Program-made: the position numbers and the translations under genes
In this document: positions 1 to 64,000 of the stretch, one piece after another
How the letters are laid out: each line of letters begins with the position of its first letter
Numbering within the stretch: the first letter of the stretch is position 1
Notes under the pieces: generated by a model
What the model saw: the letters and a program-made list of their open reading frames with translations, nothing else
What the model was told of the DNA's origin: nothing
Database searches by the model: none
Assembly: GCF_000317515.1 (NCBI RefSeq)
Contig: NC_019738.1
Coordinates: 6,288,001-6,352,000, forward strand
From: Allocoleopsis franciscana PCC 7113
GTDB taxonomy: Bacteria > Cyanobacteriota > Cyanobacteriia > Cyanobacteriales > Coleofasciculaceae
Reading direction: 5' to 3'
Length of the DNA: 64,000 bases

Positions 1-57
1 CTGCCTTGGTTGTGTCGTCATGCTTGCTACGGATATAACAGCGATCGCCACCTAGGT

Positions 58-561
58 TCAGCAATCATCATTTCTCATGCTCCCATCAGGCATGATTGTA
101 TTGCAAAATTTAGCACCGCTTAGGTCTGCGCCCTCTAGGTTAGCGTTCTTCAGATCGGCCTTACGCAGATTCGCCCAAGTTAAGTTGGCATTATTCAGGT
201 TTGCTCCACTCAGTTTAGCCGCGCCCAAGTTAGTATGAGTTAGACTTGCCCCTTTCAGGTTAGCTTCACACAGATCGGCCTTGATCAAGCTAGCTCGATG
301 TAAATTGGCTCCAGTGAGTTCAGCACCATGTAATATTGCCTCATTGAAGATTGTTTGGCGCAAATCGGCTTTACTCAGATTGGCTTGGTAAAGGTTTACC
401 CTCGTGAGGTTCGCTCCACTTAAGTTAGAATTGTGCAAATTTGCCTTCAGCAAGTCGGCTCTCATTAATGGGATTTTACGCAAATCTGAGCCGTTTAAGT
501 TTGCCCGATGAAAATTTCGTTCTCCAGCCAGATAACGCCGCTTCAGTTCATCCGTATCCAT
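58..561 (-). CDS. Pentapeptide-repeat protein
   Basis: The 167-residue product is almost wholly made of pentapeptide repeats of the A(N/D)LxX type, starting near residue 20 (NLNGS, DLRKI, DLLKA, NLHNS, NLSGA) and running to about residue 155. Such repeats fold as a right-handed quadrilateral beta-helix. There is no signal peptide, membrane segment or second domain, so it is probably cytosolic. The ATG at 561 is the first possible start. The family is expanded in cyanobacteria and mostly of unknown role, so no function is assigned. It lies downstream of psaL-psaI on the same strand, 136 bp away, and is probably a separate transcript. Confidence 0.9.
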   Translation of the reverse strand: MDTDELKRRYLAGERNFHRANLNGSDLRKIPLMRADLLKANLHNSNLSGANLTRVNLYQANLSKADLRQTIFNEAILHGAELTGANLHRASLIKADLCEANLKGASLTHTNLGAAKLSGANLNNANLTWANLRKADLKNANLEGADLSGAKFCNTIMPDGSMRNDDC

Positions 562-696
562 TACGTATCAACTAACTAGATACCACCATAATCTTAATCA
601 GAAAATACCCTACCTGTTCGTGTAGCTTTCGCTTAGCGCCTAGGCAGGGCATTTTCAAAAATTAATTAAAAATGGCGTTTAGGCTTTGAAAATGGG

Positions 697-813
697 TTAA
701 GCGTCGCTTTCAATGTAGATAAATAAAAGACCCATTACCACAGCAGGCAGGAGCCAAGTCACGACGGGAATCAAAATCCAGGGCAAGAATGAAGCTGCGT
801 ATGCACCTGTCAT
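697..813 (-). CDS. psaI: Photosystem I reaction centre subunit VIII (PsaI)
   Basis: This 38-codon gene was found by translating the gap after psaL. The product begins [18 protein letters not shown] and ends FIYIESDA, with a single hydrophobic span in the middle. This matches PsaI, a one-helix thylakoid protein that packs against PsaL and stabilises the photosystem I trimer or tetramer interface. It lies 109 bp downstream of psaL on the same strand, the usual partner, so the two are probably co-transcribed. The start is fixed by the family N-terminus (ATG at 813). Confidence 0.95.
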
Positions 814-922
814 ATCAAACTTTCCTCGCTAAATTTACAGGGTTTCAAAACGGATATTACCAAGAGCTGACGGATGGCTTAAGTCAAACACTTAAAGCCA
901 AGGACTGCCAGCCCAAAAATGG

Positions 923-1438
923 CTATGTATTGTGAACGACGCCACGGAGGATGGCATCCACAACATCAAAATTGGCCAGCAGGAAGTAAGCCACGAAAGC
1001 GCCACCCATGCCACCAATAAAGAACCCACCCGCAAACTGGCTCCAGCCGTCAGCCGTAGTTAGTTCAGCAGGGGTTTTGGGGTTTTGCTTAGCAACGGCA
1101 TTATTATGGCCTTCTTGGAAATTGGCAATGCCATAGGCAGCCATAGCGGCGGTTGCAATGATAATCAAAGCTACGCCTGAAATTAATCCACCTAAACTGG
1201 CGGCACCCGGATAGTCCCGCAGTGGGCCAAAGATGACCCAAGGGCCGATGATGAAATAACCGTGAGCCAAACCAATCTCTAGACCTCGCAGAAGGGGTGA
1301 TATGCCTTTGCGGTAGGCGGGGAGATTGTTGAGGAAAGCCCTAACGATACCGGAATCACTGATGGGAGTTGATAAATGCCCCGTAAAAGGGTCACCATTA
1401 AACGGTTTTATAAGCTCTGTATCTCTGGGATCAGCCAT
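923..1438 (-). CDS. psaL: Photosystem I reaction centre subunit XI (PsaL)
   Basis: The 171-residue product has the PsaL N-terminal motif (KPFNGDPFTGHLSTPIS), the conserved GLEIGLAHGYFIIGP segment before the first membrane helix, and two further hydrophobic spans. PsaL is the thylakoid subunit that mediates oligomerisation of photosystem I and binds chlorophyll and carotenoid. An AGGAG ribosome site lies about 10 bases upstream of the ATG at 1438. The length is normal. psaI follows on the same strand, so this looks like a psaL-psaI operon. Confidence 0.97.
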   Translation of the reverse strand: MADPRDTELIKPFNGDPFTGHLSTPISDSGIVRAFLNNLPAYRKGISPLLRGLEIGLAHGYFIIGPWVIFGPLRDYPGAASLGGLISGVALIIIATAAMAAYGIANFQEGHNNAVAKQNPKTPAELTTADGWSQFAGGFFIGGMGGAFVAYFLLANFDVVDAILRGVVHNT

Positions 1439-1705
1439 GCTGAACGTCTCCTATTTGTCTAAAAGGTTACAGAAGAACTTGAGATCACATTCTACGCAAG
1501 TAGGGGTTACCCAATGGCAGAATCTGCTGTGACCTTTAGAAAAGTTCATTAAACTTTCTTTCACTGGCGATTTCATCCCTCTTCCAGAGGAAGCGAAAGC
1601 AGGTGCATAGGACGCGAGCACCTTAGCTGTTAAGGAACTGGGGGAAAATTAGGCTACCGGACACCAACAGGCAGCGAGGGGATTGAGGTAACCCAAGTGC
1701 TTGGG

Positions 1706-1942
1706 TCAAAACGGAATGTCGTCGTCGTCAAAGTCAGGGGGAGGCGAATCACTCGGTTGAGGTTTAACTCGATCTGGTGTCATTTGCAGATCGATCCAGC
1801 GCTTGGCAAAATGCAGTGCTTCTTCCTCGGTCTTAGCATTATGAATGGGAATCACGCATTCACCCGTAGCACTCCAGACCTGAACGCAGAATACGGGTCT
1901 AGCCTCAATTATCCAACCTCGATAAATTTCTGCTGAACTCAT
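1706..1942 (-). CDS. Conserved small cyanobacterial protein with SSB-like acidic tail
   Basis: The product is about 78 residues and of unrecognised function. It begins MSSAEIYRGWIIEARPVFC, has a short mixed alpha/beta body (VQVWSATGECVIPIHNAKTEEEALHFAKRWID) and ends in a Pro/Ser-rich linker plus DFDDDDIPF. That tail is nearly identical to the C-terminal tip of bacterial single-stranded DNA-binding protein, which recruits repair and replication partners. I chose the ATG at 1942 because GGGAG sits 8 bases before it; a GTG at 1951 would add three residues. The tail suggests, but does not prove, contact with SSB-binding enzymes. Confidence 0.75.
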   Translation of the reverse strand: MSSAEIYRGWIIEARPVFCVQVWSATGECVIPIHNAKTEEEALHFAKRWIDLQMTPDRVKPQPSDSPPPDFDDDDIPF

Positions 1943-2040
1943 TGCTGGCACTCCCAGTGAGCAAGCTCAAGGCTTTCCTTCAACCGTAACACGGCTTTCA
2001 TTTTTTAGACGTAAGTTTTGTTCCGGTTTATATAGTATGT

Positions 2041-2802
2041 ATGGGAAAAGGCAATCTTAATATTCCAATCAATTCAATGAAACAGCTCCTCAATCGACTC
2101 GACGAGAGTCAAAAATACCTTCAACGCCTGATTCTACCCCTGGTATTATGCGTTTTAGCCAGTGTATTCGTGGCAGCACCCGCTAACGCCACTGGAGTTT
2201 ATCAGATGCCCAACATTAGGGCTGGGGAACCGACTTGGGTGGTTGATAAAGCCGAAGTTCTCAGCCGTTTGAATGAAGGACGCTTGAGTAATACTTTGGA
2301 TGATTTAGCGAAGAAAACGGGCAAAGAGGTCAGGATGGTTACCATGCACCGTTTAGACTACGGTGAGACGATCGATAGTTTCACAAAAGCCCTATTTGAA
2401 AAATGGTTCCCAACCCCACAAGCTCAAGCCAAGCAAGCGTTGCTCGTGATTGACACGCTAACCAACACAACTGCTATTCAGACGGGTGAAGCGGTTAAGT
2501 CCGTTCTACCTGACGACATTGCCGAAAGCGTAGCGTCTGAAACGGTAGCGGTGCCCCTCCGAACGGGGAACAAGTACAATCAAGCTTTGTTGGATGCTAG
2601 CGATCGCTTAGTCGCCGTTCTTTCGGGTGAACCCGACCCAGGCCCCCCGGTTGTGGAAGAAAAGATTCAGGTTGAAAGCACCTTTAAGAGTGCAGAAGAA
2701 ACTGACACCCAAAATTCTACGATTTGGGTGGTGACTATCTTGATTATCGCCACCGTTGTCCCGATGGCTACCTACTTTTTCTATCAGAATTTCTCAGGCT
2801 AA
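2041..2802 (+). CDS. TPM-domain protein, Psb32-like
   Basis: The 253-residue product has an N-terminal hydrophobic signal or anchor (about residues 28-50, ending APANATG), a TPM domain (about 60-195, including WVVDKAEVLSRLNEGRLS and KQALLVIDTLTNTTAIQTG), and a C-terminal membrane helix (about 229-249, IWVVTILIIATVVPMATYFF). This layout fits the Psb32/TLP18.3 group, lumenal thylakoid proteins implicated in photosystem II repair. No strong ribosome site is seen; an internal ATG at 2077 (MKQLLNRL) is an alternative start. The last 4 bases overlap the convergent DUF4346 gene. Confidence 0.8.
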   Translation: MGKGNLNIPINSMKQLLNRLDESQKYLQRLILPLVLCVLASVFVAAPANATGVYQMPNIRAGEPTWVVDKAEVLSRLNEGRLSNTLDDLAKKTGKEVRMVTMHRLDYGETIDSFTKALFEKWFPTPQAQAKQALLVIDTLTNTTAIQTGEAVKSVLPDDIAESVASETVAVPLRTGNKYNQALLDASDRLVAVLSGEPDPGPPVVEEKIQVESTFKSAEETDTQNSTIWVVTILIIATVVPMATYFFYQNFSG

Positions 2803-3182
2803 TCCTGAATATACTCTCCGCCATCCACTAGAGCAGACTCAGCCCGAACAAACTCCCGTCCCAAATAAGCTGCATGATCGAGCATTGTGACGGGACAGGG
2901 TTGGGTTTGCTCAAAGATAGCCACACAAAGTTCTTTTGCAGTTCTGCCTGTAAACAGGGTGCTTTGAGTCCGTTCTACTTTGCCCTTGGCGGGGATGACT
3001 TTGCCTGTTTCTGGGTCAATGGCTAAGCCTCGCTCATCAATTACATTAGTGAAATGTTTGGCACAAATTAGCCTTGACTCGCGATCGAGGTAGATAATGA
3101 AATATCCGCCTGGGTCAAGGTTGATATCGCGTTTCGATAGCTTATCGTCAATTGCACGTAGGTCATCTACTGTTAAACTCAT
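2799..3182 (-). CDS. DUF4346 family protein
   Basis: The 127-residue soluble protein carries the features I associate with DUF4346: an LDPGGYFIIYLDRESRLICAKH strand-rich core (split here as LDPGGYFIIYLD and SRLICAKH), a GKVIPAKGK loop and an AAYLGREFVRAE segment near the C-terminus. The family is widespread in cyanobacteria, sometimes fused to dihydropteroate synthase-related domains. The function is unknown and no catalytic motif is evident. It converges on the Psb32-like gene with a 4-bp overlap of the stop ends. Confidence 0.75.
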   Translation of the reverse strand: MSLTVDDLRAIDDKLSKRDINLDPGGYFIIYLDRESRLICAKHFTNVIDERGLAIDPETGKVIPAKGKVERTQSTLFTGRTAKELCVAIFEQTQPCPVTMLDHAAYLGREFVRAESALVDGGEYIQD

Positions 3183-3458
3183 CTTCTCTGCTAGGGATTC
3201 TTCTTTTCTTGTTCTTGCCTGTTTTGGTGCGATAACAGCCCAAACAGACTTAATCTTAGTTTAGAAGTTGGTTAAAAGAGCGATCAGCTTTGCTGTTACT
3301 GTAGGCGATCGCACCTCAAGTCAATCGGGTTGAGATTGAAAATTGTCATTATCCAAGGGGTGCCCCTAGAGGATTTTGGTGTGTGACAGGTATTCGGGTA
3401 ACTGGGACATCCTGCTGCTAGGGCTTGTGAAGCAAAGTATATTTTTAACGAACTACTT

Positions 3459-6011
3459 CTAAATATTCTCAAATTGTTCAAATAAATTAATTAACCAGTA
3501 ATTGTCTAGATAGTGGATTAAATCTGGCAAAGCCTCTTTTAGATCAAAGTCAACATCTCGCTCTTGAATATCAATAATTAGTTTGTAAATCAACTCAAAG
3601 TTAATTCGGTCTTCCTGTTCCATAATAATGAAACTTCCCTTGGAAGAGTTGTTCAGTTTTTCTATTTCATCCCTACCCACTCTTCCTGTAATTCCGGGTT
3701 GTCTTCGATCTCTAAGGAGTTTAAAAGACGTATCCTCCTTGTGCCTGAGTACTAATTCATTCCAGTTCTGGATTCGGGCTGTAAAAGAACCTCCATTAAT
3801 CTGTAAGAAACCAATAGCAATACTTTGATGTTCATTTCTAATTACAAGGTGTTCCGGTAGCTTCTTCCCACCTAACCGCAAGCTATGTAGTTCAAAATCC
3901 TTAAAATCTTTGAATGCCTGAGCAATAGTCCTCAATTTTCCGACATCATCGCTGTCACTAATAATTTGAGGCTGTGCATATTCTTGTTCAATTAAAGTTT
4001 CTTGTCTTTGAAGATATAGAATAAGAGGACTAGAACCTCCTCCCTTGCCTTCTATTTGTTCCAGCCTTCTATCTAATTCCTCTGTTTTTTGTCCCAATTC
4101 CTCTGTTTTAACGTATAAAAATTGTACATCTTCGACTAAATTACTAACTACTTGCTTCCAATCCGTAAAGTCATTATCTAATTCTTGCAAGGTTTGACAC
4201 AACACATCCATATCTTCCTGCTTTTCTCGGAAACTAGAGCCAGCCTTTTTCTGCAATTTAGCTAATTCATTTTCCAGCAATGTTAATCTTTCTTGAACTG
4301 CTTCACTGACTATTGGTTTTGATGGTGAACTAGAACGTTCGGGCAGAGGAACATTATGAACCTTATACTGATAGTAATCAGAAGCACGATTTAAAACATA
4401 TCGTATAGAGTGTTGATTAAGAATTGCCTCTAATTCATCTGAATTAAATAAATCTTCTATATTTAAACCAATTTCTTGTGCTTTGATTTGTAAAATTTCT
4501 TGTAGTTTTTTACGATTTGGCAGATTTAATCGGACTTGGTACTGTGAAATTCTCCCAAGAATAGAACCATCAAAAATTTCTTTAAACTGTTCCCAACGGT
4601 CTGGAAATAAATTAAGAATAATTAAACTATTGGGGACGTGAGTAAAAATTTCTTTTACTGCCTCACCAAATCTCACTAATAGGCTGTCGTTATGTTTTAG
4701 TCCCAGTCCTTCCAGTTGATCAAAGACAATAATTAGTGGTTCATCTAGTAGAGAGAGTTTGCTAAAAACAGAAATTGCTTGCAAGGAAAATTCTTCCTTA
4801 CTCATCTCCTCCTTCCAGTTATTCAAGCCAATAAAATCGGTTTCTTCTTGTGTTAGTTCATTGGCAGCTAACCATCGGGTTACTATTTCTTTTTTCCTTG
4901 AATCGGAATAACTACAATATTTAACAATACCCTTAATGATTTGAGCTGAGTAACCTGCTACTCCATACTCATTAGCCCACCATTCATTAGTACGTTTTTC
5001 AATGTGCTGCCAATATTCCCGCTTTCGCTGGGTTCCTTCCGCACCTAAAACTTCATATATCTTGAGATTACCCTTTTGAACAGCAGATAGTATTTCTGTA
5101 TCTCTCTTATTTAGACTTATGATCCGGGTTGTGCTAATCAGTTTGACAAAGCTATTAGCTAATAAATGTTCTAACTGTGTATAGTTACTATCAGGAACTT
5201 TTTGAATAAAAGATTCTAGGATTCGGCTGTAAGTATGATAAAGAACGGAATCAGGATTATTAGGTTGTCTGATGAAAAGTAATCGATTAACCTTCAGTAA
5301 CTCTTTAGCCAGACGCATCATCAAGTGCGTTTTTCCAGAACCGGGTTCACCAATGACAATTGCTCCCTTGCTTTGGTGATTTTTATCATGTTTGATATCA
5401 GTGATGACAGACTTGAGTGTTTCAAACTCATCCTGATAGATTTCTTTGAAATCAACATGGTCTTGAAATGGATTATCGACGCGGCTACTTCCAAAAGGGT
5501 TAGGTTTGTCTCGGAGAGTATCTAGTAGAGGGGCTTTTGGTGCCTGAGTCATGATTTTTAGATACAGTTGATAGGTGAATTCTGCGTCATACCTGGCTAT
5601 ATGAGCTAGGTTAACATCGAAGTAGCTTTGGTTGACTTTTAAATTTAAGTGCTTACTTAGATATTCTAAAGAATAACTGGGTAAACCTGGGAAGGCAGCT
5701 TTCGCTAGAACACAGCTACATTCAATGGTAAGATTTTGCCAAGGCAAGCCAACTTTCTTACAGCTATTTTTCAAAACTTGAATATCATGCTTAGCATAAT
5801 GAAAAACTATTAACTTCGTTTTAGTAATTTCTAGAAAATCAACGACAATCTCTTTAAGGGGCTTGAGGTTAAGGACTTTTTCATAATTATCAGGATGCTC
5901 TTTAGCAAAAGCTTCGTAAATTAATTTACCCTTACTGTTGATAATCGCAATTTCCCGAAGCTCTTTTTTCCCTTCGGTATCGATAACAATGAAGTCCTGT
6001 TGTGGATGCAT
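3459..6011 (-). CDS. DEDDh exonuclease-AAA-type ATPase fusion protein
   Basis: The 850-residue product joins three parts. Residues 1-165 form a DnaQ-like 3'-5' exonuclease with all acidic positions: D11/E13 (VIDTEG), D76 (HYAKHD) and H137-x4-D142 (HIARYD), i.e. the DEDDh type. Residues 215-550 form a P-loop ATPase with Walker A GEPGSGKT (221-228) and Walker B LIIVFDQLEG (D431). Residues 570-655 are coiled coil, followed by an unrecognised C-terminal domain to 850 (LRLGGKKLPEHLVIRN, QPGITGRVGRDEIEKL, EDRINFELIYKLI). The gene is monocistronic and clearly more AT-rich than its neighbours, suggesting transfer. Nucleic-acid processing or phage defence is plausible; no named family is assigned. Confidence 0.85.
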   Translation of the reverse strand: MHPQQDFIVIDTEGKKELREIAIINSKGKLIYEAFAKEHPDNYEKVLNLKPLKEIVVDFLEITKTKLIVFHYAKHDIQVLKNSCKKVGLPWQNLTIECSCVLAKAAFPGLPSYSLEYLSKHLNLKVNQSYFDVNLAHIARYDAEFTYQLYLKIMTQAPKAPLLDTLRDKPNPFGSSRVDNPFQDHVDFKEIYQDEFETLKSVITDIKHDKNHQSKGAIVIGEPGSGKTHLMMRLAKELLKVNRLLFIRQPNNPDSVLYHTYSRILESFIQKVPDSNYTQLEHLLANSFVKLISTTRIISLNKRDTEILSAVQKGNLKIYEVLGAEGTQRKREYWQHIEKRTNEWWANEYGVAGYSAQIIKGIVKYCSYSDSRKKEIVTRWLAANELTQEETDFIGLNNWKEEMSKEEFSLQAISVFSKLSLLDEPLIIVFDQLEGLGLKHNDSLLVRFGEAVKEIFTHVPNSLIILNLFPDRWEQFKEIFDGSILGRISQYQVRLNLPNRKKLQEILQIKAQEIGLNIEDLFNSDELEAILNQHSIRYVLNRASDYYQYKVHNVPLPERSSSPSKPIVSEAVQERLTLLENELAKLQKKAGSSFREKQEDMDVLCQTLQELDNDFTDWKQVVSNLVEDVQFLYVKTEELGQKTEELDRRLEQIEGKGGGSSPLILYLQRQETLIEQEYAQPQIISDSDDVGKLRTIAQAFKDFKDFELHSLRLGGKKLPEHLVIRNEHQSIAIGFLQINGGSFTARIQNWNELVLRHKEDTSFKLLRDRRQPGITGRVGRDEIEKLNNSSKGSFIIMEQEDRINFELIYKLIIDIQERDVDFDLKEALPDLIHYLDNYWLINLFEQFENI

Positions 6012-6143
6012 CTGAATAGAGTTATTCCTCTAGAATTGAGGATTTTTTACCCTATCATAACCATTAGTGATTGAACTTAGCATGGGCTGTGCAAATGCAC
6101 GAGCATTTGTAATTTCACACCATGAAATAACACTCTCAATCCG

Positions 6144-6192
6144 CCAGGAACTTAAGTTCCTGGCTCATAAATCAAGTCCTCTAAAGAGGACT
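6144..6192. repeat. Two-hairpin dispersed repeat, copy A
   Basis: A 20-bp perfect palindrome (CCAGGAACTTAAGTTCCTGG, 6144-6163) is followed 11 bases later by an 18-bp hairpin (AGTCCTCT-AA-AGAGGACT, 6175-6192). The same arrangement with different but self-complementary stems recurs at 41266-41314, 45322-45370 and, inverted, 45395-45443. It sits in the 222-bp gap between the exonuclease-ATPase gene and the acetyltransferase gene, both on the minus strand. Confidence 0.85.
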
Positions 6193-6233
6193 AAATAATG
6201 ATTTTATTTCCATAAACCCGCCCTACAAATTGA

Positions 6234-7430
6234 TTAATCCTGAATGGTGAGGTTAATCTCCCGTTTGGTAAAGGGTAAATCCTGATTAATCGCGTCGATT
6301 TCCTCTTGTTCCATGACATTAATCTCACCGATGTAGTGCCGCAAAATTTGAGTAAACCGCGCATTATAAAATCGGTGCAGACTGTGGTTAGCTGTTGCCG
6401 GAAAACCGCGCCGTCTTTTGTGACGCCCACCCGCACCGGGGTCAAACATCTGAATGCCATTGGCAATTCCCCACTCAATCGGCGTGTAGTAACAAGCGTC
6501 GAAATGCAGGCAATCAAATTCCTCAAAACAACCCCAATAGCGACCATAAAGCTGGTCACCCTTGTTGATACAAAATGACATGCCTACCGGATGGCGGTTA
6601 TTGTCCTCTCGATAAGCTGCCACTAACAACACGCGATCGCTATAGTTGGGATATAACTGCTCAAAAAACTTGCGCGTGAGATACTTACTCCCCCACATAA
6701 ACTTGTCGCAGGTGCTGCTGTAGAAGCCATAAATTGAAGGAAACAGGGATTTAGGAATCTCTTCACCCCTGAGAATATCTAAGCGTAGACCTGTTGTTGT
6801 AACAGCTTTGCGCTCCCGTTTGATATTGCGGCGCTGATTAGCGTTGAAGACACTAAGATAATCATCAAAGGTCTGAAAGCCTTTGTTTTGCCAAATGTAG
6901 CTGTGGTGCAGCCAACTGGTAAAACCATGACGTTCTAGGACGGGACGCCATTCGGGGTCAACAAACAAAAAGTGACAGCCACTAATCCGGTTCTGGTCAC
7001 AAAAATGGTCGATCGCAATTACCATTTGTTCCGTCAGCCGGTCTTCATCTTCTCCCGGTGCGATCAAAAACCGATAACCGGTAGCTGGGGTAAACGGCGT
7101 CATTCCCAGCAGTTTGGGGTAGTAGCGTATCCCTAAGCGGTGAGATAAATCCGCCCACTGCTGGTCAAAAACAAACTCTCCGTAACTGTGGCCTTTGATG
7201 TAGAAAGGTGCAGCGGCTATAAGCTGTCTATCTCGCCACACGGTGAGGTGATTCGGTAACCACCCAGTTTTTGCTGTAGCACTCCCTGAGGTTTCTAGAT
7301 TGTTCAACCACTCCCACTCTAGGAAAGGGGTCTTCAAGGGCTGGGCAAGCTCATCCCAAGCGGATTGGGGAATGTCTGCCATCCGGTTGACCCAAGTCAC
7401 GGCATAGTCAAGCTGGGGTTGTTGAACCAT
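6234..7430 (-). CDS. GNAT-fold acetyltransferase-like protein (COG3146/DUF482 type)
   Basis: About 398 residues from the ATG at 7430 (MVQQPQLDYAVTWVNRMADIP). The N-terminal half has the motif run typical of this family (SAWDELAQPLKTPFLEWEWL, PFYIKGHSYGEFVFDQQWAD); the C-terminal half is a GNAT-like fold with FQTFDDYLSVFNANQRRNIKRE and FDPGAGGRHKRRRGF. Members are annotated as peptidoglycan-related or N-acyl transferases by similarity to Fem-type enzymes; the substrate is unknown. The frame is open upstream to a TTG at 7526, but those residues are unlike the family. No clear ribosome site is seen. Confidence 0.8.
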   Translation of the reverse strand: MVQQPQLDYAVTWVNRMADIPQSAWDELAQPLKTPFLEWEWLNNLETSGSATAKTGWLPNHLTVWRDRQLIAAAPFYIKGHSYGEFVFDQQWADLSHRLGIRYYPKLLGMTPFTPATGYRFLIAPGEDEDRLTEQMVIAIDHFCDQNRISGCHFLFVDPEWRPVLERHGFTSWLHHSYIWQNKGFQTFDDYLSVFNANQRRNIKRERKAVTTTGLRLDILRGEEIPKSLFPSIYGFYSSTCDKFMWGSKYLTRKFFEQLYPNYSDRVLLVAAYREDNNRHPVGMSFCINKGDQLYGRYWGCFEEFDCLHFDACYYTPIEWGIANGIQMFDPGAGGRHKRRRGFPATANHSLHRFYNARFTQILRHYIGEINVMEQEEIDAINQDLPFTKREINLTIQD

Positions 7431-7582
7431 GGGGGAAATCCAAGAAAGAAATGGGTTAAGATACCGTGTCATGCAGAATATAAGGGTGAGTTCAATTGGC
7501 TCCACCCAGAGGTTTGTTCGGAGCAATGCAGCTCAAAGTGAGTGCCGACTCCGATAAAAACTGTTTTTAGGTTAACTAATCT

Positions 7583-8296
7583 TTACGAGCGTTGCAGCCG
7601 ATAATGCAGAAAGACCTCATGTTCGATCGTCTGAACCGTCAAAAGTTCCAGAGGTCTCGCTAAGTGTGAGAAAAATCCCTCTCCCGCCACTGGCGTTGGA
7701 GCGGTTCTACCGCCTAAAATCAACGGGCAAATGGTTAGCCAAAATTCATCAATTAAATCGGCGGCCAGGAGTGCAGCGACTAGTTCACCGCCTCCCAAGA
7801 GGGCTAAGCGTTCGACGCCCAATTGAATTAACTGTTGAAAGGCATTCTTCCAATCCATCTCGCCTGTGGATGTATCCGCTACCAAAATTCGCTCAAAACG
7901 TTCAACACCCGATGCCTGTTCTTTCTGCCAATGTTGGGCACCCCCTGCGGTTGTTAGTAACCAACGGGGAACCTGTTGGCGAAAAAAGCGCAATTGGGGG
8001 TCAAAATCAGCAGAACCCGAGCAAACAATTTGTACCGGCTGCGGTGGCACACCCCCTTGTTGTCGCAGTTGCAGTAATTTGGGATTGGAGATGCCCAGGG
8101 TGGTGCCATAGGCACGGAGTGTATTGGCACCAAACAAGACGCCGTCAGCCAGAGCAATTTGTGTTTCCAGATGGGTGCGATCAGCAGAAGACGAAAATCG
8201 AGCAGGCGATCGCGCCACGTCTGCAATCTTGCCATCAGCACTCATGGCGAGAACAACGGTTGTATGGGGTCGAGGGATGGCAAAGTGAGAAGGCAT
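7583..8296 (-). CDS. RibD C-terminal-domain reductase (dihydrofolate-reductase fold)
   Basis: About 237 residues from the ATG at 8296 (MPSHFAIPRPHTTVVLAMSADG). It shows the RibD_C pattern: HTTVVLAMSADGKIA, then a nucleotide-binding LADGVLFGANTLRAYG, and near the end LALLGGGELVAALLAADLIDEFWLTICPLILGG. RibD C-domains reduce the ribosyl chain of a pyrimidine intermediate of riboflavin synthesis using NADPH. No deaminase domain is present, so this is a stand-alone reductase; a role outside riboflavin synthesis is possible. A GTG at 8320 would extend it by eight residues. Confidence 0.85.
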   Translation of the reverse strand: MPSHFAIPRPHTTVVLAMSADGKIADVARSPARFSSSADRTHLETQIALADGVLFGANTLRAYGTTLGISNPKLLQLRQQGGVPPQPVQIVCSGSADFDPQLRFFRQQVPRWLLTTAGGAQHWQKEQASGVERFERILVADTSTGEMDWKNAFQQLIQLGVERLALLGGGELVAALLAADLIDEFWLTICPLILGGRTAPTPVAGEGFFSHLARPLELLTVQTIEHEVFLHYRLQRS

Positions 8297-8490
8297 AGCG
8301 TCTGGCTGGAACAAAGACACGAGGAAAGAGGATTCTTAAGATTGAGACTTTCCTTGTAAAAGTTGTCTCGAACCTAAGCCTCTAAGATACACGGAGACTT
8401 TGAAGCGTTTTAGGATGGATGAGATGGGGGATTCATCTACTGTATTAATTATGGCTGTTGAGTTTTCAACTTTAATCTGAGAGACATACT

Positions 8491-10617
8491 ATGGCTAAGC
8501 CAGGTCAATCCTCCTTTCGTCGTATTTTGCTGTCGCGCTTATTGCTGCTGAGCGTACCAGTGTTACTGTTGGGGGTGTATGTAACCTACAGAAAGGCACG
8601 CTCGACGCTGTTGGAAACGGCTCGGCAAAATCTGATCGAGAGCGCCGTGAGAAAGGGACAGAATATTCAACAAGCGGTTGACACCCTCAAAGCTAATCTG
8701 GAGATAGCGAGGGAAAGCGTAGAGTTACAGTCCCCGTCTCCAGGCGCTGATCAAGAATTTATCGACCAACTCGCTCAACAATTACCGACCCTGATCGAGT
8801 GCGTGCAGCTGAGTGATATTCAAACCCGAAAGCTCGTGGCTAGTACTTGTGGCAACCAAGCGATCGCCCAAAAACAGCCAACGTTATGGCCTTGGCAGCG
8901 TTCTTTATTGCCACGCAACCGTTCTCCAATTTACGTGACGGCGCTACTTCCTCAAAAACCCTCAACAACAGTAGGCACCAACCCCAAGCGAACCGACTCG
9001 ACCCATCAACTCCCATTAGTGTTCAGCGCACCGGTCTATAACGCTGAGGGTCAACTTCGATATGCTCTGAGTATCCAGTCTTCCTTGGTTCATTCTCAAC
9101 CCACCAAGCGGAGGTCTTTATCGGGCTATCCGGTGGTAATTAATCAGGAAGGGACAATTTTATCCCATATCGATCCAACCCGAATTGGGCGCTCAATTGT
9201 TCAGGAAAAAGATAGGGGGGCGCTTAAGGAGGTCTTGAGCCAATCACTCGATGGTCAACAGGATTCTCTACATTTATTTTCTTTTGAAAGAGAGGGCGTC
9301 GAACTAGTCGCTGGGTACACGGCGATCCAGAGTCCGATGACGGCTGAGCCGAACCAAAAGTGGGTGATTTTATCCATTACGAGCATAGAGAGTGCCCTAT
9401 ATGGTCTCAAAGATATTCAGCAAGTTTTGCTTGTCCTCACCTGCTGCTTAATTGCGGCAAGTTTTTTAGCAACACTTTATGTAGCTCGTGACTTGGCTCG
9501 TCCTTTAGAAAAACTCAGAGATTACGCCTTACATGAATCGGATTTGCACTCTACGGATCGGATTCCTCGAAACTTCAAAATTCGGGAATTTAACCAATTG
9601 TCTGATGCCTTTGAGGGGATGATTACTCGTCTGAGAGCTTGGGCTGAAGAACTAGAAACAGCTTGGAAAGAGGCACAAACCGCCAACCAACTCAAAAATG
9701 AGTTTCTCGCGAATACTTCCCATGAACTGAGAACTCCACTCAATGGCATCATTGGCTGTCTGCGATTAGTACGGGATGGTTTTTGTGATGACCGAGAAGA
9801 AGAACTCGATTTCTTACAACGAGCGGATGATGCGGCAATTCACTTATTAGGAATTATTAATGACGTTTTGGATATTGCCAAGATTGAAGCCGGAAAGCTC
9901 ACGGTAGAAACAGAGCCACTTGATTTGCGAAAAATTCTGAATGAAGTGATTAATTTACAGGCTGTTCCCATTCAGCAGAAAGGCTTAGAATTTCATACCA
10001 CAGACCTGGATAAAGTGATTCCTGTTCGTGCCGATCCAGCTAAACTTAAACAAGTACTTTTAAATGTAGTTGGTAACGCTGTTAAGTTTACTGACTCTGG
10101 CAACATTACAATTAATACGCGAATAGAAGCGTTCGCTGAAACATCCCCTGAGGTTTCTTTGAATAATGGGAATGATCGAGGAGAAATTGCTGGTTCTAAG
10201 GAAAAGAAGAGAGAACGCTTATCCCTGCCTTCTACAGGTGATGCAAGTACGGATAGTACTTCAGTAACTCCTTCTTCGCGTGTTGTTGTGACTGTTAAGG
10301 ATACGGGAATTGGGATCGATCCCACTCAACAGCCTAAACTTTTCCGTCCCTTCGTGATGGTTGATGGGACAACCACGCGCAAGTGTGGAGGTACAGGTCT
10401 GGGTCTTGCGATTTCGCGGAATTTAATGTCACTGATGGGAGGGAATATTACCCTCTCTAGTGATGGGGATGGTCATGGGACTAAGGTGGAAATTTCTTTG
10501 CCTATCATTGAGCATTCATTACTATTTTCAGGTGACTCCCAATTATCCAATGATGTTGCTCAGATGTTTGAATCGGCTGATAATAATGCAGAAGACTCAA
10601 ATGTTATTAGTCAATAA
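8491..10617 (+). CDS. Membrane-bound sensor histidine kinase
   Basis: The 708-residue product has a transmembrane segment at about 13-32, a periplasmic sensing region to about 305 that looks Cache-like, a second membrane helix (about 308-330) and a HAMP linker. HisKA follows with the phospho-acceptor in NTSHELRTPLNG (H411). The ATPase domain has the N box (LLNVVGNAVKF), G1 (DTGIGID, D604) and G2 (GGTGLGLAIS). A low-complexity insert of about 50 residues separates N box and G1. No receiver domain is fused and no response regulator is adjacent, so it is an orphan kinase. The signal is unknown. Confidence 0.92.
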   Translation: MAKPGQSSFRRILLSRLLLLSVPVLLLGVYVTYRKARSTLLETARQNLIESAVRKGQNIQQAVDTLKANLEIARESVELQSPSPGADQEFIDQLAQQLPTLIECVQLSDIQTRKLVASTCGNQAIAQKQPTLWPWQRSLLPRNRSPIYVTALLPQKPSTTVGTNPKRTDSTHQLPLVFSAPVYNAEGQLRYALSIQSSLVHSQPTKRRSLSGYPVVINQEGTILSHIDPTRIGRSIVQEKDRGALKEVLSQSLDGQQDSLHLFSFEREGVELVAGYTAIQSPMTAEPNQKWVILSITSIESALYGLKDIQQVLLVLTCCLIAASFLATLYVARDLARPLEKLRDYALHESDLHSTDRIPRNFKIREFNQLSDAFEGMITRLRAWAEELETAWKEAQTANQLKNEFLANTSHELRTPLNGIIGCLRLVRDGFCDDREEELDFLQRADDAAIHLLGIINDVLDIAKIEAGKLTVETEPLDLRKILNEVINLQAVPIQQKGLEFHTTDLDKVIPVRADPAKLKQVLLNVVGNAVKFTDSGNITINTRIEAFAETSPEVSLNNGNDRGEIAGSKEKKRERLSLPSTGDASTDSTSVTPSSRVVVTVKDTGIGIDPTQQPKLFRPFVMVDGTTTRKCGGTGLGLAISRNLMSLMGGNITLSSDGDGHGTKVEISLPIIEHSLLFSGDSQLSNDVAQMFESADNNAEDSNVISQ

Positions 10618-10622
10618 TGATT

Positions 10623-10651
10623 AGGTAATAGGTAATGAGTAATGGGTAATG
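10623..10651 (+). repeat. Short tandem repeat (GGTAATR heptamer type)
   Basis: After the kinase stop codon there is a run of near-heptamer units (GGTAATA, GGTAATG, AGTAATG, GGTAATG). Short tandemly repeated heptamers in intergenic DNA are typical of filamentous cyanobacteria. No coding role is seen. Confidence 0.7.
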
Positions 10652-10694
10652 ATTCAAAATTCAAGAAAGTATGATTACCCTCACACAAACCTAC

Positions 10695-11408
10695 TTATTC
10701 CTGATCGTTCAATGCTAAAAATGCCTGTTTAGCAGCGGCTTGTTCTGCTGCTTTTTTAGAACGTCCTTGCCCTTCACCCAATCGCTGATTTTGCAGCCAG
10801 ACTTCAGCCGTAAAGCGGTGGTCATCCCCATGTATTAAACTTGTTTCTTTAAGGCGATACTCTGGGCGAAGTTTGTAGTGAGCTTGAGTCCATTCTTGGA
10901 GAGCATCTTTATAGTTTAGGCGGGCTGGATCTTGGCGCACTTCTGCGGCTAGTTGCTGCAAGTGAGGATCTAACCAAGGGCGCACAAGTTTTAGTGTATG
11001 GGTACTCAAGTAGAGTGCTCCTAACACCGCTTCAAAGGCATCTGCTAAGCGTGATGTCTCTCCTGCCGCGTCACTCGCTGCACTGCTAGACAGGAGTAAA
11101 TAACGTTCTAATCCATAAACTCTCGCTAACTGAGCAAGGATGCGATCGCTCACCAGTACCGAACGAATGGCAGCAAATTCACCGACTGAAGCGTTGGGAT
11201 AGGTTTCAAATAACAATTCTGAGGTCGCAATTCGCACAACGGCGTCACCGACGAATTCTAACTGCTCATAGTTGGCTTTAGCAGAAATACTTGGGTGCGT
11301 TAGTGCTAGGTCAAGCAGTGCCCACTGCACTGGAGCCTGATCGGACAACCCTAATTTTTGCACGAATTGCCGTAGTTGTTTCTGACGGCGAGGGTCTATG
11401 AGAGTCAT
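10695..11408 (-). CDS. rnc: Ribonuclease III
   Basis: The 237-residue product has the RNase III signature YEQLEFVGDAV (acidic residues E48, E51, D55) and the second catalytic patch LADAFEAVLGALY. A C-terminal double-stranded RNA-binding domain follows (about 160-237: LNYKDALQEWTQAHY, GQGRSKKAAEQAAAKQAF). It cleaves double-stranded RNA in rRNA maturation and regulatory RNA turnover. Full length for the family; cyanobacteria often carry more than one RNase III-type enzyme, so this may be one of several. The start is the ATG at 11408. Confidence 0.93.
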   Translation of the reverse strand: MTLIDPRRQKQLRQFVQKLGLSDQAPVQWALLDLALTHPSISAKANYEQLEFVGDAVVRIATSELLFETYPNASVGEFAAIRSVLVSDRILAQLARVYGLERYLLLSSSAASDAAGETSRLADAFEAVLGALYLSTHTLKLVRPWLDPHLQQLAAEVRQDPARLNYKDALQEWTQAHYKLRPEYRLKETSLIHGDDHRFTAEVWLQNQRLGEGQGRSKKAAEQAAAKQAFLALNDQE

Positions 11409-11442
11409 GATTTAAGATGAACAACACTTACTATAAGTGAGT

Positions 11443-11910
11443 TTAAGCAAGTAGACCTAAGATTTTCAAAAATTTGCTGCCAAACTCATTTTTTCCAAAA
11501 ACGGTCTGATCCAATTTTGTTACCAATCTTAATAATCCCACAAAAGCAAAGCTGTTTAAACGACTATCACTGGTGAAATCCTCGTTAGAGGCATAAAAAT
11601 TTAAAAATTTTTCTATATTATGAAAGTCAGCTTTATCTAATACATATAAGTAATGTAAAAACTCTTGATGAGTGATTTCATTATTAATATGAGCCACGAA
11701 AAACTTAAATAAAGCATCTGCTTTAGCCAATTCATCAAAGCGGTCTAAAGCGATAATTAACTTTTCTTCTAAATTCTTTTTATAGTCTTGATTAGCAATT
11801 ACTTTATCAAACTTATTTTTAAAATTATCATCAATGCTCTCGAAACCCTTCAGAAAGAGTAGCGTTTTTTCCATAAAAAATTGCTCCCGAACTGTCAAAA
11901 AAGTTGTCAT
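11443..11910 (-). CDS. Hypothetical all-alpha protein
   Basis: The 155-residue product is rich in Lys, Phe and Asn and predicted all-helical (EKTLLFLKGFESIDD, EEKLIIALDRFDELAKADALFKFF, SFAFVGLLRLVTKLDQ). I recognise no named domain; the pattern of an ExxLxFLK helix followed by LLDRxDxL resembles small proteins often seen near mobile or defence genes, where an extra N-terminal helix usually precedes it. An in-frame stop lies seven codons before the ATG, so this copy cannot be longer. It is more AT-rich than rnc, 34 bp further on, and may be acquired. Confidence 0.55.
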   Translation of the reverse strand: MTTFLTVREQFFMEKTLLFLKGFESIDDNFKNKFDKVIANQDYKKNLEEKLIIALDRFDELAKADALFKFFVAHINNEITHQEFLHYLYVLDKADFHNIEKFLNFYASNEDFTSDSRLNSFAFVGLLRLVTKLDQTVFGKNEFGSKFLKILGLLA

Positions 11911-12174
11911 TGCAGAATAATCAGTTTCTCAGATTAAAATTTCACTGGTCGGTTTATTCTGAATTGAGCCAGTCAATTCAAAACGAAATCCAGGCTTAAG
12001 CTAAATACTACTGATATAACCTAAGTTCGTCGTAGCACTCAAGTAGCTCAAGCTGGCAAACAGCAAGTACAAAAACTGAGGTTAGCTCCATCCGGCTTAG
12101 GCTAACGAACGAGTCATGTCAAGATGCAGAAAGTGAAAGTGAGAACCTAAAGTCCTGTCAGCAGGTTCAAAAAA

Positions 12175-12607
12175 GGAGAGAGTCGGGCATAAGCCGGGTT
12201 CTGTTCTCCACAGCAGCAGAACTTCTGGGAGGGCAGTTATCTATCTGGGACATCTGTTACCAGATGCCTCTAGCGGTTCTTGTCAGCGGAACTGGGAAAA
12301 GACCAACCGTAGTTCCTACGACCTTGCTCCCAACCGGGGTTTACCGAGCCAGCACCTCTCGATGCTGCTGGTGCGCTCTTACCGCACCTTTGCACCCTTA
12401 CCCTCAACAACGTATGAAGTGTAAAGTAAGAAATCTGAAATTTCATCCTTTATCCCTCAGACTTGAGAAGGCGGTATATTTCTGTGGCACTATCCTCACG
12501 GTCACCCGCACTGGGCGTTACCCAGCAAGTTTGGCCTTTCGGGAGCCCGGACTTTCCTCAGACTCTACGAGAATGCGAGTCCGCAACTACCTTCGCCTAC
12601 TCTCTCC
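12175..12607 (-). ncRNA. rnpB: RNase P RNA (bacterial type A)
   Basis: Read on the minus strand, the 5' part holds GAGGAAAGTCCGGGCTCCC, the near-universal start of the conserved core, followed by the TGCTGGGTAACGCCCAGTG hairpin and ACAGAAATATACCGCC. The 3' end is AGAACCCGGCTTATGCCC. The ends pair as helix P1: GGAGAGAGT at 12599-12607 with ACTCTCTCC at 12175-12183. The length of about 433 nt suits cyanobacteria. Divergent sequence near 12420-12470 is probably the variable P12 arm. A T6 run just past the 3' end (12169-12174) may end transcription. It is the catalytic RNA of tRNA 5' maturation. Confidence 0.96.
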
Positions 12608-12807
12608 TCATCCAGTCTAATCGCCGTGAGGCATTAGCTGTTAGCTTTTGACAAAGAAAAGGAGCAAGCGACTACAGATTTGGCTCTAGAGAGGAGGTGA
12701 GGAGCGAAAGGTTTGTCGGTGATGGCGGGAAGAAAGATAAAAAATTCTAATTTCCTCCTAAAGCTGCGGTTCCACTTTTCCCCAGTCTATGACTTCATTG
12801 GTTCCGG

Positions 12808-13437
12808 CTAGGATTTCTTTTTCGGAGGTGGTGTCAAGGCGATGAGCAAGGCTTTTGTCCAGCGTAGTTTTTGAGGGGTTAACTTACAGTTCACGAAGCA
12901 GGAACGCTCTGCCGCTCCCGGTTGAGATAACTTAAAGGATAATCGAAGGGTGAATGGCTCAGCTTTTTTAGATGCTTTTTTGAGCTTTGGTACCTTAAAT
13001 AAGTTTCCGTTGATGTCTTTGTCATCACTCAACTCTTCGTCAATTTTTTGATTGGCGACAATGATACTGGGAACTTGCTTTTGCGGGATTTCGGCTAGTC
13101 CTTTAGTGACCCGAATGATTCGACTAACATTTCCTTCATAATTCGTAATAGAGCTTTCGTCCCAATTGACTCTAAGAGTGATGGCAGAATCCTCAGAAGA
13201 TTTATTCTTTATGCCAATTCTTATCGTTTTTAAATCATCGAGTTGATAACTGGGCTTGAGCTTTTTAAAGTCAATATCTACTATATCTTTGATTTCATTG
13301 GCAGTGAGTTCATTATTTATAAATTCATTATCAACCTCTAATGTAACTTGAGTTTCTAAAGATTGATAGGCTTTATAAAATACGTAAATAACAATTATGA
13401 TATAAACCGTAAAGACTAATAAATTTCGACTATCCAT
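12808..13437 (-). CDS. Hypothetical membrane-anchored protein
   Basis: The 209-residue product has one N-terminal transmembrane helix (about 7-22, LVFTVYIIIVIYVFYK) and a soluble remainder of alternating strands (IRIGIKNKSSEDSAITLRVNWDES, split here for length; FTLRLSFKL) that looks like a beta-sandwich. It ends in the basic tail PPPKKKS. I recognise no family or catalytic motif. It stands alone between rnpB and corA on the same strand and has no visible operon partner. Confidence 0.6.
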   Translation of the reverse strand: MDSRNLLVFTVYIIIVIYVFYKAYQSLETQVTLEVDNEFINNELTANEIKDIVDIDFKKLKPSYQLDDLKTIRIGIKNKSSEDSAITLRVNWDESSITNYEGNVSRIIRVTKGLAEIPQKQVPSIIVANQKIDEELSDDKDINGNLFKVPKLKKASKKAEPFTLRLSFKLSQPGAAERSCFVNCKLTPQKLRWTKALLIALTPPPKKKS

Positions 13438-13563
13438 GTTGTAAACCTCTTCAATAATTTACGATTTTAAAGTTAAAAATTGGCTGGTTTAAAAACACAA
13501 TAACTAAAAAATATCTTTACTAAACAGCGATAGGTTGACTCTTTTGTGAGAATTTTCCGTATT

Positions 13564-14718
13564 TTAATCATTGTCAATAGTGGAAAAATTATTAAACCAA
13601 CCCCGACGCCAGAAAAAGTAGCATAGAGCTACCGCGATCGCCACCATTATCCCCCAACAGGCGAAATAGCCCCACCTCACCTTAAGTTCTGGCATGTATT
13701 CAAAATTCATACCATAAACTCCAGCAATAAACGTAAGTGGGATAAAAATTGTTGAGATTACGGTCAAGAATTTCATAATCTCATTCATCTTGTTGCCCAC
13801 CGAAGACAGGTAAACATCCATTAGACCTGAAGCCAGTTCGCGATAAGTTTCTACCATATCCATTACTTGAACGGTGTGATCATAGCAGTCGCGCAGATAA
13901 ATTTGGACGTTGGGACTGATCAGATCACTATCACCCCGAATTAAGGAGTTAATTGCATTTCGCTGAGGCCAGATCGACCGACGCAAGGCTAATAATTCTC
14001 GTCTGAGTTGGTAGATCTTTTCTAAAGTCTGTCGGGTGGGGTTGCGGAGGACTTCATCCTCTAATTCTTCAATCCGTTCCCCATAGTCTTCCAGAACTGG
14101 AAAAAAGCCATCGATCAAAGCATCTAAAAGGGCATAGGCTAAATAATCTGTTCCTGATTTTCGGACACTGCCTTTATTGGTACGAATGCGATCGCGCACG
14201 GGACCAAAGCAATCTCGTTGGGGTTCCTCCTGTACGGTTAGTAAATAATGTTTGCCTAACACAAAACTAACTTGCTCAATCCAAAAGCCATCTCCCTTTT
14301 CTTTGGGCATCACCATCTGAGCAATGATCACTAACTGATCATCGTAATTCTCGATTTTTGGGCGTTGGGGTACATTAACCACATCTTCCAGCACAAGGGG
14401 ATGCAAATCAAATACTTTACCCAATCGCTGTAAGATATCTTCACTACCCAAGCCGCTAACATCAACCCAAGAAACTGACTCGGTATCTAAGTAGAGAGTA
14501 CAGTCCTCAGGATTAACGACGTGAATACGAGTAGCGTTGGATTCGTTGTAGTCAATTAAAACAATCTTAGACGGTGCAGCGTCTTCTTCGATGATCAGGG
14601 TTCCTGGTAGGCTACCGGGTTTATCGTAGAAGTAATCAAATAAATCTTCTTCTTCTTCTTCTTTTTCTGTTTGTGCGACTAACTCTAAATCAGGGACACG
14701 TCTTTCTCTCATGTTCAT
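13564..14718 (-). CDS. corA: CorA-type magnesium/cobalt transporter
   Basis: The 384-residue product has a large acidic cytoplasmic domain, the stalk helix (QRNAINSLIRGDSD, DHTVQVMDMVETYRELASGLMDVYLS) and two C-terminal membrane helices. The signature YGMNFEYMPEL, with the GMN pore motif, sits at the end of the first helix. CorA proteins form pentameric inner-membrane channels for Mg2+ and Co2+. The N-terminal acidic run (EKEEEEEDLFDYFYD) is a lineage-specific extension. The starts at 14718 and 14712 are both plausible. Confidence 0.95.
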   Translation of the reverse strand: MNMRERRVPDLELVAQTEKEEEEEDLFDYFYDKPGSLPGTLIIEEDAAPSKIVLIDYNESNATRIHVVNPEDCTLYLDTESVSWVDVSGLGSEDILQRLGKVFDLHPLVLEDVVNVPQRPKIENYDDQLVIIAQMVMPKEKGDGFWIEQVSFVLGKHYLLTVQEEPQRDCFGPVRDRIRTNKGSVRKSGTDYLAYALLDALIDGFFPVLEDYGERIEELEDEVLRNPTRQTLEKIYQLRRELLALRRSIWPQRNAINSLIRGDSDLISPNVQIYLRDCYDHTVQVMDMVETYRELASGLMDVYLSSVGNKMNEIMKFLTVISTIFIPLTFIAGVYGMNFEYMPELKVRWGYFACWGIMVAIAVALCYFFWRRGWFNNFSTIDND

Positions 14719-14760
14719 TTACCTCATATTGTTCATTTTCTTGAACTTTTCATATTGGTG

Positions 14761-15092
14761 TCAGCTAAAACTTCTTTCTATAAATTTAATTTCCTCCTTA
14801 AGCCCCTCCGAATGAATCCATCCAACATATCCTACAAATTCACAGTTATTTTCCCGGTCAAAAATATAAACATGATAAATTTTTAAAAAATTGTTCCAAA
14901 AACGTAGTATTCCGCCACCATCTCTAAACGTTAACTCAGCAAGAGTATTCTTAATACATCTCCCCAAAAACTAGAGTAAAAATGGGGCAATGATTTTTCT
15001 TGTTGGTCAAACTCTTCCTTAATTAAGTTTTTCAACTTATCTGCATATTTGACATCGTGTGTGGCGACACCATGAATGAAAAATACTAGCAT
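14761..15092 (-). pseudogene. Decayed alpha/beta-hydrolase-like gene
   Basis: An ATG at 15092 opens a 53-codon frame (MLVFFIHGVATHDVKYADKL ... FYSSFWGDVLR) that ends at 14931. The FIHGVATHD motif followed by an FYSSFWGD segment is what I expect at the N-terminus of cyanobacterial alpha/beta-hydrolase-like proteins, which are much longer. A second frame (14761-14967) gives an unrelated-looking C-terminal piece (GYVGWIHSEGLKEEIKFIE). The most economical reading is a gene that lost its middle and shifted frame. It lies between corA and groL. Confidence 0.55.
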
Positions 15093-15224
15093 TGTCGGTC
15101 AATCAGCCTCTAAAGCTGTCATTGTTTAATCCAGTATTACTACAAAGATCCGTAAACGCAACAAAATAGCAGCCTGCCACAAAAGACAAGCTGCTATAAA
15201 GATTCTTACCTAGAAAGTGGTGGA

Positions 15225-16962
<1,738 letters not shown>

Positions 16963-16982
16963 GTCAAGGAGGGAATTTAACT

Positions 16983-17324
16983 CTATGTCTCTGGGGTTGG
17001 GGTGTGGTCAACCGCAAGAGACTGTGGAGCGGCTTGTAATACCGCCTCCAACAACCCTGGAAACAGCGCATCTAAATCCTCGCGCCGCAAAGAATTGAGG
17101 TGTTGTGTTCCTTCTTTGCGACAGTAAAGCACACCCGACTCCCGCAAAACTTTAAAGTGATGGGACATCGTAGACCGGGCAATGGCTAAATCAAACGCTG
17201 CACAGGGTTGTTCACCCTTCGTCGCCAGCCGCCTCACAATTTCAAGCCGCACCGGATCGCCTAGCGCATACAATACGCCTGCTAAAGATATGTCTTTTGG
17301 GTCTGGATGATACAGCAGTCTCAT
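16983..17324 (-). CDS. ArsR-family transcriptional regulator
   Basis: The 113-residue product has the ArsR winged helix: LAGVLYALGDPVRLEIVRRL, then the recognition helix ARSTMSHHFKVLRESGVL. Two cysteines (QPCAAFD and LYCRKEG) could sense thiol-reactive species, but a metal site of the ELCVCD type is absent. It is divergent from trxA with an 80-bp gap holding the palindrome TTCGAGA-T-TCTCGAA, and the genes on the other side encode thiol and redox enzymes. I infer a redox- or electrophile-responsive repressor of itself and the trxA cluster. Confidence 0.9.
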   Translation of the reverse strand: MRLLYHPDPKDISLAGVLYALGDPVRLEIVRRLATKGEQPCAAFDLAIARSTMSHHFKVLRESGVLYCRKEGTQHLNSLRREDLDALFPGLLEAVLQAAPQSLAVDHTPTPET

Positions 17325-17362
17325 AGTTGCATTATCGCATAGGCTGAACTATAGTTTAATTA

Positions 17363-17377
17363 TTCGAGATTCTCGAA
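17363..17377. promoter_or_regulatory. Palindromic operator between arsR-type gene and trxA
   Basis: TTCGAGA-T-TCTCGAA is a perfect 7-1-7 palindrome in the 80-bp divergent promoter region. It lies 38 bp upstream of the regulator start and 27 bp upstream of trxA. Position and symmetry suit the homodimeric ArsR-family protein encoded next to it. An outer imperfect pair (ATAGTT and AACTAT) widens it. Confidence 0.8.
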
Positions 17378-17404
17378 CTATGGAAATAATACGGGAGGAC
17401 AAGA

Positions 17405-17728
17405 ATGTCATCAGTGACCCAAGTGACAGACGCAACATTCAAGCAAGAAGTCCTCGAAAGTGAACTTCCGGTATTAGTCGATTTTTGGGCACCTTGGTGT
17501 GGCCCCTGTCGAATGGTAGCTCCCACAGTGGATGAGGTTGCTTCTCAGTTTGCAGGACAGGTGAAAGTGGTAAAACTCGACACCGATCAAAATCCCGGTA
17601 TCGCCAGCCAGTATGGGATTCGCAGCATTCCCACCTTACTGGTGTTCAAGGAAGGACGGCAAGTCGATACAGTAGTGGGCGCAGTTCCAGCAACCACTTT
17701 GGCTCAAACATTAGAAAAGCATCTGTAA
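17405..17728 (+). CDS. trxA: Thioredoxin
   Basis: The 107-residue product has the thioredoxin fold with active site [10 protein letters not shown], the cis-proline segment [10 protein letters not shown], and a normal length. It is a cytosolic disulfide reductase. A strong GGGAGGA ribosome site precedes the ATG. It is the first gene of a plus-strand redox cluster (broken dehydrogenase, GST, old yellow enzyme) and probably under control of the divergent ArsR-type regulator. A second thioredoxin gene lies at 39921-40238. Confidence 0.96.
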
Positions 17729-17773
17729 GGCGGCTGGAAAAGAAGTCGTTTAAATGGAGCAGCGAAAGAGAGA

Positions 17774-18233
17774 GTGCTGCCACTACTCAATCTTCTGGGG
17801 CAAAAAGTGTTCGATCTGGGAGAGCAGGTGAGTGCTGCCAATGTTGTCAAACTCTCCGGTAATTTCCTGATTATCTCTGCGATCGAAGCAATGGCAGAAG
17901 CGTTTACTTTAGCCGAAAAGAATGGAATTGACCGAAGTCAGGTTGCTGAATTGTTTGGTCAAACCCTCTTTGCCTGTCCCATTTATCAAAACTATGGGCG
18001 GATGATTGCTCAACAACAGTATGAACCTGCCGGATTCAAACTGGCTTTGGGGTTATAAAGATGTTGAATTAGCGTTGCAAACAGCCAAAGAAAGTCAGAT
18101 GCCTATGCCACTCGCTAGCTTAGTTCGCGATCGCCTAATTTCATCCATCGCTAAAGGAAGGGGAGAGATTGATTGGACGGGGCTTGCTTTGAGCGTATCG
18201 GAAGAAGCAGGAATTCCAGGCAATCGGAAGTGA
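17774..18233 (+). pseudogene. Remnant of a beta-hydroxyacid dehydrogenase (NAD-binding) gene
   Basis: Two overlapping frames together read as the C-terminal helical domain of a 3-hydroxyisobutyrate/6-phosphogluconate-type dehydrogenase: GQKVFDLGEQVSAANVVKLSGNF with the substrate-site GN(F/x)LI segment in frame 1, then GYKDVELALQTAKE in frame 2. They are joined if one G of the GGGG run near 18050 is removed, so a single-base insertion shifted the frame. The whole N-terminal Rossmann domain is missing. The gene is therefore truncated and frameshifted, and presumably inactive. Confidence 0.85.
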
Positions 18234-18287
18234 CATAAACTGACAAATTCATTGCACCAATGCTTACAAAATTAGGAGAAATAACTC

Positions 18288-18986
18288 ATGATTGAACTTT
18301 ACTATTGGACAACACCCAACGGTCATAAAATCACGATGTTCTTGGAGGAAGTTGGACTCCCTTACACCATTATTCCCGTTAACATTGGTGCTGGCGATCA
18401 ATTTAAGCCCGACTTTCTCAAGATAGCCCCCAACAATCGCATCCCCGCCATTATTGACCACGAACCCGCTAATGGGGGTGAACCCATTTCAGTCTTTGAA
18501 TCAGGTGCAATCTTGCTGTACTTAGCCGAAAAAACCGGGAAACTGATTCCCAGTGATTTGCGCCAACGAGTTGAAGTCCTTCAATGGTTATTTTGGCAGA
18601 TGGGGGGACTTGGGCCAATGGCAGGGCAAAATCACCACTTCAGCCAATATGCCCCAGAAAAGATTTCCTATGCCATCGACCGTTATGTGAATGAAACAGG
18701 GCGTTTATACGCTGTCCTGAATCAGCGATTGGCAGATCGAGAATTTGTTGCTGGCAACTATTCAATCGCCGATATTGCCGCCTATCCCTGGATCGTCCCC
18801 CACGAAAATCAAGGCCAAAAGCTAGAAGATTTCCCCAACCTGAAGCGCTGGTTCGAGACAATTCAGACACGTCCGGCAACCCTTCGTGCCTACGAGAAAG
18901 CAGAATCCTTCAAAAATCAGGCGCTCGATATTGAAAAATCCCGGTCATTGCTATTTAATCAGTCAGCCACAACCGTACAGCCTTAG
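18288..18986 (+). CDS. Glutathione S-transferase, YfcG/Nu-class type
   Basis: The 232-residue product has an N-terminal thioredoxin-like domain starting MIELYYWTTPNGHKITMFLEE, with the Thr/Asn site used for glutathione in the YfcG (Nu) class instead of Tyr, the cis-Pro loop NNRIPAIIDHEP, and ESGAILLYLAEKTG. The C-terminal helical domain includes QMGGLGPMAGQNHHF. YfcG-type enzymes are disulfide-bond reductases that use glutathione. An AGGAG ribosome site precedes the ATG. The gene follows the broken dehydrogenase and precedes an ene-reductase gene. Confidence 0.92.
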   Translation: MIELYYWTTPNGHKITMFLEEVGLPYTIIPVNIGAGDQFKPDFLKIAPNNRIPAIIDHEPANGGEPISVFESGAILLYLAEKTGKLIPSDLRQRVEVLQWLFWQMGGLGPMAGQNHHFSQYAPEKISYAIDRYVNETGRLYAVLNQRLADREFVAGNYSIADIAAYPWIVPHENQGQKLEDFPNLKRWFETIQTRPATLRAYEKAESFKNQALDIEKSRSLLFNQSATTVQP

Positions 18987-19105
18987 AGTCTATTGGCAAA
19001 CTCTAAAAAGCCTCCTCTCTTCCCTTCTCTCCTCAGCGCCCTTTGTGACTCTGTGGTTCCTTTTCTTACAACTAATAATACTTTCGAGAACTTCAACCCC
19101 TGAAT

Positions 19106-20191
19106 ATGGATATCAATTTACTTTCTCCCTACAAACTAGGGAACCTAGAACTACCCAACCGCCTCGTCATGGCACCCTTAACACGCAATCGCGCAGGCAA
19201 AGGCAATGTTCCAAGGCCACTCAATGCCACCTATTACGCCCAACGCGCCTCCGCAGGACTAATCATTGCAGAAGCCACCCAAGTTTCGCCTCAAGGTCAA
19301 GGTTATCCCAGCACACCCGGAATTCATTCAGCCGAACAAGTGGAAGGATGGAAATTGGTAACGGATGCCGTACATCAACAGGGGGGAAGAATATTCCTGC
19401 AACTGTGGCATGTGGGACGGATTTCCCATCCCGACTTGCAACCGGATGGAGCGTTACCTGTTGCGCCTTCTGCGATCGCTCCTAAGGGTGAAGCTTCAAC
19501 CTACGAAGGGCCTAAACCCTTTGTTACTCCTCGTGCTTTGGAAACCGCTGAGATTCCAGAAATTATCGAACAGTACCGTCAGGGAGCCAAAAATGCGCTC
19601 CAAGCTGGATTTGATGGGGTGGAGGTTCACGGAGCCAATGGCTATTTGTTGGATCAGTTTCTGCGGGATGGGACGAATCAGCGCACGGACGAGTATGGCG
19701 GTTCCCTGGAAAATCGTGCTCGACTGCTGCTAGAAGTGACGGAAGCCGTGACGGAAGTCTGGGGCGCAGATCGAGTTGGAGTACGCCTTTCTCCCAGCGG
19801 CACGTTTAATGACATGCACGATTCTGACCCTTTGTCAACCTTTAGTTATGCAACCCAAGCGCTGAATCGATTTGGATTGGCTTATCTGCATATTATTGAG
19901 GTGAACGAATCCGACTTAAGGCATGGTGGGACGGAGGTACCGACTAGTGTTTTACGAGATCGCTTTACCGGCACATTAATGGTCAATGGCGGCTATGACT
20001 GGGAGAGAAGCAATGCTGTATTGGCAAAGGGGGAAGCGGATTTGGTTTCATTTGGTACGCTGTTTTTGGCGAATCCAGACTTACCAAAACGGTTTGCTGC
20101 CAATGCACCCCTGAATCAACCAGACCCAACAACCTTCTACGGGGGTGGGGAGAAGGGCTACACAGACTATCCCTTTTTGCAGGCTAGCTGA
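19106..20191 (+). CDS. Alkene reductase (old yellow enzyme family)
   Basis: The 361-residue product is a flavin-dependent TIM barrel with the OYE landmarks NRLVMAPLTRNRA, LQLWHVGRISHPDLQPDG, the substrate-binding His/Asn pair in VEVHGANGYLLDQFLRDGTN, and DEYGGSLENRARLLLE. These enzymes bind FMN and reduce activated C=C bonds, such as reactive enones, with NADPH. It closes the redox cluster begun by trxA, which fits detoxification of electrophiles. Full length. Confidence 0.94.
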   Translation: MDINLLSPYKLGNLELPNRLVMAPLTRNRAGKGNVPRPLNATYYAQRASAGLIIAEATQVSPQGQGYPSTPGIHSAEQVEGWKLVTDAVHQQGGRIFLQLWHVGRISHPDLQPDGALPVAPSAIAPKGEASTYEGPKPFVTPRALETAEIPEIIEQYRQGAKNALQAGFDGVEVHGANGYLLDQFLRDGTNQRTDEYGGSLENRARLLLEVTEAVTEVWGADRVGVRLSPSGTFNDMHDSDPLSTFSYATQALNRFGLAYLHIIEVNESDLRHGGTEVPTSVLRDRFTGTLMVNGGYDWERSNAVLAKGEADLVSFGTLFLANPDLPKRFAANAPLNQPDPTTFYGGGEKGYTDYPFLQAS

Positions 20192-20216
20192 AGACCATAA
20201 TCGCCAAAGAAGCAGT

Positions 20217-20252
20217 GGGAAGCCTCCTCTTGCTTATGGGGTGGGGCTTCCC
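20217..20252. terminator. Hairpin between converging genes
   Basis: GGGAAGCC and GGCTTCCC form an 8-bp stem at the ends of this interval, with further partial pairing inside. It stands between the alkene reductase (plus) and the DAHP synthase (minus), which converge. No T-run follows, so intrinsic termination is only likely. Confidence 0.5.
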
Positions 20253-20283
20253 TGTAAATTAGCTAACCTACAACCCTAAAACC

Positions 20284-21342
20284 TTAAGCCAGGGCAACAG
20301 CCGATTCATGCCAACGCCCAACCGCTTTGCCAATCACAGACATATCTTGTACCAAGCGATCGAAGCGATCCGGTGTCAAGGATTGCGGGCCATCGGATAA
20401 AGCTTTGGCAGGATTAGGATGGACTTCAATCATCAAAGAATCAGCACCCGCCGCGATCGCCGCCAGTGCCATTGCCGGGACATACTCATAACGCCCCGTG
20501 CCGTGACTGGGGTCAATCATAATCGGTAAGTGAGTGAGCGATCGCAACACGGGCAACACGGCTAAATCCAGAGTATTCCGGGCATACTTCTGATCAAACG
20601 TGCGAATCCCCCGCTCACACAAAATCACATTCGGGTTCCCGGCTGCCAGAATATACTCCGCCGCCATCAACCACTCATCAATAGTGGAGGACATCCCCCG
20701 CTTCAGCAAAACCGGCTTCTCCTGCGCCCCAACTTTTTTCAGAAGGGCGAAATTCTGCATATTCCGGGCACCCACTTGCACCACATCCGCCACCTCAGCA
20801 ATTTTCTCGACATCCGCCGTGTCCATCACTTCGGTGATAATGCCCAAGCCCGACTCTTCCCGCGCCGCTGCCAGTAAGCCCAAAGCGCTTTCCCCATGAC
20901 CTTGAAACGCATAGGGGGATGTCCGAGGCTTATACGCACCTCCCCGCAGAAACTGGGCACCCGCCGCCTTAACCCGACGTGCCGTTTCCACGATCATGGC
21001 TTCATTTTCTACCGAACAAGGGCCAGCCACCAGTACCACGGGATGATGCTCCCCGAAATGAACCGGGCCATTGGGTGTTGACACAACCACATCACTGGCT
21101 TCTCCGTGCCGGAACTCGCGACTGGCACGTTTAAAGGGCTTCTCAACCCGCAGCACCTCTTCAATCCAGGGACTCATTTCCTGAATTTGCAGTGGGTCTA
21201 AATCCACCGTATCGCCCACAAGACCAATCACGACCTTGTGCTTACCCACAATTTTTTCCGGAGTTAGACCCCATTCGCTCAGTTCTTGGTCAATGCGCTC
21301 AATCTCGGCTTCTGGAGCGCCCATTTTCATCACTACAATCAT
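20284..21342 (-). CDS. aroF: 3-deoxy-7-phosphoheptulonate synthase (DAHP synthase)
   Basis: About 352 residues from the ATG at 21342 ([17 protein letters not shown]). An N-terminal ferredoxin-like domain of about 70 residues precedes a KDSA/DAHP barrel with [55 protein letters not shown] and [12 protein letters not shown]. This is the type I-beta enzyme found in cyanobacteria and Thermotoga. It condenses phosphoenolpyruvate with erythrose 4-phosphate in the first step of the shikimate pathway. An in-frame TTG at 21363 is rejected as start. Confidence 0.95.
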
Positions 21343-21409
21343 AGTTTCTCCAGCCCCTGCCAAATGATGTGTTTGCTTAACTTCGGGTTGGACGATGAGA
21401 AGGTTGGAA

Positions 21410-21448
21410 GTGGTTGAAGGTTGAAGGTTGAAAGTTGAAGGTTGGAAG
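21410..21448. repeat. Heptamer tandem repeat (GGTTGAA)
   Basis: Five or six GGTTGAA-type units (GGTTGAA, GGTTGAA, AGTTGAA, GGTTGGA) lie between the DAHP synthase and pam68 genes. The same unit appears in the gaps at 26882 and 38218, each time outside coding sequence. Confidence 0.75.
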
Positions 21449-21485
21449 TACTAACCTGCTAACCTGCTCCTTGCGAACCTTCAAC

Positions 21486-21995
21486 CTAATCCTTTTGACC
21501 CGCAGAGCGCCATGCGGCTGTCATCCGTCCCCAGTTGGTTTTAAACTCTTGCCAACCTAACGTCGTTCCTGGCACATCTTCATCCCACGAAGCCGAGAGA
21601 ACGCCGTAACTCAATCCCAACACGCCTAAACCAAAAAAGCCCATACTCACGAGTACCACAACCACATTGGGCAACTTTAAGCCAACTTGTGTGACTAAAA
21701 CATAGCTGGCAAAAAAGGTAACGATGCCCAAAACGGAGGGAATTCCACACAACAGAGCCATCCGGCGTGCCATTCGCTTGCTCACGACATCCGGAATCGC
21801 CATCGATTCCTTAGACTTAGTGGCTTTGTGCTCTGGCTTCGTGGATTTTGAACTAGCGGCTGGAGCGGGTTGAGTCTTCGGTGTTTTTTTGCGCTTCTGA
21901 CGTGGCTCAAAGGGCAAGCGTTGGTCACTGGAGTTTGACGACTTAGCGTCGGAGGAGCTACTGGCTTTTGCCTCACGCCCTGGTTCAGTAGACAT
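21486..21995 (-). CDS. PAM68-family photosystem II assembly protein
   Basis: The 169-residue product has a long hydrophilic N-terminus rich in Ser, Lys and Pro (to about 65), then IPDVVSKRMARRMALLCGIPS, two membrane helices (about 82-105 and 114-135) and a C-terminus with WDEDVPGTTLGWQEFKTNW. This is the PAM68 (DUF3464) layout; the protein assists assembly of photosystem II intermediates and chlorophyll loading. It lies 27 bp downstream of rpsO on the same strand, an arrangement conserved in cyanobacteria, so the two are probably co-transcribed. Confidence 0.92.
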   Translation of the reverse strand: MSTEPGREAKASSSSDAKSSNSSDQRLPFEPRQKRKKTPKTQPAPAASSKSTKPEHKATKSKESMAIPDVVSKRMARRMALLCGIPSVLGIVTFFASYVLVTQVGLKLPNVVVVLVSMGFFGLGVLGLSYGVLSASWDEDVPGTTLGWQEFKTNWGRMTAAWRSAGQKD

Positions 21996-22022
21996 AAGTG
22001 TAAATGGAAATGGAAAGGGGGT

Positions 22023-22292
22023 CTATCCGCGAATACCTAGGCGTTGAATCAAGGCTGGATAGCGTTGTGCACTTTCTCGGCGCATATAGGCTAGCAAGCG
22101 CTTCCGACGACCAATCAGTTGTAACAATCCTCGTCGAGAGGAATGATCTTTAGAATTCGCTTTTAGGTGTTCGCTCAACCGATTAATGCGTTCGGTGAGC
22201 ATGGCGATTTGAACTTCTGCCGAGCCAGTGTCGGTTTCATGGACTTGGTAGCCCTCAATAATTTCGTGTTTGCGCTCTTGCGTCAGACTCAT
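22023..22292 (-). CDS. rpsO: 30S ribosomal protein S15
   Basis: The 89-residue product is a canonical S15: [27 protein letters not shown], then [23 protein letters not shown]15 binds the central domain of 16S rRNA and nucleates platform assembly. The length is normal. It is followed closely by the pam68 gene on the same strand. Confidence 0.98.
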
Positions 22293-22405
22293 GGATAAAT
22301 TTCGATCATAATAAACCAGCAGTTTTCCATGTTATCACTCTGACGAGTGTGGTTGAAACTCGTCTTGGCGAATGGGGATGGCACAACGTCCCAGGGAAAC
22401 AATTC

Positions 22406-22855
22406 TCATCCCTGATTTGTGCTGCCCAATTTATCTGAGCGGCGGTTATCTAGCCACTCTTGCAAAATGATGGCAGCCGCTTTGCGGTCAATCAGACCTT
22501 TATTCCGAGAGACTAGGCGATTCTCTGCTTTGATTAATTCTTCGGCCTCCACAGAAGTCAAGCGCTCATCGATATACTCGACAGGCAACTGAAGGGCTTT
22601 CGCCAACCGCTTGGCGAACTTTTGGATCTGCCGCGCCTGGGAGCCTAGGGTTCCATCACTGGCATAAGGCAAACCGATAACGAGTAGCTGTACTTCTCTT
22701 TGTTCAACCCACTCTCGTAGCTGTTGTACATCCCGTTCAAAAGACGTGCGCTCAATTGTGGTAAGACCTGTTGCCATTAAACCCAGGCCATCGCATCCCG
22801 CCACACCAATTCGCTTGCTTCCTACATCTAATCCCAGTGCCGAGATTTTTTCCAT
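22406..22855 (-). CDS. ruvX: Holliday junction resolvase-like protein (YqgF/RuvX)
   Basis: The 149-residue product has the RNase H-like YqgF fold: first catalytic Asp in LGLDVGSKRIGVA, the VIGLPYASDGTLGSQA strand-loop, the DERLTSVEA motif and a final acidic site in IDRKAAAIILQEWLD. YqgF proteins act in 16S rRNA 5'-end maturation and were named for predicted Holliday-junction resolution. It is a lone minus-strand gene between rpsO and an acetyltransferase gene. Confidence 0.93.
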   Translation of the reverse strand: MEKISALGLDVGSKRIGVAGCDGLGLMATGLTTIERTSFERDVQQLREWVEQREVQLLVIGLPYASDGTLGSQARQIQKFAKRLAKALQLPVEYIDERLTSVEAEELIKAENRLVSRNKGLIDRKAAAIILQEWLDNRRSDKLGSTNQG

Positions 22856-22962
22856 TTCTTGACTCCAAATTCAGAAGGCATAGATGGCTAAAAGGAGCTT
22901 TGGTGGGCGAGCATCCCAAATGTATACGCTTTAAACAAGGTTGAGGAACATTTTATCTCAAT

Positions 22963-23038
22963 TCTCCCAAGCTCCCCAGCTCCCCAGCTCCTCAGCTCCC
23001 AAGCTCCTCAGCTCCCCATCTCCTCAGCGCCCCAGCTC
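22963..23038. repeat. Short tandem repeat (CTCCCCAG type)
   Basis: About eight 8-9 bp units based on AGCTCCCC or AGCTCCTC run through this interval between ruvX and the next acetyltransferase gene. The units vary by one or two bases. No coding potential is seen. Confidence 0.85.
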
Positions 23039-23047
23039 GAAGCACGG

Positions 23048-24301
23048 CTAATTCTGAATAGTCGGTGGCTCAGCAGATGGGCTTGTCTCTTGGGAGAGAG
23101 TAATCTTGGAGGTTGAGACTGGCTGAGCGCCATTTCCCGAAGAAACGGCTTGGGTTTTCTTGGAGATAGACTTCCACCAAGCAATGCGGCTGGGGATTGG
23201 GGTGCGTGCGGGTTGTAACCCCTGAAGCACTTCCGACAACTGCAATCCTTCTAAAGACATTGGCTTCGCTTCCCGCAGCTTGTGCCAGACAGAACGGGAC
23301 ATCAGTAGGGTATGCTCAATTCGCTCTGCCCCCATTTGTTCGAGATATTCTTCCCGTTCGGGTTGATAATCAGCAGAAGCAATTTGTAGGGCTTGGGGGG
23401 GCACCGCCTGCACCACCCGCGCCATCTGAGCCAGTAACTCTGGGTATAAGCAGGTATAAGCTGGGTGAACCGTCAGCTCACCTTCGTGACAACTGGAGCC
23501 ATCCCGACACAGCCGGATTTGAAAATAGCCAATAGCAGCTTTGCGTTGGGGTTCAAAGACGTAGCCACTCACGACTTCCGTATGGGTGAACCACTGGTAA
23601 ATATGGGAGACGAGCGCTCTCACAAACCCGGTTTTAAAATCTTGGACGTGGCGGTCAAACACCTGGCGTACCAAGGGCGGCATGGAGGCTGTATCCAATT
23701 GATAAAGCAACTGAGCATCCGCGTTACTCACCGGCAGTAAGTTCGGTAAATCGGGTTCGTGAGCTGCCAATTCTTCCAGGATTTGGGGTGCAATTGCCCA
23801 ATAGGTCAGTTGTGCTAAAGGCTGAAATCCGTTTTGCCGATAAAGCGCTAGTGTCGTTTTCTGATGAACATTAACTTCTAGTAACCAGGTTCGCGCTTCC
23901 CAAATGGTCTCGAAACAATAGCGCAATAACCCCGATCCCGTATCTGCTTTTGCTGATGTATTTTCTTGAACGTTGGCAGAGGTATCGACTAACACCTGCT
24001 CCACCCGCCAAGTGCTGCGGGTGCGATTAAACGGCGAAATCTTGATCATGCCCCGAATCTGCTGGAACGATTCAGCCACATACACGCAAAAAGCGTACTG
24101 GCTGGGATTGGGGAACCAACTTAACAGCTTGAGCAAGCCATACCAGCGTCGAACTTGTTGTAATTGCTGAATGAAGGTCACAGAACAACTGTTGCTATCT
24201 GCATCAGTTGCCGCTGTGGCAAGCTGTTCGATTGCCTCCAAATCTCGGTAGTGAATGGGGCGAATCACATTCTTCGCGTTTTCTGAAACAGGTGAAGTCA
24301 T
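23048..24301 (-). CDS. GNAT-family N-acetyltransferase
   Basis: The 417-residue product has one recognisable GNAT domain in its N-terminal half: IRPIHYRDLEAIEQLA at the start, a beta4-beta5 region (CVYVAESFQQIRGMIKIS, WRVEQVLVDTS) and the acetyl-CoA end motif VNVHQKTTLALYRQNGFQPL. The second half repeats a weaker GNAT-like pattern (GYFQIRLC, GELTVHPAYTCLYPELLAQM), so a tandem-GNAT protein is likely. The C-terminal tail is low complexity. The substrate is unknown. Confidence 0.8.
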   Translation of the reverse strand: MTSPVSENAKNVIRPIHYRDLEAIEQLATAATDADSNSCSVTFIQQLQQVRRWYGLLKLLSWFPNPSQYAFCVYVAESFQQIRGMIKISPFNRTRSTWRVEQVLVDTSANVQENTSAKADTGSGLLRYCFETIWEARTWLLEVNVHQKTTLALYRQNGFQPLAQLTYWAIAPQILEELAAHEPDLPNLLPVSNADAQLLYQLDTASMPPLVRQVFDRHVQDFKTGFVRALVSHIYQWFTHTEVVSGYVFEPQRKAAIGYFQIRLCRDGSSCHEGELTVHPAYTCLYPELLAQMARVVQAVPPQALQIASADYQPEREEYLEQMGAERIEHTLLMSRSVWHKLREAKPMSLEGLQLSEVLQGLQPARTPIPSRIAWWKSISKKTQAVSSGNGAQPVSTSKITLSQETSPSAEPPTIQN

Positions 24302-24709
24302 GTTGGGTACAGATGCCTTGACGCAGATAGCAGCAGACTCGACCTACAGGCTTGCGCGTTCGCAGATACAGTTGCAAGACTGGGGTTACTGCCAATATAT
24401 TAACGATTTTCCCACCCTTCCATTGTGATGATTAAGCTGGTTTTCTTTCTGAGAGCGGGACTTCCAAGCTTTTGAGGGTTGCTTTGTATTGTATTGCTCC
24501 TACTCATTTCCATCCCTGATGATGTGAGTATGATTACGAGGTGAGTTCACAAAATTTAAAGGACATTGGGGTTAAACGAGGATTTTATCGTAAACATTTG
24601 TAAACTAATAAACAACTATCTGCTCACAAAAATTTTCTTGCCGCCTTCCCACGGCGGTGGTCACTCTCCGGAAAAGCACAACCGGGCTTCACTGTGTTAG
24701 GAGTTTCTA
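24302..24709. other. Intergenic leader of cruF
   Basis: These 408 bases between the divergent acetyltransferase gene and cruF hold no frame I can support. A short GC hairpin (CCGCC-TTCCCA-CGGCGG, near 24641-24657) lies about 50 bases before cruF, and AGGAG is placed 6 bases before the cruF ATG. The long leader could carry the promoters of both genes; no clear box pair was assigned. Confidence 0.5.
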
Positions 24710-25657
24710 ATGAAGCAACTTGTCAAACTTGAGCGCTACTTCCTGATTGGTCATATTTTTGCAATGGTTTTTGGACTGGCAGGATTACTGCTGGTCGTCC
24801 CTCATCCTGAGGTGATTGCTGGCTTAGGCCCGATTGGGCAGAAGGCGTTTGGGTTATCCATGTCTGGGGGCGGGGTGATCAACATCCTTCTGGGTGCCGC
24901 TGCGGTGGCAATTTATGCCTATCGAACCCTGGGTTTAAAGCCATGGCTGACGTTCATGATTCCGGCGATGATTCTCTCCTTGGGGAGTGAATTACTTGGC
25001 ACCAGCACCGGCTTCCCCTTTGGAGAATATGGCTACTTAAGTGGTTTGGGTTACAAAGTGGCTGGACTGGTTCCTTTCACCATTCCCTTCTCCTGGTTTT
25101 ATATGGGGTTTGTTTGTTATTTACTCGCTCGTGCTGGCATCGACGCTAGTCTCAAAACGGCAAATGGGGTTTGGTTGCGCTCTATCTTGGGCGTCGTCTT
25201 AGGAGCCATTCTCCTCACCTCCTGGGACTTTGCCCTCGACCCAGCAATGAGCCAAACCGCTTCTCCTTTTTGGCACTTTGGAGATATTGGTTCCTTTTTT
25301 GGCACCCCTTACCGTAATTTTGCAGGCTGGCTGGCAACGGGTGGTCTGTTTATGACGGTAGCCGCTTTGTTCTGGAAGAAAACGCCGATTAACTTATCCC
25401 GTCAGCAGTTAGGATTTCCCCTGATCGTTTATATCAGTAACATTGCGTTTAGCGCTTTCATGACGGTGTTTGGTGTTGGGCTTTGGATTCCAGTGATATT
25501 GACTCTTGTTTTCGGCGTCCTGCCGGCTGTGATTTTATGGTGGATGGCTTCATCTGCACCCACACCCATCACAGTAGACTCCACTGAGAATACTGAACTC
25601 GCTCAGCTCCAAACCAATAAAGTCCCTGTGGCACCTGTGGGAGCTCTGCCTAAGTGA
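24710..25657 (+). CDS. cruF: Carotenoid 1',2'-hydratase (gamma-carotene 1'-hydroxylase) CruF
   Basis: The 315-residue product is a multi-span membrane protein of the CruF family, with the conserved FPFGEYGY, LDPAMSQTASPFWHF and GTPYRNFAGWLATG motifs. It adds water across the terminal double bond of the psi-end of gamma-carotene on the way to myxol glycosides (myxoxanthophyll). The call is supported by the coupled downstream glycosyltransferase gene: the two overlap by GTGA at 25654-25657. Confidence 0.92.
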   Translation: MKQLVKLERYFLIGHIFAMVFGLAGLLLVVPHPEVIAGLGPIGQKAFGLSMSGGGVINILLGAAAVAIYAYRTLGLKPWLTFMIPAMILSLGSELLGTSTGFPFGEYGYLSGLGYKVAGLVPFTIPFSWFYMGFVCYLLARAGIDASLKTANGVWLRSILGVVLGAILLTSWDFALDPAMSQTASPFWHFGDIGSFFGTPYRNFAGWLATGGLFMTVAALFWKKTPINLSRQQLGFPLIVYISNIAFSAFMTVFGVGLWIPVILTLVFGVLPAVILWWMASSAPTPITVDSTENTELAQLQTNKVPVAPVGALPK

Positions 25658-26883
25658 GTTGGGTTATCGCTTTAGTCAGCCATTCAACAGCGCTACTTTC
25701 ACTGCCTATAGCAGGATTCTTTGCATCAGCGCTGTTACTTATTCAAATACCTGCCACCTTCCTTTTGCTCTCGCGCTTGAGCAAAGGACCAGGGCGTCGC
25801 CCTCCCATCGTGCCTCAAGCCGCCACTCCCGATCAACTGGGTGCGGTGAGTGTGGTCGTTCCCACCCTCAATGAACGCGATCGCCTGACGCCCTGTCTGG
25901 TGGGACTGAGTCAGCAAAGTTATGAAGTTCGAGAAATCATCGTGGTCGATAGTCGTTCGACCGATGGTACACCTGAACTGGTCAAGGATGCCCAAGAAAA
26001 AGACCCGCGATTTCGTCTAATCAATGATGACCCCTTACCCACTGATTGGGTAGGGCGTCCCTGGGCTTTGCACACGGGCTTCTTACACAGTTCCCCTCAC
26101 AGTCAGTGGTTTCTAGGTATGGATGCCGATACCCAGCCCAGAGCGGGATTGGTTGCGGGTTTGATCCAGAAGGCTGAAGCGGAAAAGTTTGATTTAGTTT
26201 CCCTTTCACCGCAATTCATCCTCAAGTATCCAGGGGAGTGGTGGCTCCAACCCGCGCTGTTGATTACCCTCGTTTACCGATTTGGGCCAACTGGGATTAA
26301 TAGTGACTCAGCGGAACGGGTGATGGCGAATGGACAGTGCTTCCTGTGTCGCCGCGAAGTCTTAGCCAAGCTGGAGGGCTATACCAGCGCTAAGGGGTCT
26401 TTTTGTGATGATGTCACCCTGGCTCGCTATGCCGCCGCTTGTGGGTTTAAGGTCGGGTTTCTCGATGGAGCCAAGGTGGTGAAGGTGCGGATGTATGAGG
26501 GAGCCAAAGAAACATGGAAAGAGTGGGGGCGCAGTCTTGACCTCAAAGATGCCTCTTCCATGAGTCAGGTGTGGAGCGATTTGTGGCTTTTACTGAGTGT
26601 TCAGGGTTTGCCACTTCCAGCCTCTTTGATTTTATTCAGTTGCCTAGGATGGGGAATTACCTCACCCTCCGTAATGGCAGCGGCTGGATTAAACCTTTTC
26701 TTGCTGTTGATTCGCTTTGCTTTGCTGTTTGCGATCGCTCCTTCTTATGATCGTTCTCAGGGATCAGCCGCTTCATGGCTCTTTTGGCTTTCCCCCTTAG
26801 CTGATCCCTTAGCCGTCTGGCGAATTTTCTTATCGGCTAGCCACAGACCGACCTCTTGGCGGGGTCGGAGTTATAGCGTTTAG
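25654..26883 (+). CDS. cruG: Carotenoid 2'-O-glycosyltransferase CruG
   Basis: The 409-residue product is a family 2 glycosyltransferase with an N-terminal membrane helix, the nucleotide-sugar site VVVPTLNERDRL, IIVVDSRSTDGTPE, the DxD-type motif GMDADTQP, and C-terminal hydrophobic spans. CruG attaches the sugar to the 2'-hydroxyl of myxol. The GTG start at 25654 overlaps the cruF stop, so translation is coupled. Confidence 0.9.
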   Translation: MSWVIALVSHSTALLSLPIAGFFASALLLIQIPATFLLLSRLSKGPGRRPPIVPQAATPDQLGAVSVVVPTLNERDRLTPCLVGLSQQSYEVREIIVVDSRSTDGTPELVKDAQEKDPRFRLINDDPLPTDWVGRPWALHTGFLHSSPHSQWFLGMDADTQPRAGLVAGLIQKAEAEKFDLVSLSPQFILKYPGEWWLQPALLITLVYRFGPTGINSDSAERVMANGQCFLCRREVLAKLEGYTSAKGSFCDDVTLARYAAACGFKVGFLDGAKVVKVRMYEGAKETWKEWGRSLDLKDASSMSQVWSDLWLLLSVQGLPLPASLILFSCLGWGITSPSVMAAAGLNLFLLLIRFALLFAIAPSYDRSQGSAASWLFWLSPLADPLAVWRIFLSASHRPTSWRGRSYSV

Positions 26884-26884
26884 G

Positions 26885-26954
26885 GTTGAAGGTTAGCCGG
26901 TTGGCAAGCCTAAGGTTGACCGGCTAGCAAGGCAAACCAATATTAACCTTCAAC
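26885..26954. terminator. Nested hairpin between cruG and rnhA
   Basis: GTTGAAGGTTA (26885-26895) pairs with TAACCTTCAAC (26944-26954), and an inner stem TAGCCGGT/ACCGGCTA lies in the loop. It separates two converging genes. The outer arms are the GGTTGAA repeat unit seen elsewhere, so a repeat insertion may have been recruited as a bidirectional terminator. Confidence 0.6.
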
Positions 26955-26958
26955 TCTT

Positions 26959-27870
26959 TTAACCTTCATCATCTGCTGTATTCACTTGATCCACTCGTTC
27001 AAGTTGCCAAAGAATTTGATTGCCTTCACGTCGGACTCGTGACACAATCCAATTTCGCCAAGGCCAGTGGTCGCCGCGACTAGTCACGGCACTGGCATTA
27101 ACATCCATTAAGTCAGCCAGCTCAGAACTGCTAATCAGGTAGCCTTGGCGGGCTATCTCATCGGCGATGTGGAGAGTTTCCACCAAGTTACGGAGTTGAG
27201 CAACTCTCACCTCGCGAGGTAAGTCTTCAATTGCACCAGCAGGGGAAGAAACAGGTGAATCCATCATGGCTACTTCAGAGGAGGGAAGGCTCATTTGTAT
27301 AGTCTCGTAAGCTAACTTAGAAACAACGTTTGAATCTGATACTCCTGCTACAGGTGAGTTGGAGTTTGAGTGATTGGAGGGTGGAGTACTCAGGTCGAAC
27401 GCCTGATCGAGTACCAAGGGCTTGCCAACAGCAAAAGCACGAGCGATTGTATCACAACGCTCATTGCCCTCATTGCCACTGTGCCCCCGAACATACTGCC
27501 ACTCCACCAAGGGAGAATTCAGCTCATCAAGAGTTTCCCACAAATCTTGATTTAAAACAGCTTTTCCCTGTGCTGTCTTCCAGCCTTTCTTTTTCCAGCC
27601 TTTCACCCATTTGGTGACGCCATTCTTGACATATTCACTATCGGTGTAGAGGATGACGGATTCGGTTTGAGCCGATGCCTTGAGAACCTTCAACGCCTGA
27701 ATGGCTGCTTGCATTTCCATTCGGTTGTTTGTGGTTTGAGCAGTCCCACCACCCATTTCATAAACGGAGCCATCGGTAAAATAAACTACAGTACCCCAGC
27801 CGCCGGGACCAGGGTTGCCAGCGCAAGCGCCATCGGTGTAAAAACATTTAATTTGGCGAGTAGAAGGCAT
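26959..27870 (-). CDS. rnhA: Ribonuclease HI with C-terminal extension
   Basis: Residues 1-150 form RNase HI with the four acidic positions: D13 in FYTDGACAGNPGPGG, E52 in NNRMEMQAA, D77 in LYTDSEYV, and the last Asp in GNERCDTIA. It removes RNA from RNA-DNA hybrids. Residues 200-303 form an extra domain (LREVRVAQLRNLVETLH-type helix, then LADLMDVNASAVTSRGDHWPWRNW) that reads like a small winged-helix or nucleic-acid-binding unit found in cyanobacterial homologues. The middle is a Ser/Asn-rich linker. Confidence 0.93.
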   Translation of the reverse strand: MPSTRQIKCFYTDGACAGNPGPGGWGTVVYFTDGSVYEMGGGTAQTTNNRMEMQAAIQALKVLKASAQTESVILYTDSEYVKNGVTKWVKGWKKKGWKTAQGKAVLNQDLWETLDELNSPLVEWQYVRGHSGNEGNERCDTIARAFAVGKPLVLDQAFDLSTPPSNHSNSNSPVAGVSDSNVVSKLAYETIQMSLPSSEVAMMDSPVSSPAGAIEDLPREVRVAQLRNLVETLHIADEIARQGYLISSSELADLMDVNASAVTSRGDHWPWRNWIVSRVRREGNQILWQLERVDQVNTADDEG

Positions 27871-28123
27871 GTGTTTTGAGTTGTAAGTTTTATGATTCTC
27901 TCCGACGGTACCTTTGTGTTTGATCAGATGATAATTGCATTTGACTCCAAGGAATTATTCTCTGCTAAGTCCCTGAACCCGCCATCCGTTCTCAACCCCA
28001 TGGATACTCGGTAAGATCAATCGCTTCGCTCACCGAGGCTCGAAACTTTGGTGTTTTGCTTGCCAAAAATTAAACTATATGGTAATAAAAAGCCGCAACA
28101 TTTAAGCCAATTATTCATCTAAG

Positions 28124-30493
28124 ATGGCATTTGCTGGGGTGTTAGTCAGCCAACAGACACAACCCTTCCCTTCCCCCTCCCGCCCAGATAGCCTCGTGAG
28201 TTACGAACCCTTACACCACAAGTATCGCCCTCAAACTTTTGCTGATTTGGTGGGGCAAGAGGCGATCGCGACGACCCTCACCAATGCCATCCTCAGCGAA
28301 CGAATTGCCCCAGCTTATCTGTTCACCGGCCCCAGAGGTACGGGTAAAACGTCTAGCGCCCGAATTCTGGCGAAATCCCTCAACTGTTTAAAACAAGATC
28401 AGCCAACGGAGTCACCTTGTGGTTATTGTGACGTCTGTAAGAGTATCGCCTCAGGTGCCGCTCTCGATGTGATTGAAATTGACGCCGCCAGTAACACCGG
28501 CGTCGATAACATTCGAGAAATTATCGAACGTGCCCAATTTGCACCCGTTCAATGTCGCTACAAAGTGTATGTGGTAGACGAATGTCACATGCTCAGCACC
28601 GCCGCGTTCAATGCCTTGCTGAAGACGCTGGAGGAGCCACCCAAGCATGTTGTATTTGTGCTAGCCACAACTGACCCTCAGCGCGTGCTGCCGACGATTA
28701 TCTCACGCTGCCAACGGTTCGATTTTCGCCGTATCCCCTTGGATGCCATGGTGGGGCATTTGCGGCATATTTCATCCCAAGAACAAATTGATATTACTCC
28801 TGAAGCCTTAACCTTAGTTGCACAAGTGGCTCAAGGGGGACTCCGAGATGCTGAAAGTCTCCTGGATCAGCTCAGTTTGTTACCTGAAAAGGTGGCAGTA
28901 GAACACGTCTGGGATTTGGTGGGGGCGGTGCCAGAACGAGACTTAATGGCACTCACCAAAGCTCTATCTTCCGACAATTCAGAAGCGGTTCTCGATCATT
29001 GCCGCCGCCTGATGGATAAAGGACGGGAGCCTCTAATTGTCCTGCAAAATCTGGCAGGTTTTTATCGAGATTTACTCATTGCTAAAACCGCTCCCAATCG
29101 TAATGATTTAGTTGCTGTAACCCCCCCAACTTGGGAACAACTGCGTGAGTTTGCTAAAAGTCTGGATATCTCCACAATTTTGCAAGGTCAACAGCATCTT
29201 AAAAACAGTGAAGCTCAAATCAAAAATACCACTCAACCACGCTTGTGGTTGGAAGTGACCCTATTAGGCTTACTGAAATCTGCGAATCCTACCCCTGTCG
29301 CCAGTCCGCCTGTACTCCAGACGCCAGCAATGAGCAGACAGGAGCCTCAAACCTCTCGTGAATCTTCATCATCCAGTGCCCCACTTCACTCGGCTTCCAG
29401 TTCAGGGGCATCCTCACCTGATCGATCCACTCAGTCAAATTCGGTTGCTCAGGAACAATCTTTTTCATCTCAAAATCCAACAACGGCACGGAGAGAAGAG
29501 ATACCCTCAATCCCGGTTCAAAGCCCTACGGCAAACGCATCTGCTGCAAACTCTACGGCTTCTACACAGTCATTAGCAGGCAATGCAGCAAAGCCCACCC
29601 CAGAGGCGATCGCATCTTCCTCTAATGTCAATGAAATCTGGCAAAAAGTACTTTCAGTCCTTCAACCTTTTGCAACACAAGCCTTATTACGTCAGCATTG
29701 TCACTTATTAAGTTTTGAGGAGTCAATTGCCTATGTTGGTGTTAGTTCACTACCTCTATTGGATCTAGCTCAAAAAAAATTACCGAACATTGAAGCTGCG
29801 TTTGAAAGAGTCTACCAATCTAAGGTAAAGGTAACGCTACAAACAAAGGCGATGAATTCTTCTCATACGGCGACGGCTGATAAATCAACGGTTCAACCTA
29901 TCGTTAAGCCCACGCCAGAACTTAAGGTTACCCAACCTCTTACCAACGATACCTTTAACCAGGGAACAAGGCAGGTATTATCGGTACTCCCAGAGGGGGA
30001 GAAAGCCCCTGAAGTTTATGCCAAAACTGGGAGAGAGGGAGAAAATACTGCCCTCTTGGAAAAAACCAATTTCCCCATACATCAAGAGCCTCACGGGAAT
30101 GTGATCACAGAAGCTCCTGTGCCTTTACCCTCTATTGAATCTCCACAGTCGCTCTTAGTCGAAAGTATAGATGTAGATGCGGGAGAAATTGAGAAAGCCC
30201 TGGGAAACCTCAAGCTATTTTTTGATGGAGAAATTGTCGATTTAAGTGATGATGCCAGCAAGCGTGAACCTGCAAGTATTCCGTCTTGGGAATTGAAAGA
30301 GGGTATAGAAGAGGCTACTCAGCCCCTAGCCTTAGAGCAAGCACAAGAAGATGATCAGGATAAAACTCCTTTAATTCAAGCCGCCACTCATTATCAGTGG
30401 CAAGAGGACGAGTTAACAGCCCTGCAAAATTCCCAAATCTCGAAGCGGTTGGAGGAGTTGGAATTGGATGAAGACGGAGATATTCCGTTCTAG
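28124..30493 (+). CDS. dnaX: DNA polymerase III subunit gamma/tau
   Basis: The 789-residue product has an AAA+ clamp-loader module: RPQTFADLVGQE, Walker A TGPRGTGKTSSA, a four-Cys zinc site (NCLK, CGYCDVC), Walker B VYVVDECHML, and sensor 1 VFVLATTDPQ. A Ser/Ala-rich linker (about 390-500) leads to a tau-like C-terminal part. The protein ends DEDGDIPF, like the SSB tip. No intein interrupts the P-loop, unlike dnaX of some cyanobacteria. An A8 run at 29772-29779 could give a shortened gamma form. The ATG at 28124 adds about 25 residues before the conserved start. Confidence 0.96.
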   Translation: MAFAGVLVSQQTQPFPSPSRPDSLVSYEPLHHKYRPQTFADLVGQEAIATTLTNAILSERIAPAYLFTGPRGTGKTSSARILAKSLNCLKQDQPTESPCGYCDVCKSIASGAALDVIEIDAASNTGVDNIREIIERAQFAPVQCRYKVYVVDECHMLSTAAFNALLKTLEEPPKHVVFVLATTDPQRVLPTIISRCQRFDFRRIPLDAMVGHLRHISSQEQIDITPEALTLVAQVAQGGLRDAESLLDQLSLLPEKVAVEHVWDLVGAVPERDLMALTKALSSDNSEAVLDHCRRLMDKGREPLIVLQNLAGFYRDLLIAKTAPNRNDLVAVTPPTWEQLREFAKSLDISTILQGQQHLKNSEAQIKNTTQPRLWLEVTLLGLLKSANPTPVASPPVLQTPAMSRQEPQTSRESSSSSAPLHSASSSGASSPDRSTQSNSVAQEQSFSSQNPTTARREEIPSIPVQSPTANASAANSTASTQSLAGNAAKPTPEAIASSSNVNEIWQKVLSVLQPFATQALLRQHCHLLSFEESIAYVGVSSLPLLDLAQKKLPNIEAAFERVYQSKVKVTLQTKAMNSSHTATADKSTVQPIVKPTPELKVTQPLTNDTFNQGTRQVLSVLPEGEKAPEVYAKTGREGENTALLEKTNFPIHQEPHGNVITEAPVPLPSIESPQSLLVESIDVDAGEIEKALGNLKLFFDGEIVDLSDDASKREPASIPSWELKEGIEEATQPLALEQAQEDDQDKTPLIQAATHYQWQEDELTALQNSQISKRLEELELDEDGDIPF

Positions 30494-30521
30494 AATAGCT
30501 ATTGAATATCACTAAGAATAA

Positions 30522-30553
30522 TCCCCGCCCTCAACAAGAGTAAGGACGGGGAC
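30522..30553 (+). terminator. Intrinsic-type terminator after dnaX
   Basis: A hairpin with stem CCCCG-C-CCT and AGG-A-CGGGG around an 11-base loop is followed by ACTTTCAATT. It lies 28 bp after the dnaX stop and between converging genes, so it can serve both strands. Confidence 0.65.
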
Positions 30554-30574
30554 TTTCAATTCTGAATTGAAATT

Positions 30575-32005
30575 CTAGCGATTGGCTTCAAATTCCAAGG
30601 TTTCTTCCTCAGTTCCTTGATGTACTGTTTTCACCCATTTAAGCCGCTTAGGACGCACGGAAATTCGCGCTGTCATCCCACCAATCACGAGCATCCAGTG
30701 AAGCATGTAAAAGGTGCCGCGTATTGTCTGCAAGAGGGTAATAAACCCTGTCGAAATATTGAAGGGTTCGTTTCGTTTGGTGCGTAACAGCCCAACAAAC
30801 ATTCCGATCGCGGGAAGGGTGAGAGCCAATCCGCTCAGAGGGGATAGGATCGGGAGATGATGGCGAGCTAAAGCCATTAAAAAATCGGGTAAGGCTGCGG
30901 CTGGCAATAGGTACTGGATAATCATGAACGAGAACAAATCCAGCGTTTTTAACGTGCCCATCCGATTACTGACAATCAATCGCCAGTAATCCAGATAGCG
31001 CTGGTATCCTCCTTCTCCCCAACGGTTACGCTGATGCCATAGCGCTAGGGCGGTTGTCACACCTTCTTCTTCCACAGGCGGGAAGTCCAGAAACTGGATA
31101 TCCCACTTGTCCAAGTGCAAGCGAATGGTTAAATCCAAATCGTCTGTAATGGTTTGTTCGTTCCAACCGCCGCAACGCTCTAAAGCGGCTCGACGAACAA
31201 ATTGACCGTTACCCCGCAGTTCTCCTATGCCACCAATAGCAATGCGCTGCTGTTGGATAAAGGTATCAAGAGCCATTTCTGCCATTTGCCCTCGTGTCCA
31301 GAAATTCACCGAAGCATTGGCGATCGCTTTCCGAACCTGCACAGCACCGACTTGCGGCTTGCCAAACAAGGGCAGCATACGCCGCAATACATCTTTCGGT
31401 ACCCTTGCATCGGCATCAAATACCCCAACAATTTCACCCTTGGTGAGGGGTAAAACCTGATTGAGTGCGCCGGATTTGCCGCCTCCTGCCGCCTCACCCC
31501 GATGCAACACTTTCAACTGGGTGTATTCTGTCGCTAACTGGTCTAATAACGCAGGTGTTTGGTCAGTGCTATAGTCGTCGATTACCCAGACTTCGTATCG
31601 GCTTTTAGGGTAATCTAAGTTACACAGCATTTTGACGAGATTCGTGATCACAGCCTCTTCATTTTTGGCTGCCACGAGGAGAGACACAAACGGTAAATTT
31701 GCCTGAGCATCATCCCAGAGTGGTTCAGGCGTCTTTCGCGGTCGAGCAAACAAGAACCGTACCGCCTGAATCCCTAATAGCGCTGTTAAGCCCCAAATTA
31801 AGTAAGAACCCCAGGATACTAAATGGAGTAAGATGATTCCTCCCCACAGGGCAGTGAGAACCACAGCCGCTTTCTGTCGGCGTCCTTCTAGCCCTTGAAA
31901 AAAGAATTCATTTTCAAATTCTTCCTCCTCGAAATCGGATAACAGTGAGCTAATTGGGTCTAGTTCACTACCAGACTCATCTTCTGACCAGTAATTCTCC
32001 GGCAT
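30575..32005 (-). CDS. Beta-monoglucosyldiacylglycerol synthase-type glycosyltransferase
   Basis: The 476-residue product has two N-terminal membrane spans (about 46-84), a family 2 catalytic domain (LPFVSLLVAAKNEEAVI, WVIDDYSTDQT, VFDADARVP, TDDLDLTIRL, ending in HQRNRWGEGGYQ with the Q-x-x-R-W motif) and three C-terminal spans. Length, acidic N-terminus and topology match the cyanobacterial enzyme that transfers glucose from UDP-glucose to diacylglycerol, the first step of galactolipid synthesis in cyanobacteria. A related processive glycosyltransferase is a less likely alternative. Confidence 0.8.
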   Translation of the reverse strand: MPENYWSEDESGSELDPISSLLSDFEEEEFENEFFFQGLEGRRQKAAVVLTALWGGIILLHLVSWGSYLIWGLTALLGIQAVRFLFARPRKTPEPLWDDAQANLPFVSLLVAAKNEEAVITNLVKMLCNLDYPKSRYEVWVIDDYSTDQTPALLDQLATEYTQLKVLHRGEAAGGGKSGALNQVLPLTKGEIVGVFDADARVPKDVLRRMLPLFGKPQVGAVQVRKAIANASVNFWTRGQMAEMALDTFIQQQRIAIGGIGELRGNGQFVRRAALERCGGWNEQTITDDLDLTIRLHLDKWDIQFLDFPPVEEEGVTTALALWHQRNRWGEGGYQRYLDYWRLIVSNRMGTLKTLDLFSFMIIQYLLPAAALPDFLMALARHHLPILSPLSGLALTLPAIGMFVGLLRTKRNEPFNISTGFITLLQTIRGTFYMLHWMLVIGGMTARISVRPKRLKWVKTVHQGTEEETLEFEANR

Positions 32006-32341
32006 AATTTACGAGGGTTCACTCCCCATACTTATCAACAATCATTAAGAAACTAGGTTAGGAGATAACACCATACTCCGCCACTTTCGCAGTTAGACAG
32101 CGATTAGCTAGTATCACGCCGAAAGGACGCTCATTCTTCGCTAACGCTGTGCTAGGGCTACCGCTACGAGGATATCCGGTGCCTCAGGCAATCGGAAGAA
32201 AAAAAATAGGGCTGTAATCAGCAGTACTTGCAGCTTTATTGTATCTGAGATTATTAAATTTCTTATACTTTGATGGGCATACTTTAATTTTTTGAGACGT
32301 TTTGTAGTGAAGTGGTCACTAAAGGTGTGTGGGATTTGAGT
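32006..32341. other. Divergent intergenic region
   Basis: These 336 bases separate the glucolipid synthase (minus) from the desaturase-SDR fusion (plus). Around 32127-32172 lies a dispersed-repeat-like GC stretch (TTCGCTAACGCTGTGC, CCGCTACGAGG) of the kind also seen near 41202, 41460 and 62040. The remainder is AT-rich and must hold promoters for both genes, but I could not assign boxes. Confidence 0.45.
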
Positions 32342-33628
32342 ATGGTGACTTCGTTGATAGCGATGACTGCTTGGGGATTGGGTTCTGTCTTGTGGGCAGA
32401 ATTGGTGCGAGACTTTTACCACCTCTTGGCTCATTATTGGACTCCTCTATATCGGCTCCATGTATGGCATCATCGCGTTTTTCGTCCGGATTTAACGGCT
32501 GTCAATGACACGATTTATCGGGAAGCGCATTGGCGCAATGACGTGCCAGAAGCCCTAGCCATGTTGGTATTGGGGTTGTTGCCGTGGGGGGTTGCCTATA
32601 CAGTGGCACCAGAGCAGCATTGGGCGGCTTTATTGGGTTGTCTTTATACGCTTACCTTTTTATTTAGTGCGATCGCACGGGGAAGTGGGATTAAATGGGC
32701 TGAGGAATTAACCGATGTCACCCACCGTCCCGGACAATTTTTGACTCCACCTTCTCGTTGGTTCGTCAATCGCACCTATCATTGGCGACATCACTTTGAT
32801 AACCAAAAGGCTTACTATTGCGGTACGTTGACATTAGTGGATCAGCTCATGGGAACAGCTCTTTCGTTTAAAGGTAAAACTGTTGCGGTGACTGGAGCCT
32901 CTGGAACTCTGGGGCAAGCACTTCTGGCGACTCTTCATGAACGTGGGGCGAAAGTTATGGCTCTTACTTCTAGGGAGCAATCTGTTAGCCTAACCGTGAA
33001 AGGTGAAAATATTCCTGTCAAAACAATGACTTGGCAGGTAGGACAAGAATCTGACTTGGCAGCGATTTTGGAAACAGTAGATATTCTCATCCTCAATCAC
33101 GGAATTAACGTGCATGGGGAGAGAACGGCAGATGCGATCGCACAATCTTATGAAATCAACACCTTTTCCAGTTGGCGGTTAATGGAACTGTTTTTCAGCA
33201 CCGTCCGCACTAATCAAGAAATGGCAACCAAAGAAGTTTGGGTCAATACATCAGAAGCCGAAGCCTCTCCTGCCTTTAGCCCCCTGTACGAACTCAGCAA
33301 ACGGGCACTAGGAGACTTGGTTACCCTGCGGCGTTTAGATGCGCCCTGTGTGGTGCGAAAACTGATTTTAGGGCCATTTAAGAGTAATCTCAATCCGATT
33401 GGAGTGATGTCGGGAGATTGGGTAGCAAAACAGATTGTAAATCTAGCGGTTCGGGATGTGCGGAATATTATCGTTACGATTAATCCCTTAACCTTTGTGA
33501 TGTTTCCCCTCAAACAATTGTTTGTTGGTCTTTATTTCAAACTGTTCAGTCGCCGTGCTGATTTACAGGCTGTGAAGTCGGAGGTAGTTTCCGGAAATAT
33601 AGCCATCAAGGGGTTAGCCCAAAAATAA
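32342..33628 (+). CDS. Fatty-acid hydroxylase/sterol desaturase fused to short-chain dehydrogenase
   Basis: About 428 residues from the ATG at 32342. The N-terminal half is a membrane hydroxylase-type domain with His boxes (HLLAHYW, LHVWHHRVF, YHWRHHFDNQ), expected to bind a di-iron centre. The C-terminal half is a Rossmann short-chain dehydrogenase with VAVTGASGTLGQALL, ILNHGIN and YELSKRALGD (Tyr and Lys of the active site). Bifunctional proteins of this type occur across cyanobacteria with unknown substrate; a lipid or wax-like molecule is an inference. A GTG at 32312 would add ten residues. Confidence 0.85.
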   Translation: MVTSLIAMTAWGLGSVLWAELVRDFYHLLAHYWTPLYRLHVWHHRVFRPDLTAVNDTIYREAHWRNDVPEALAMLVLGLLPWGVAYTVAPEQHWAALLGCLYTLTFLFSAIARGSGIKWAEELTDVTHRPGQFLTPPSRWFVNRTYHWRHHFDNQKAYYCGTLTLVDQLMGTALSFKGKTVAVTGASGTLGQALLATLHERGAKVMALTSREQSVSLTVKGENIPVKTMTWQVGQESDLAAILETVDILILNHGINVHGERTADAIAQSYEINTFSSWRLMELFFSTVRTNQEMATKEVWVNTSEAEASPAFSPLYELSKRALGDLVTLRRLDAPCVVRKLILGPFKSNLNPIGVMSGDWVAKQIVNLAVRDVRNIIVTINPLTFVMFPLKQLFVGLYFKLFSRRADLQAVKSEVVSGNIAIKGLAQK

Positions 33629-33732
33629 TTTTGCCTGGGTTTGTTTTTGGATGCTCATACCAAATCCAGATCTATAACTCCTTATCCATCTCGAATTTGT
33701 ATCATCCGTCGAGCCAACAACCCAAAATAACA

Positions 33733-33763
33733 ATTTGGGGAGAGTCAATTACCCTCCCCAAAA
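33733..33763. terminator. Bidirectional intrinsic terminator
   Basis: TTTGGGGAG and CTCCCCAAA form a 9-bp stem around an 11-base loop, followed by AATTTTTG on the plus strand and flanked by AAT on the other. It lies between the converging desaturase-SDR and typA genes. Confidence 0.75.
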
Positions 33764-33819
33764 ATTTTTGATCTCGCTTTTAAATTTAACCTGCGGATGA
33801 CTCTGACTTAATCGAGGCG

Positions 33820-35610
33820 TTAACGCTTCACCAGTTTCTTTGTCACCTTTCGCAGACGCACTGACTTCGGTGTGACTTCCACCAGTTCATCCGATCCGAT
33901 GTATTCTAGAGCACGCTCTAAACTCATTTCCATCGGCGCTTGCAACTGCACGAGTTCATCACCCGTCGCAGAACGATGGTTTGTAAGCTGCTTGGTCTTA
34001 CAAACGTTCAGATCCAGGTCTTGAGGGCGGTTGTGTTCCCCAACAATCATGCCCTTGTACACCTTGGTACCCGGTGTAATAAAGAACACTCCTCGGTCTT
34101 CCCCGTTCTTCATCGCGTAGAAGGTTGCTACTCCTTCCTCAAACGAGATAATTACCCCATTACGGCGGGTCTCAACATCACCGGAGAAAGGACGATAATC
34201 CAAGAAGCTATGATTCATGATGCCCTCACCCCGTGTCAGGCGCATGAACTCACCCCGGAATCCGATTAAACCCCGCGCTGGAATCACAAACTCCAGTTGG
34301 GTACGACTATTGCCGCCAACTTGCATATCCTGCATTTCGCCCTTGCGCTGACCGAGGCGTTCGATACAGCCGCCCACAGCGACTTCAGGGATATCTAGCA
34401 CCAAAAGCTCATAGGGTTCGCAGGGTTGACCATTCACTTCTCGGTAAATCACCTGGGGCTGGGAAACCTGAAACTCATACCCCTCACGGCGCATGGTTTC
34501 GATAAGGATACCCAGGTGCAGTTCACCGCGACCCGAAACCAGGAATTTATCGGGAGAGTCGGTTTCTTCGACGCGCAGGGCAACGTTGGTTTCCAGTTCT
34601 CGAATCAAGCGATCGCGCAATTGCCGTGAAGTCACAAAATCCCCTTCCTGACCCGCAAACGGCGAATCATTCACCGAGAAGGTCATCTGCAAGGTTGGCT
34701 CATCCACCTTAATCAGTGGTAAGGCTTGCGGTTCATTGGGGCAAGTAATCGTTTCCCCAATGTTGGCATTGGCAAACCCAGCCACCGCGACGATGTTTCC
34801 GGCTGAGGCTTCTTCGAGGTCGATGCGCTTGAGTCCTTCAAAGCCCATCAATTTGGTAATTTTTCCCTTGACAATTGCGCCTGTTTCTGTTACTACTGCC
34901 GCTTGCTGACCGGACTTGATTGTGCCATTGTGGATGCGACCAATCACAATCCGACCGACATATTCAGAATAATCAAGGGTGGTCACTTGCAGTTGTAAGG
35001 GCTTTGTAACATCCCCAATCGGTGGGGGGACATGACGTAAAATTGCCTCAAACATGGGTTGCATATCCACGCCTTGGGCGTCCAAATCTTCTTTGGCGTA
35101 GCCTTCTAGACCTGAGGCAAACAGATAGGGAAACTCACACTGGTCATCGTCTGCACCTAATTCTAGGAACAGATCCAAGACTTTATCAACGGCACCATGG
35201 GGGTCAGCTTGGGGTCGGTCAATTTTATTAACGACGACAATAGGGCGTAATCCCTTTTCCAGGGCTTTTTTCAGCACAAACCGAGTCTGAGGCATTGGCC
35301 CTTCATTGGCATCCACAATCAGGATGCAGCCATCCACCATCCCCAACACCCGCTCAACCTCACCGCCAAAGTCAGCGTGACCGGGGGTATCAACAATGTT
35401 GATTAATGTTTCTTTGTAGCGAACGGCGGTGTTTTTGGAAAGAATTGTAATGCCTCGTTCCCGCTCTAAATCGTTGGAGTCCATGACGCAGTCTGGAACG
35501 TCTTCCCCTTCGCGGAAAATGCCAGATTGTTTGAGCAGGGCATCTACAAGAGTGGTTTTGCCGTGATCGACGTGGGCAATGATAGCAACGTTACGAATAG
35601 GGAGAGACAT
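33820..35610 (-). CDS. typA: Translational GTPase TypA/BipA
   Basis: About 596 residues from the ATG at 35610 ([20 protein letters not shown]); the frame continues upstream but the family starts here. G motifs are AHVDHGKTT (G1), RGITI (G2), DTPGHADF (G3) and NKID (G4), followed by EF-G-like domains and the BipA-specific C-terminus. The GTPase binds ribosomes and supports 50S assembly and growth under stress. Length is normal. A 15-bp palindrome lies 117 bp upstream. Confidence 0.96.
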
Positions 35611-35726
35611 AGAAGCGTCAGAGAATGAGTGGCAGGAGGAAAATTTTCTGCTCAAGATTTCTTAATAATTGTAGCTTACTGTATGGGGCGATCGATGAGG
35701 CAATGAGAGGTATAGCCATGTCGCCG

Positions 35727-35741
35727 TTACGTGTCACGTAA
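35727..35741. promoter_or_regulatory. Palindrome upstream of typA
   Basis: TTACGTG-T-CACGTAA is a perfect 7-1-7 palindrome in the 248-bp gap upstream of typA. Its size and symmetry suit a dimeric regulator, but no regulator gene is adjacent and no promoter is assigned. Confidence 0.4.
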
Positions 35742-35858
35742 TCGCAATGACCTAAAAAAGGTAAGATTTATAGAGGTTTCAGGAGTTTCGCTGGTTAATC
35801 AGGACTCTCAGCCAAATTAGGTTTAACTTCAGTTCAGAGGCCGAATGAGGGAGGTCTT

Positions 35859-36341
35859 CTACAAAGCGGCTATCTGTTCAGCCGCTTGTGCTAATTCAGA
35901 CGCCACACGCGCTGCATAAGGGCGAATGAACCACCAAATTAAAGGGGACAACCAACCCCGTAGTGTCACTGAATAGGATACATAAGTGCCGCAAACGGTA
36001 GATTCAATCTGGTAAGTTACCCGTTTTTCCACACCTGGGATGGCCAGCACGCGCACACTAAGTAATTCACCCGGTCGAACCCGCTCAACAAAAATTTGGA
36101 CGGGAATGGGGATCAAACGAGTCACCACCTGATAAATGATTCCTGGTTTGGCAATTAACCCGCTTGGAGCATTGGTGCTAGATAGTAAGGGATGCCAGGA
36201 AACATCCGCTAAATTGATGATTTTTTGCCACAGAACGTCTACAGGAGCAGTACTTAAGGCCCGATAAGTTCTAAAAAGCGCGAACTTGCACCAAATCCCC
36301 TCTCGACCTGCGATTAATTTGAAGGAAAAATTGAGAATCAC
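35859..36341 (-). CDS. SRPBCC-family protein (polyketide cyclase/dehydrase-like)
   Basis: The 160-residue product has the START/SRPBCC pattern: an N-terminal RTYRALSTAPVDVLWQKIINLADVSWHP-type helix-loop (residues about 24-52), central strands (GELLSVRVLAI, KRVTYQIESTVCGTYVSYSVTL) and a long C-terminal helix (AARVASELAQAAEQI). The fold binds hydrophobic ligands in a cavity; the ligand is unknown. It begins with GTG. It lies downstream of and divergent from hemF. Confidence 0.75.
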   Translation of the reverse strand: MILNFSFKLIAGREGIWCKFALFRTYRALSTAPVDVLWQKIINLADVSWHPLLSSTNAPSGLIAKPGIIYQVVTRLIPIPVQIFVERVRPGELLSVRVLAIPGVEKRVTYQIESTVCGTYVSYSVTLRGWLSPLIWWFIRPYAARVASELAQAAEQIAAL

Positions 36342-36629
36342 GATACACCTCCCCCAACGAACGCTCAGGCCAACCTCTCATTCTAAGCAAATGGTGTTGC
36401 GGGTAAAATCCCCTTTCTCAGGATATGAGCGCAAATCTTGAAAGACCATTAAGGTTCGTCTTTGTTTAAGGTTTGTAACCAGAGAGTGAATCAGGAAGAC
36501 TGCATATCTTTACAAAGAGCCAATCCGAGATAGTCTAAGTAAAGTCAATAAACCATCATGATGCCCATCAGGGACTACCCGCTTTTGGGTGAACTATTTT
36601 GTTTGGGTTAACTCCATTGAATTGAGATT

Positions 36630-37679
36630 ATGACAGCTTTTCAGACGGACGCAACGACTACTCCTCAGGTTTCGCCTTCTTTACCACCTGCTGACTCCAG
36701 AGAACGAGTCAAGCAGTTGATGCTACAGCTCCAAGATACAATTTGTCAGGCTTTAGAACAGCTCGATGGGGCTAGCCAATTTCAGGAAGATGTTTGGGAG
36801 CGAGAAGAAGGTGGCGGTGGTCGTTCCCGTGTCATACGCGATGGTGCTGTATTTGAGCAGGGTGGAGTTAACTTTTCCGAGGTTTGGGGTCACCAACTTC
36901 CTCCCTCTATTCTGGCTCAGCGTCCAGAGGCAACGGGACATGGTTTTTTTGCCACCGGCACATCAATGGTGCTGCATCCTCGCAATCCCTATATCCCCAC
37001 TGTCCACTTAAATTATCGTTATTTTGAAGCGGGTCCCGTTTGGTGGTTTGGAGGAGGAGCCGATTTAACTCCTTATTACCCCTTTGCCGAAGACGCGGCT
37101 CATTTCCATCGCACCTTCAAAGGAGCTTGTGATAATCACAACCCTGAGTATTATCCCGTATTCAAGCGCTGGTGTGATGAGTACTTTTATTTAAAACACC
37201 GCCAAGAAACGCGGGGTGTTGGCGGACTCTTCTTTGACTATCAAGATGGCACAGGTCAACTGTATCGCGGCCCTCACAAAGATAGTCCCGCTGCCATTTA
37301 TAGTGACCGACTTGGAGCGGTAGCGCCACGGACTTGGGAAGATTTGTTTGCCTTTATCCAGGAATGCTCTGCATCCTTTTTACCCGCTTATGTGCCCATT
37401 GTTGAGCGCCGTCAAGGGCTAGAGTATGGCGACAGAGAACGTGATTTCCAGCTTTATCGTCGGGGTCGCTATGTAGAATTTAACTTGGTCTATGACCGGG
37501 GTACCATCTTTGGTTTACAAACAAACGGGCGCACAGAGTCTATCCTCATGTCTCTACCTCCCTTAGTGCGTTGGGAATACAGCTACCAACCTGAACCGAA
37601 TACGCCGGAAGCCGAGTTGTACGAGATATTTCTCAAGCCCCAAGACTGGGCTAACTGGACGCCTTTAACCTCCTTTTAA
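36630..37679 (+). CDS. hemF: Oxygen-dependent coproporphyrinogen III oxidase
   Basis: The 349-residue product has the family signature [19 protein letters not shown], with [21 protein letters not shown] before it and [25 protein letters not shown] (two parts) near the end. HemF uses O2 to decarboxylate coproporphyrinogen III to protoporphyrinogen IX in haem and chlorophyll synthesis. Length is normal. The 288-bp upstream gap holds no other gene I can support. Confidence 0.97.
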
Positions 37680-37841
37680 AGATATCTGAGTTAAACTAAC
37701 GTGAGGTGAGTATTTGTCCTACGTAACAAGGTTGAGCGTTGTTTCAACTGAGTTTTCCAAGTTTAATTCAGGCACCAAGTCCGCAACCAAATGTTGCTCC
37801 TCTTGAGCTTCAAGGGGGGCTGCTGCTGCAAGGAGGTATTG

Positions 37842-38210
37842 ATGATTCATATTGAGCAGAAAACACACACCACCAAAGATGGTACGACTGTCATTGTTTT
37901 AGCACCTGTCGGACGCTTGGATATCACTACGGCTTGGCAATTTCGTTTGAAGCTGCAAGAGTGTATTTCTAAGCTCAGCCGTCATGTGATTGTCAATCTC
38001 AGTCAGGTTAACTTTATTGATAGTTCGGGTTTAACGTCCCTAGTTGCCGGAATGCGAGATGCAGACAAAGTGAAAGGGAGTTTCCGCATTTGTAACGTCC
38101 ATCCAGAGGCGAAACTGGTCTTTGAGGTCACCATGATGGACTCCGTGTTTGAAATCTTTGAAACGGAGGAAGAAGCCTTGGAAGGAGTTCCTCGGAGTAT
38201 GGCGACCTGA
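37842..38210 (+). CDS. STAS-domain anti-sigma-factor antagonist
   Basis: About 122 residues from the ATG at 37842, chosen because a strong AAGGAGG lies just before it. The STAS fold is clear, with VGRLDITTAWQFRLKL, HVIVNLSQVNFIDSSGLTSLV (Ser in IDSSG is the usual phosphorylated residue, 21 residues divided here: HVIVNLSQVN/FIDSSGLTSLV) and a C-terminal FEIFETEEEAL helix. Such proteins bind anti-sigma or kinase partners and switch by phosphorylation. No partner is adjacent. Confidence 0.9.
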   Translation: MIHIEQKTHTTKDGTTVIVLAPVGRLDITTAWQFRLKLQECISKLSRHVIVNLSQVNFIDSSGLTSLVAGMRDADKVKGSFRICNVHPEAKLVFEVTMMDSVFEIFETEEEALEGVPRSMAT

Positions 38211-38213
38211 AAA

Positions 38214-38255
38214 GTTTGAGGGTTGAAGATTGAAAGTTAGAAGGTTGAAGGTTGG
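38214..38255. repeat. Heptamer-type repeat (GGTTGAA)
   Basis: Four or five imperfect GGTTGAA units (GGTTGAA, GATTGAA, AGTTAGAA, GGTTGAA) lie between the STAS gene and the lyase gene, matching the repeat at 21410-21448. Confidence 0.65.
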
Positions 38256-38296
38256 CTTAAACCTGCAACGTACTTTCTCTGCCAACTTGTAACTGT

Positions 38297-38911
38297 TTAG
38301 AGCGGTAACTCGTCGGCAAAATCTTGACGTTTGGTGAAGCGGAACGGGCCAAGTAAGGCTCCCCATGTGGCTTTTCCGGTCGCTGGGTCAATGCCTTTGT
38401 CATAGGTGCGAAATTCCTCAGGTGTAGCCTCAAATCCTAGGGAAATTTGGTAATCTTTGCCTTGATAGCTAAAACTACAGGGCGTATTCGTTGCTGAGAA
38501 CGCGGAAAATTCATAGGCATTAGGGGAAACTAGACGCTGTTTCACACGAAGAGTACAGCCTGGTAAAAACTCAATTTGTGCAGTTGTGAGCTGCTTTAAT
38601 AATTCTGGATTACGACCAGCACCTCGGATCGCGTCCGGGTTTTTAAGCATATAAAACTGCACTTGTAAAGAGCCTGGTTCCGTTGGGTTGGGATACAGCC
38701 TCAGAATGCGTGGACGGTAGGGTTGATCGAGATTAACAATATTAGCCTGTTCAGCAAATAGGGTCAGGCTGTCTTCGGTAAACAAGGGCACCGGTCGCAG
38801 CCACAGGTGGAGGTGAACATACCAAGCGGGGTCGGCGATGGCTTGTTGTCGATTATCAAATTCACCCGCCATGTAGCGTGCTAAGGTAATCAATTCAGCA
38901 GAATGGGTCAT
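38297..38911 (-). CDS. cpcT: Phycobiliprotein chromophore lyase, CpcT/CpeT family
   Basis: The 204-residue product shows the CpcT/CpeT pattern: LARYMAGEFDNRQQAIADP, then LHLWLRPVPLF, EQANIVNLDQPYRPRILRL, and the C-terminal TWGALLGPFRFTKRQDF. These lyases attach phycocyanobilin to Cys-153 of the phycocyanin beta subunit (CpcT) or related sites. No phycobiliprotein gene is close by, so the precise target is inferred from the family. Confidence 0.88.
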   Translation of the reverse strand: MTHSAELITLARYMAGEFDNRQQAIADPAWYVHLHLWLRPVPLFTEDSLTLFAEQANIVNLDQPYRPRILRLYPNPTEPGSLQVQFYMLKNPDAIRGAGRNPELLKQLTTAQIEFLPGCTLRVKQRLVSPNAYEFSAFSATNTPCSFSYQGKDYQISLGFEATPEEFRTYDKGIDPATGKATWGALLGPFRFTKRQDFADELPL

Positions 38912-39103
38912 TAGGGTAGAAAGTTAAAAGTTAGACGTTGAGAGACTCTCAAGGGTAGAAGATTGAGAGTTTTATTAGTGCTCTAGCTTCAAGGCTCTGC
39001 GATCCCGGATTGTAGCTTATTACCTCCCTTTCGGTTCTCTTCACCTTGGCAAACGTGTCCTTAAGCGAGACAATGGTTTTACGTCCCCCTTACAGTCTGC
39101 TTT

Positions 39104-39829
39104 GTGAATAACCTTCGCACAGTCTCAGATACTAAACGAGACTTTTACAACCATCACACCCGCCCTGTTAACTCGATCTTCCGACGGGTGGTCGAAGAGT
39201 TGATGGTCGAAATGCATTTGCTGTCGGTCAATGTTGATTTTCACTACGAACCCATCTATGCGTTGGGGGTTGTGACATCCTTTAACCGCTTTATGGAGGG
39301 CTACCGACCCGAACGAGATAAAGCTTCCATTTTTGATGCCCTGTGTCACTCGGTGGGGAATAACCCAGAACAGTACAAGCAAGATGCCCAATGGCTGGAG
39401 TCCATGGCAGAGCGTGTAACAGGGGAAGAATTAGTGTCGTGGTTAAGCGCACCAAGACCCCAAGATACTTTAGGGGATTTGTATGCCGCAGTCGCCGCGA
39501 TCGCAGAAAATCCTAAATTTAAATACAGCCGTCTGTTTGCGATTGGCCTTTATACACTCCTGGAAAAAGCAGATTCAGAGTTGGTTCAGGACGAAAAGCG
39601 GCGGACTGAGGCTCTAAAGAAAATTAGTGATGGTCTACACCTCCCCGAAGAGAAGTTGCAAAAAGACCTAGAGTTGTACCGCAGCAACCTGCAAAAAATG
39701 GAACAGGTGCGAATTGTGATCGAAGATGCCATTCAGGCCGATCGCAAAAAACGGGAAAAACGGATTCAGGATCAGAATAAGGCGGCTACTTCTTCGAGTG
39801 ATTCTCAAGAATCTACACCAGGCGTGTAA
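39104..39829 (+). CDS. thf1: Thylakoid formation protein Thf1/Psb29
   Basis: The 241-residue product begins MNNLRTVSDTKRDFY and contains HTRPVNSIFRRVVEELMVEM and HLLSVNVDF, both hallmarks of Psb29/Thf1, followed by a C-terminal coiled coil with many charged residues. The protein is required for normal photosystem II biogenesis and FtsH protease accumulation. The start is a GTG at 39104, fixed by the family N-terminus. Confidence 0.96.
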   Translation: MNNLRTVSDTKRDFYNHHTRPVNSIFRRVVEELMVEMHLLSVNVDFHYEPIYALGVVTSFNRFMEGYRPERDKASIFDALCHSVGNNPEQYKQDAQWLESMAERVTGEELVSWLSAPRPQDTLGDLYAAVAAIAENPKFKYSRLFAIGLYTLLEKADSELVQDEKRRTEALKKISDGLHLPEEKLQKDLELYRSNLQKMEQVRIVIEDAIQADRKKREKRIQDQNKAATSSSDSQESTPGV

Positions 39830-39920
39830 CTCTCCTAAATCTTCTCAGTCCTCCGAAACCAAGCTAGGAGTCGGCTCAGGAGTTGGGAGATAGAGAGTCG
39901 TTCATAAAGACAGCTAATCT

Positions 39921-40238
39921 CTAAACCACGCCTTGTAATCGTTGGATAATCTGCTCAGCCGGTAAGACCCCTTCAATCCGATCTATCGGCTGACCGTTTT
40001 TAAACAGAACTAAGGTTGGCAAAGCATGAATTTGATACTGCGATGCTAGCTGAGGATATTTATCCGAGTCAATTTTGACGACTTGTAAGCGACCCTTGAG
40101 CTGAGCGTTGACTTGATCGAGGATTGGAGCCATCATCTGACAGGGGCCACACCAAGTCGCATAAAAATCGACTAAGACGGGTACATCCGAGCCAGAGAGT
40201 AGATCTTCAAAGCTACCGAATTGCTTCTTAACGGCCAT
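39921..40238 (-). CDS. trxA: Thioredoxin
   Basis: The 105-residue product has VLVDFYATWCGPCQMMAP with the WCGPC active site and the cis-Pro segment HALPTLVLF. It is a cytosolic disulfide reductase. It differs clearly from the thioredoxin at 17405-17728 (m- versus other type), so the two are paralogues. It is divergent from fabG with a 90-bp gap. Confidence 0.95.
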   Translation of the reverse strand: MAVKKQFGSFEDLLSGSDVPVLVDFYATWCGPCQMMAPILDQVNAQLKGRLQVVKIDSDKYPQLASQYQIHALPTLVLFKNGQPIDRIEGVLPAEQIIQRLQGVV

Positions 40239-40307
40239 AGAAAAAAATTCCTCTCGTTAGGGTTTCTGCTCGATTCTAGTGCAAAATTCTGAGAGCTGAA
40301 TGAGTGA

Positions 40308-41093
<786 letters not shown>

Positions 41094-41506
41094 AGTATCG
41101 GTAGAGTAATCGCCGAAACCCCGTTTTAACTCTTAAGAAACACATTCTCAAACCCTTATAGTTGAATGATTTCAGCTAATTGTGTTTCTTCCATCTGTTG
41201 GGGATGCGCGAAGCGTCCCTTGGAGGCTCACATCTTGCACCTTTGTCAGTAAGCCTCCATACCCGCCAAGAAATTAATTTCTTGGCTTATAGTTCAAGTC
41301 CATTGAAATGGACTGAAAGTCCTATCTAGTCGTATGAAGACGAATGCGAGCTATGAGACAGTGGTTAAAACCACTGGCGGTTGTTGCCACTGGTGCAAGA
41401 TCTCAGTTAAAACGGGCTTTAGATCTGACGCCGTGCCGCTAGCGGGGTAGATCCGCTTCACGTGTAGCGTTCCCGCAGGGTAGGGTACTTTAGTTCAGGG
41501 CTTATG
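41094..41506. other. Repeat-rich intergenic region
   Basis: Four repeat types crowd this 413-bp gap between fabG and the Uma2 remnant: an inverted GGGATGCG/CGTCCC stretch near 41201-41219, the two-hairpin repeat at 41266-41314, a CAGTGGTT-AA-AACCACTG-type hairpin near 41364-41382, and a GC-rich piece (GTAGCGTTCCCGCAGGGTA near 41465). No frame is supportable. Confidence 0.6.
41266..41314. repeat. Two-hairpin dispersed repeat, copy B
   Basis: CCAAGAAATTAATTTCTTGG (41266-41285, perfect palindrome) is followed 11 bases later by AGTCCATT-GA-AATGGACT (41297-41314). Spacing and layout equal copy A, but both stems carry paired changes. Confidence 0.85.
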
Positions 41507-41884
41507 TCAGTGACGTTCGTTTTCAGGCAAATGGTTGGCGAATTGTGCGATCGCATCCACCGTCAGTGCTACTTCTAGCAGTTCTTCTAGTTGATTGAGG
41601 TTGAGGGTTTGCAAGCGAGTTTCTATCTCTTCTGGAACTGTGCCGAAGCGAAGGGTAAGTAAATGGAGCAATTGCGATCGCGCACCTTGTTGTAGTCCTT
41701 GTTGTTGTGCTGCTTCTTCTGGTAGGGGGACAAGATTACCCTTCTCGTCATAAAACCGCAACCACACGGCAGGTTCTCGGTCTATGGTTCCTTCCCAAGT
41801 TCCCAACCAAAAGCCGAGTGTCTGACTCCACAGCCAACCTTGGTCATTGGGTGCTATGGGCTGATAGCGAAGGTTTGCGTCTAA

Positions 41885-43505
41885 CGGAAGTTCCCCTTTG
41901 ACAAAAAACTACAACCTATGCTGTGAGAGAGGGAGAGACTCAACTCCTCGGCTGTTACTGGGTACAAATTAAGGAAACTTCTAACAAATCTAACGCTTTT
42001 TGTTGGAGTGGAGTCGGTTGAGTAATTTTCTCAAACATTAGAGAAGTCTCCAGACCACTAGACTGGAATTTATTTTTGACAATCGTTGCTAAATCAGTCA
42101 TTAAAGTCCGAAAACTATGGACAGGAAGCTTTTCAGGTGTCTTTTTAGTCGCTGCCTTAGCGCGGGCTTTCTTTGAACGCTTAGATGGAGCAACAATTGA
42201 ACTTTTTCCCTCCGGTTCAACTGTGACTTTTTCATCGTCAAACAGCAGTGGAGCTAAAGCTTTCCTCATGTGCCACTCCACATAATAAGCCAGCATACAC
42301 AAGAAGACGTGAGCTTTGACGCGCTGTTCTAAACGGTGATAAATTGGACGTACTTTCAAATCGATAGTTTTATAACTGCGGAAAGCTTGTTCGACAGTAG
42401 AAAGGCTTTTATAGGTTCTCACCGTTTGAGCCGCATCTAAAGTCTCCGGTTTGACTGAAGTCCGAATAATATAGACTCCATCCAAAGCCGAATCATTGGC
42501 GATAGCCGCTTCATTCAATGAGTAAGAAAAACTTGTCTCAGTGATGGCAATATTAAAGTATTTCCCCACACATGTAGCATTGAGAACTCGCCCCACTCTC
42601 AGTCCAATCTGGTCGGCTCCTTTGAGGGCGCGTTTATCTCGTGAAGTGGCGATAACAATCTTATTGAGTTCCTGCTGTGTCGCCTGTAATAAAGCAATTC
42701 TAGTCAAAGACTTTTCTTGAGCAAGCATCGGGTTGCGACAAGCAATTAGCCGCTCACTGGGGTAATCAGAACAAGAAAATTCTACTAAGTCAGTTTCATC
42801 AAATAATGAGAGTTGAACAGCTTCTTGTTCAAGAAGTTTCCGAAGCTCCTTCGGATAGATGTCTTAGGGCTAACTCATTTTCGATTAATTCTTGTTTGGA
42901 TACCAGCCAATCCATTGCTTCATACAATTCATCTTCATCGGCTTTTTCTAAGCCCAACAGTTCACTTAACGATGAATTGCACGTTTCGCTGTGCAATCCT
43001 CTCGCTGTGGCTAACTTGGAACGAGGGTCAAGGAGACGCGCCACGATCATCGCCAAAACTAGAGCTCGTTTTCTCGAATTTGAGGGTGAGATTAGATGGT
43101 GCAAAGACAGTTTTTTGATTGTTCCTAAAACCGCAGCTACATGACCATGAGGTAGACTTCTTTCTACAGAGAATGATTCGGAGAGATTTTCAATAGCTGC
43201 GCCGCCTTTGAGCACTATTCTCAAGTTATCAATGACAGTATCCGGTAATTTTGACAGGTTAGCTAAAGTTCTTTTACGGATTTTACCCCCTTCACGATAG
43301 GACTCTCGTAGGAGGACAGCGGGGGGTGAATTTCTGTTAGGGACTCGTTCAATATACATGGCTACTATTGTCCCAGAAATCTCCCCGCCAAAATCTTAAA
43401 AAATTCTTAAAAACATGGGTACGGCTTTCTGGGAGTAAATGGCTCTAGTTCCCGTCACTCAAGCTTTTTCTCCCTTTGTAGTTCATCTGTACGGGGGAAC
43501 TTCCG
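41885..43505 (-). mobile_element. IS1634-family insertion sequence (deleted, non-autonomous)
   Basis: The element is bounded by 12-bp terminal inverted repeats, CGGAAGTTCCCC at 41885-41896 and GGGGAACTTCCG at 43494-43505. It is flanked by a 6-bp direct repeat GTCTAA (41879-41884 and 43506-43511). Size is 1,621 bp. The transposase gene inside is internally deleted. Family placement rests on the transposase sequence; a 5-6 bp target duplication agrees with it. Confidence 0.92.
41955..43359 (-). pseudogene. IS1634-type transposase with internal deletion
   Basis: The N-terminal part (42829-43359) reads MYIERVPNRNSPPAVLLRES ... LPHGHVAAVLGTIKKL ... MDWLVSKQELIE and stops after RHLSEGASETS. The C-terminal part is in another frame, open from about 42846 (QLSLFDETDLVEF, SERLIACRNPMLAQ) to 41955, with VEQAFRSYKTIDLKVRPIYH. 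Intact relatives have about 150 more residues between, including the first two acidic residues of the DDE triad. Loss of that part and the frame change make it inactive. Confidence 0.88.
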
Positions 43506-43829
43506 GTCTAAGCGCCAACCTGCAAGAGAATTTGGGTTAAAGGGGTCGAATACGAAGTAATCTCGCGTTCTGAAGACTCGTTCGTAAAGGTCTTTTTTAA
43601 CTCCTGTGTCTACATTAGCGGTGGAGGAAGACATTAATTCGACAATGACATCTGGGTAACGACCACCTTCGTCCCATACCACCCAACCTTGTCGGGGGTA
43701 GCTGCCATCGATGTCTAAGACGGCAAAGAAATCTGGCCCTCGGAAGTCTCGGTTACGCGCCTGTTGGCTGCTGTAGTAGACGAACATATTGCCACCACAG
43801 AAGAAGTCGTTGCGATCGCACCATGCTTG

Positions 43830-44908
43830 GTTCTTCAGGATGTAGTATGCTAAACTAACAAACGAAATGCCAGTTAAGTAAACATCTAATTCGATAATTG
43901 TCAAAGTTCCGAAACCCATAAGCCGAGCGCTTAATCAACTTAAGTTTGTTGTTAATCCCCTCCACAACACCGCTAGTCGTTCTGTTATCAAAGTAAGCAA
44001 TGATCTCATCCAACCAACGGATGATAGTCTTCTGGCTATCAGGAAAATAGCTTTTCGCTTGCTTCAGCCATCCTCCCAAGTGAAATAATCCGGCTAACCA
44101 ATGCTGGGTCTGAGTGAAAATTTGGCGAATTTGCTCTTTTAATTCATGCATTCTCTTGAGAGTAAGAGATACATTCTTGACTCGAATCAGTTTAACTTTT
44201 TGCTGTTCACTTAGGTCGGATTCGTTCTTGAGCAAGACATATTTACTTTTCTTTAATCCCTCTAATACTGGCGAATCTTCTGCTTTTTCTTCCCGGCATT
44301 TTGCGGTTTTTATTAAATCTTCTACTTGTCTTTTTTCTCGCTTCCTTTGTGCATCTAACTCCTTATTTATTTGTGCCATTACATGAAATAGGTCGGCCAC
44401 AACCTGAGCCTTTGGCATAAGTTCTATCACAACATTTCTGTACCCCTTCCACAAATCTATACTGACTTCTTCTATTTGCTCTAACGCCTCGCTTCCCCAT
44501 GACATCAGCACCTCTCTCACTTCTTCTTGTGTCCTTCCTGGTAAAATACCAATTAATTTCGATGTGTCGATGATTTTGGTGTAATCTACGACTTTTTGCT
44601 CCACAACGAGGGCAATTACTTTCTTTGCCAATTAATTCCACCTGTAAAATTATTCCAATCCCTTCATGTTGACGATGTGAAATTACTTTTATTCCTTTTA
44701 TATTCAAGAGTTCTGTCAGCAGCTTTATTCTCTTTTTTGTGGCCATCTCACTATCTATGCGTTCAATCCCTGTTTTGACGGTTTATAGTTAATAGGATAT
44801 GACCTTCTTTGTCAATACCGACAACCACTTGGTTGACTTTCTTTCGCATTTATTCATCCTTATTGACTTATTTAGCTATTGATTTAGCATACTGACTCAT
44901 GAAGAACC
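43830..44908 (-). mobile_element. ISL3-family insertion sequence (deleted)
   Basis: Imperfect terminal inverted repeats of 26 bp (22 identical positions) mark the ends: GGTTCTTCA-n-GA-nnn-AGTATGCTAAA at 43830-43855 and its complement at 44883-44908. Size is 1,079 bp. The expected 8-bp target duplication is absent (CCATGCTT on one side, AAAATCTC on the other), so a deletion or recombination followed insertion. A 28-codon frame at 44763-44849 (MRKKVNQVVVGIDKEGHILL) lies inside and is not assigned. Confidence 0.82.
43855..44746 (-). pseudogene. ISL3-type transposase, internally deleted
   Basis: The N-terminal zinc-ribbon part (CPRCGAKSRRLHQNHRHI) starts at 44746. It is joined directly, in another frame, to the catalytic part from SKLIGILPGRTQEEVREV onward (VSIDLWKGYRNVV, KAQVVADLFHVMAQINKELD, RTTSGVVEGINNKLKLIKRS). 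About 100 residues that normally lie between, including the helix-turn-helix and the first catalytic Asp, are missing. The C-terminus at 43855 ends inside the terminal repeat. Confidence 0.87.
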
Positions 44909-44909
44909 A

Positions 44910-45140
44910 AAATCTCATCCCGCATCCCTGCAAGATCAGCTAATTTTGATGATGAAACCCGAATTACGTCAAGAGTTTGCATCCTATATCAGCCAGCAAT
45001 CTGCGATCGCAGGTTATAAAACCTTAATTCCGGCCAATTTACAAAAAGCCTCAAACTTAGCGGTTGCTAATCTCTACTGGTATTTCAAAGTCAGAGATGA
45101 ATCAGAAGATGAGATAGAAGCAGAGGCTGTAACGGCGTAA
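44910..45140 (+). pseudogene. 3' remnant of an unknown gene cut by the ISL3 end
   Basis: A plus-strand frame with no proper start is open across the ISL3 boundary at 44908 and reads KSHPASLQDQLILMMKPELR ... NLAVANLYWYFKVRDE, ending in an acidic tail. The composition is protein-like and hydrophobic/charged patterning is regular, so it looks like the end of a real gene. I do not recognise the family. A TTG at 44946 or ATGs just after could in theory start a 62-64 residue peptide. Confidence 0.4.
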
Positions 45141-45321
45141 AACATCAAAAACTGAAGATGCGATCGCCTCAAGTGATTGCTTACACAATCAACTAAGCAG
45201 ATAAGCACATTAAATCAAAAACTCGCAGGGATCGAGAAGTCGGGTACCTTCTGTGAAACCTGACTTCTGGGAGTAAGGTTGATTTACCATCACTCACATC
45301 TTACAGCTACCCACTCACCCG

Positions 45322-45370
45322 CCAAGGAATTAATTCCTTGGCTCATAGCGAAAGTCCTCTTAAGAGGACT
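45322..45370. repeat. Two-hairpin dispersed repeat, copy C
   Basis: CCAAGGAATTAATTCCTTGG (45322-45341) and AGTCCTCTTAAGAGGACT (45353-45370) are both perfect palindromes, 11 bases apart, in the same orientation as copies A and B. Confidence 0.87.
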
Positions 45371-45394
45371 AAATGCTGACTTGCAAAGGATTTC

Positions 45395-45443
45395 AGTCCA
45401 CTTGAGTGGACTTTGGCTATTAGCCCAGAGTTTAAACTCTGGG
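45395..45443. repeat. Two-hairpin dispersed repeat, copy D (inverted)
   Basis: AGTCCACTTGAGTGGACT (45395-45412) and CCCAGAGTTTAAACTCTGGG (45424-45443) follow copy C by 24 bases in the opposite orientation; the 11-base spacing is kept. Copies C and D together form a head-to-head pair. Confidence 0.85.
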
Positions 45444-45536
45444 CGGGTGTGGCAGCTTACCGAGGATGGTGCAAGACCCCCATGAGCTGGACGCTCACAA
45501 CAAACAATTAAAGACTCTTCCCCCATTCCCCACTCC

Positions 45537-45650
45537 CTACTCCCTACTTTCAAGACAGATGTGAGAAGACATACTCGCCGTGCGTCGTTCAATTCCGTCA
45601 ATAGATAACAGAATATCCCGAACACTTATCCGCCAGTCTCTAGAAGGCAC
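45537..45650 (-). pseudogene. hepT-like HEPN toxin fragment
   Basis: A GTG at 45650, overlapping the end of the mntA-like gene, opens a 37-codon frame starting MPSRDWRISVRDILLSIDGI followed by ERRTASM. This is the N-terminal helix pattern of HepT (DUF86, HEPN) toxins. The similarity stops after about 28 residues and simple-repeat sequence follows, so the RxxxxY/H catalytic end is lost. The overlap with the nucleotidyltransferase gene is the typical mntA-hepT order. Confidence 0.78.
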
Positions 45651-46036
45651 GAATCACATCCTTGAGTACAGGTTCTCGCAAATGTTCCCTTAACGCATCT
45701 TGAGTTCCCAAATCCACAGAACAGCCTAGTGGTCTGTCAAGGCAATTTTGACGAACAGTAGAAGTGTGTATGTACTAAGGCTCGGATTAAATTGAAGCGG
45801 CTCTATCCGTCAATTAGTTCTTGACAGACCACTAGGATATCTTCCAAATAGTACTGTACTCGCAAAAGTTGAAATAGCCCTCCTGGTTGATTGAACTCTA
45901 CCAAAAAGTCTACATCGCTGTCAGGACGAGCTTCATCCCGTGCAACTGAGCCAAACAACTCTAAGGACTTCACGTCCAGTTCCTGCAACTGTGCCCGATG
46001 TGCTGCCAAAATGGCTATTACTTCATCTCGCTTCAT
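45640..46036 (-). pseudogene. mntA-like nucleotidyltransferase antitoxin gene interrupted by a MITE
   Basis: The upstream part (45835-46036) encodes MKRDEVIAILAAHRAQLQEL and the MNT signature GS-x10-DxD (G29 S30, D41, D43) in LFGSVARDEARPDSDVDFLV. The frame should continue ...YYLEDIL-GCSVDLGTQDALREHL...RAF, but a 104-bp element at 45729-45832 separates DIL from GCSVDL. Removing the element and one TA restores the frame exactly to the stop at 45640. MntA antitoxins AMPylate their HepT partner, whose remnant overlaps the 3' end. As it stands the gene gives a shortened 77-residue product ending in element sequence. Confidence 0.88.
45729..45832. mobile_element. 104-bp MITE with TA target duplication (IS630/Tc1-mariner type)
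   Basis: GTGGTCTGTCAAG at 45729-45741 and CTTGACAGACCAC at 45820-45832 are perfect 13-bp terminal inverted repeats, flanked by TA on both sides (45727-45728, 45833-45834). No coding capacity exists inside. TA duplication is the hallmark of IS630-type transposition; the mobilising transposase is not in the window. Confidence 0.9.
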
Positions 46037-46159
46037 GGTTTGTTTCCCGAAGCCGATTTACTACAAAGGTAACAAACGAGCGTCACTATACTAGAGTTTA
46101 CTGCTCACCAATGTATATGATGTCCGGTTAATTAGTTAATAAAAACATGTTGATAGTGA

Positions 46160-46195
46160 GCGCTTAAGCGCCCACTCCGAGAGGACTAAAGTCCC
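46160..46195. repeat. Palindromic dispersed repeat
   Basis: GCGCTTAAGCGC (46160-46171) is followed by AGGACT-AA-AGTCC (46182-46194). The pair of hairpins and the GGACT core recall the two-hairpin repeats A-D, but spacing and stems differ, so it may be a separate family. Confidence 0.55.
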
Positions 46196-46241
46196 TTACT
46201 ACAAACGTCCCTATAGTGCGGCTTTTTTAGCGGACATGCTA

Positions 46242-48878
46242 TTACAAAGCACACTGAGTACTCGCACCATTACTGTCTATTGCTACTGCCGTGCGAGTCA
46301 GGCGCTCGACAAAAGCTTGGGAAGTCTCCTCAACATTAGAAACCAGTCCATTCAGCCGTAATACCAGAGCCATAATTTTATTCCCATACTCTGGATCAGG
46401 ACTCCAGCGCCGACTCAAATCATACGCGGAAGGCGCAATACCCCGTGTCACAAACTGAAAACGAGGACTAACAATGGGTGGATGTTCAATGGGTGCAGTG
46501 GTTGCATAGGCTTTCAGGTGCTGAATGTGAGCTTTCACTCCCGTTCTAATATCCGGAAAAGAAGCACCCGCCGGATCATTATTTGCCGTACCTATACCAC
46601 CGAAATTATTCTGTTCCGGCTTTAATTTATCGCCAAAGCGCAAGAAGTTCGTTGTCAGACACATCTGAGCAAAAGCAACATCATGATTGACATCTTCTTT
46701 TTCTGCCTCTTCAATGTAAATCCTAGCTATGTTTGGAAACTGCTTGAGAGCCTCTGCATTATTAGTACTGATAAAATTGTTCAAGTCCTTTTCTGAGGCA
46801 TTACCAAACCAGATAATTTTGTCAGAGTCGTCAAGGTCAGTTTGAGAAGCTGTGCTAATTAATACAGTTTTTGTTTCATTGTCCCAACCTACGGATATTT
46901 TAAACTGTTGAAGATCGACCGCCTTAATATAGAGAACATTCCCGTAACTGATTTGGCGAATATCAGCTTCAACAGCCAGGTTAACGCCCAAGCTTTCCAC
47001 TAAGTCAGCAGGAATATATGAATTACCATTAATTAACAGTCCCTTCTCTTCATGGTCACGGTTTTGAATTTTGATATTAATGGGTTGGAAATATGCTGAG
47101 GGTTGACCCGATGTTTCCTTTTGTCCACTCCATTGAATCAACCCATCAGCCAAACCTTTAGCAAAGCGATCGCGATTGTTTTGCAGTAATTTTAAGTCTT
47201 CCGGGTTGTCGAGAAAACATAGCTTGAAGATGACTGAAGAAGCCGCAACGTCACGACAGAAAGGAAGTTGATTTTTAGCACTCAAGGTATCTGGCTTAAC
47301 ACCACGAGAGAGGGGTTTTCCCAAACGAAGTTCCGGAACTTTTTCCAGAAATTCCTCTAACAACAATTGAGCCGCTTTCTTTCGCTCCTCATTGCCATCA
47401 ATATAAAACACTTCTGTCCCTCTGACAGACCCATTAAAAGCATTGCCACTCAGTTCTATAGCAACATCACTGGGAAGCACGCGATTATTGATCCAACTTA
47501 TTGTTCCTTTCAAGTCCAGACTGTCAGGCACAACGAAAAATTCCACTCCCCGTGACTGGAGTTCCTTCACAAGTGCATTACGAGTCAGAATCATTTCTTC
47601 TGCCGCTGTGGTTTCTAAGGCAACAACTCCAGGGTCTTTGAGATCATTAGCCGCAGAAATAAAGATGCGTTTGACTGAGGTTGGAGTGGGAGTTGGCGTT
47701 GGAGTTGGCGTTGGAGTTGGCGTTGGAGTTGGCGTTGGAGTTGGCGTTGGAGTTGGCGTTGGAGTTGGCGTTGGTGGCACTAAACCAACCAACCCTAAAC
47801 TGACCAAAGTAGCAGGCCCAACAATACCATCTGCAATTAAGCCCTTAGCCCGTTGAAACTGCCTAACCACGGACTGAGTTCCTGGCCCAAACACACCATC
47901 TGTATCAACCTTAAAATTTGCCTTCACTAACGCCTGCTGAACCCTGCGGACATCCTTACCCTGCATGAAGGGATTCGTCAACCGCAAGATTTCAAAACCC
48001 AGCCAAACTTCCCCAAAGCCACCAATGGGACTCCTGTTGAGTCGTCTTTCCGTGGAAGGGCCATAACCCCCATCCTCTGTAATGCGATCGCCGGGATTAT
48101 ACCGATTCCAAACCCGCTGGAACGCCAACACCGCCGTATTCCGAATATCGCGTCCTCCCCACACATAGTCGAAATGGGGATAATCCGCAGGGCCAAACCA
48201 CCTCCAGCCATACCGTTCCAGGTGAGGTTTCCAGCCAAAAACGTCTTCGATATCAATCGCTAAACCACTTTGGTGATTGCTTTTCGGCGGACGGGCAGCG
48301 AGTTGGATACCGCAGCGCCCCCCTGCTTGGTAGTGGTTGAATAAAATCAGTTGCTGGGCAATTGTGCGATAACATGAATTCACAACCATCGGCACACCGC
48401 GATCGCGAATTGCTCGCTCTAGGGCGTTTTTGGCACCGGGCTGAAGGAACGGCCACACGGCATTTCCCAAACGCACATTCAAGCCTTCAAAGCTGACTAA
48501 GATGTTCCCCGAAACAACGTTCATCTCGTCAATCACCTGCTGGTCAAGTCCCCGCACCACATGGGTTGAACAAGAACGAACATCATACAATACCTGGGTA
48601 GAACCGGGTGGAGAAGGCTTGGGCAGCAAGACGGTTTCGTCGTCCCAAATCTGGACGTGGTTGGTGAAAACGTACCAAGTATTCTTGTTGTTAAAGCGGT
48701 CTTTCGCCAAAGCGACCCGGATATGGTGTGGCTGTCCGTCGCTAGGGTCCCAACTGTGTAAGTCGAACACACTCCCTTTCTGAACACTATATAAGTCTTC
48801 AGGTTTAGAAACTTGACTGCTGTCTGTAGGTTGTTGTTTGAAGATAGTATCTTCAAGAATTTTGAGCTTTAAAGCCAT
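46242..48878 (-). CDS. Multidomain peptidoglycan hydrolase-like protein (VanY + PG-binding + amidase-like + glucosaminidase-like)
   Basis: The 878-residue product has an N-terminal SH3-like part (1-105), a VanY-type D-Ala-D-Ala carboxypeptidase (about 125-245; Zn ligands H202 and D209 in SNHQSGLAIDIED and H235 in DYPHFDYVW), a peptidoglycan-binding domain (about 303-362), a Pro-Thr linker (about 368-400), an amidase_3-like domain (about 402-620), a stalk-like domain, and a glucosaminidase-like end (RIYIEEAEKEDVNHDVAFAQ, NNFGGIG). The amidase-like part starts FISAAND and has ELSGNAF where active enzymes have zinc histidines, so it is probably inactive. There is no signal peptide, which is odd for a wall enzyme. 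Confidence 0.85.
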   Translation of the reverse strand: MALKLKILEDTIFKQQPTDSSQVSKPEDLYSVQKGSVFDLHSWDPSDGQPHHIRVALAKDRFNNKNTWYVFTNHVQIWDDETVLLPKPSPPGSTQVLYDVRSCSTHVVRGLDQQVIDEMNVVSGNILVSFEGLNVRLGNAVWPFLQPGAKNALERAIRDRGVPMVVNSCYRTIAQQLILFNHYQAGGRCGIQLAARPPKSNHQSGLAIDIEDVFGWKPHLERYGWRWFGPADYPHFDYVWGGRDIRNTAVLAFQRVWNRYNPGDRITEDGGYGPSTERRLNRSPIGGFGEVWLGFEILRLTNPFMQGKDVRRVQQALVKANFKVDTDGVFGPGTQSVVRQFQRAKGLIADGIVGPATLVSLGLVGLVPPTPTPTPTPTPTPTPTPTPTPTPTPTPTPTPTSVKRIFISAANDLKDPGVVALETTAAEEMILTRNALVKELQSRGVEFFVVPDSLDLKGTISWINNRVLPSDVAIELSGNAFNGSVRGTEVFYIDGNEERKKAAQLLLEEFLEKVPELRLGKPLSRGVKPDTLSAKNQLPFCRDVAASSVIFKLCFLDNPEDLKLLQNNRDRFAKGLADGLIQWSGQKETSGQPSAYFQPINIKIQNRDHEEKGLLINGNSYIPADLVESLGVNLAVEADIRQISYGNVLYIKAVDLQQFKISVGWDNETKTVLISTASQTDLDDSDKIIWFGNASEKDLNNFISTNNAEALKQFPNIARIYIEEAEKEDVNHDVAFAQMCLTTNFLRFGDKLKPEQNNFGGIGTANNDPAGASFPDIRTGVKAHIQHLKAYATTAPIEHPPIVSPRFQFVTRGIAPSAYDLSRRWSPDPEYGNKIMALVLRLNGLVSNVEETSQAFVERLTRTAVAIDSNGASTQCAL
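47691..47774. repeat. 12-bp tandem repeat encoding the Pro-Thr linker
   Basis: Seven or so perfect GTTGGAGTTGGC-type 12-bp units (6-bp half units GTTGGA/GTTGGC) encode alternating Pro-Thr. Unit number can change in multiples of 6 bp without shifting the frame, so linker length may vary between strains. Confidence 0.9.
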
Positions 48879-49134
48879 CAGTTGCTCCTTTGCTTGAGAT
48901 ACAAATTATTCGTACTCCCCTTGTGTAATATGCCGAGTATTCGATGCAAAATTCGTATCAGATACAAAAGTAAAAAATTTTAAAAGCTTTGCAACCTATT
49001 GGGCGAATTTGTTACAATTTGCAGCCGCCAAAAGTGCCTCCCGTTGTTGTAAAAATACGGTTAGCGGAGCCGGAGTTCATACGAGGACGGGGAAGTATTT
49101 AGATATAAACCATCCAAGATTAATTTTTAATTCT

Positions 49135-49560
49135 TCACTCGTTAAAAACATACTGCTGCGCCACACGCCAGTAACGAGAGAAACGCTTAAGGTCAATATA
49201 GCCCTCATAATTCACAAACGGTTCAGGCGACCAAACTTCAATCTCTAATGACGAAATGTCTTCAATCCGATTGCAAATTACCTCAAACCGAGGACTCGGA
49301 CTTGTCGCCGTCGCCACACCATCTGCACCCTGTTCCTGGGCAAAAGCAACAACTTCCTTCGCTACATCGCCCCGTCGAATCGTCACTGGTAACTCCAACA
49401 AACACTCATAAATAAACACAATTCGCTTCAAACTAATCTTCCATTCCTCCAACAGAGCATCATCCCATACCCAAATTGCCGCCGCCTCTGGATATTCTTG
49501 CAACGCTGGATTCTTAGGACTCAGACAATCTCCATGTACCCAAACAATCGGCTTTTCCAT
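49135..49560 (-). CDS. Photolyase N-terminal-like alpha/beta protein
   Basis: The 141-residue product begins MEKPIVWVHGDCLSPKNPAL and has ALQEYPEAAAIWVWDDALLE, FIYECLLELPVTIRRGDV and VVAFAQEQGADGVATATSPSP. The pattern of DPxxPAL-like start, a strand, then G(D/x)V and helix matches the N-terminal antenna-binding alpha/beta domain of photolyases, shortened. It lies 64 bp downstream of the FAD-domain gene on the same strand. I infer that both products make one split photolyase/cryptochrome-like enzyme. Confidence 0.7.
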   Translation of the reverse strand: MEKPIVWVHGDCLSPKNPALQEYPEAAAIWVWDDALLEEWKISLKRIVFIYECLLELPVTIRRGDVAKEVVAFAQEQGADGVATATSPSPRFEVICNRIEDISSLEIEVWSPEPFVNYEGYIDLKRFSRYWRVAQQYVFNE

Positions 49561-49624
49561 CCCTCTCTTCTTCTCTCCTCTGTGTGTCCTCTGTGACTGG
49601 AGTAGTTCGTCACACTTCCCTCAC

Positions 49625-50494
49625 CTACCTGCGGCGCTTTTTCGGGCGCTCAAAACTCCGACTCCCACCCCTCTTGTCAATTGACTCCGCTTGGGGAAAC
49701 AGTCGTTGCTCCAACTGCTCATAACTCCCCTCAAAATCACATTTGCCATAGAGCGGACAGACTTGACAATAAGCGCAATTAGTGTATTTCTCCAAATTCT
49801 CCCGGTTGAAGAAATAAGGCTTATGGCTGAACGTACTCGCCACCCACTGCCAAGAGAGATTATTACTTGCCGGGTCACCATCCAACAGATGTGATAAAAA
49901 CCACCTCGCCCCTGCCTGCCAACGCACATGCCGCCAATGCACCAGGTAAGCCGCTAACCACATTCGGGCGTGATTGTGTAGGTAACCCATCTCTCGTAAC
50001 TCATGGCTGAAGCTGTCAATGCAAACCATGCCAGTGGTGCCCTGTTCCACATCAGCCGGTAACTCTGCCTGATACACCCCGGCAGCATAGCCTGTTTTGT
50101 AGTCCTCTTGGTCTTTCCAAATGGCATCCCCTTTCTCGGCATATAGCCGTTGCCAGTAATCCCGCCAAGCGAGTTCCTGAATTAATTTCTCCGCCTCATT
50201 GGGATTTTGTACATTTTTAAGGGCAAAGTCCCTGACTTCAGCGAGACTCAAAACCCCATAACGGATATAGGGGGAAAGGCGGGTGACTTTCCCGTTCAGA
50301 AAGTTGCGGGATTTGGCATACTGAGCGGGATTGACTTGATTGAGTGCTACCTCTGCGGCCTTACGCCCTCCGACGATTTCACTGACTGACTCATCGCCGT
50401 CTGCTGCATTGGGGAACTGTTCGCGGACGTAGGCGATTAACTCGTCGCGGCTGGGAAACTCCCGTCGCATATCATGATTTTTGGTGTGGTTCAT
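49625..50494 (-). CDS. Photolyase/cryptochrome FAD-binding domain protein with Cys4 motif
   Basis: The 289-residue product equals only the C-terminal half of a photolyase: TRLSPYIRYGVLSLAEVRD, ELAWRDYWQRLY, MGYLHNHARMWLAAYLVHW and DGDPASNNLSWQWVAS, all lining the FAD pocket. The light-antenna domain is missing here and appears to be encoded by the next gene. Near the end, C240-x2-C243-x2-C246-x5-C252 (NCAYCQVCPLYGKC) could hold an iron-sulfur cluster or zinc. The tail is basic (RPKKRRR). DNA repair or light sensing is inferred from the fold. Confidence 0.85.
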   Translation of the reverse strand: MNHTKNHDMRREFPSRDELIAYVREQFPNAADGDESVSEIVGGRKAAEVALNQVNPAQYAKSRNFLNGKVTRLSPYIRYGVLSLAEVRDFALKNVQNPNEAEKLIQELAWRDYWQRLYAEKGDAIWKDQEDYKTGYAAGVYQAELPADVEQGTTGMVCIDSFSHELREMGYLHNHARMWLAAYLVHWRHVRWQAGARWFLSHLLDGDPASNNLSWQWVASTFSHKPYFFNRENLEKYTNCAYCQVCPLYGKCDFEGSYEQLEQRLFPQAESIDKRGGSRSFERPKKRRR

Positions 50495-50658
50495 CTTGCT
50501 TTTCTCTCAGCCGCCGTTGTTCAATTGTCCATTAAGTTGCAGTTTTTTCTAAGCTAACGGATATTGAAATTGCATCTAAGGATTTTTGATCAGCTCAATG
50601 GCCTCCAGCCCTGGCAAAATAAGTGAGGATTAAAGACCAATCATCAGGAGTGAGTTTA

Positions 50659-52347
50659 ATGAGGCTTGGTCGGTGGGCATCCGAAAAACGCACCTGGATC
50701 ATACAGCCAGTAATTTTGGCCATTCTGGCTTTCGGCTTGGCAATCCTGCTTTCTAACTGTAATCCCTCTTCTACAAACTCAACGAGTAGCCCTCCATCGC
50801 CAGCCAATAGCCCAGCCGCACTGTCAGCGGGTTCGCTAGTTTATGGTGCAGGAGGAGAACCGGTGAATCTAGAACCGGGAAATATTGAAGATGGCAACTC
50901 TCTAACGGTTCAAAATCAAATCTACAATCGCTTAATTCAATTCAAGCCCGGTACCACCGATTTGGACCCGGCTTTAGCTACGGAGTGGAAGTCGGCGGAA
51001 GGCGGCAAAGTCTGGACATTCAAGTTGCGATCGGGGGTAAAGTTTCACGATGGCACCGATTTTGATGCGGAGGCGGTGAGATTCAATGTAGATCGGTGGT
51101 GGAATCCCAAAAGCGAGTTTGGCTACCGCAATGCCGGCAAGACTTACATCATTTGGAAAAATTTATTTGGCGGCTTTAAGGGGAGTCCAGAATCACTCTT
51201 ACAAGATGTCGTAGTCGAGGGGAAGGATACGATTAAGTTTGTACTCAAACAGCCATTTGCTATCTTTCCCACCGCGATCGCATCGGGCTACTTTGGCATC
51301 GCTAGCCCAACGGCGATTAAAAAAGCCCAAGCTAGTTATGGCACTCCCGCCTCCTTTGCTGTGGGAACGGGTCCATTTATTTTTAGAGAATGGCGCAGTG
51401 GCGATCGCATCGTCCTCGCCAAAAACCCAAATTATTGGCAGGAAGGCTTACCGAAATCCGAGCAATTGACCATCCGCTTCATTAGCGACCCAGCCGCTAG
51501 GTTAGTGCAACTCAGAGCCGGAACCATCGATCTGACGGTAGATTTAACTCCCGATCAGCTACAAGAAGTGCAAAGAGACCCGAATGTCGAGCCGATTTTT
51601 CGCCCGTCTTATAACGTCGGCTACCTGGCGCTCAATCCTAGCTATGAGCCTCTCAAAAAACCCGAAGTCCGTCAAGCGATCGCTCAAGCCCTGAACAAAC
51701 AGGAAATTGTCAAAGCATTTTGGGGGGAATTAGGTGAAAATACGCCGCACTTTACGCCTCCCTTATTCAAAGAGTATCAATCCCAGAAAGCCACGGGCTA
51801 TCCTTACAATCCCGAACAAGCCTTGCAAACCCTCGCCAAAGCGGGTTATCCCAATGGCTTTGATCTTCAACTCTGGTATATGCCTGTCAGCCGCCCTTAT
51901 TTTCCTACCCCCAAGCCAATTGCTGAAGCCTTCGCTGCTGAATTAAGTGCGATCGGGATTAAAGTTAACCTGCAAACGAAGGACTGGGCGGCTTACCTTG
52001 GCGATCGCAACAAATCGCCCGGTTTCCAAGCTTTTATGCTGGGTTGGACAGGGGACTACGGCGATCCAGACAGCTTTTACTACCCTCACTTCGGCCCCGG
52101 TGCTACGGCTGATTTAGGAAACTGGAAAAATGAGCAACTGTTCAAACTCTTAGATCAGGCTCGTGCTACTCAAGACAAGGCAGCGCGAATCAAAATTTAT
52201 CAGCAAATTGATGAAATTCTCGAAAAAGAAGCCGTGCGTATACCCATTGTCCATTCCAAACCCTTGTTAGCCAAGCGTAAGATTGTTCAGGGTTGGACAC
52301 CCAGCCCTCTTGGGACTGAACCACTAGGAGCAGTTAGCAAGTCCTGA
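50659..52347 (+). CDS. ABC transporter substrate-binding lipoprotein (peptide/nickel type, SBP_bac_5)
   Basis: About 562 residues from the ATG at 50659, which has AGGAG upstream. The N-terminus has a hydrophobic stretch ending LLSNC, a lipobox-like site for lipid attachment. The mature part follows the family 5 pattern: GNSLTVQNQIYNRLIQFKPG, KFHDGTDFDAEAVRFNVDRW, VGTGPFIFREWRSGDRIVL, then DYGDPDSFYYPHFGPGA near the end. It binds a solute (oligopeptide, dipeptide or nickel complex) outside the inner membrane. The permease genes follow at 54083 and 55090; no ATPase gene is nearby. Confidence 0.92.
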   Translation: MRLGRWASEKRTWIIQPVILAILAFGLAILLSNCNPSSTNSTSSPPSPANSPAALSAGSLVYGAGGEPVNLEPGNIEDGNSLTVQNQIYNRLIQFKPGTTDLDPALATEWKSAEGGKVWTFKLRSGVKFHDGTDFDAEAVRFNVDRWWNPKSEFGYRNAGKTYIIWKNLFGGFKGSPESLLQDVVVEGKDTIKFVLKQPFAIFPTAIASGYFGIASPTAIKKAQASYGTPASFAVGTGPFIFREWRSGDRIVLAKNPNYWQEGLPKSEQLTIRFISDPAARLVQLRAGTIDLTVDLTPDQLQEVQRDPNVEPIFRPSYNVGYLALNPSYEPLKKPEVRQAIAQALNKQEIVKAFWGELGENTPHFTPPLFKEYQSQKATGYPYNPEQALQTLAKAGYPNGFDLQLWYMPVSRPYFPTPKPIAEAFAAELSAIGIKVNLQTKDWAAYLGDRNKSPGFQAFMLGWTGDYGDPDSFYYPHFGPGATADLGNWKNEQLFKLLDQARATQDKAARIKIYQQIDEILEKEAVRIPIVHSKPLLAKRKIVQGWTPSPLGTEPLGAVSKS

Positions 52348-52963
52348 GCCATTCACATAAATTTATACACACTTGCAGTCAAATGTAGTCCTTTATTTTC
52401 CCCCGTCTCCCATCTGGAGAATGGATGGATTTTGATTGATTATGTAGTTGTTATTGTCAAATATTTCTCCGCATGGGACTCCTACAAATCCCTAGTATTT
52501 TTTATCTTTATCGAGTTCCTTGAATTTATAGCCATGGAACACATAGGAGCGAACGATAAGTGCAATTACCTAACTTTAAAGCTCTAATTTCCCCACAAAA
52601 ATGCAGTATAACTCGAATGTTTCTTTAACTGATTCTATAAAGATTCTATGAAGTAAAGCTCTATACAAACGTAATCTTAATATATAAGCTTTGTTTATGA
52701 TTTTAAGTTATACCAGGAATCCTTTGGTCATTGTTTTTTAAAGTTTTGTTTAACTTGCTAATGAACTGTAAAATCTTAGCTGATTTATCGGCAAAATAGC
52801 TGTTTTTATTTTAAAAAATATTGCTTGCTTTTTAATAAAAAAATATACTCATCAATTTTTATATTTTGTAACCGTATAAAAATACGAACAAGATTAAGGA
52901 AAAGCTGACTACTCGATTCAAGGCAACTGTATTTTTACAGCATCAGGGTTGCCGAAATGAACA
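52348..52963. other. Long AT-rich intergenic region
   Basis: This 616-bp stretch between the binding-protein gene and the glycosyltransferase gene holds no frame I can support on either strand. It is strikingly AT-rich, with T- and A-runs from about 52600 to 52900, unlike the flanking importer genes. It may be a promoter and leader region or the edge of acquired DNA. Confidence 0.5.
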
Positions 52964-53986
52964 ATGAAAAAAGTTACATTAATGATTCCAGGCCAGGGAG
53001 TTGTTAGGAATATCAGTGTGGCGGTACAGGCGGCGATGGTAGAGCCAGAGCATCAGCCTTTCAGTACAGACTCAGGCTACCATTACACATTTACAGTTTT
53101 TACTCCTACCCACAACCGGGCACATACCTTATCGCGTGTTTACGAAAGTCTTAAAAGACAGACTTATCGGGATTTTGAGTGGCTGATTGTCGATAATGGT
53201 TCAATCGACAGCACGCCTGAGTTAGTAGAGCAGTGGCAAAAAGAAGCTAAGTTTCCCATCCGCTATATTTACCAAAACAATAAAGGTAAACATATCGCTT
53301 ATAACTTGGCAGCAAGAGAAGCTAAAGGCGAACTTTTTATTTGCTTAGATTCTGATGATGCTTGTGTAGCAGAAGCCTTAGCATCTTTCAAATATTATTG
53401 GGATAGCATTCCCAAAGCTGAACAGGAGCAGTTTTTTGGTGTAGAGTGTCCGTGTCAAGACCAAAATGGTAAATTGATTGGCAGTTATTATCCTTCTACT
53501 CCTACGGATACTAACTTTTGTGAAATGCGTTATCGCCTTAAAGTAAAGGGTGAAAGATGGGGGTTTCAACGGACTGATATACTGCGAAAATTTCCCTTCC
53601 CAGAAGTCATTGGACAGAATTTATACGTTGCAGAAATGATTGTTTGGTCTAGGGTTGCCAAAAAATACAAAATCAGATGTGTGAATGAATGTTTACGAAT
53701 CTACTATGTTGATAGTGGAGCAGATCAGCTAACTAAATCTAATTGGGTACGTAAAAATCCGTTTGGTTTCATTTTAATGTCTAAAAGTATTTTAGACACG
53801 GATATCGATTATTTCCACTTTTCTCCCTGGTTTTTTATTCGCAATGCGATTAACTATAGCCGCTACTGTTTTTATTTGAAGATTGGCATTACCAAACAAT
53901 TTATCAATCTCAACTCTTTCCTAGGCAGACTGCTGTGGTTTGTGACATTCCCCCTAGGATATGTGCTTTGGTTTACTGGAGTTTAG
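52964..53986 (+). CDS. Family 2 glycosyltransferase
   Basis: The 340-residue product has FTVFTPTHNRAHTLSRVYES, FEWLIVDNGSIDSTPELV, the DxD-type FICLDSDDACV, and a C-terminal hydrophobic end (LLWFVTFPLGYVLWF). It uses a nucleotide sugar and probably acts at the inner face of the cytoplasmic membrane; the acceptor is unknown. About 40 N-terminal residues precede the conserved core, and the ATG at 52964 lacks a clear ribosome site. It is more AT-rich than its neighbours and stands between the parts of an ABC importer, so insertion by transfer is likely. Confidence 0.9.
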   Translation: MKKVTLMIPGQGVVRNISVAVQAAMVEPEHQPFSTDSGYHYTFTVFTPTHNRAHTLSRVYESLKRQTYRDFEWLIVDNGSIDSTPELVEQWQKEAKFPIRYIYQNNKGKHIAYNLAAREAKGELFICLDSDDACVAEALASFKYYWDSIPKAEQEQFFGVECPCQDQNGKLIGSYYPSTPTDTNFCEMRYRLKVKGERWGFQRTDILRKFPFPEVIGQNLYVAEMIVWSRVAKKYKIRCVNECLRIYYVDSGADQLTKSNWVRKNPFGFILMSKSILDTDIDYFHFSPWFFIRNAINYSRYCFYLKIGITKQFINLNSFLGRLLWFVTFPLGYVLWFTGV

Positions 53987-54082
53987 TTTAAAGCAGCGCA
54001 TTCTGACTCTGAGCGTATTTATAATAGGTCTGTTAAGATAGCTGATTTTAGTTTGTCTTGATCAATACGCTCTGAGATTAAC

Positions 54083-55093
54083 ATGGGTCGATATATCCTC
54101 AAACGCCTGCTTAACTTAATCCCCGTCCTTTTGGGGATTACACTGTTAGTTTTCATCCTCTTGCACTTAATTCCAGGAGACCCAGCACAGATATTAGCAG
54201 GAACACGCGCCACACCTGAAACAGTGGAGGCAATCCGAGAGCAGTTGGGATTAAATAAGCCTCTACTCTTACAGTACCTTCTCTTTTTGGGGAATCTGCT
54301 ACGCTTCAACCTGGGCAATAGCATTATGAGTGGCGCTTCAATCATTCAAGAAATTGCGATTCGTTGGCCTGCTACTTTTGAGTTATCGGTTGCTGCCATG
54401 TTCATTGCTCTCATGTTGGGAATTCCGGCGGGAGTTTTGGCAGCCGTTCGCAAAAATAGCCCGATTGATAATCTCACGATGAGCGGTTCTTTACTCGGTG
54501 TTTCTATGCCAGTATTTTGGTTAGGATTGCTCCTAATTTATCTATTTGCCGTCAATCTGCAATGGCTTCCCCCTGGTTTACGCATGAGTCAAGAGGTCGC
54601 CTCAACCTTCAAACCCCTGACTGGTTTTTATGTCTTCGATGCTTTACTTCAATTCAATTGGAATGCACTGAAAGATGTACTTGCACATTTGGTTTTGCCA
54701 GCGTTAACTCTAAGTACCATCCCCCTAGCGATTATTGCCCGAATTACTCGCAGCGCTATGCTTGAAGTGCTATCACAAGACTATATCCGCACCGCGAGAG
54801 CTAAGGGAGTTTTAGAACGTTGGGTGATTTTTAAGCACGCTTTGAAAAATGCTCTCTTGCCAGTGGTAACGATTATTGGCTTGCAGTTTGGGACACTTTT
54901 AAGCGGGGCAATTCTCACGGAAACAATTTTTTCTTGGCCTGGAATTGGCTTCTGGATTTACGATGGGATTCTCAACCGTGATTATCCTGTTGTACAGGGA
55001 GGCGTTATTTTTGTATCGATTAGCTTTGTGCTAATTAATCTGTTAGTGGATATTTCCTATGCCTTTTTAGACCCCAGGATTCAGTATCGATGA
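54083..55093 (+). CDS. ABC transporter permease, DppB/OppB type
   Basis: The 336-residue product begins MGRYILKRLLNLIPVLLGIT, has GDPAQILAG in the first periplasmic loop, about six membrane spans, and the EAA-type coupling loop SQDYIRTARAKGVLERWVIF followed by HALKNALLPV. It forms half of the membrane channel of a peptide/nickel importer. The stop overlaps the next permease start by ATGA at 55090. A 9-bp inverted repeat (GAGCGTATT 54011-54019, AATACGCTC 54064-54072) lies in its leader. Confidence 0.93.
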   Translation: MGRYILKRLLNLIPVLLGITLLVFILLHLIPGDPAQILAGTRATPETVEAIREQLGLNKPLLLQYLLFLGNLLRFNLGNSIMSGASIIQEIAIRWPATFELSVAAMFIALMLGIPAGVLAAVRKNSPIDNLTMSGSLLGVSMPVFWLGLLLIYLFAVNLQWLPPGLRMSQEVASTFKPLTGFYVFDALLQFNWNALKDVLAHLVLPALTLSTIPLAIIARITRSAMLEVLSQDYIRTARAKGVLERWVIFKHALKNALLPVVTIIGLQFGTLLSGAILTETIFSWPGIGFWIYDGILNRDYPVVQGGVIFVSISFVLINLLVDISYAFLDPRIQYR

Positions 55094-55962
55094 CAGTTAC
55101 CCTAAAGGCTTGGAGTGCTAATGCTGGAAATGCACTTGGGCGATTTTTGCAATCGACATCGGGCAAGATTGGTTTATTTCTGGCGATCGCAATTATACTC
55201 CTAGCGCTACTCGCTCCAGTTTTGCACCCTTATGACCCCTCGACAGACCGAAATTACCTAACGCGGTTGAAACCTCCCAGTGCTCAACATTGGTGGGGTA
55301 CGGATGGTTTGGGGCGAGATGTATTGATACTGGTATGGTATGGGCTGCGGACTTCACTGTCTGTGGGTTTAGTCTCGGTACTGCTGGGATTAACAATTGG
55401 GGTGTTGCTAGGATTGGTGGCTGGATACTTCCGAGGATGGCTAGAGACGGCAATTGGTTGGTTGACGGATATCCTGTTAGCCTTTCCTTCGATTTTATTA
55501 GCGATCGCCGTCGTTACCATCACAGGCCCTAGTTTACCCAGTGTGATGATTGCTGTTGGTGTTGTGCAAGTGCCAATTTTCATCCGGCTGACGCGCAGCA
55601 TGGTGCTATCCTTACGCGAGCAAGAGTTTGTCCAAACTGTGATTGCGTTTGGGGCGACACCCGCCCGAATAATTTTCCGCCATATCTTACCCGCTAGCCT
55701 TGCACCCATCGTAGTACAAGCCACTCTATCGATTGGGACGGCAACTTTAGAAGCGGCAGGTTTAGGATTTTTGGGTTTGGGTGCTCAACCACCTACGCCA
55801 GAGTTAGGAACCATGCTATCGGATGCTTTTAAAAATGGCTATTCTCTCTCTGCCCCTTGGACAGTCCTGTTTCCGGGTTTGATGATTACGCTGATGGTTT
55901 TAGCTTTTAACCTTTTGGGGGATGGGTTACGCGATGCTCTTGACCCACGAGAAGGTTATTAA
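55090..55962 (+). CDS. ABC transporter permease, DppC/OppC type
   Basis: The 290-residue product starts with a cytoplasmic tail and one helix (KIGLFLAIAIILLALLAPVL), then HPYDPSTDRNYLTRLKPPSA, HWWGTDGLGRDVL, and five further spans with the EAA loop EQEFVQTVIAFGATPARIIF and RHILPAS. It pairs with the DppB-type product. Translation is coupled by the 4-bp overlap. No dppD/dppF ATPase genes follow in the window, so the ATPases must be elsewhere. Confidence 0.93.
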   Translation: MTVTLKAWSANAGNALGRFLQSTSGKIGLFLAIAIILLALLAPVLHPYDPSTDRNYLTRLKPPSAQHWWGTDGLGRDVLILVWYGLRTSLSVGLVSVLLGLTIGVLLGLVAGYFRGWLETAIGWLTDILLAFPSILLAIAVVTITGPSLPSVMIAVGVVQVPIFIRLTRSMVLSLREQEFVQTVIAFGATPARIIFRHILPASLAPIVVQATLSIGTATLEAAGLGFLGLGAQPPTPELGTMLSDAFKNGYSLSAPWTVLFPGLMITLMVLAFNLLGDGLRDALDPREGY

Positions 55963-56212
55963 ACCTAAATTACTTACTCCGTCAAGTATCAAAGTACGTA
56001 ATTTCTGGTAGCCGGAAATTAGTAATCAGCTTTCTATTTTTTCCTCTTCCTCAGTTTTGAAAAAACTCACTCAATTGATTCCAAAACCCTTGTAAGTCTC
56101 CTTGCAGAACACATTTTAGCTGGGAAATAACGGGGTGTGTAAAGAAGAATACTTCTTCTCAATTTTTAGTCAGTTGTCAGTTCATTCTTTCGAGCCATAT
56201 CTTTAGATAGAG

Positions 56213-56333
56213 GAGAAGTTCTGACTACAGTAGTACACTATCGACATGGCAAGTGTTAAGTTACCCAGCACATTGCTACTGACAGGACATCAAGCCTTAA
56301 GCCTCTACTGATAACTTAGTAGGGGCTTTTTTT
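56213..56333 (+). ncRNA. Candidate small RNA
   Basis: A hairpin (GCAA-GTG ... CAC-A-TTGC, near 56249-56276) is followed by a terminator: stem AAGCC-T-CTACT and AGTAG-GGGCTT, then a T8 run near 56325-56332. No coding frame ends just upstream on this strand; dppC stops about 250 bases earlier. Spacing suits a roughly 120-nt transcript. The 5' end is a guess and no known family is recognised. Confidence 0.35.
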
Positions 56334-56334
56334 T
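56293..56334 (+). terminator. Intrinsic terminator
   Basis: AAGCCTCTACT and AGTAGGGGCTT form a stem around GATAACTT, directly followed by eight T residues. It could end a small RNA or the dppBC transcript. Confidence 0.8.
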
Positions 56335-56519
56335 ATGCTTATTTTTTCATAAAATTACCCCCGCTCTTGGGGAGCAGGGGTAGGGCTTACCGACAGGACA
56401 GCAAGCTCCATTACCAGCTTAAAATTATTTTAAGAATATATCGCCTACTAGAAGATGTATGCCTCATGACTGACATACTTGACACCTATTGATTGAATTG
56501 AATGAACCGCGCCCAAGCT

Positions 56520-56999
56520 TTAATTCAAGACTTTAATGCCAAACGTTTGCTCAGCCAGATGAGCCACAACTGCAACTAACTCATCAGGCTCAATTGGCTT
56601 CGGCAAGTGTACATGAAATCCGGCAGCAAGCGAACGAATCTGTTCTTCTTTTGCAGCGTAAGCCGTCAAAGCAATAGCTGGTATGAGTCCTCCCTGGTTA
56701 GGGGAGAGGGTTCTGATTTGCTGAATCAGCCAATATCCATCCTCAAATGGCATGGCTATATCACTGATGAGAACATCGGGTTTAAAGGGTGCCTTCCTGT
56801 AGCCTGTGCTTTGCTTCATCACCTTGAAGGCTTCCCTGGCTGATGTGACAGTTACCACCTGTGTCTTATAGTCTTCGAGAATTATTCGCACTAGCTCGAG
56901 ACTGTCTTCATTGTCATCAACTACCAATACTTGCAAGTTTTCGAGAATTTTAAATCTATCTTCCTCAAGATGCCAATTGTCACAAGTATTTGAAATCAT
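56520..56999 (-). CDS. Single-domain response regulator
   Basis: The 159-residue product is one receiver domain: acidic pocket VLVVDDNEDS (residues 24-33), phospho-acceptor D80 in VLISDIAMPFEDG, Thr in PAIALTAYA, and Lys in HLPKPIEP. The 20-residue N-terminal extension is unlike the family. It lacks an output domain, like receivers that act in phosphorelays with hybrid kinases. No kinase gene is adjacent; the orphan kinase at 8491 is only one possible partner among many. Confidence 0.93.
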   Translation of the reverse strand: MISNTCDNWHLEEDRFKILENLQVLVVDDNEDSLELVRIILEDYKTQVVTVTSAREAFKVMKQSTGYRKAPFKPDVLISDIAMPFEDGYWLIQQIRTLSPNQGGLIPAIALTAYAAKEEQIRSLAAGFHVHLPKPIEPDELVAVVAHLAEQTFGIKVLN

Positions 57000-57040
57000 A
57001 GTGTTATCTCCTTAGTTGGAGGGTCAATTAGGGAGAAAGT

Positions 57041-57078
57041 CCTTCTAGAGAAATGGCGGCAACCGTCTCTCTAGAAGG
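57041..57078 (-). terminator. Hairpin after devA
   Basis: CCTTCTAGAGA (57041-57051) pairs with TCTCTAGAAGG (57068-57078), an 11-bp perfect stem. It lies 110 bp downstream of the devA stop on the minus strand; only a weak T-rich stretch (ACTTTCTCC) follows. Confidence 0.55.
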
Positions 57079-57188
57079 CAGATTGCTCATTCTTTCATTT
57101 AATCAGGCTGGTCTAACTCCAGTCTTATGCCCTCAGACATAGTACGGATAGGGATGAACTCAAAGCCAGATTTGCAGGAAAAATCGGT

Positions 57189-57935
57189 TTAGCTTGACTG
57201 GAGAACTTTCGTTGCGTCATCCTCTATCAAACGACCATCTTCCATATAAACCAGTCGGTCAGCAATATCGAGAATACGATTATCATGAGTGACAAGCAGA
57301 ATAGTGCAACCCTGTTCTTTGGCTAAACGCTGCATAATTTCAACGACATCTCGACCCGATTTCTTGTCGAGTGCCGCAGTGGGTTCATCGGCTAAAACAA
57401 TCTTGGGATGGCTGACTAAAGCACGAGCAATCGCTACCCGTTGCTTCTGTCCTCCTGATAAATTTTCAGGATAATAATTCGTGTGATTTCCCAAGCCAAC
57501 CTGTTCTAAAATTGCTGTTGCTTTAGCATTCATGTCCTGATTCAGCATTTCGTCGTGGAGTTCTAACGACATCCGCACATTTTGTTTAGCCGTCAAAAAG
57601 CTCATCAAATTATGGGCTTGAAAAATATAGCCAATTTGCCTTCGGACTTTCGTTAACTGTGGTTTACTCGCTCCACTCATCTCCTGTCCGAGAATCTTCA
57701 GGCTGCCTTCTTGAGCAGAACGTAATCCGCCTAGCAAGGTCAATAACGTTGTTTTGCCTGACCCAGACGGCCCAGTCATAATCACAATCTCCCCGGAATA
57801 AATTTCTAGATTAATATCAAATAAAGCTTGTTTACGCAGTGCACCTTTCCCAAAGTAATGGTTGACTTGGTGGACGGTAATAACAGGTTCGGTACTCAGC
57901 CGTGAGTTAGATAAGGGAGAATTAATAGCTTCCAT
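57189..57935 (-). CDS. devA: DevA-type ABC exporter ATPase
   Basis: About 248 residues from the ATG at 57935; a start at 57968 overlapping devC is also open. Motifs are Walker A GPSGSGKTT, Q-loop IFQAHNL, signature LSGGQKQRVAIARAL, Walker B IVLADEPTAALD and the switch His in LLVTHDNRIL. It powers the DevC permease with the DevB adaptor. DevBCA-type exporters of cyanobacteria work with TolC to export glycolipids or other compounds; this set has a TetR regulator and so may be drug- or stress-responsive. Confidence 0.93.
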   Translation of the reverse strand: MEAINSPLSNSRLSTEPVITVHQVNHYFGKGALRKQALFDINLEIYSGEIVIMTGPSGSGKTTLLTLLGGLRSAQEGSLKILGQEMSGASKPQLTKVRRQIGYIFQAHNLMSFLTAKQNVRMSLELHDEMLNQDMNAKATAILEQVGLGNHTNYYPENLSGGQKQRVAIARALVSHPKIVLADEPTAALDKKSGRDVVEIMQRLAKEQGCTILLVTHDNRILDIADRLVYMEDGRLIEDDATKVLQSS

Positions 57936-57957
57936 ATACTTATGTTTGAAACATATA

Positions 57958-59121
57958 CTAAAACACATCAGCAGGGTCAGCCGATTGTAGTTTTCGCATA
58001 GAAATTACGCCAGAAATCACACACATAACAATCGTGAGGATCAGGACTAATATGGCTCGTGACAGCTTCATCCCAATGGGTAAAAGGGTAGCCGTATACG
58101 CAATCTGAAATAGACCCATCGCCAGCAAGAAACCTGGAATATAACCCAACACAGCGAGGAGTAATGCCTCTTGCATCAAAACACCGAGGAAATAGCGATC
58201 GCTATACCCCATGGCTTTCAACGTAGCGTATTCAGGGAGGTGATCGGACACATCAGAATAGAGAATTTGATAGACAATAACTACACCGACAATGAATCCT
58301 ACAACTACACCCAAGCCGAAAATAAAGCCAATTCCACCACTTTGCCAGTAATCAATTTCAATCTGGGCAAATTCTTGAGGAGTGAGGATTTTAATATCAT
58401 TGGGTAAAGTCGCAACGAGGCGCGATCGCACTTGCTCAATATCCGCGCCCGGTTTTAGATTAATCAAACCAACGGCAATTTGATTGGGGGGGTTATCAGG
58501 AAATAGTTTCAGAAACGTTGACTCACTGGTGATAATATTCCCGTCTGCACCAAACGAAGCACCTAGGGTAAACAAATCAACAATCTGAATATTCTGTCCA
58601 TTTACCTGAGCTTCCAGCGTTTTTTCTTGTTTTAAAAGGTCTGCAATGGGGCCATATTCAGGTCGAGAAGCGCGGTCAAATAGAGCTTGATTTAATAGTT
58701 TAATTCGCTCCAAGTTTTGATTCACTTCGGGGAAATTAAAAGCCGGATTGGCGGGGTCAATGCCCCATACTAAGATGCCACGACTGAGACGTGTTTGGGA
58801 ATTTCGCCACTGGGCAATGTTAATGTATAACCCACGAACCGATTCAACTTTGTCATCACTTAAGGTTTGATAAAGTCGCTCTCTAGGAAAGTTTTTGATG
58901 TAGAACAGGGTTTGAAATTGGGGATTAATTAATACTAAATCTGCCTGAAGATTTTGGTGTGATTTTGTCGCACCGTCCAGTAACGCATCCAAAAAACCTA
59001 GTTGAATAAACATCAACATGTCGGCAAAGGCAATTCCTGCCAGTGCTACGGCGAGGCGTGTTCTTTCTCGACTGACTTGAAACCAAGCTAGAGGTGTTTT
59101 ACGAAACAGTTTGGGCAGCAT
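57958..59121 (-). CDS. devC: DevC-type ABC exporter permease
   Basis: The 387-residue product begins MLPKLFRKTPLAWFQVSRER and has a first helix (LAVALAGIAFADMLMFIQLGF), a large periplasmic region (about 45-265) and three C-terminal helices with YATLKAMGYSDRYFLGVLMQ. This is the FtsX/MacB-like DevC layout. It lies 71 bp downstream of devB, and its stop overlaps a possible early start of devA. Confidence 0.93.
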   Translation of the reverse strand: MLPKLFRKTPLAWFQVSRERTRLAVALAGIAFADMLMFIQLGFLDALLDGATKSHQNLQADLVLINPQFQTLFYIKNFPRERLYQTLSDDKVESVRGLYINIAQWRNSQTRLSRGILVWGIDPANPAFNFPEVNQNLERIKLLNQALFDRASRPEYGPIADLLKQEKTLEAQVNGQNIQIVDLFTLGASFGADGNIITSESTFLKLFPDNPPNQIAVGLINLKPGADIEQVRSRLVATLPNDIKILTPQEFAQIEIDYWQSGGIGFIFGLGVVVGFIVGVVIVYQILYSDVSDHLPEYATLKAMGYSDRYFLGVLMQEALLLAVLGYIPGFLLAMGLFQIAYTATLLPIGMKLSRAILVLILTIVMCVISGVISMRKLQSADPADVF

Positions 59122-59192
59122 AGTGAACTTACCTCATATCTGATTGAATATTGCTATATCAAACATTCGTTATAAATAATGGCATCGTATAT

Positions 59193-60374
59193 TTACTCTT
59201 GAATCGCCACCTGTACTTGTAAGTTAGTTAATCCTGCAACTCGCTGACTATGTTCAGGATTGAGATTGATTTTGACCTCTACCACTCGCCGATCAAGGTT
59301 TTCTCCTGGTTGATTGCTAAAAACATTTTGCCGACTGACTTGTAATCCAATTTCGCTCACAGTTCCTTGGAGTTCACCGGGAAAGGCTTGGCTGGTAATT
59401 ACAGCTTTTTGTCCTAACTTAACTTTGCCAATATCGGTTTGATAAACTTCAGCAACCACTGCCATCTGGGAGGTTTGTCCCAACTCGGCAATTCCTGATT
59501 CACTAATTTTTTCTCCAGGATGAGTGTGAATCTTTAAAATCTGTCCAACAATTGGGGCATGAATATAGGCTAAATTCAGTTCTGTTTGAGCGCGTTTGAC
59601 TTCGGTAACGGCTTGATCGACTTCGGTTTGAGCCGCTTGCACATCCACAGGGCGAACTTCAGTAATCTGGTTGAGGGTGGCTTTGGCTTGCTTGAGTTGC
59701 TCTTGCAATGTCTCTGCTGTTCGCTTTTGGGTGGCTGTTGCTTGGTTAACTTGAGCTTGAGCCGTTTCCAGGGTGAGGCGCTTGTTATCCAGGTTTGATG
59801 CCGATTCTGCACCTTCCCGGTACAGCATTTGAAAGCGGTTGTACTCCGCACGAGCATTGTTGAGTTCGGCTTGGTAACGTGCGATCGCCGCCGATTGAGT
59901 AGAAAATTCTCCCTCTAATTCGGCTTGTAATCGGGTAATTTCGGCTTTTTGAGCGGTAATTTTTCCGGTTTTTGCTCCTGATTTCACCTGGGCTAAGCGG
60001 GACTGAGCCACTCTCACTTGTTGTTTGGCTTGCTCTAAGGCAGATTGTAAGCGATCGCGGGAATCGAGAATCGCAATCACTTGTCCCTGCTGCACCTGAT
60101 CGCCCTGTTTGACTAAGACTTGAGCAACACGATCGCCATCCAAACTCACTGGCGCTGACAGGCGAATCACTTCACCCATCGGTTCGAGTCGTCCCAACGC
60201 TGTCACTTTTTTGATGATTGGAGTCTTTTCTATGGGTTGGGAGGGTTTGCGATCGCCAATCATACCGAACCGAGACGCGCCATAAAAAACCGTCGCACCT
60301 GTAACCGCAGTAGCCGCTATGATCAGTCCAATTAGCCACCGCTTGGATGGTTTTGATAATAATTGCGAACTCAT
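59193..60374 (-). CDS. devB: DevB-type membrane fusion protein (HlyD family)
   Basis: The 393-residue product has an N-terminal membrane anchor (about 13-32), a lipoyl-like half (VLVKQGDQVQQGQVIAILDS), a long coiled-coil hairpin (about 105-260, rich in Ala, Gln and Glu) and the second lipoyl half (YIHAPIVGQILKIHTHPGEKI-type, 255-275) plus a C-terminal beta domain (VRSQ-like QVSRQNVFSNQPGENLDRRV). It bridges the DevCA transporter to an outer-membrane TolC. Its ATG overlaps the tetR stop (ATGA), so the two are translationally coupled. Confidence 0.93.
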   Translation of the reverse strand: MSSQLLSKPSKRWLIGLIIAATAVTGATVFYGASRFGMIGDRKPSQPIEKTPIIKKVTALGRLEPMGEVIRLSAPVSLDGDRVAQVLVKQGDQVQQGQVIAILDSRDRLQSALEQAKQQVRVAQSRLAQVKSGAKTGKITAQKAEITRLQAELEGEFSTQSAAIARYQAELNNARAEYNRFQMLYREGAESASNLDNKRLTLETAQAQVNQATATQKRTAETLQEQLKQAKATLNQITEVRPVDVQAAQTEVDQAVTEVKRAQTELNLAYIHAPIVGQILKIHTHPGEKISESGIAELGQTSQMAVVAEVYQTDIGKVKLGQKAVITSQAFPGELQGTVSEIGLQVSRQNVFSNQPGENLDRRVVEVKINLNPEHSQRVAGLTNLQVQVAIQE

Positions 60375-60958
60375 GTTTGCTCCTGTTTTTGTTGTGGTTT
60401 CAAGTACAGCGTTAGCATTTTCCTCAACAGTTCAGCTTGTTCTTCGATGGGTACCACGTCTCCCTCGAATAGTCGAACTAAGAGTAGACCCATCAGCACA
60501 CTGAGACTAAAGTTGATCAGGGCGCGGTCTTGGATGCCCAAAAGTTCAGTCATCAACTGTCTACTTTCCTCAAACATCTGTTTGAGTGTCTCGTTGTTAA
60601 TTACCTCTTCTCGGTCTTGCTGTTGGTAAAAATCAACTCCGACTAAGATTTGCTTGTGGATGTAGTCTTCATGTTGAGCATGGAAGGCAAATAAGGCTTT
60701 AATTCGCTCTTCCAGTGTTTCGGCGTTTTCGAGTGCAGTTGCGATCGCTTGATTGTCTTGTCGAGTTTGCTCCTCTACCAATTGCCAAAACAGCTCTTTT
60801 TTACTCGGAAAATAGTGATATAGGGTTCCTGTGGAAACCCCCAGTCCCTTGGCAATCTCCCGCATGGTAATCGAGGCATAACCCTTCTGTGCAAATAAAT
60901 CGAAGCACTTGATCAGAAGTTCTTTGCGGTATTGATCGTGGTCAACAATCTTCGGCAT
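60371..60958 (-). CDS. TetR/AcrR-family transcriptional regulator
   Basis: About 195 residues from the ATG at 60958 (MPKIVDHDQYRKELLIKCFD). The N-terminal helix-turn-helix is clear: DLFAQKGYASITMREIAKGLGVSTGTLYHYFPSKKELF (residues about 20-57). The helical C-domain is a ligand pocket of unknown specificity. Two 20-bp palindromes lie upstream, one only 15 bases from the start, so it should repress its own operon, tetR-devB-devC-devA. Confidence 0.93.
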   Translation of the reverse strand: MPKIVDHDQYRKELLIKCFDLFAQKGYASITMREIAKGLGVSTGTLYHYFPSKKELFWQLVEEQTRQDNQAIATALENAETLEERIKALFAFHAQHEDYIHKQILVGVDFYQQQDREEVINNETLKQMFEESRQLMTELLGIQDRALINFSLSVLMGLLLVRLFEGDVVPIEEQAELLRKMLTLYLKPQQKQEQT

Positions 60959-60972
60959 GGTCAGGATTGCTT

Positions 60973-60992
60973 TATATCGAACGTCCGATATA
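60973..60992. promoter_or_regulatory. Operator 1 upstream of the tetR-devBCA operon
   Basis: TATATCGAACGTCCGATATA is a near-perfect 20-bp palindrome 15 bases before the regulator start. It shares its sequence with operator 2, 71 bp away. Confidence 0.85.
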
Positions 60993-61043
60993 TTATAAGA
61001 CACCTACCGTTAGCCTAAGATTGTTCGTCTTGGGCGCTTTGTT

Positions 61044-61063
61044 TATATCGAACGGTTGATATA
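61044..61063. promoter_or_regulatory. Operator 2 upstream of the tetR-devBCA operon
   Basis: TATATCGAACGGTTGATATA repeats operator 1 with four differences. The 71-bp centre-to-centre spacing is close to seven helical turns, so repressors could sit on the same face of the DNA. Confidence 0.85.
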
Positions 61064-61170
61064 TTTATATCACAGCGTGTTTAGGTTGAGGAAGAGGCTT
61101 TGACCCAAATGGCGAATTCTTCCTTCATTGGTGAGTCAGAAGCCAACCATAGCCAAAATCCAAAATGGTA

Positions 61171-61563
61171 TTAACCGATAACCGCAATACATTCAATTTC
61201 GACCAACACATCCTTAGGCAAACGGGAAACCTGAACACAGGCACGCGCTGGGGCGGAGGCTTCGTCGAAGTATCGGGCATAAACTTGGTTCATGGCAGCA
61301 AAATCATTCATATCTGCCAGAAAGACCGATGTTTTCACGATGTCTTGAGTTGTCGCACCTGCTGCCGTCAGGATTGCTTCTAAATTCGCCATCACCTGTT
61401 CGGTTTGCTGGACGACATCATTGCCCCCCACAATCTCACCCGTTTTGGGGTCGAGGGGAATTTGACCGGCGACAAAAATTAATTGACCACTCGCGGCGAT
61501 CGCTTGATTATAAGGGCCAACGGGTGCAGGTGCGTTGTCGGTACGAATCACGTTTCGGGTCAT
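61171..61563 (-). CDS. RidA-family enamine/imine deaminase
   Basis: The 130-residue product is a typical RidA (YjgF/YER057c): [20 protein letters not shown], then [25 protein letters not shown] (in two parts about 50-77), and the Arg of [19 protein letters not shown], which binds the substrate carboxylate. RidA hydrolyses reactive 2-aminoacrylate-type enamines. It lies upstream of the tetR operon on the same strand, but the operators between suggest separate transcription. Confidence 0.95.
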
Positions 61564-61642
61564 AGTCTTGAGTCCAGGGAGGTCGATTCAGCAAATTGTC
61601 CCAAAAAACAATAGCAGTTATCGCCCACTTGTTCTAGTATGA

Positions 61643-61692
61643 TCGACCTCACCCCCCTAACCCCCCTCGCCTCTTAGGAGAGGGGGGAATCA
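61643..61692. repeat. GC-rich hairpin repeat
   Basis: CCCCCCT and AGGGGGG-type arms surround CGCCTCTTAGGAG (about 61655-61686), giving a strong stem. A similar C-tract hairpin is common as a dispersed repeat in cyanobacterial intergenic DNA. It abuts the 5' end of the DUF4926 remnant. Confidence 0.55.
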
Positions 61693-61725
61693 AGAAATCA
61701 AGAGGGTTTTGCTCTTACAGTCAAT

Positions 61726-61929
61726 TTGCCTGAATTCAATCTGTGGCGTGGGCAAGTGGGTACAGTTGTTGAAATTCTTGCCGATGGTAGGGCTTTTGAA
61801 GTTGAATTTAGCGATGCCTGCGGCGGGCTTCGCCTACGCACAGGACGCACTTACGAGTCTCTTGGTTTATGTCCAGAGCAAATTATGGTGCTGCATTTTG
61901 AGCCAATATCTGGTGATGTTGCAGCTTAA
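61726..61929 (+). pseudogene. DUF4926 gene, 5' truncated and carrying a repeat insertion
   Basis: The frame reads LPEFNLWRGQVGTVVEIL ... AFEVEFSD ... TGRTYESLGLCPEQIMVLHF, which is DUF4926. Open frame extends upstream as FALTVN but without a proper start, and about ten N-terminal residues are replaced by the GC hairpin repeat. Between FSD and TGRTY about eight extra residues (ACGGLRLR) come from a dispersed repeat at 61814-61840. A TTG at 61726 could start a 67-residue product, so residual function cannot be excluded. The usual partner gene (DUF6883-type) is not adjacent. Confidence 0.6.
61814..61840. repeat. Dispersed palindromic repeat inside a reading frame
   Basis: TGCCTGCGGCGGGCTTCGCC followed by TACGCA is a typical cyanobacterial GC-rich repeat. 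It is placed in-frame in the DUF4926 gene just after a GCGAT that would otherwise fit a HIP1 octamer. Similar GC-rich pieces occur at about 62015-62085. Confidence 0.65.
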
Positions 61930-62195
61930 CAAAATAAGGGGTGATAAGCCTACAGCATGGCTTCGCTTACCGCTTCTCGTGCGGCTTCAGCTTTGGGGGA
62001 GTGAACTTCGGGGAGGATGCGTTAGCGAAGCGAGGCGTTTATCTAACGTTCCCGAAGGGTAACACGCTACAAGCAAGAGTTTGTTGGTAGTTGTGGTTGT
62101 GAGTAAAAGTAGCAGTCAGTAGTTATGATACATGTAATAGCTTAAAAACAAGTATCAACTTTCTTATTTTTCTATCAATCATCAATTAATGATTT

Positions 62196-63575
62196 ATGCA
62201 TATCAATAAATTACATATTCAAAACTTTAGATGTTTGAAAAGAATTGATTTTAATTTTACACCTGATAATATAGTTGTAATAATTGGTATTAATGGAGCA
62301 GGTAAATCATCAGTATTAGATTGTATAGCTAGCCTTTTAATTCAACTCGAAACACGAATAATTAAAATTGAACCATTTGAATATTCTGAAATTGACAGTA
62401 TCAATATTAATCAAAAAATAAATAGTTTTTTGACAGTAGATGATATTAATGACAACGCTAAACAAGTTGATGTGTCTATTGAAATCTCAACCGATTTTAA
62501 TGACAGTATATCTTGGAAGGTCACAAGAAGTTTAATTGAGAAAGGCCTTGAAGGAGATTACAATCAATTAAATCATTATATTGAGTATCTGCGTCGAAAA
62601 TTAGAGTCAAATTCAAACTTTAATTTGCCTTTAATGATATATTATAGGACTCGTAGAATAACATTAGATTCTAAATCTAGAATAATATTAGATACTAAAT
62701 CTATTGATTTGGATAATTTAGATAGTAAAGTTTACCCATTCAAAATTAATCAATTGAGTGCTTACAGTGGAAGTTTCAATCCAGAAGTAAATAATTTTCA
62801 AAGGTTTTTTACTTGGTTCAGACAAGAGGAAGATTACGAAAATGAAATTCGGTTAAGAGAAGATGATAAGTATAGAAATCCAAATTTAGAGGTTATAAGA
62901 AAAGCTTTAGAAAGATTTCTAGAGGGATTTCCAAGCAGCCATTTTTCTAATCTGCGGGTAGTCAGGTCAACATCCCAGAGAAACCTGAATTTTAATCATA
63001 GTAGGATTCCCTCTTTTTTAACAATTACTAAGAATAATCAGGACTTTAAGTTAGAGCAACTCTCTGAAGGAGAAAAGATGCTTTTAATGTTGGTTACTGA
63101 CTTGGCAAGGCGTTTGTCAATTGCTAACCCAGGTTTGGGAGTTGAGGCTTTACATGGTAAAGGCATAGTTTTGATTGATGAAATAGATCTACATTTACAT
63201 CCTCAGTGGCAAAGAATGGTGATTCCTAGCCTGACGCAAACCTTTCCTAATTGTCAGTTTATAGTTACTACTCACTCTCCTCAAGTTTTGAGCAATGTTA
63301 AAAGAGAAAATGTCTTTATTTTAGAAGATTATAAACTAGTAGAGGTAACGCCTTATACTTACGGCAGAGATAGCAATTCAATTTTATATGAATTAATGGA
63401 TGTGAGCGCACGACCAAAGGAAGTTCAGGATAAAATTAATGCTTGTTTTGATTTGATAAATGAAGAAAAATTAGAAGAAGCAAAAAGTAAACTGCAAGAA
63501 CTAGCAGATTTACTGGGTGAATACGATTCCGAAATCGTTAGGGCTAAAACACTAATTAATTTTTTAACCGAGTAA
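62196..63575 (+). CDS. ptuA: Septu PtuA-like ATPase
   Basis: The 459-residue product is an SMC/ABC-like ATPase of the AAA_21/AAA_15 group: LHIQNFRCLKRIDFNF at the start, Walker A GINGAGKSS (about 32-40), a helical/charged insert (about 85-270), the signature-like LEQLSEGEKMLLML, Walker B GIVLIDEIDLHLHPQW and the His switch VTTHSPQVLSN. Directly after it (1 base gap) starts a gene for a TIGR02646-type HNH nuclease. This ATPase + HNH pair is the Septu anti-phage system. Both genes are AT-rich against their surroundings, which fits transfer. No reverse transcriptase is upstream, so a retron is not supported. Confidence 0.88.
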   Translation: MHINKLHIQNFRCLKRIDFNFTPDNIVVIIGINGAGKSSVLDCIASLLIQLETRIIKIEPFEYSEIDSININQKINSFLTVDDINDNAKQVDVSIEISTDFNDSISWKVTRSLIEKGLEGDYNQLNHYIEYLRRKLESNSNFNLPLMIYYRTRRITLDSKSRIILDTKSIDLDNLDSKVYPFKINQLSAYSGSFNPEVNNFQRFFTWFRQEEDYENEIRLREDDKYRNPNLEVIRKALERFLEGFPSSHFSNLRVVRSTSQRNLNFNHSRIPSFLTITKNNQDFKLEQLSEGEKMLLMLVTDLARRLSIANPGLGVEALHGKGIVLIDEIDLHLHPQWQRMVIPSLTQTFPNCQFIVTTHSPQVLSNVKRENVFILEDYKLVEVTPYTYGRDSNSILYELMDVSARPKEVQDKINACFDLINEEKLEEAKSKLQELADLLGEYDSEIVRAKTLINFLTE

Positions 63576-63576
63576 A

Positions 63577-64000
63577 GTGAAGCATATTGTCAAAGGTAAG
63601 GAACCTCAATCATTACTGGAACATCGCTTAAAATCTCATGCCGATTACAACAACTATTCTGAAAAAGATGATCTGCGACAATCATTGCTGACTGAGCAGG
63701 GATACATTTGTTGCTATTGTATGGAGCGCATTGCCAAAAACAAGATGAAAATTGAGCATTGGCGATCCCAAAGTATTTATCATAATTTACAATTAGATTA
63801 CCAAAATCTGCTTGGTGCTTGCCAAGGCAATCAAGGCCAACCTCAACATTTACAACATTGTGATACAAGAAAGGGTGAAATCGAAATTACGATTAATCCT
63901 ACTGACGCTAGTAGAAGATGTGAGAATTTAATCAAATATCGCGGCAATGGTCAAATCTACTCGGATGATGTAACTATTAATCGCGAATTAAACGAAGTTT
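63577..64000 (+). CDS. ptuB: Septu PtuB-like HNH endonuclease (partial, runs off the window)
   Basis: A GTG at 63577, one base after the ptuA stop, opens a frame without stop to the end of the window (141 codons): MKHIVKGKEPQSLLEHRLKS, then YICCYCMERIAKNKMKIEHW, QLDYQNLLGACQGN and HCDTRKGEIEI. The CxYC...EHW...Cys/Lys-Gly pattern is the HNH nuclease of the TIGR02646 family, with His of EHW as likely base and cysteines for zinc. In Septu, PtuA and PtuB form a complex that cuts nucleic acid when phage infects. The C-terminus is not visible. Confidence 0.88.
   Translation, partial: MKHIVKGKEPQSLLEHRLKSHADYNNYSEKDDLRQSLLTEQGYICCYCMERIAKNKMKIEHWRSQSIYHNLQLDYQNLLGACQGNQGQPQHLQHCDTRKGEIEITINPTDASRRCENLIKYRGNGQIYSDDVTINRELNEV

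Follow-up and report, generated by a model that had tools for sequence, protein, structure and literature searches.

A solitary cyanobacterial gene predicted to fuse a DEDDh exonuclease with an Orc/Cdc6-type ATPase, a candidate one-protein defence system

ATPases of the Orc/Cdc6 type recur in BREX, Ssp and predicted capture systems, where their role is unsettled and where each stands within a multi-subunit complex. In the predicted HerA/FtsK capture operons, an Orc/CDC6 ATPase is followed by an inactive restriction endonuclease (REase), HerA/FtsK, an active REase and a wHTH, a 3'-5' exonuclease is sometimes fused to FtsK, and the operons were proposed as counter-invader systems (PMC10853773). 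The DNA binding of BrxC, a BREX protein, depends on ATP, and the HEPN-fused DUF499 ATPases of BREX-related systems carry an N-terminal nuclease on an Orc/Cdc6-clade ATPase (PMC12839542, PMC13326643).

A gene with comparable parts in one chain was analyzed in Allocoleopsis franciscana PCC 7113 (genome of 7.97 Mb). The window, which is the whole stretch of 64,000 nucleotides analyzed here (NC_019738.1, positions 6,288,001 to 6,352,000), contains an 850-aa ORF that occupies exactly 3459..6011 on the minus strand and encodes a predicted DEDDh exonuclease, an Orc/Cdc6-type AAA+ ATPase and a probable REase-like domain whose catalytic motif is lost. The gene was described in the original prediction as solitary and AT-rich between ordinary genes, which was confirmed: its GC content was 35.8% (GC3 29%) against 45.6% for the window, the second lowest among 29 genes compared, and the genes around it encode PsaL, TPM, DUF4346, FemAB-like, RibD_C and histidine kinase proteins, with no BREX locus (PglZ, BrxC and modification genes) at this position. 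When the protein was scanned against Pfam, PADLOC and NCBIfam, none of them named the exonuclease-ATPase fusion. No description of a DEDDh exonuclease-Orc ATPase fusion was found in the main texts of the open-access papers searched, whose supplementary listings could still contain one; neither DEDD nor cyanobacteria occurred in the main text of PMC10853773, and neither "exonuclease" nor "DEDD" in that of the BREX survey. The list of hosts also led to a study of giant-bacterial genes, which proved to concern an actin-like protein and not this gene.

Modules of the predicted protein

The structure of the whole protein was modelled by AlphaFold from 34 homologues (mean pLDDT 82.5), and the conservation of residues was counted over 74 long homologues, 64 of them with the exonuclease. 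The model was composed of an exonuclease (residues 6-159), an ATPase with helical lid (166-555), a linker (556-660) and a compact C-terminal domain (661-850), all of which are located below by their coordinates on the minus strand.

The N-terminal domain (5535..5996) matched Pfam RNase_T over residues 17-150 (E 5.5e-7, 30.7 bits against a gathering score of 24), and comparison of the modelled structure matched it to the DnaQ domain 8h18 (Z 17.6, rmsd 2.6, 149 residues), with RNase T (Z about 16), Cap18 (7t2s, Z 15.4) and Cas2-DEDDh as further structural matches. The NCBIfam matches of the protein were of PolC/DnaQ type, a profile comparison gave PolC with E 9e-9, and PADLOC returned only its generic DEDDh model (E 9e-12) and two weak matches. 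The D-x-E, D and H-x4-D set of the DEDDh superfamily was found within an RNase H-like fold, formed by the metal ligands D11 (5979..5981), E13 (5973..5975), D76 (5784..5786) and D142 (5586..5588) and the general base H137 (5601..5603). These five residues had been listed in the original prediction, and each was present in 64/64 exonuclease-bearing homologues; all were likewise invariant in an alignment of seven relatives. Based on sequence and model, the domain belongs to the DnaQ/RNase T superfamily and is a predicted 3'-5' exonuclease.

The exonuclease module is detachable, because split and exonuclease-less forms occur. In Thiomargarita (L071) the exonuclease and the ATPase were encoded by two overlapping ORFs, and seven Okeania copies (L063, L064, L067-L070, L073) and one Campylobacteraceae copy (L060) kept the ATPase and C-terminal domain without the exonuclease. 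No separate exonuclease gene was found by tblastn beside the exonuclease-less Okeania copies, nor was a nearby exonuclease found for L060. The ATPase part should therefore be useful by itself.

The ATPase (4347..5516) combined an AAA+ core, a helical lid and both Walker motifs within residues 166-555, as in Orc1/Cdc6-type proteins. The Walker A motif GEPGSGKT (residues 221-228, 5328..5351) and the Walker B motif LIIVFDQLE (residues 426-434, 4710..4736) bore out the full Walker pair claimed for the 850-residue protein, as K227 and D431, together with Q432 and E434, were found in 74/74 homologues. R487, directly before the last core strand, was conserved in 72/74, and R537 in the lid in 74/74. 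The conservation of the DEDDh set and the Walker residues across homologues is, as judged from the alignments, far beyond chance. The matches of the protein to Pfam AAA families were all sub-threshold, and the fold was assigned from structure: Cdc6/Orc1 (2qby, Z 14.8; 1fnn, Z 14.7) and TnsC (7ufi, Z 14.3) were the matches, with Z of 14-15 over about 245 residues for 2qby, 1fnn, 1w5t and TnsC, and BrxC (9zll, E 3.4e-4) was among the Foldseek matches. The modelled domain is thus predicted to be of the Orc/Cdc6-BrxC-TnsC kind. The canonical C-terminal winged helix of Orc/Cdc6 ATPases was absent from the secondary structure of either model. The exonuclease had originally been proposed to be tied to a STAND/AAA-like switch, of which the AAA-type ATPase was retained and the STAND part was not: Pfam nSTAND matches were below cutoff, the structure favoured Orc/Cdc6, and no repeat sensor (TPR, WD40 or LRR) followed the NTPase in the models, where the REase-like domain was found instead. 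In the Walker B sequence FDQLE, Gln stands at the usual place of the catalytic Glu in 74/74 homologues, and a Glu lies three residues past the Asp. From this substitution, ATP hydrolysis may be weak, which would suit a slow switch.

The ATPase is followed by a variable helical linker (4032..4346) of low confidence, with pLDDT mostly under 50 from residue 589 on and 27% identity between two congeneric copies. The C-terminal domain (3462..4031), which had been reported as unrecognised, no longer appeared so. Its sequence had no match in Pfam and gave nothing useful in a search of the PDB; modelled alone, it reached pLDDT 94.4, and its structural matches were mostly of REase fold (VC1899, XisH, BstEII, BspD6I, Can2, EndoMS, EcoT38I, Cap4 and FokI), though of modest strength, with Z at most 7.0 and a Foldseek E of 4e-3 at best. 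A restriction-endonuclease-like fold is therefore probable on the model, and this outcome did not refute the original prediction, for which a C-terminal match to a known replication or repair factor had been named as the opposing result. The catalytic PD...(D/E)xK residues were not found in this domain. The strand expected to bear (D/E)xK reads FLx (F735 in 72/74, L736 in 70/74), and the domain should therefore not cut; from its sequence it is apparently catalytically dead.

Related ATPases and their operons

Weak matches in many relatives were traced to ATPases of about 610-700 aa without exonuclease, which were collected in alignment A4. By profile-profile comparison, the ATPase and C-terminus of the gene matched A4 with E 3e-32 over 545 columns, and the C-terminal domain alone matched over 92 columns with a probability of 14% and E 0.002. 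Because the C-terminal domain alone matched far more weakly, most of the strength of the full match must lie in the ATPase. The Pfam BrxC_BrxD cutoff was passed by one A4 member, whose plasmid matches carry the annotation BREX ATP-binding protein; no BrxC_BrxD match was listed for the window protein. That A4 ATPases are near-universal in cyanobacteria was considered and rejected by a wider search, in which they were detected in 35/146 genomes.

In 19/20 cyanobacterial loci read, the A4 ATPase was adjoined by a small gene, c1 or c5. The c1 gene (about 280 aa) stood next to the ATPase in 12/20 loci, and in 8 of these 12 a protein of about 840-910 aa (670 aa in one) came next. Two of these larger proteins were scanned and were composed of DNA_pol_A_exo1 (DEDDy), PDDEXK_1 and FtsK_SpoIIIE, a combination that is SspH-like in PADLOC; the order c1, Orc/BrxC-like ATPase and DEDDy exonuclease-PDDEXK_1-FtsK protein was observed in L224, L225, L228-L231, L233 and L234. 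In another 7/20 loci (L236, L238-L243), c5 (about 220 aa) was followed by the Orc-like ATPase and a DUF1802 protein with an REase-like GLD...ECKA motif, which matched Mrr_cat weakly (E 0.004), and a nuclease-linked context is possible for DUF1802. A nuclease-type protein was thus beside the A4 ATPase in 15/20 loci, and the c1-type operon fits the class of predicted HerA/FtsK capture systems (PMC10853773). The Allocoleopsis genome also has an A4-type Orc-like ATPase of its own (G000:C1:320546-322474), which contains one in-frame TAG and is apparently decaying.

Distribution, insertion sites and neighbourhoods

The exonuclease-ATPase gene was detected in 32/386 cyanobacterial genomes and 22/143 genera, and was thus absent from about 92% of the genomes. 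Outside cyanobacteria, it was found in Thioploca, Thiomargarita, Halobeggiatoa, Desulfobulbaceae including Electrothrix, and Campylobacterota, several of these hosts being metagenome bins in which stray contigs are possible. At least seven cyanobacterial plasmids carried the gene, most copies were on non-plasmid contigs, and neither the phage collection nor prophage or IMG/VR sequences gave a match. The tree contained vertical clades (Planktothrix, Okeania and several families), and in it one copy from Thiomargarita clustered with those of Desulfobulbaceae at a support of 100.

In the window, the gene lies between a DUF4346 gene (2799..3182, minus strand) and a FemAB-like gene (6234..7472, minus strand), two conserved flanks that adjoin each other in relatives without the gene. 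The empty FemAB-DUF4346 junction was found in four relatives with about 50-340 bp between the flanks, and a decayed copy was located at the DUF4346 side of the junction in one relative. In relative G011, the junction (L197:1940-3566) held two other ORFs between FemAB and DUF4346, one cupredoxin-like and one unrelated and of 218 aa, and it may therefore be a repeated insertion spot. A housekeeping role was rejected by the sparse distribution and the empty sites in relatives; universal, vertical inheritance had been named as grounds for giving up the original prediction, and the gene does not follow such a pattern.

Two congeneric genomes that kept the gene were compared. The flanking proteins were 91-98% identical with dS of 0.15-0.29, whereas the gene was 64.5% identical with dS of about 1.0, about 4 times that of the flanks (dS was calculated by the simple Nei-Gojobori method, and values near 1 are rough). 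The gene was far more diverged than its flanks, and the two congeneric copies were therefore not inherited together with them. Judged from these divergences, allele replacement or separate arrival would be their history.

The chromosomal copies were usually solitary among ordinary genes. Enrichment of homologues in defence islands, proposed as a check of the original prediction, was not observed: 68 PADLOC models were matched by 95 chromosomal neighbours and 86 by 95 random genes of related genomes, and the enrichment was rejected after this comparison with random stretches. No constant partner gene was found across the loci, and hence no replication, partition or transposase gene in such a position. 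In several Nostoc loci, which form one close clade, a GmrSD gene lay about 33-36 bp past the gene.

Anti-phage genes were found beside plasmid copies, as raw adjacencies that may reflect the plasmid background of defence genes. A copy adjoined DISARM drmABC on L086, ThsB/ThsA-like TIR and macro genes were directly downstream on L090, a type IIG enzyme was downstream on its sister plasmid L091, HerA-NurA adjoined the copy in L088 only, and GmrSD-type genes were beside the plasmid copies L087 and L089 and also on the contigs L036, L039 and L059. On L092, a NucS-like gene and methyltransferases stood beside a truncated copy. The Synechococcus elongatus plasmids carried the gene 128 bp from parA. 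Two related plasmids of this species (L090:19992-23958 and L091:13992-19232) had closely related copies and different genes right after them, which were TIR and macro genes (Thoeris-like) in the former and a type IIG restriction-methylase in the latter. Elsewhere in the window, at 62196-64000 on the plus strand and on into L244:197-2228, an AT-rich gene pair was observed whose first gene had a GC content of 31%. It encodes an OLD/ABC-type ATPase (459 aa, Pfam AAA_21/AAA_15) and, 1 bp on, a protein of 216 aa whose CxxC...H motif is HNH-like. The pair resembles PtuA-PtuB of Septu, truncated where the window ends.

Proposed function and comparison with described systems

The explanation that we favour, with somewhat better than even confidence, is that the gene is a solitary mobile anti-invader gene, in which ATP-dependent target binding by the ATPase and the dead REase domain would bring the exonuclease to 3' ends. 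It starts from the three modules, the two conserved active sites, the homology of the ATPase to nuclease-coupled operonic ATPases, the gain and loss of the gene at one site and its plasmid adjacencies, all of which were observed. The Orc/Cdc6-type AAA+ domain would bind and oligomerise, in an ATP-dependent way, on DNA that is invading, in active replication or being transferred, as BrxC does, and the degenerate REase-like domain would be the part that binds nucleic acid or the target. Loading of the ATPase onto DNA, presumably upon a trigger, would position or activate the exonuclease tethered at the N-terminus, whose substrate would be DNA rather than RNA and which would then degrade the 3' ends of the invader, phage and/or plasmid. 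As a single chain, the protein would thus correspond to the Orc/CDC6-inactive REase ATPases, which in operons act beside separate nucleases, and its role would be one of defence.

The signs counted for defence were the domains with their invariant active sites, the A4 match, the nuclease-coupled A4 loci, the patchiness, the insertion polymorphism, the dS values and the plasmid neighbours; those counted against it were the lack of chromosomal PADLOC enrichment, the lack of prophage and IMG/VR matches, the exonuclease-less copies, the Walker B Gln and the modest C-terminal match. The original prediction of single-gene defence therefore stood in part: the patchy occurrence of the gene, the empty sites, the plasmid copies next to anti-phage systems and the ATPase homology agreed with it, and the expected chromosomal defence islands did not.

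Three other explanations were weighed. An abortive-infection exoribonuclease, in which the ATPase serves as a switch while the DEDDh domain trims the 3' ends of tRNA or other RNA on infection, like RNase T, and halts the host, seems unlikely. Both RNA and DNA are substrates of DEDDh enzymes, the RNase T structures were good matches and the Gln at the catalytic Glu place fits a switch rather than a motor; however, PolC/epsilon-type DNA exonucleases matched at least as well in structure (8h18) and gave the better profile match (PolC), and the related ATPases have DNA nucleases and FtsK as partners. Quite unlikely, in our judgement, is a function for the plasmid or mobile element rather than for host defence, such as competition between plasmids or maintenance, transfer or replication of the carrier. 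The plasmid-borne copies, the proximity to parA in S. elongatus and the service of Orc/Cdc6-clade ATPases in replication and transposition (TnsC match) speak for it, but most copies are non-plasmid and solitary, without a constant replication, partition or transposase partner, phages and viral contigs gave no match, and the plasmid copies differ in backbone and neighbours.

A host enzyme of DNA repair or replication restart is very improbable. A DnaQ-like exonuclease and a Cdc6/Orc1-like loader do resemble parts of repair and replication, and the neighbour genes are ordinary; yet the absence of the gene from most sampled cyanobacterial genomes, the empty sites in close relatives, the atypical GC, an allele divergence far above that of the flanks and the decayed copies argue against it. 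If the anti-invader explanation is true, the gene would add a family to the defences of cyanobacteria and sediment bacteria, and with a single purified chain one could study both how DNA is loaded with ATP and how the nuclease is controlled. The interest of the fusion is that it is compact and testable, rather than a proven mechanism.

S. aureus DinG likewise joins a DEDDh exonuclease, at its N-terminus, to a P-loop NTPase, but DinG is an SF2 helicase, whereas the ATPase here belongs to the Orc/Cdc6-type AAA+ proteins and the C-terminus differs. Cap18 of CBASS and the CRISPR-associated DEDDh proteins are also DEDDh exonucleases in defence settings and, for Cap18, close in structure; each is a small protein on its own within a CBASS or CRISPR locus, and no such locus was found around the window gene. 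BrxC/BrxD of BREX have the Orc/Cdc6-clade AAA+ in common with it, and an A4 member falls under Pfam BrxC_BrxD, but the window protein is smaller than BrxC and has no PglZ, BrxB or PglX. The DUF499 proteins carry an N-terminal nuclease on such an ATPase, which is HEPN there and an exonuclease here. The HerA/FtsK capture operons (PMC10853773) have an Orc/Cdc6-clade AAA+ followed by an REase-fold domain without catalytic motif, as in the window protein, where the REase fold is moderately supported, and the homologous A4 ATPases were found in operons with FtsK, 3'-5' exonuclease and REases. Different from these operons, the window protein has its DEDDh exonuclease in cis, is solitary and is without FtsK, active REase and C-terminal wHTH; a linked HerA/FtsK translocase with active REase was found neither near the gene in the window nor as a constant partner elsewhere. 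Taken together, we give an even chance to the view that this is an undescribed one-protein defence system of Orc/Cdc6 ATPase, dead REase domain and its own, detachable DEDDh exonuclease. In this view it would be a compact counterpart of the HerA/FtsK capture operons, and plasmids would have had a part in its spread among cyanobacteria and the giant sulfur bacteria, cable bacteria and campylobacteria that live in mats or sediments.
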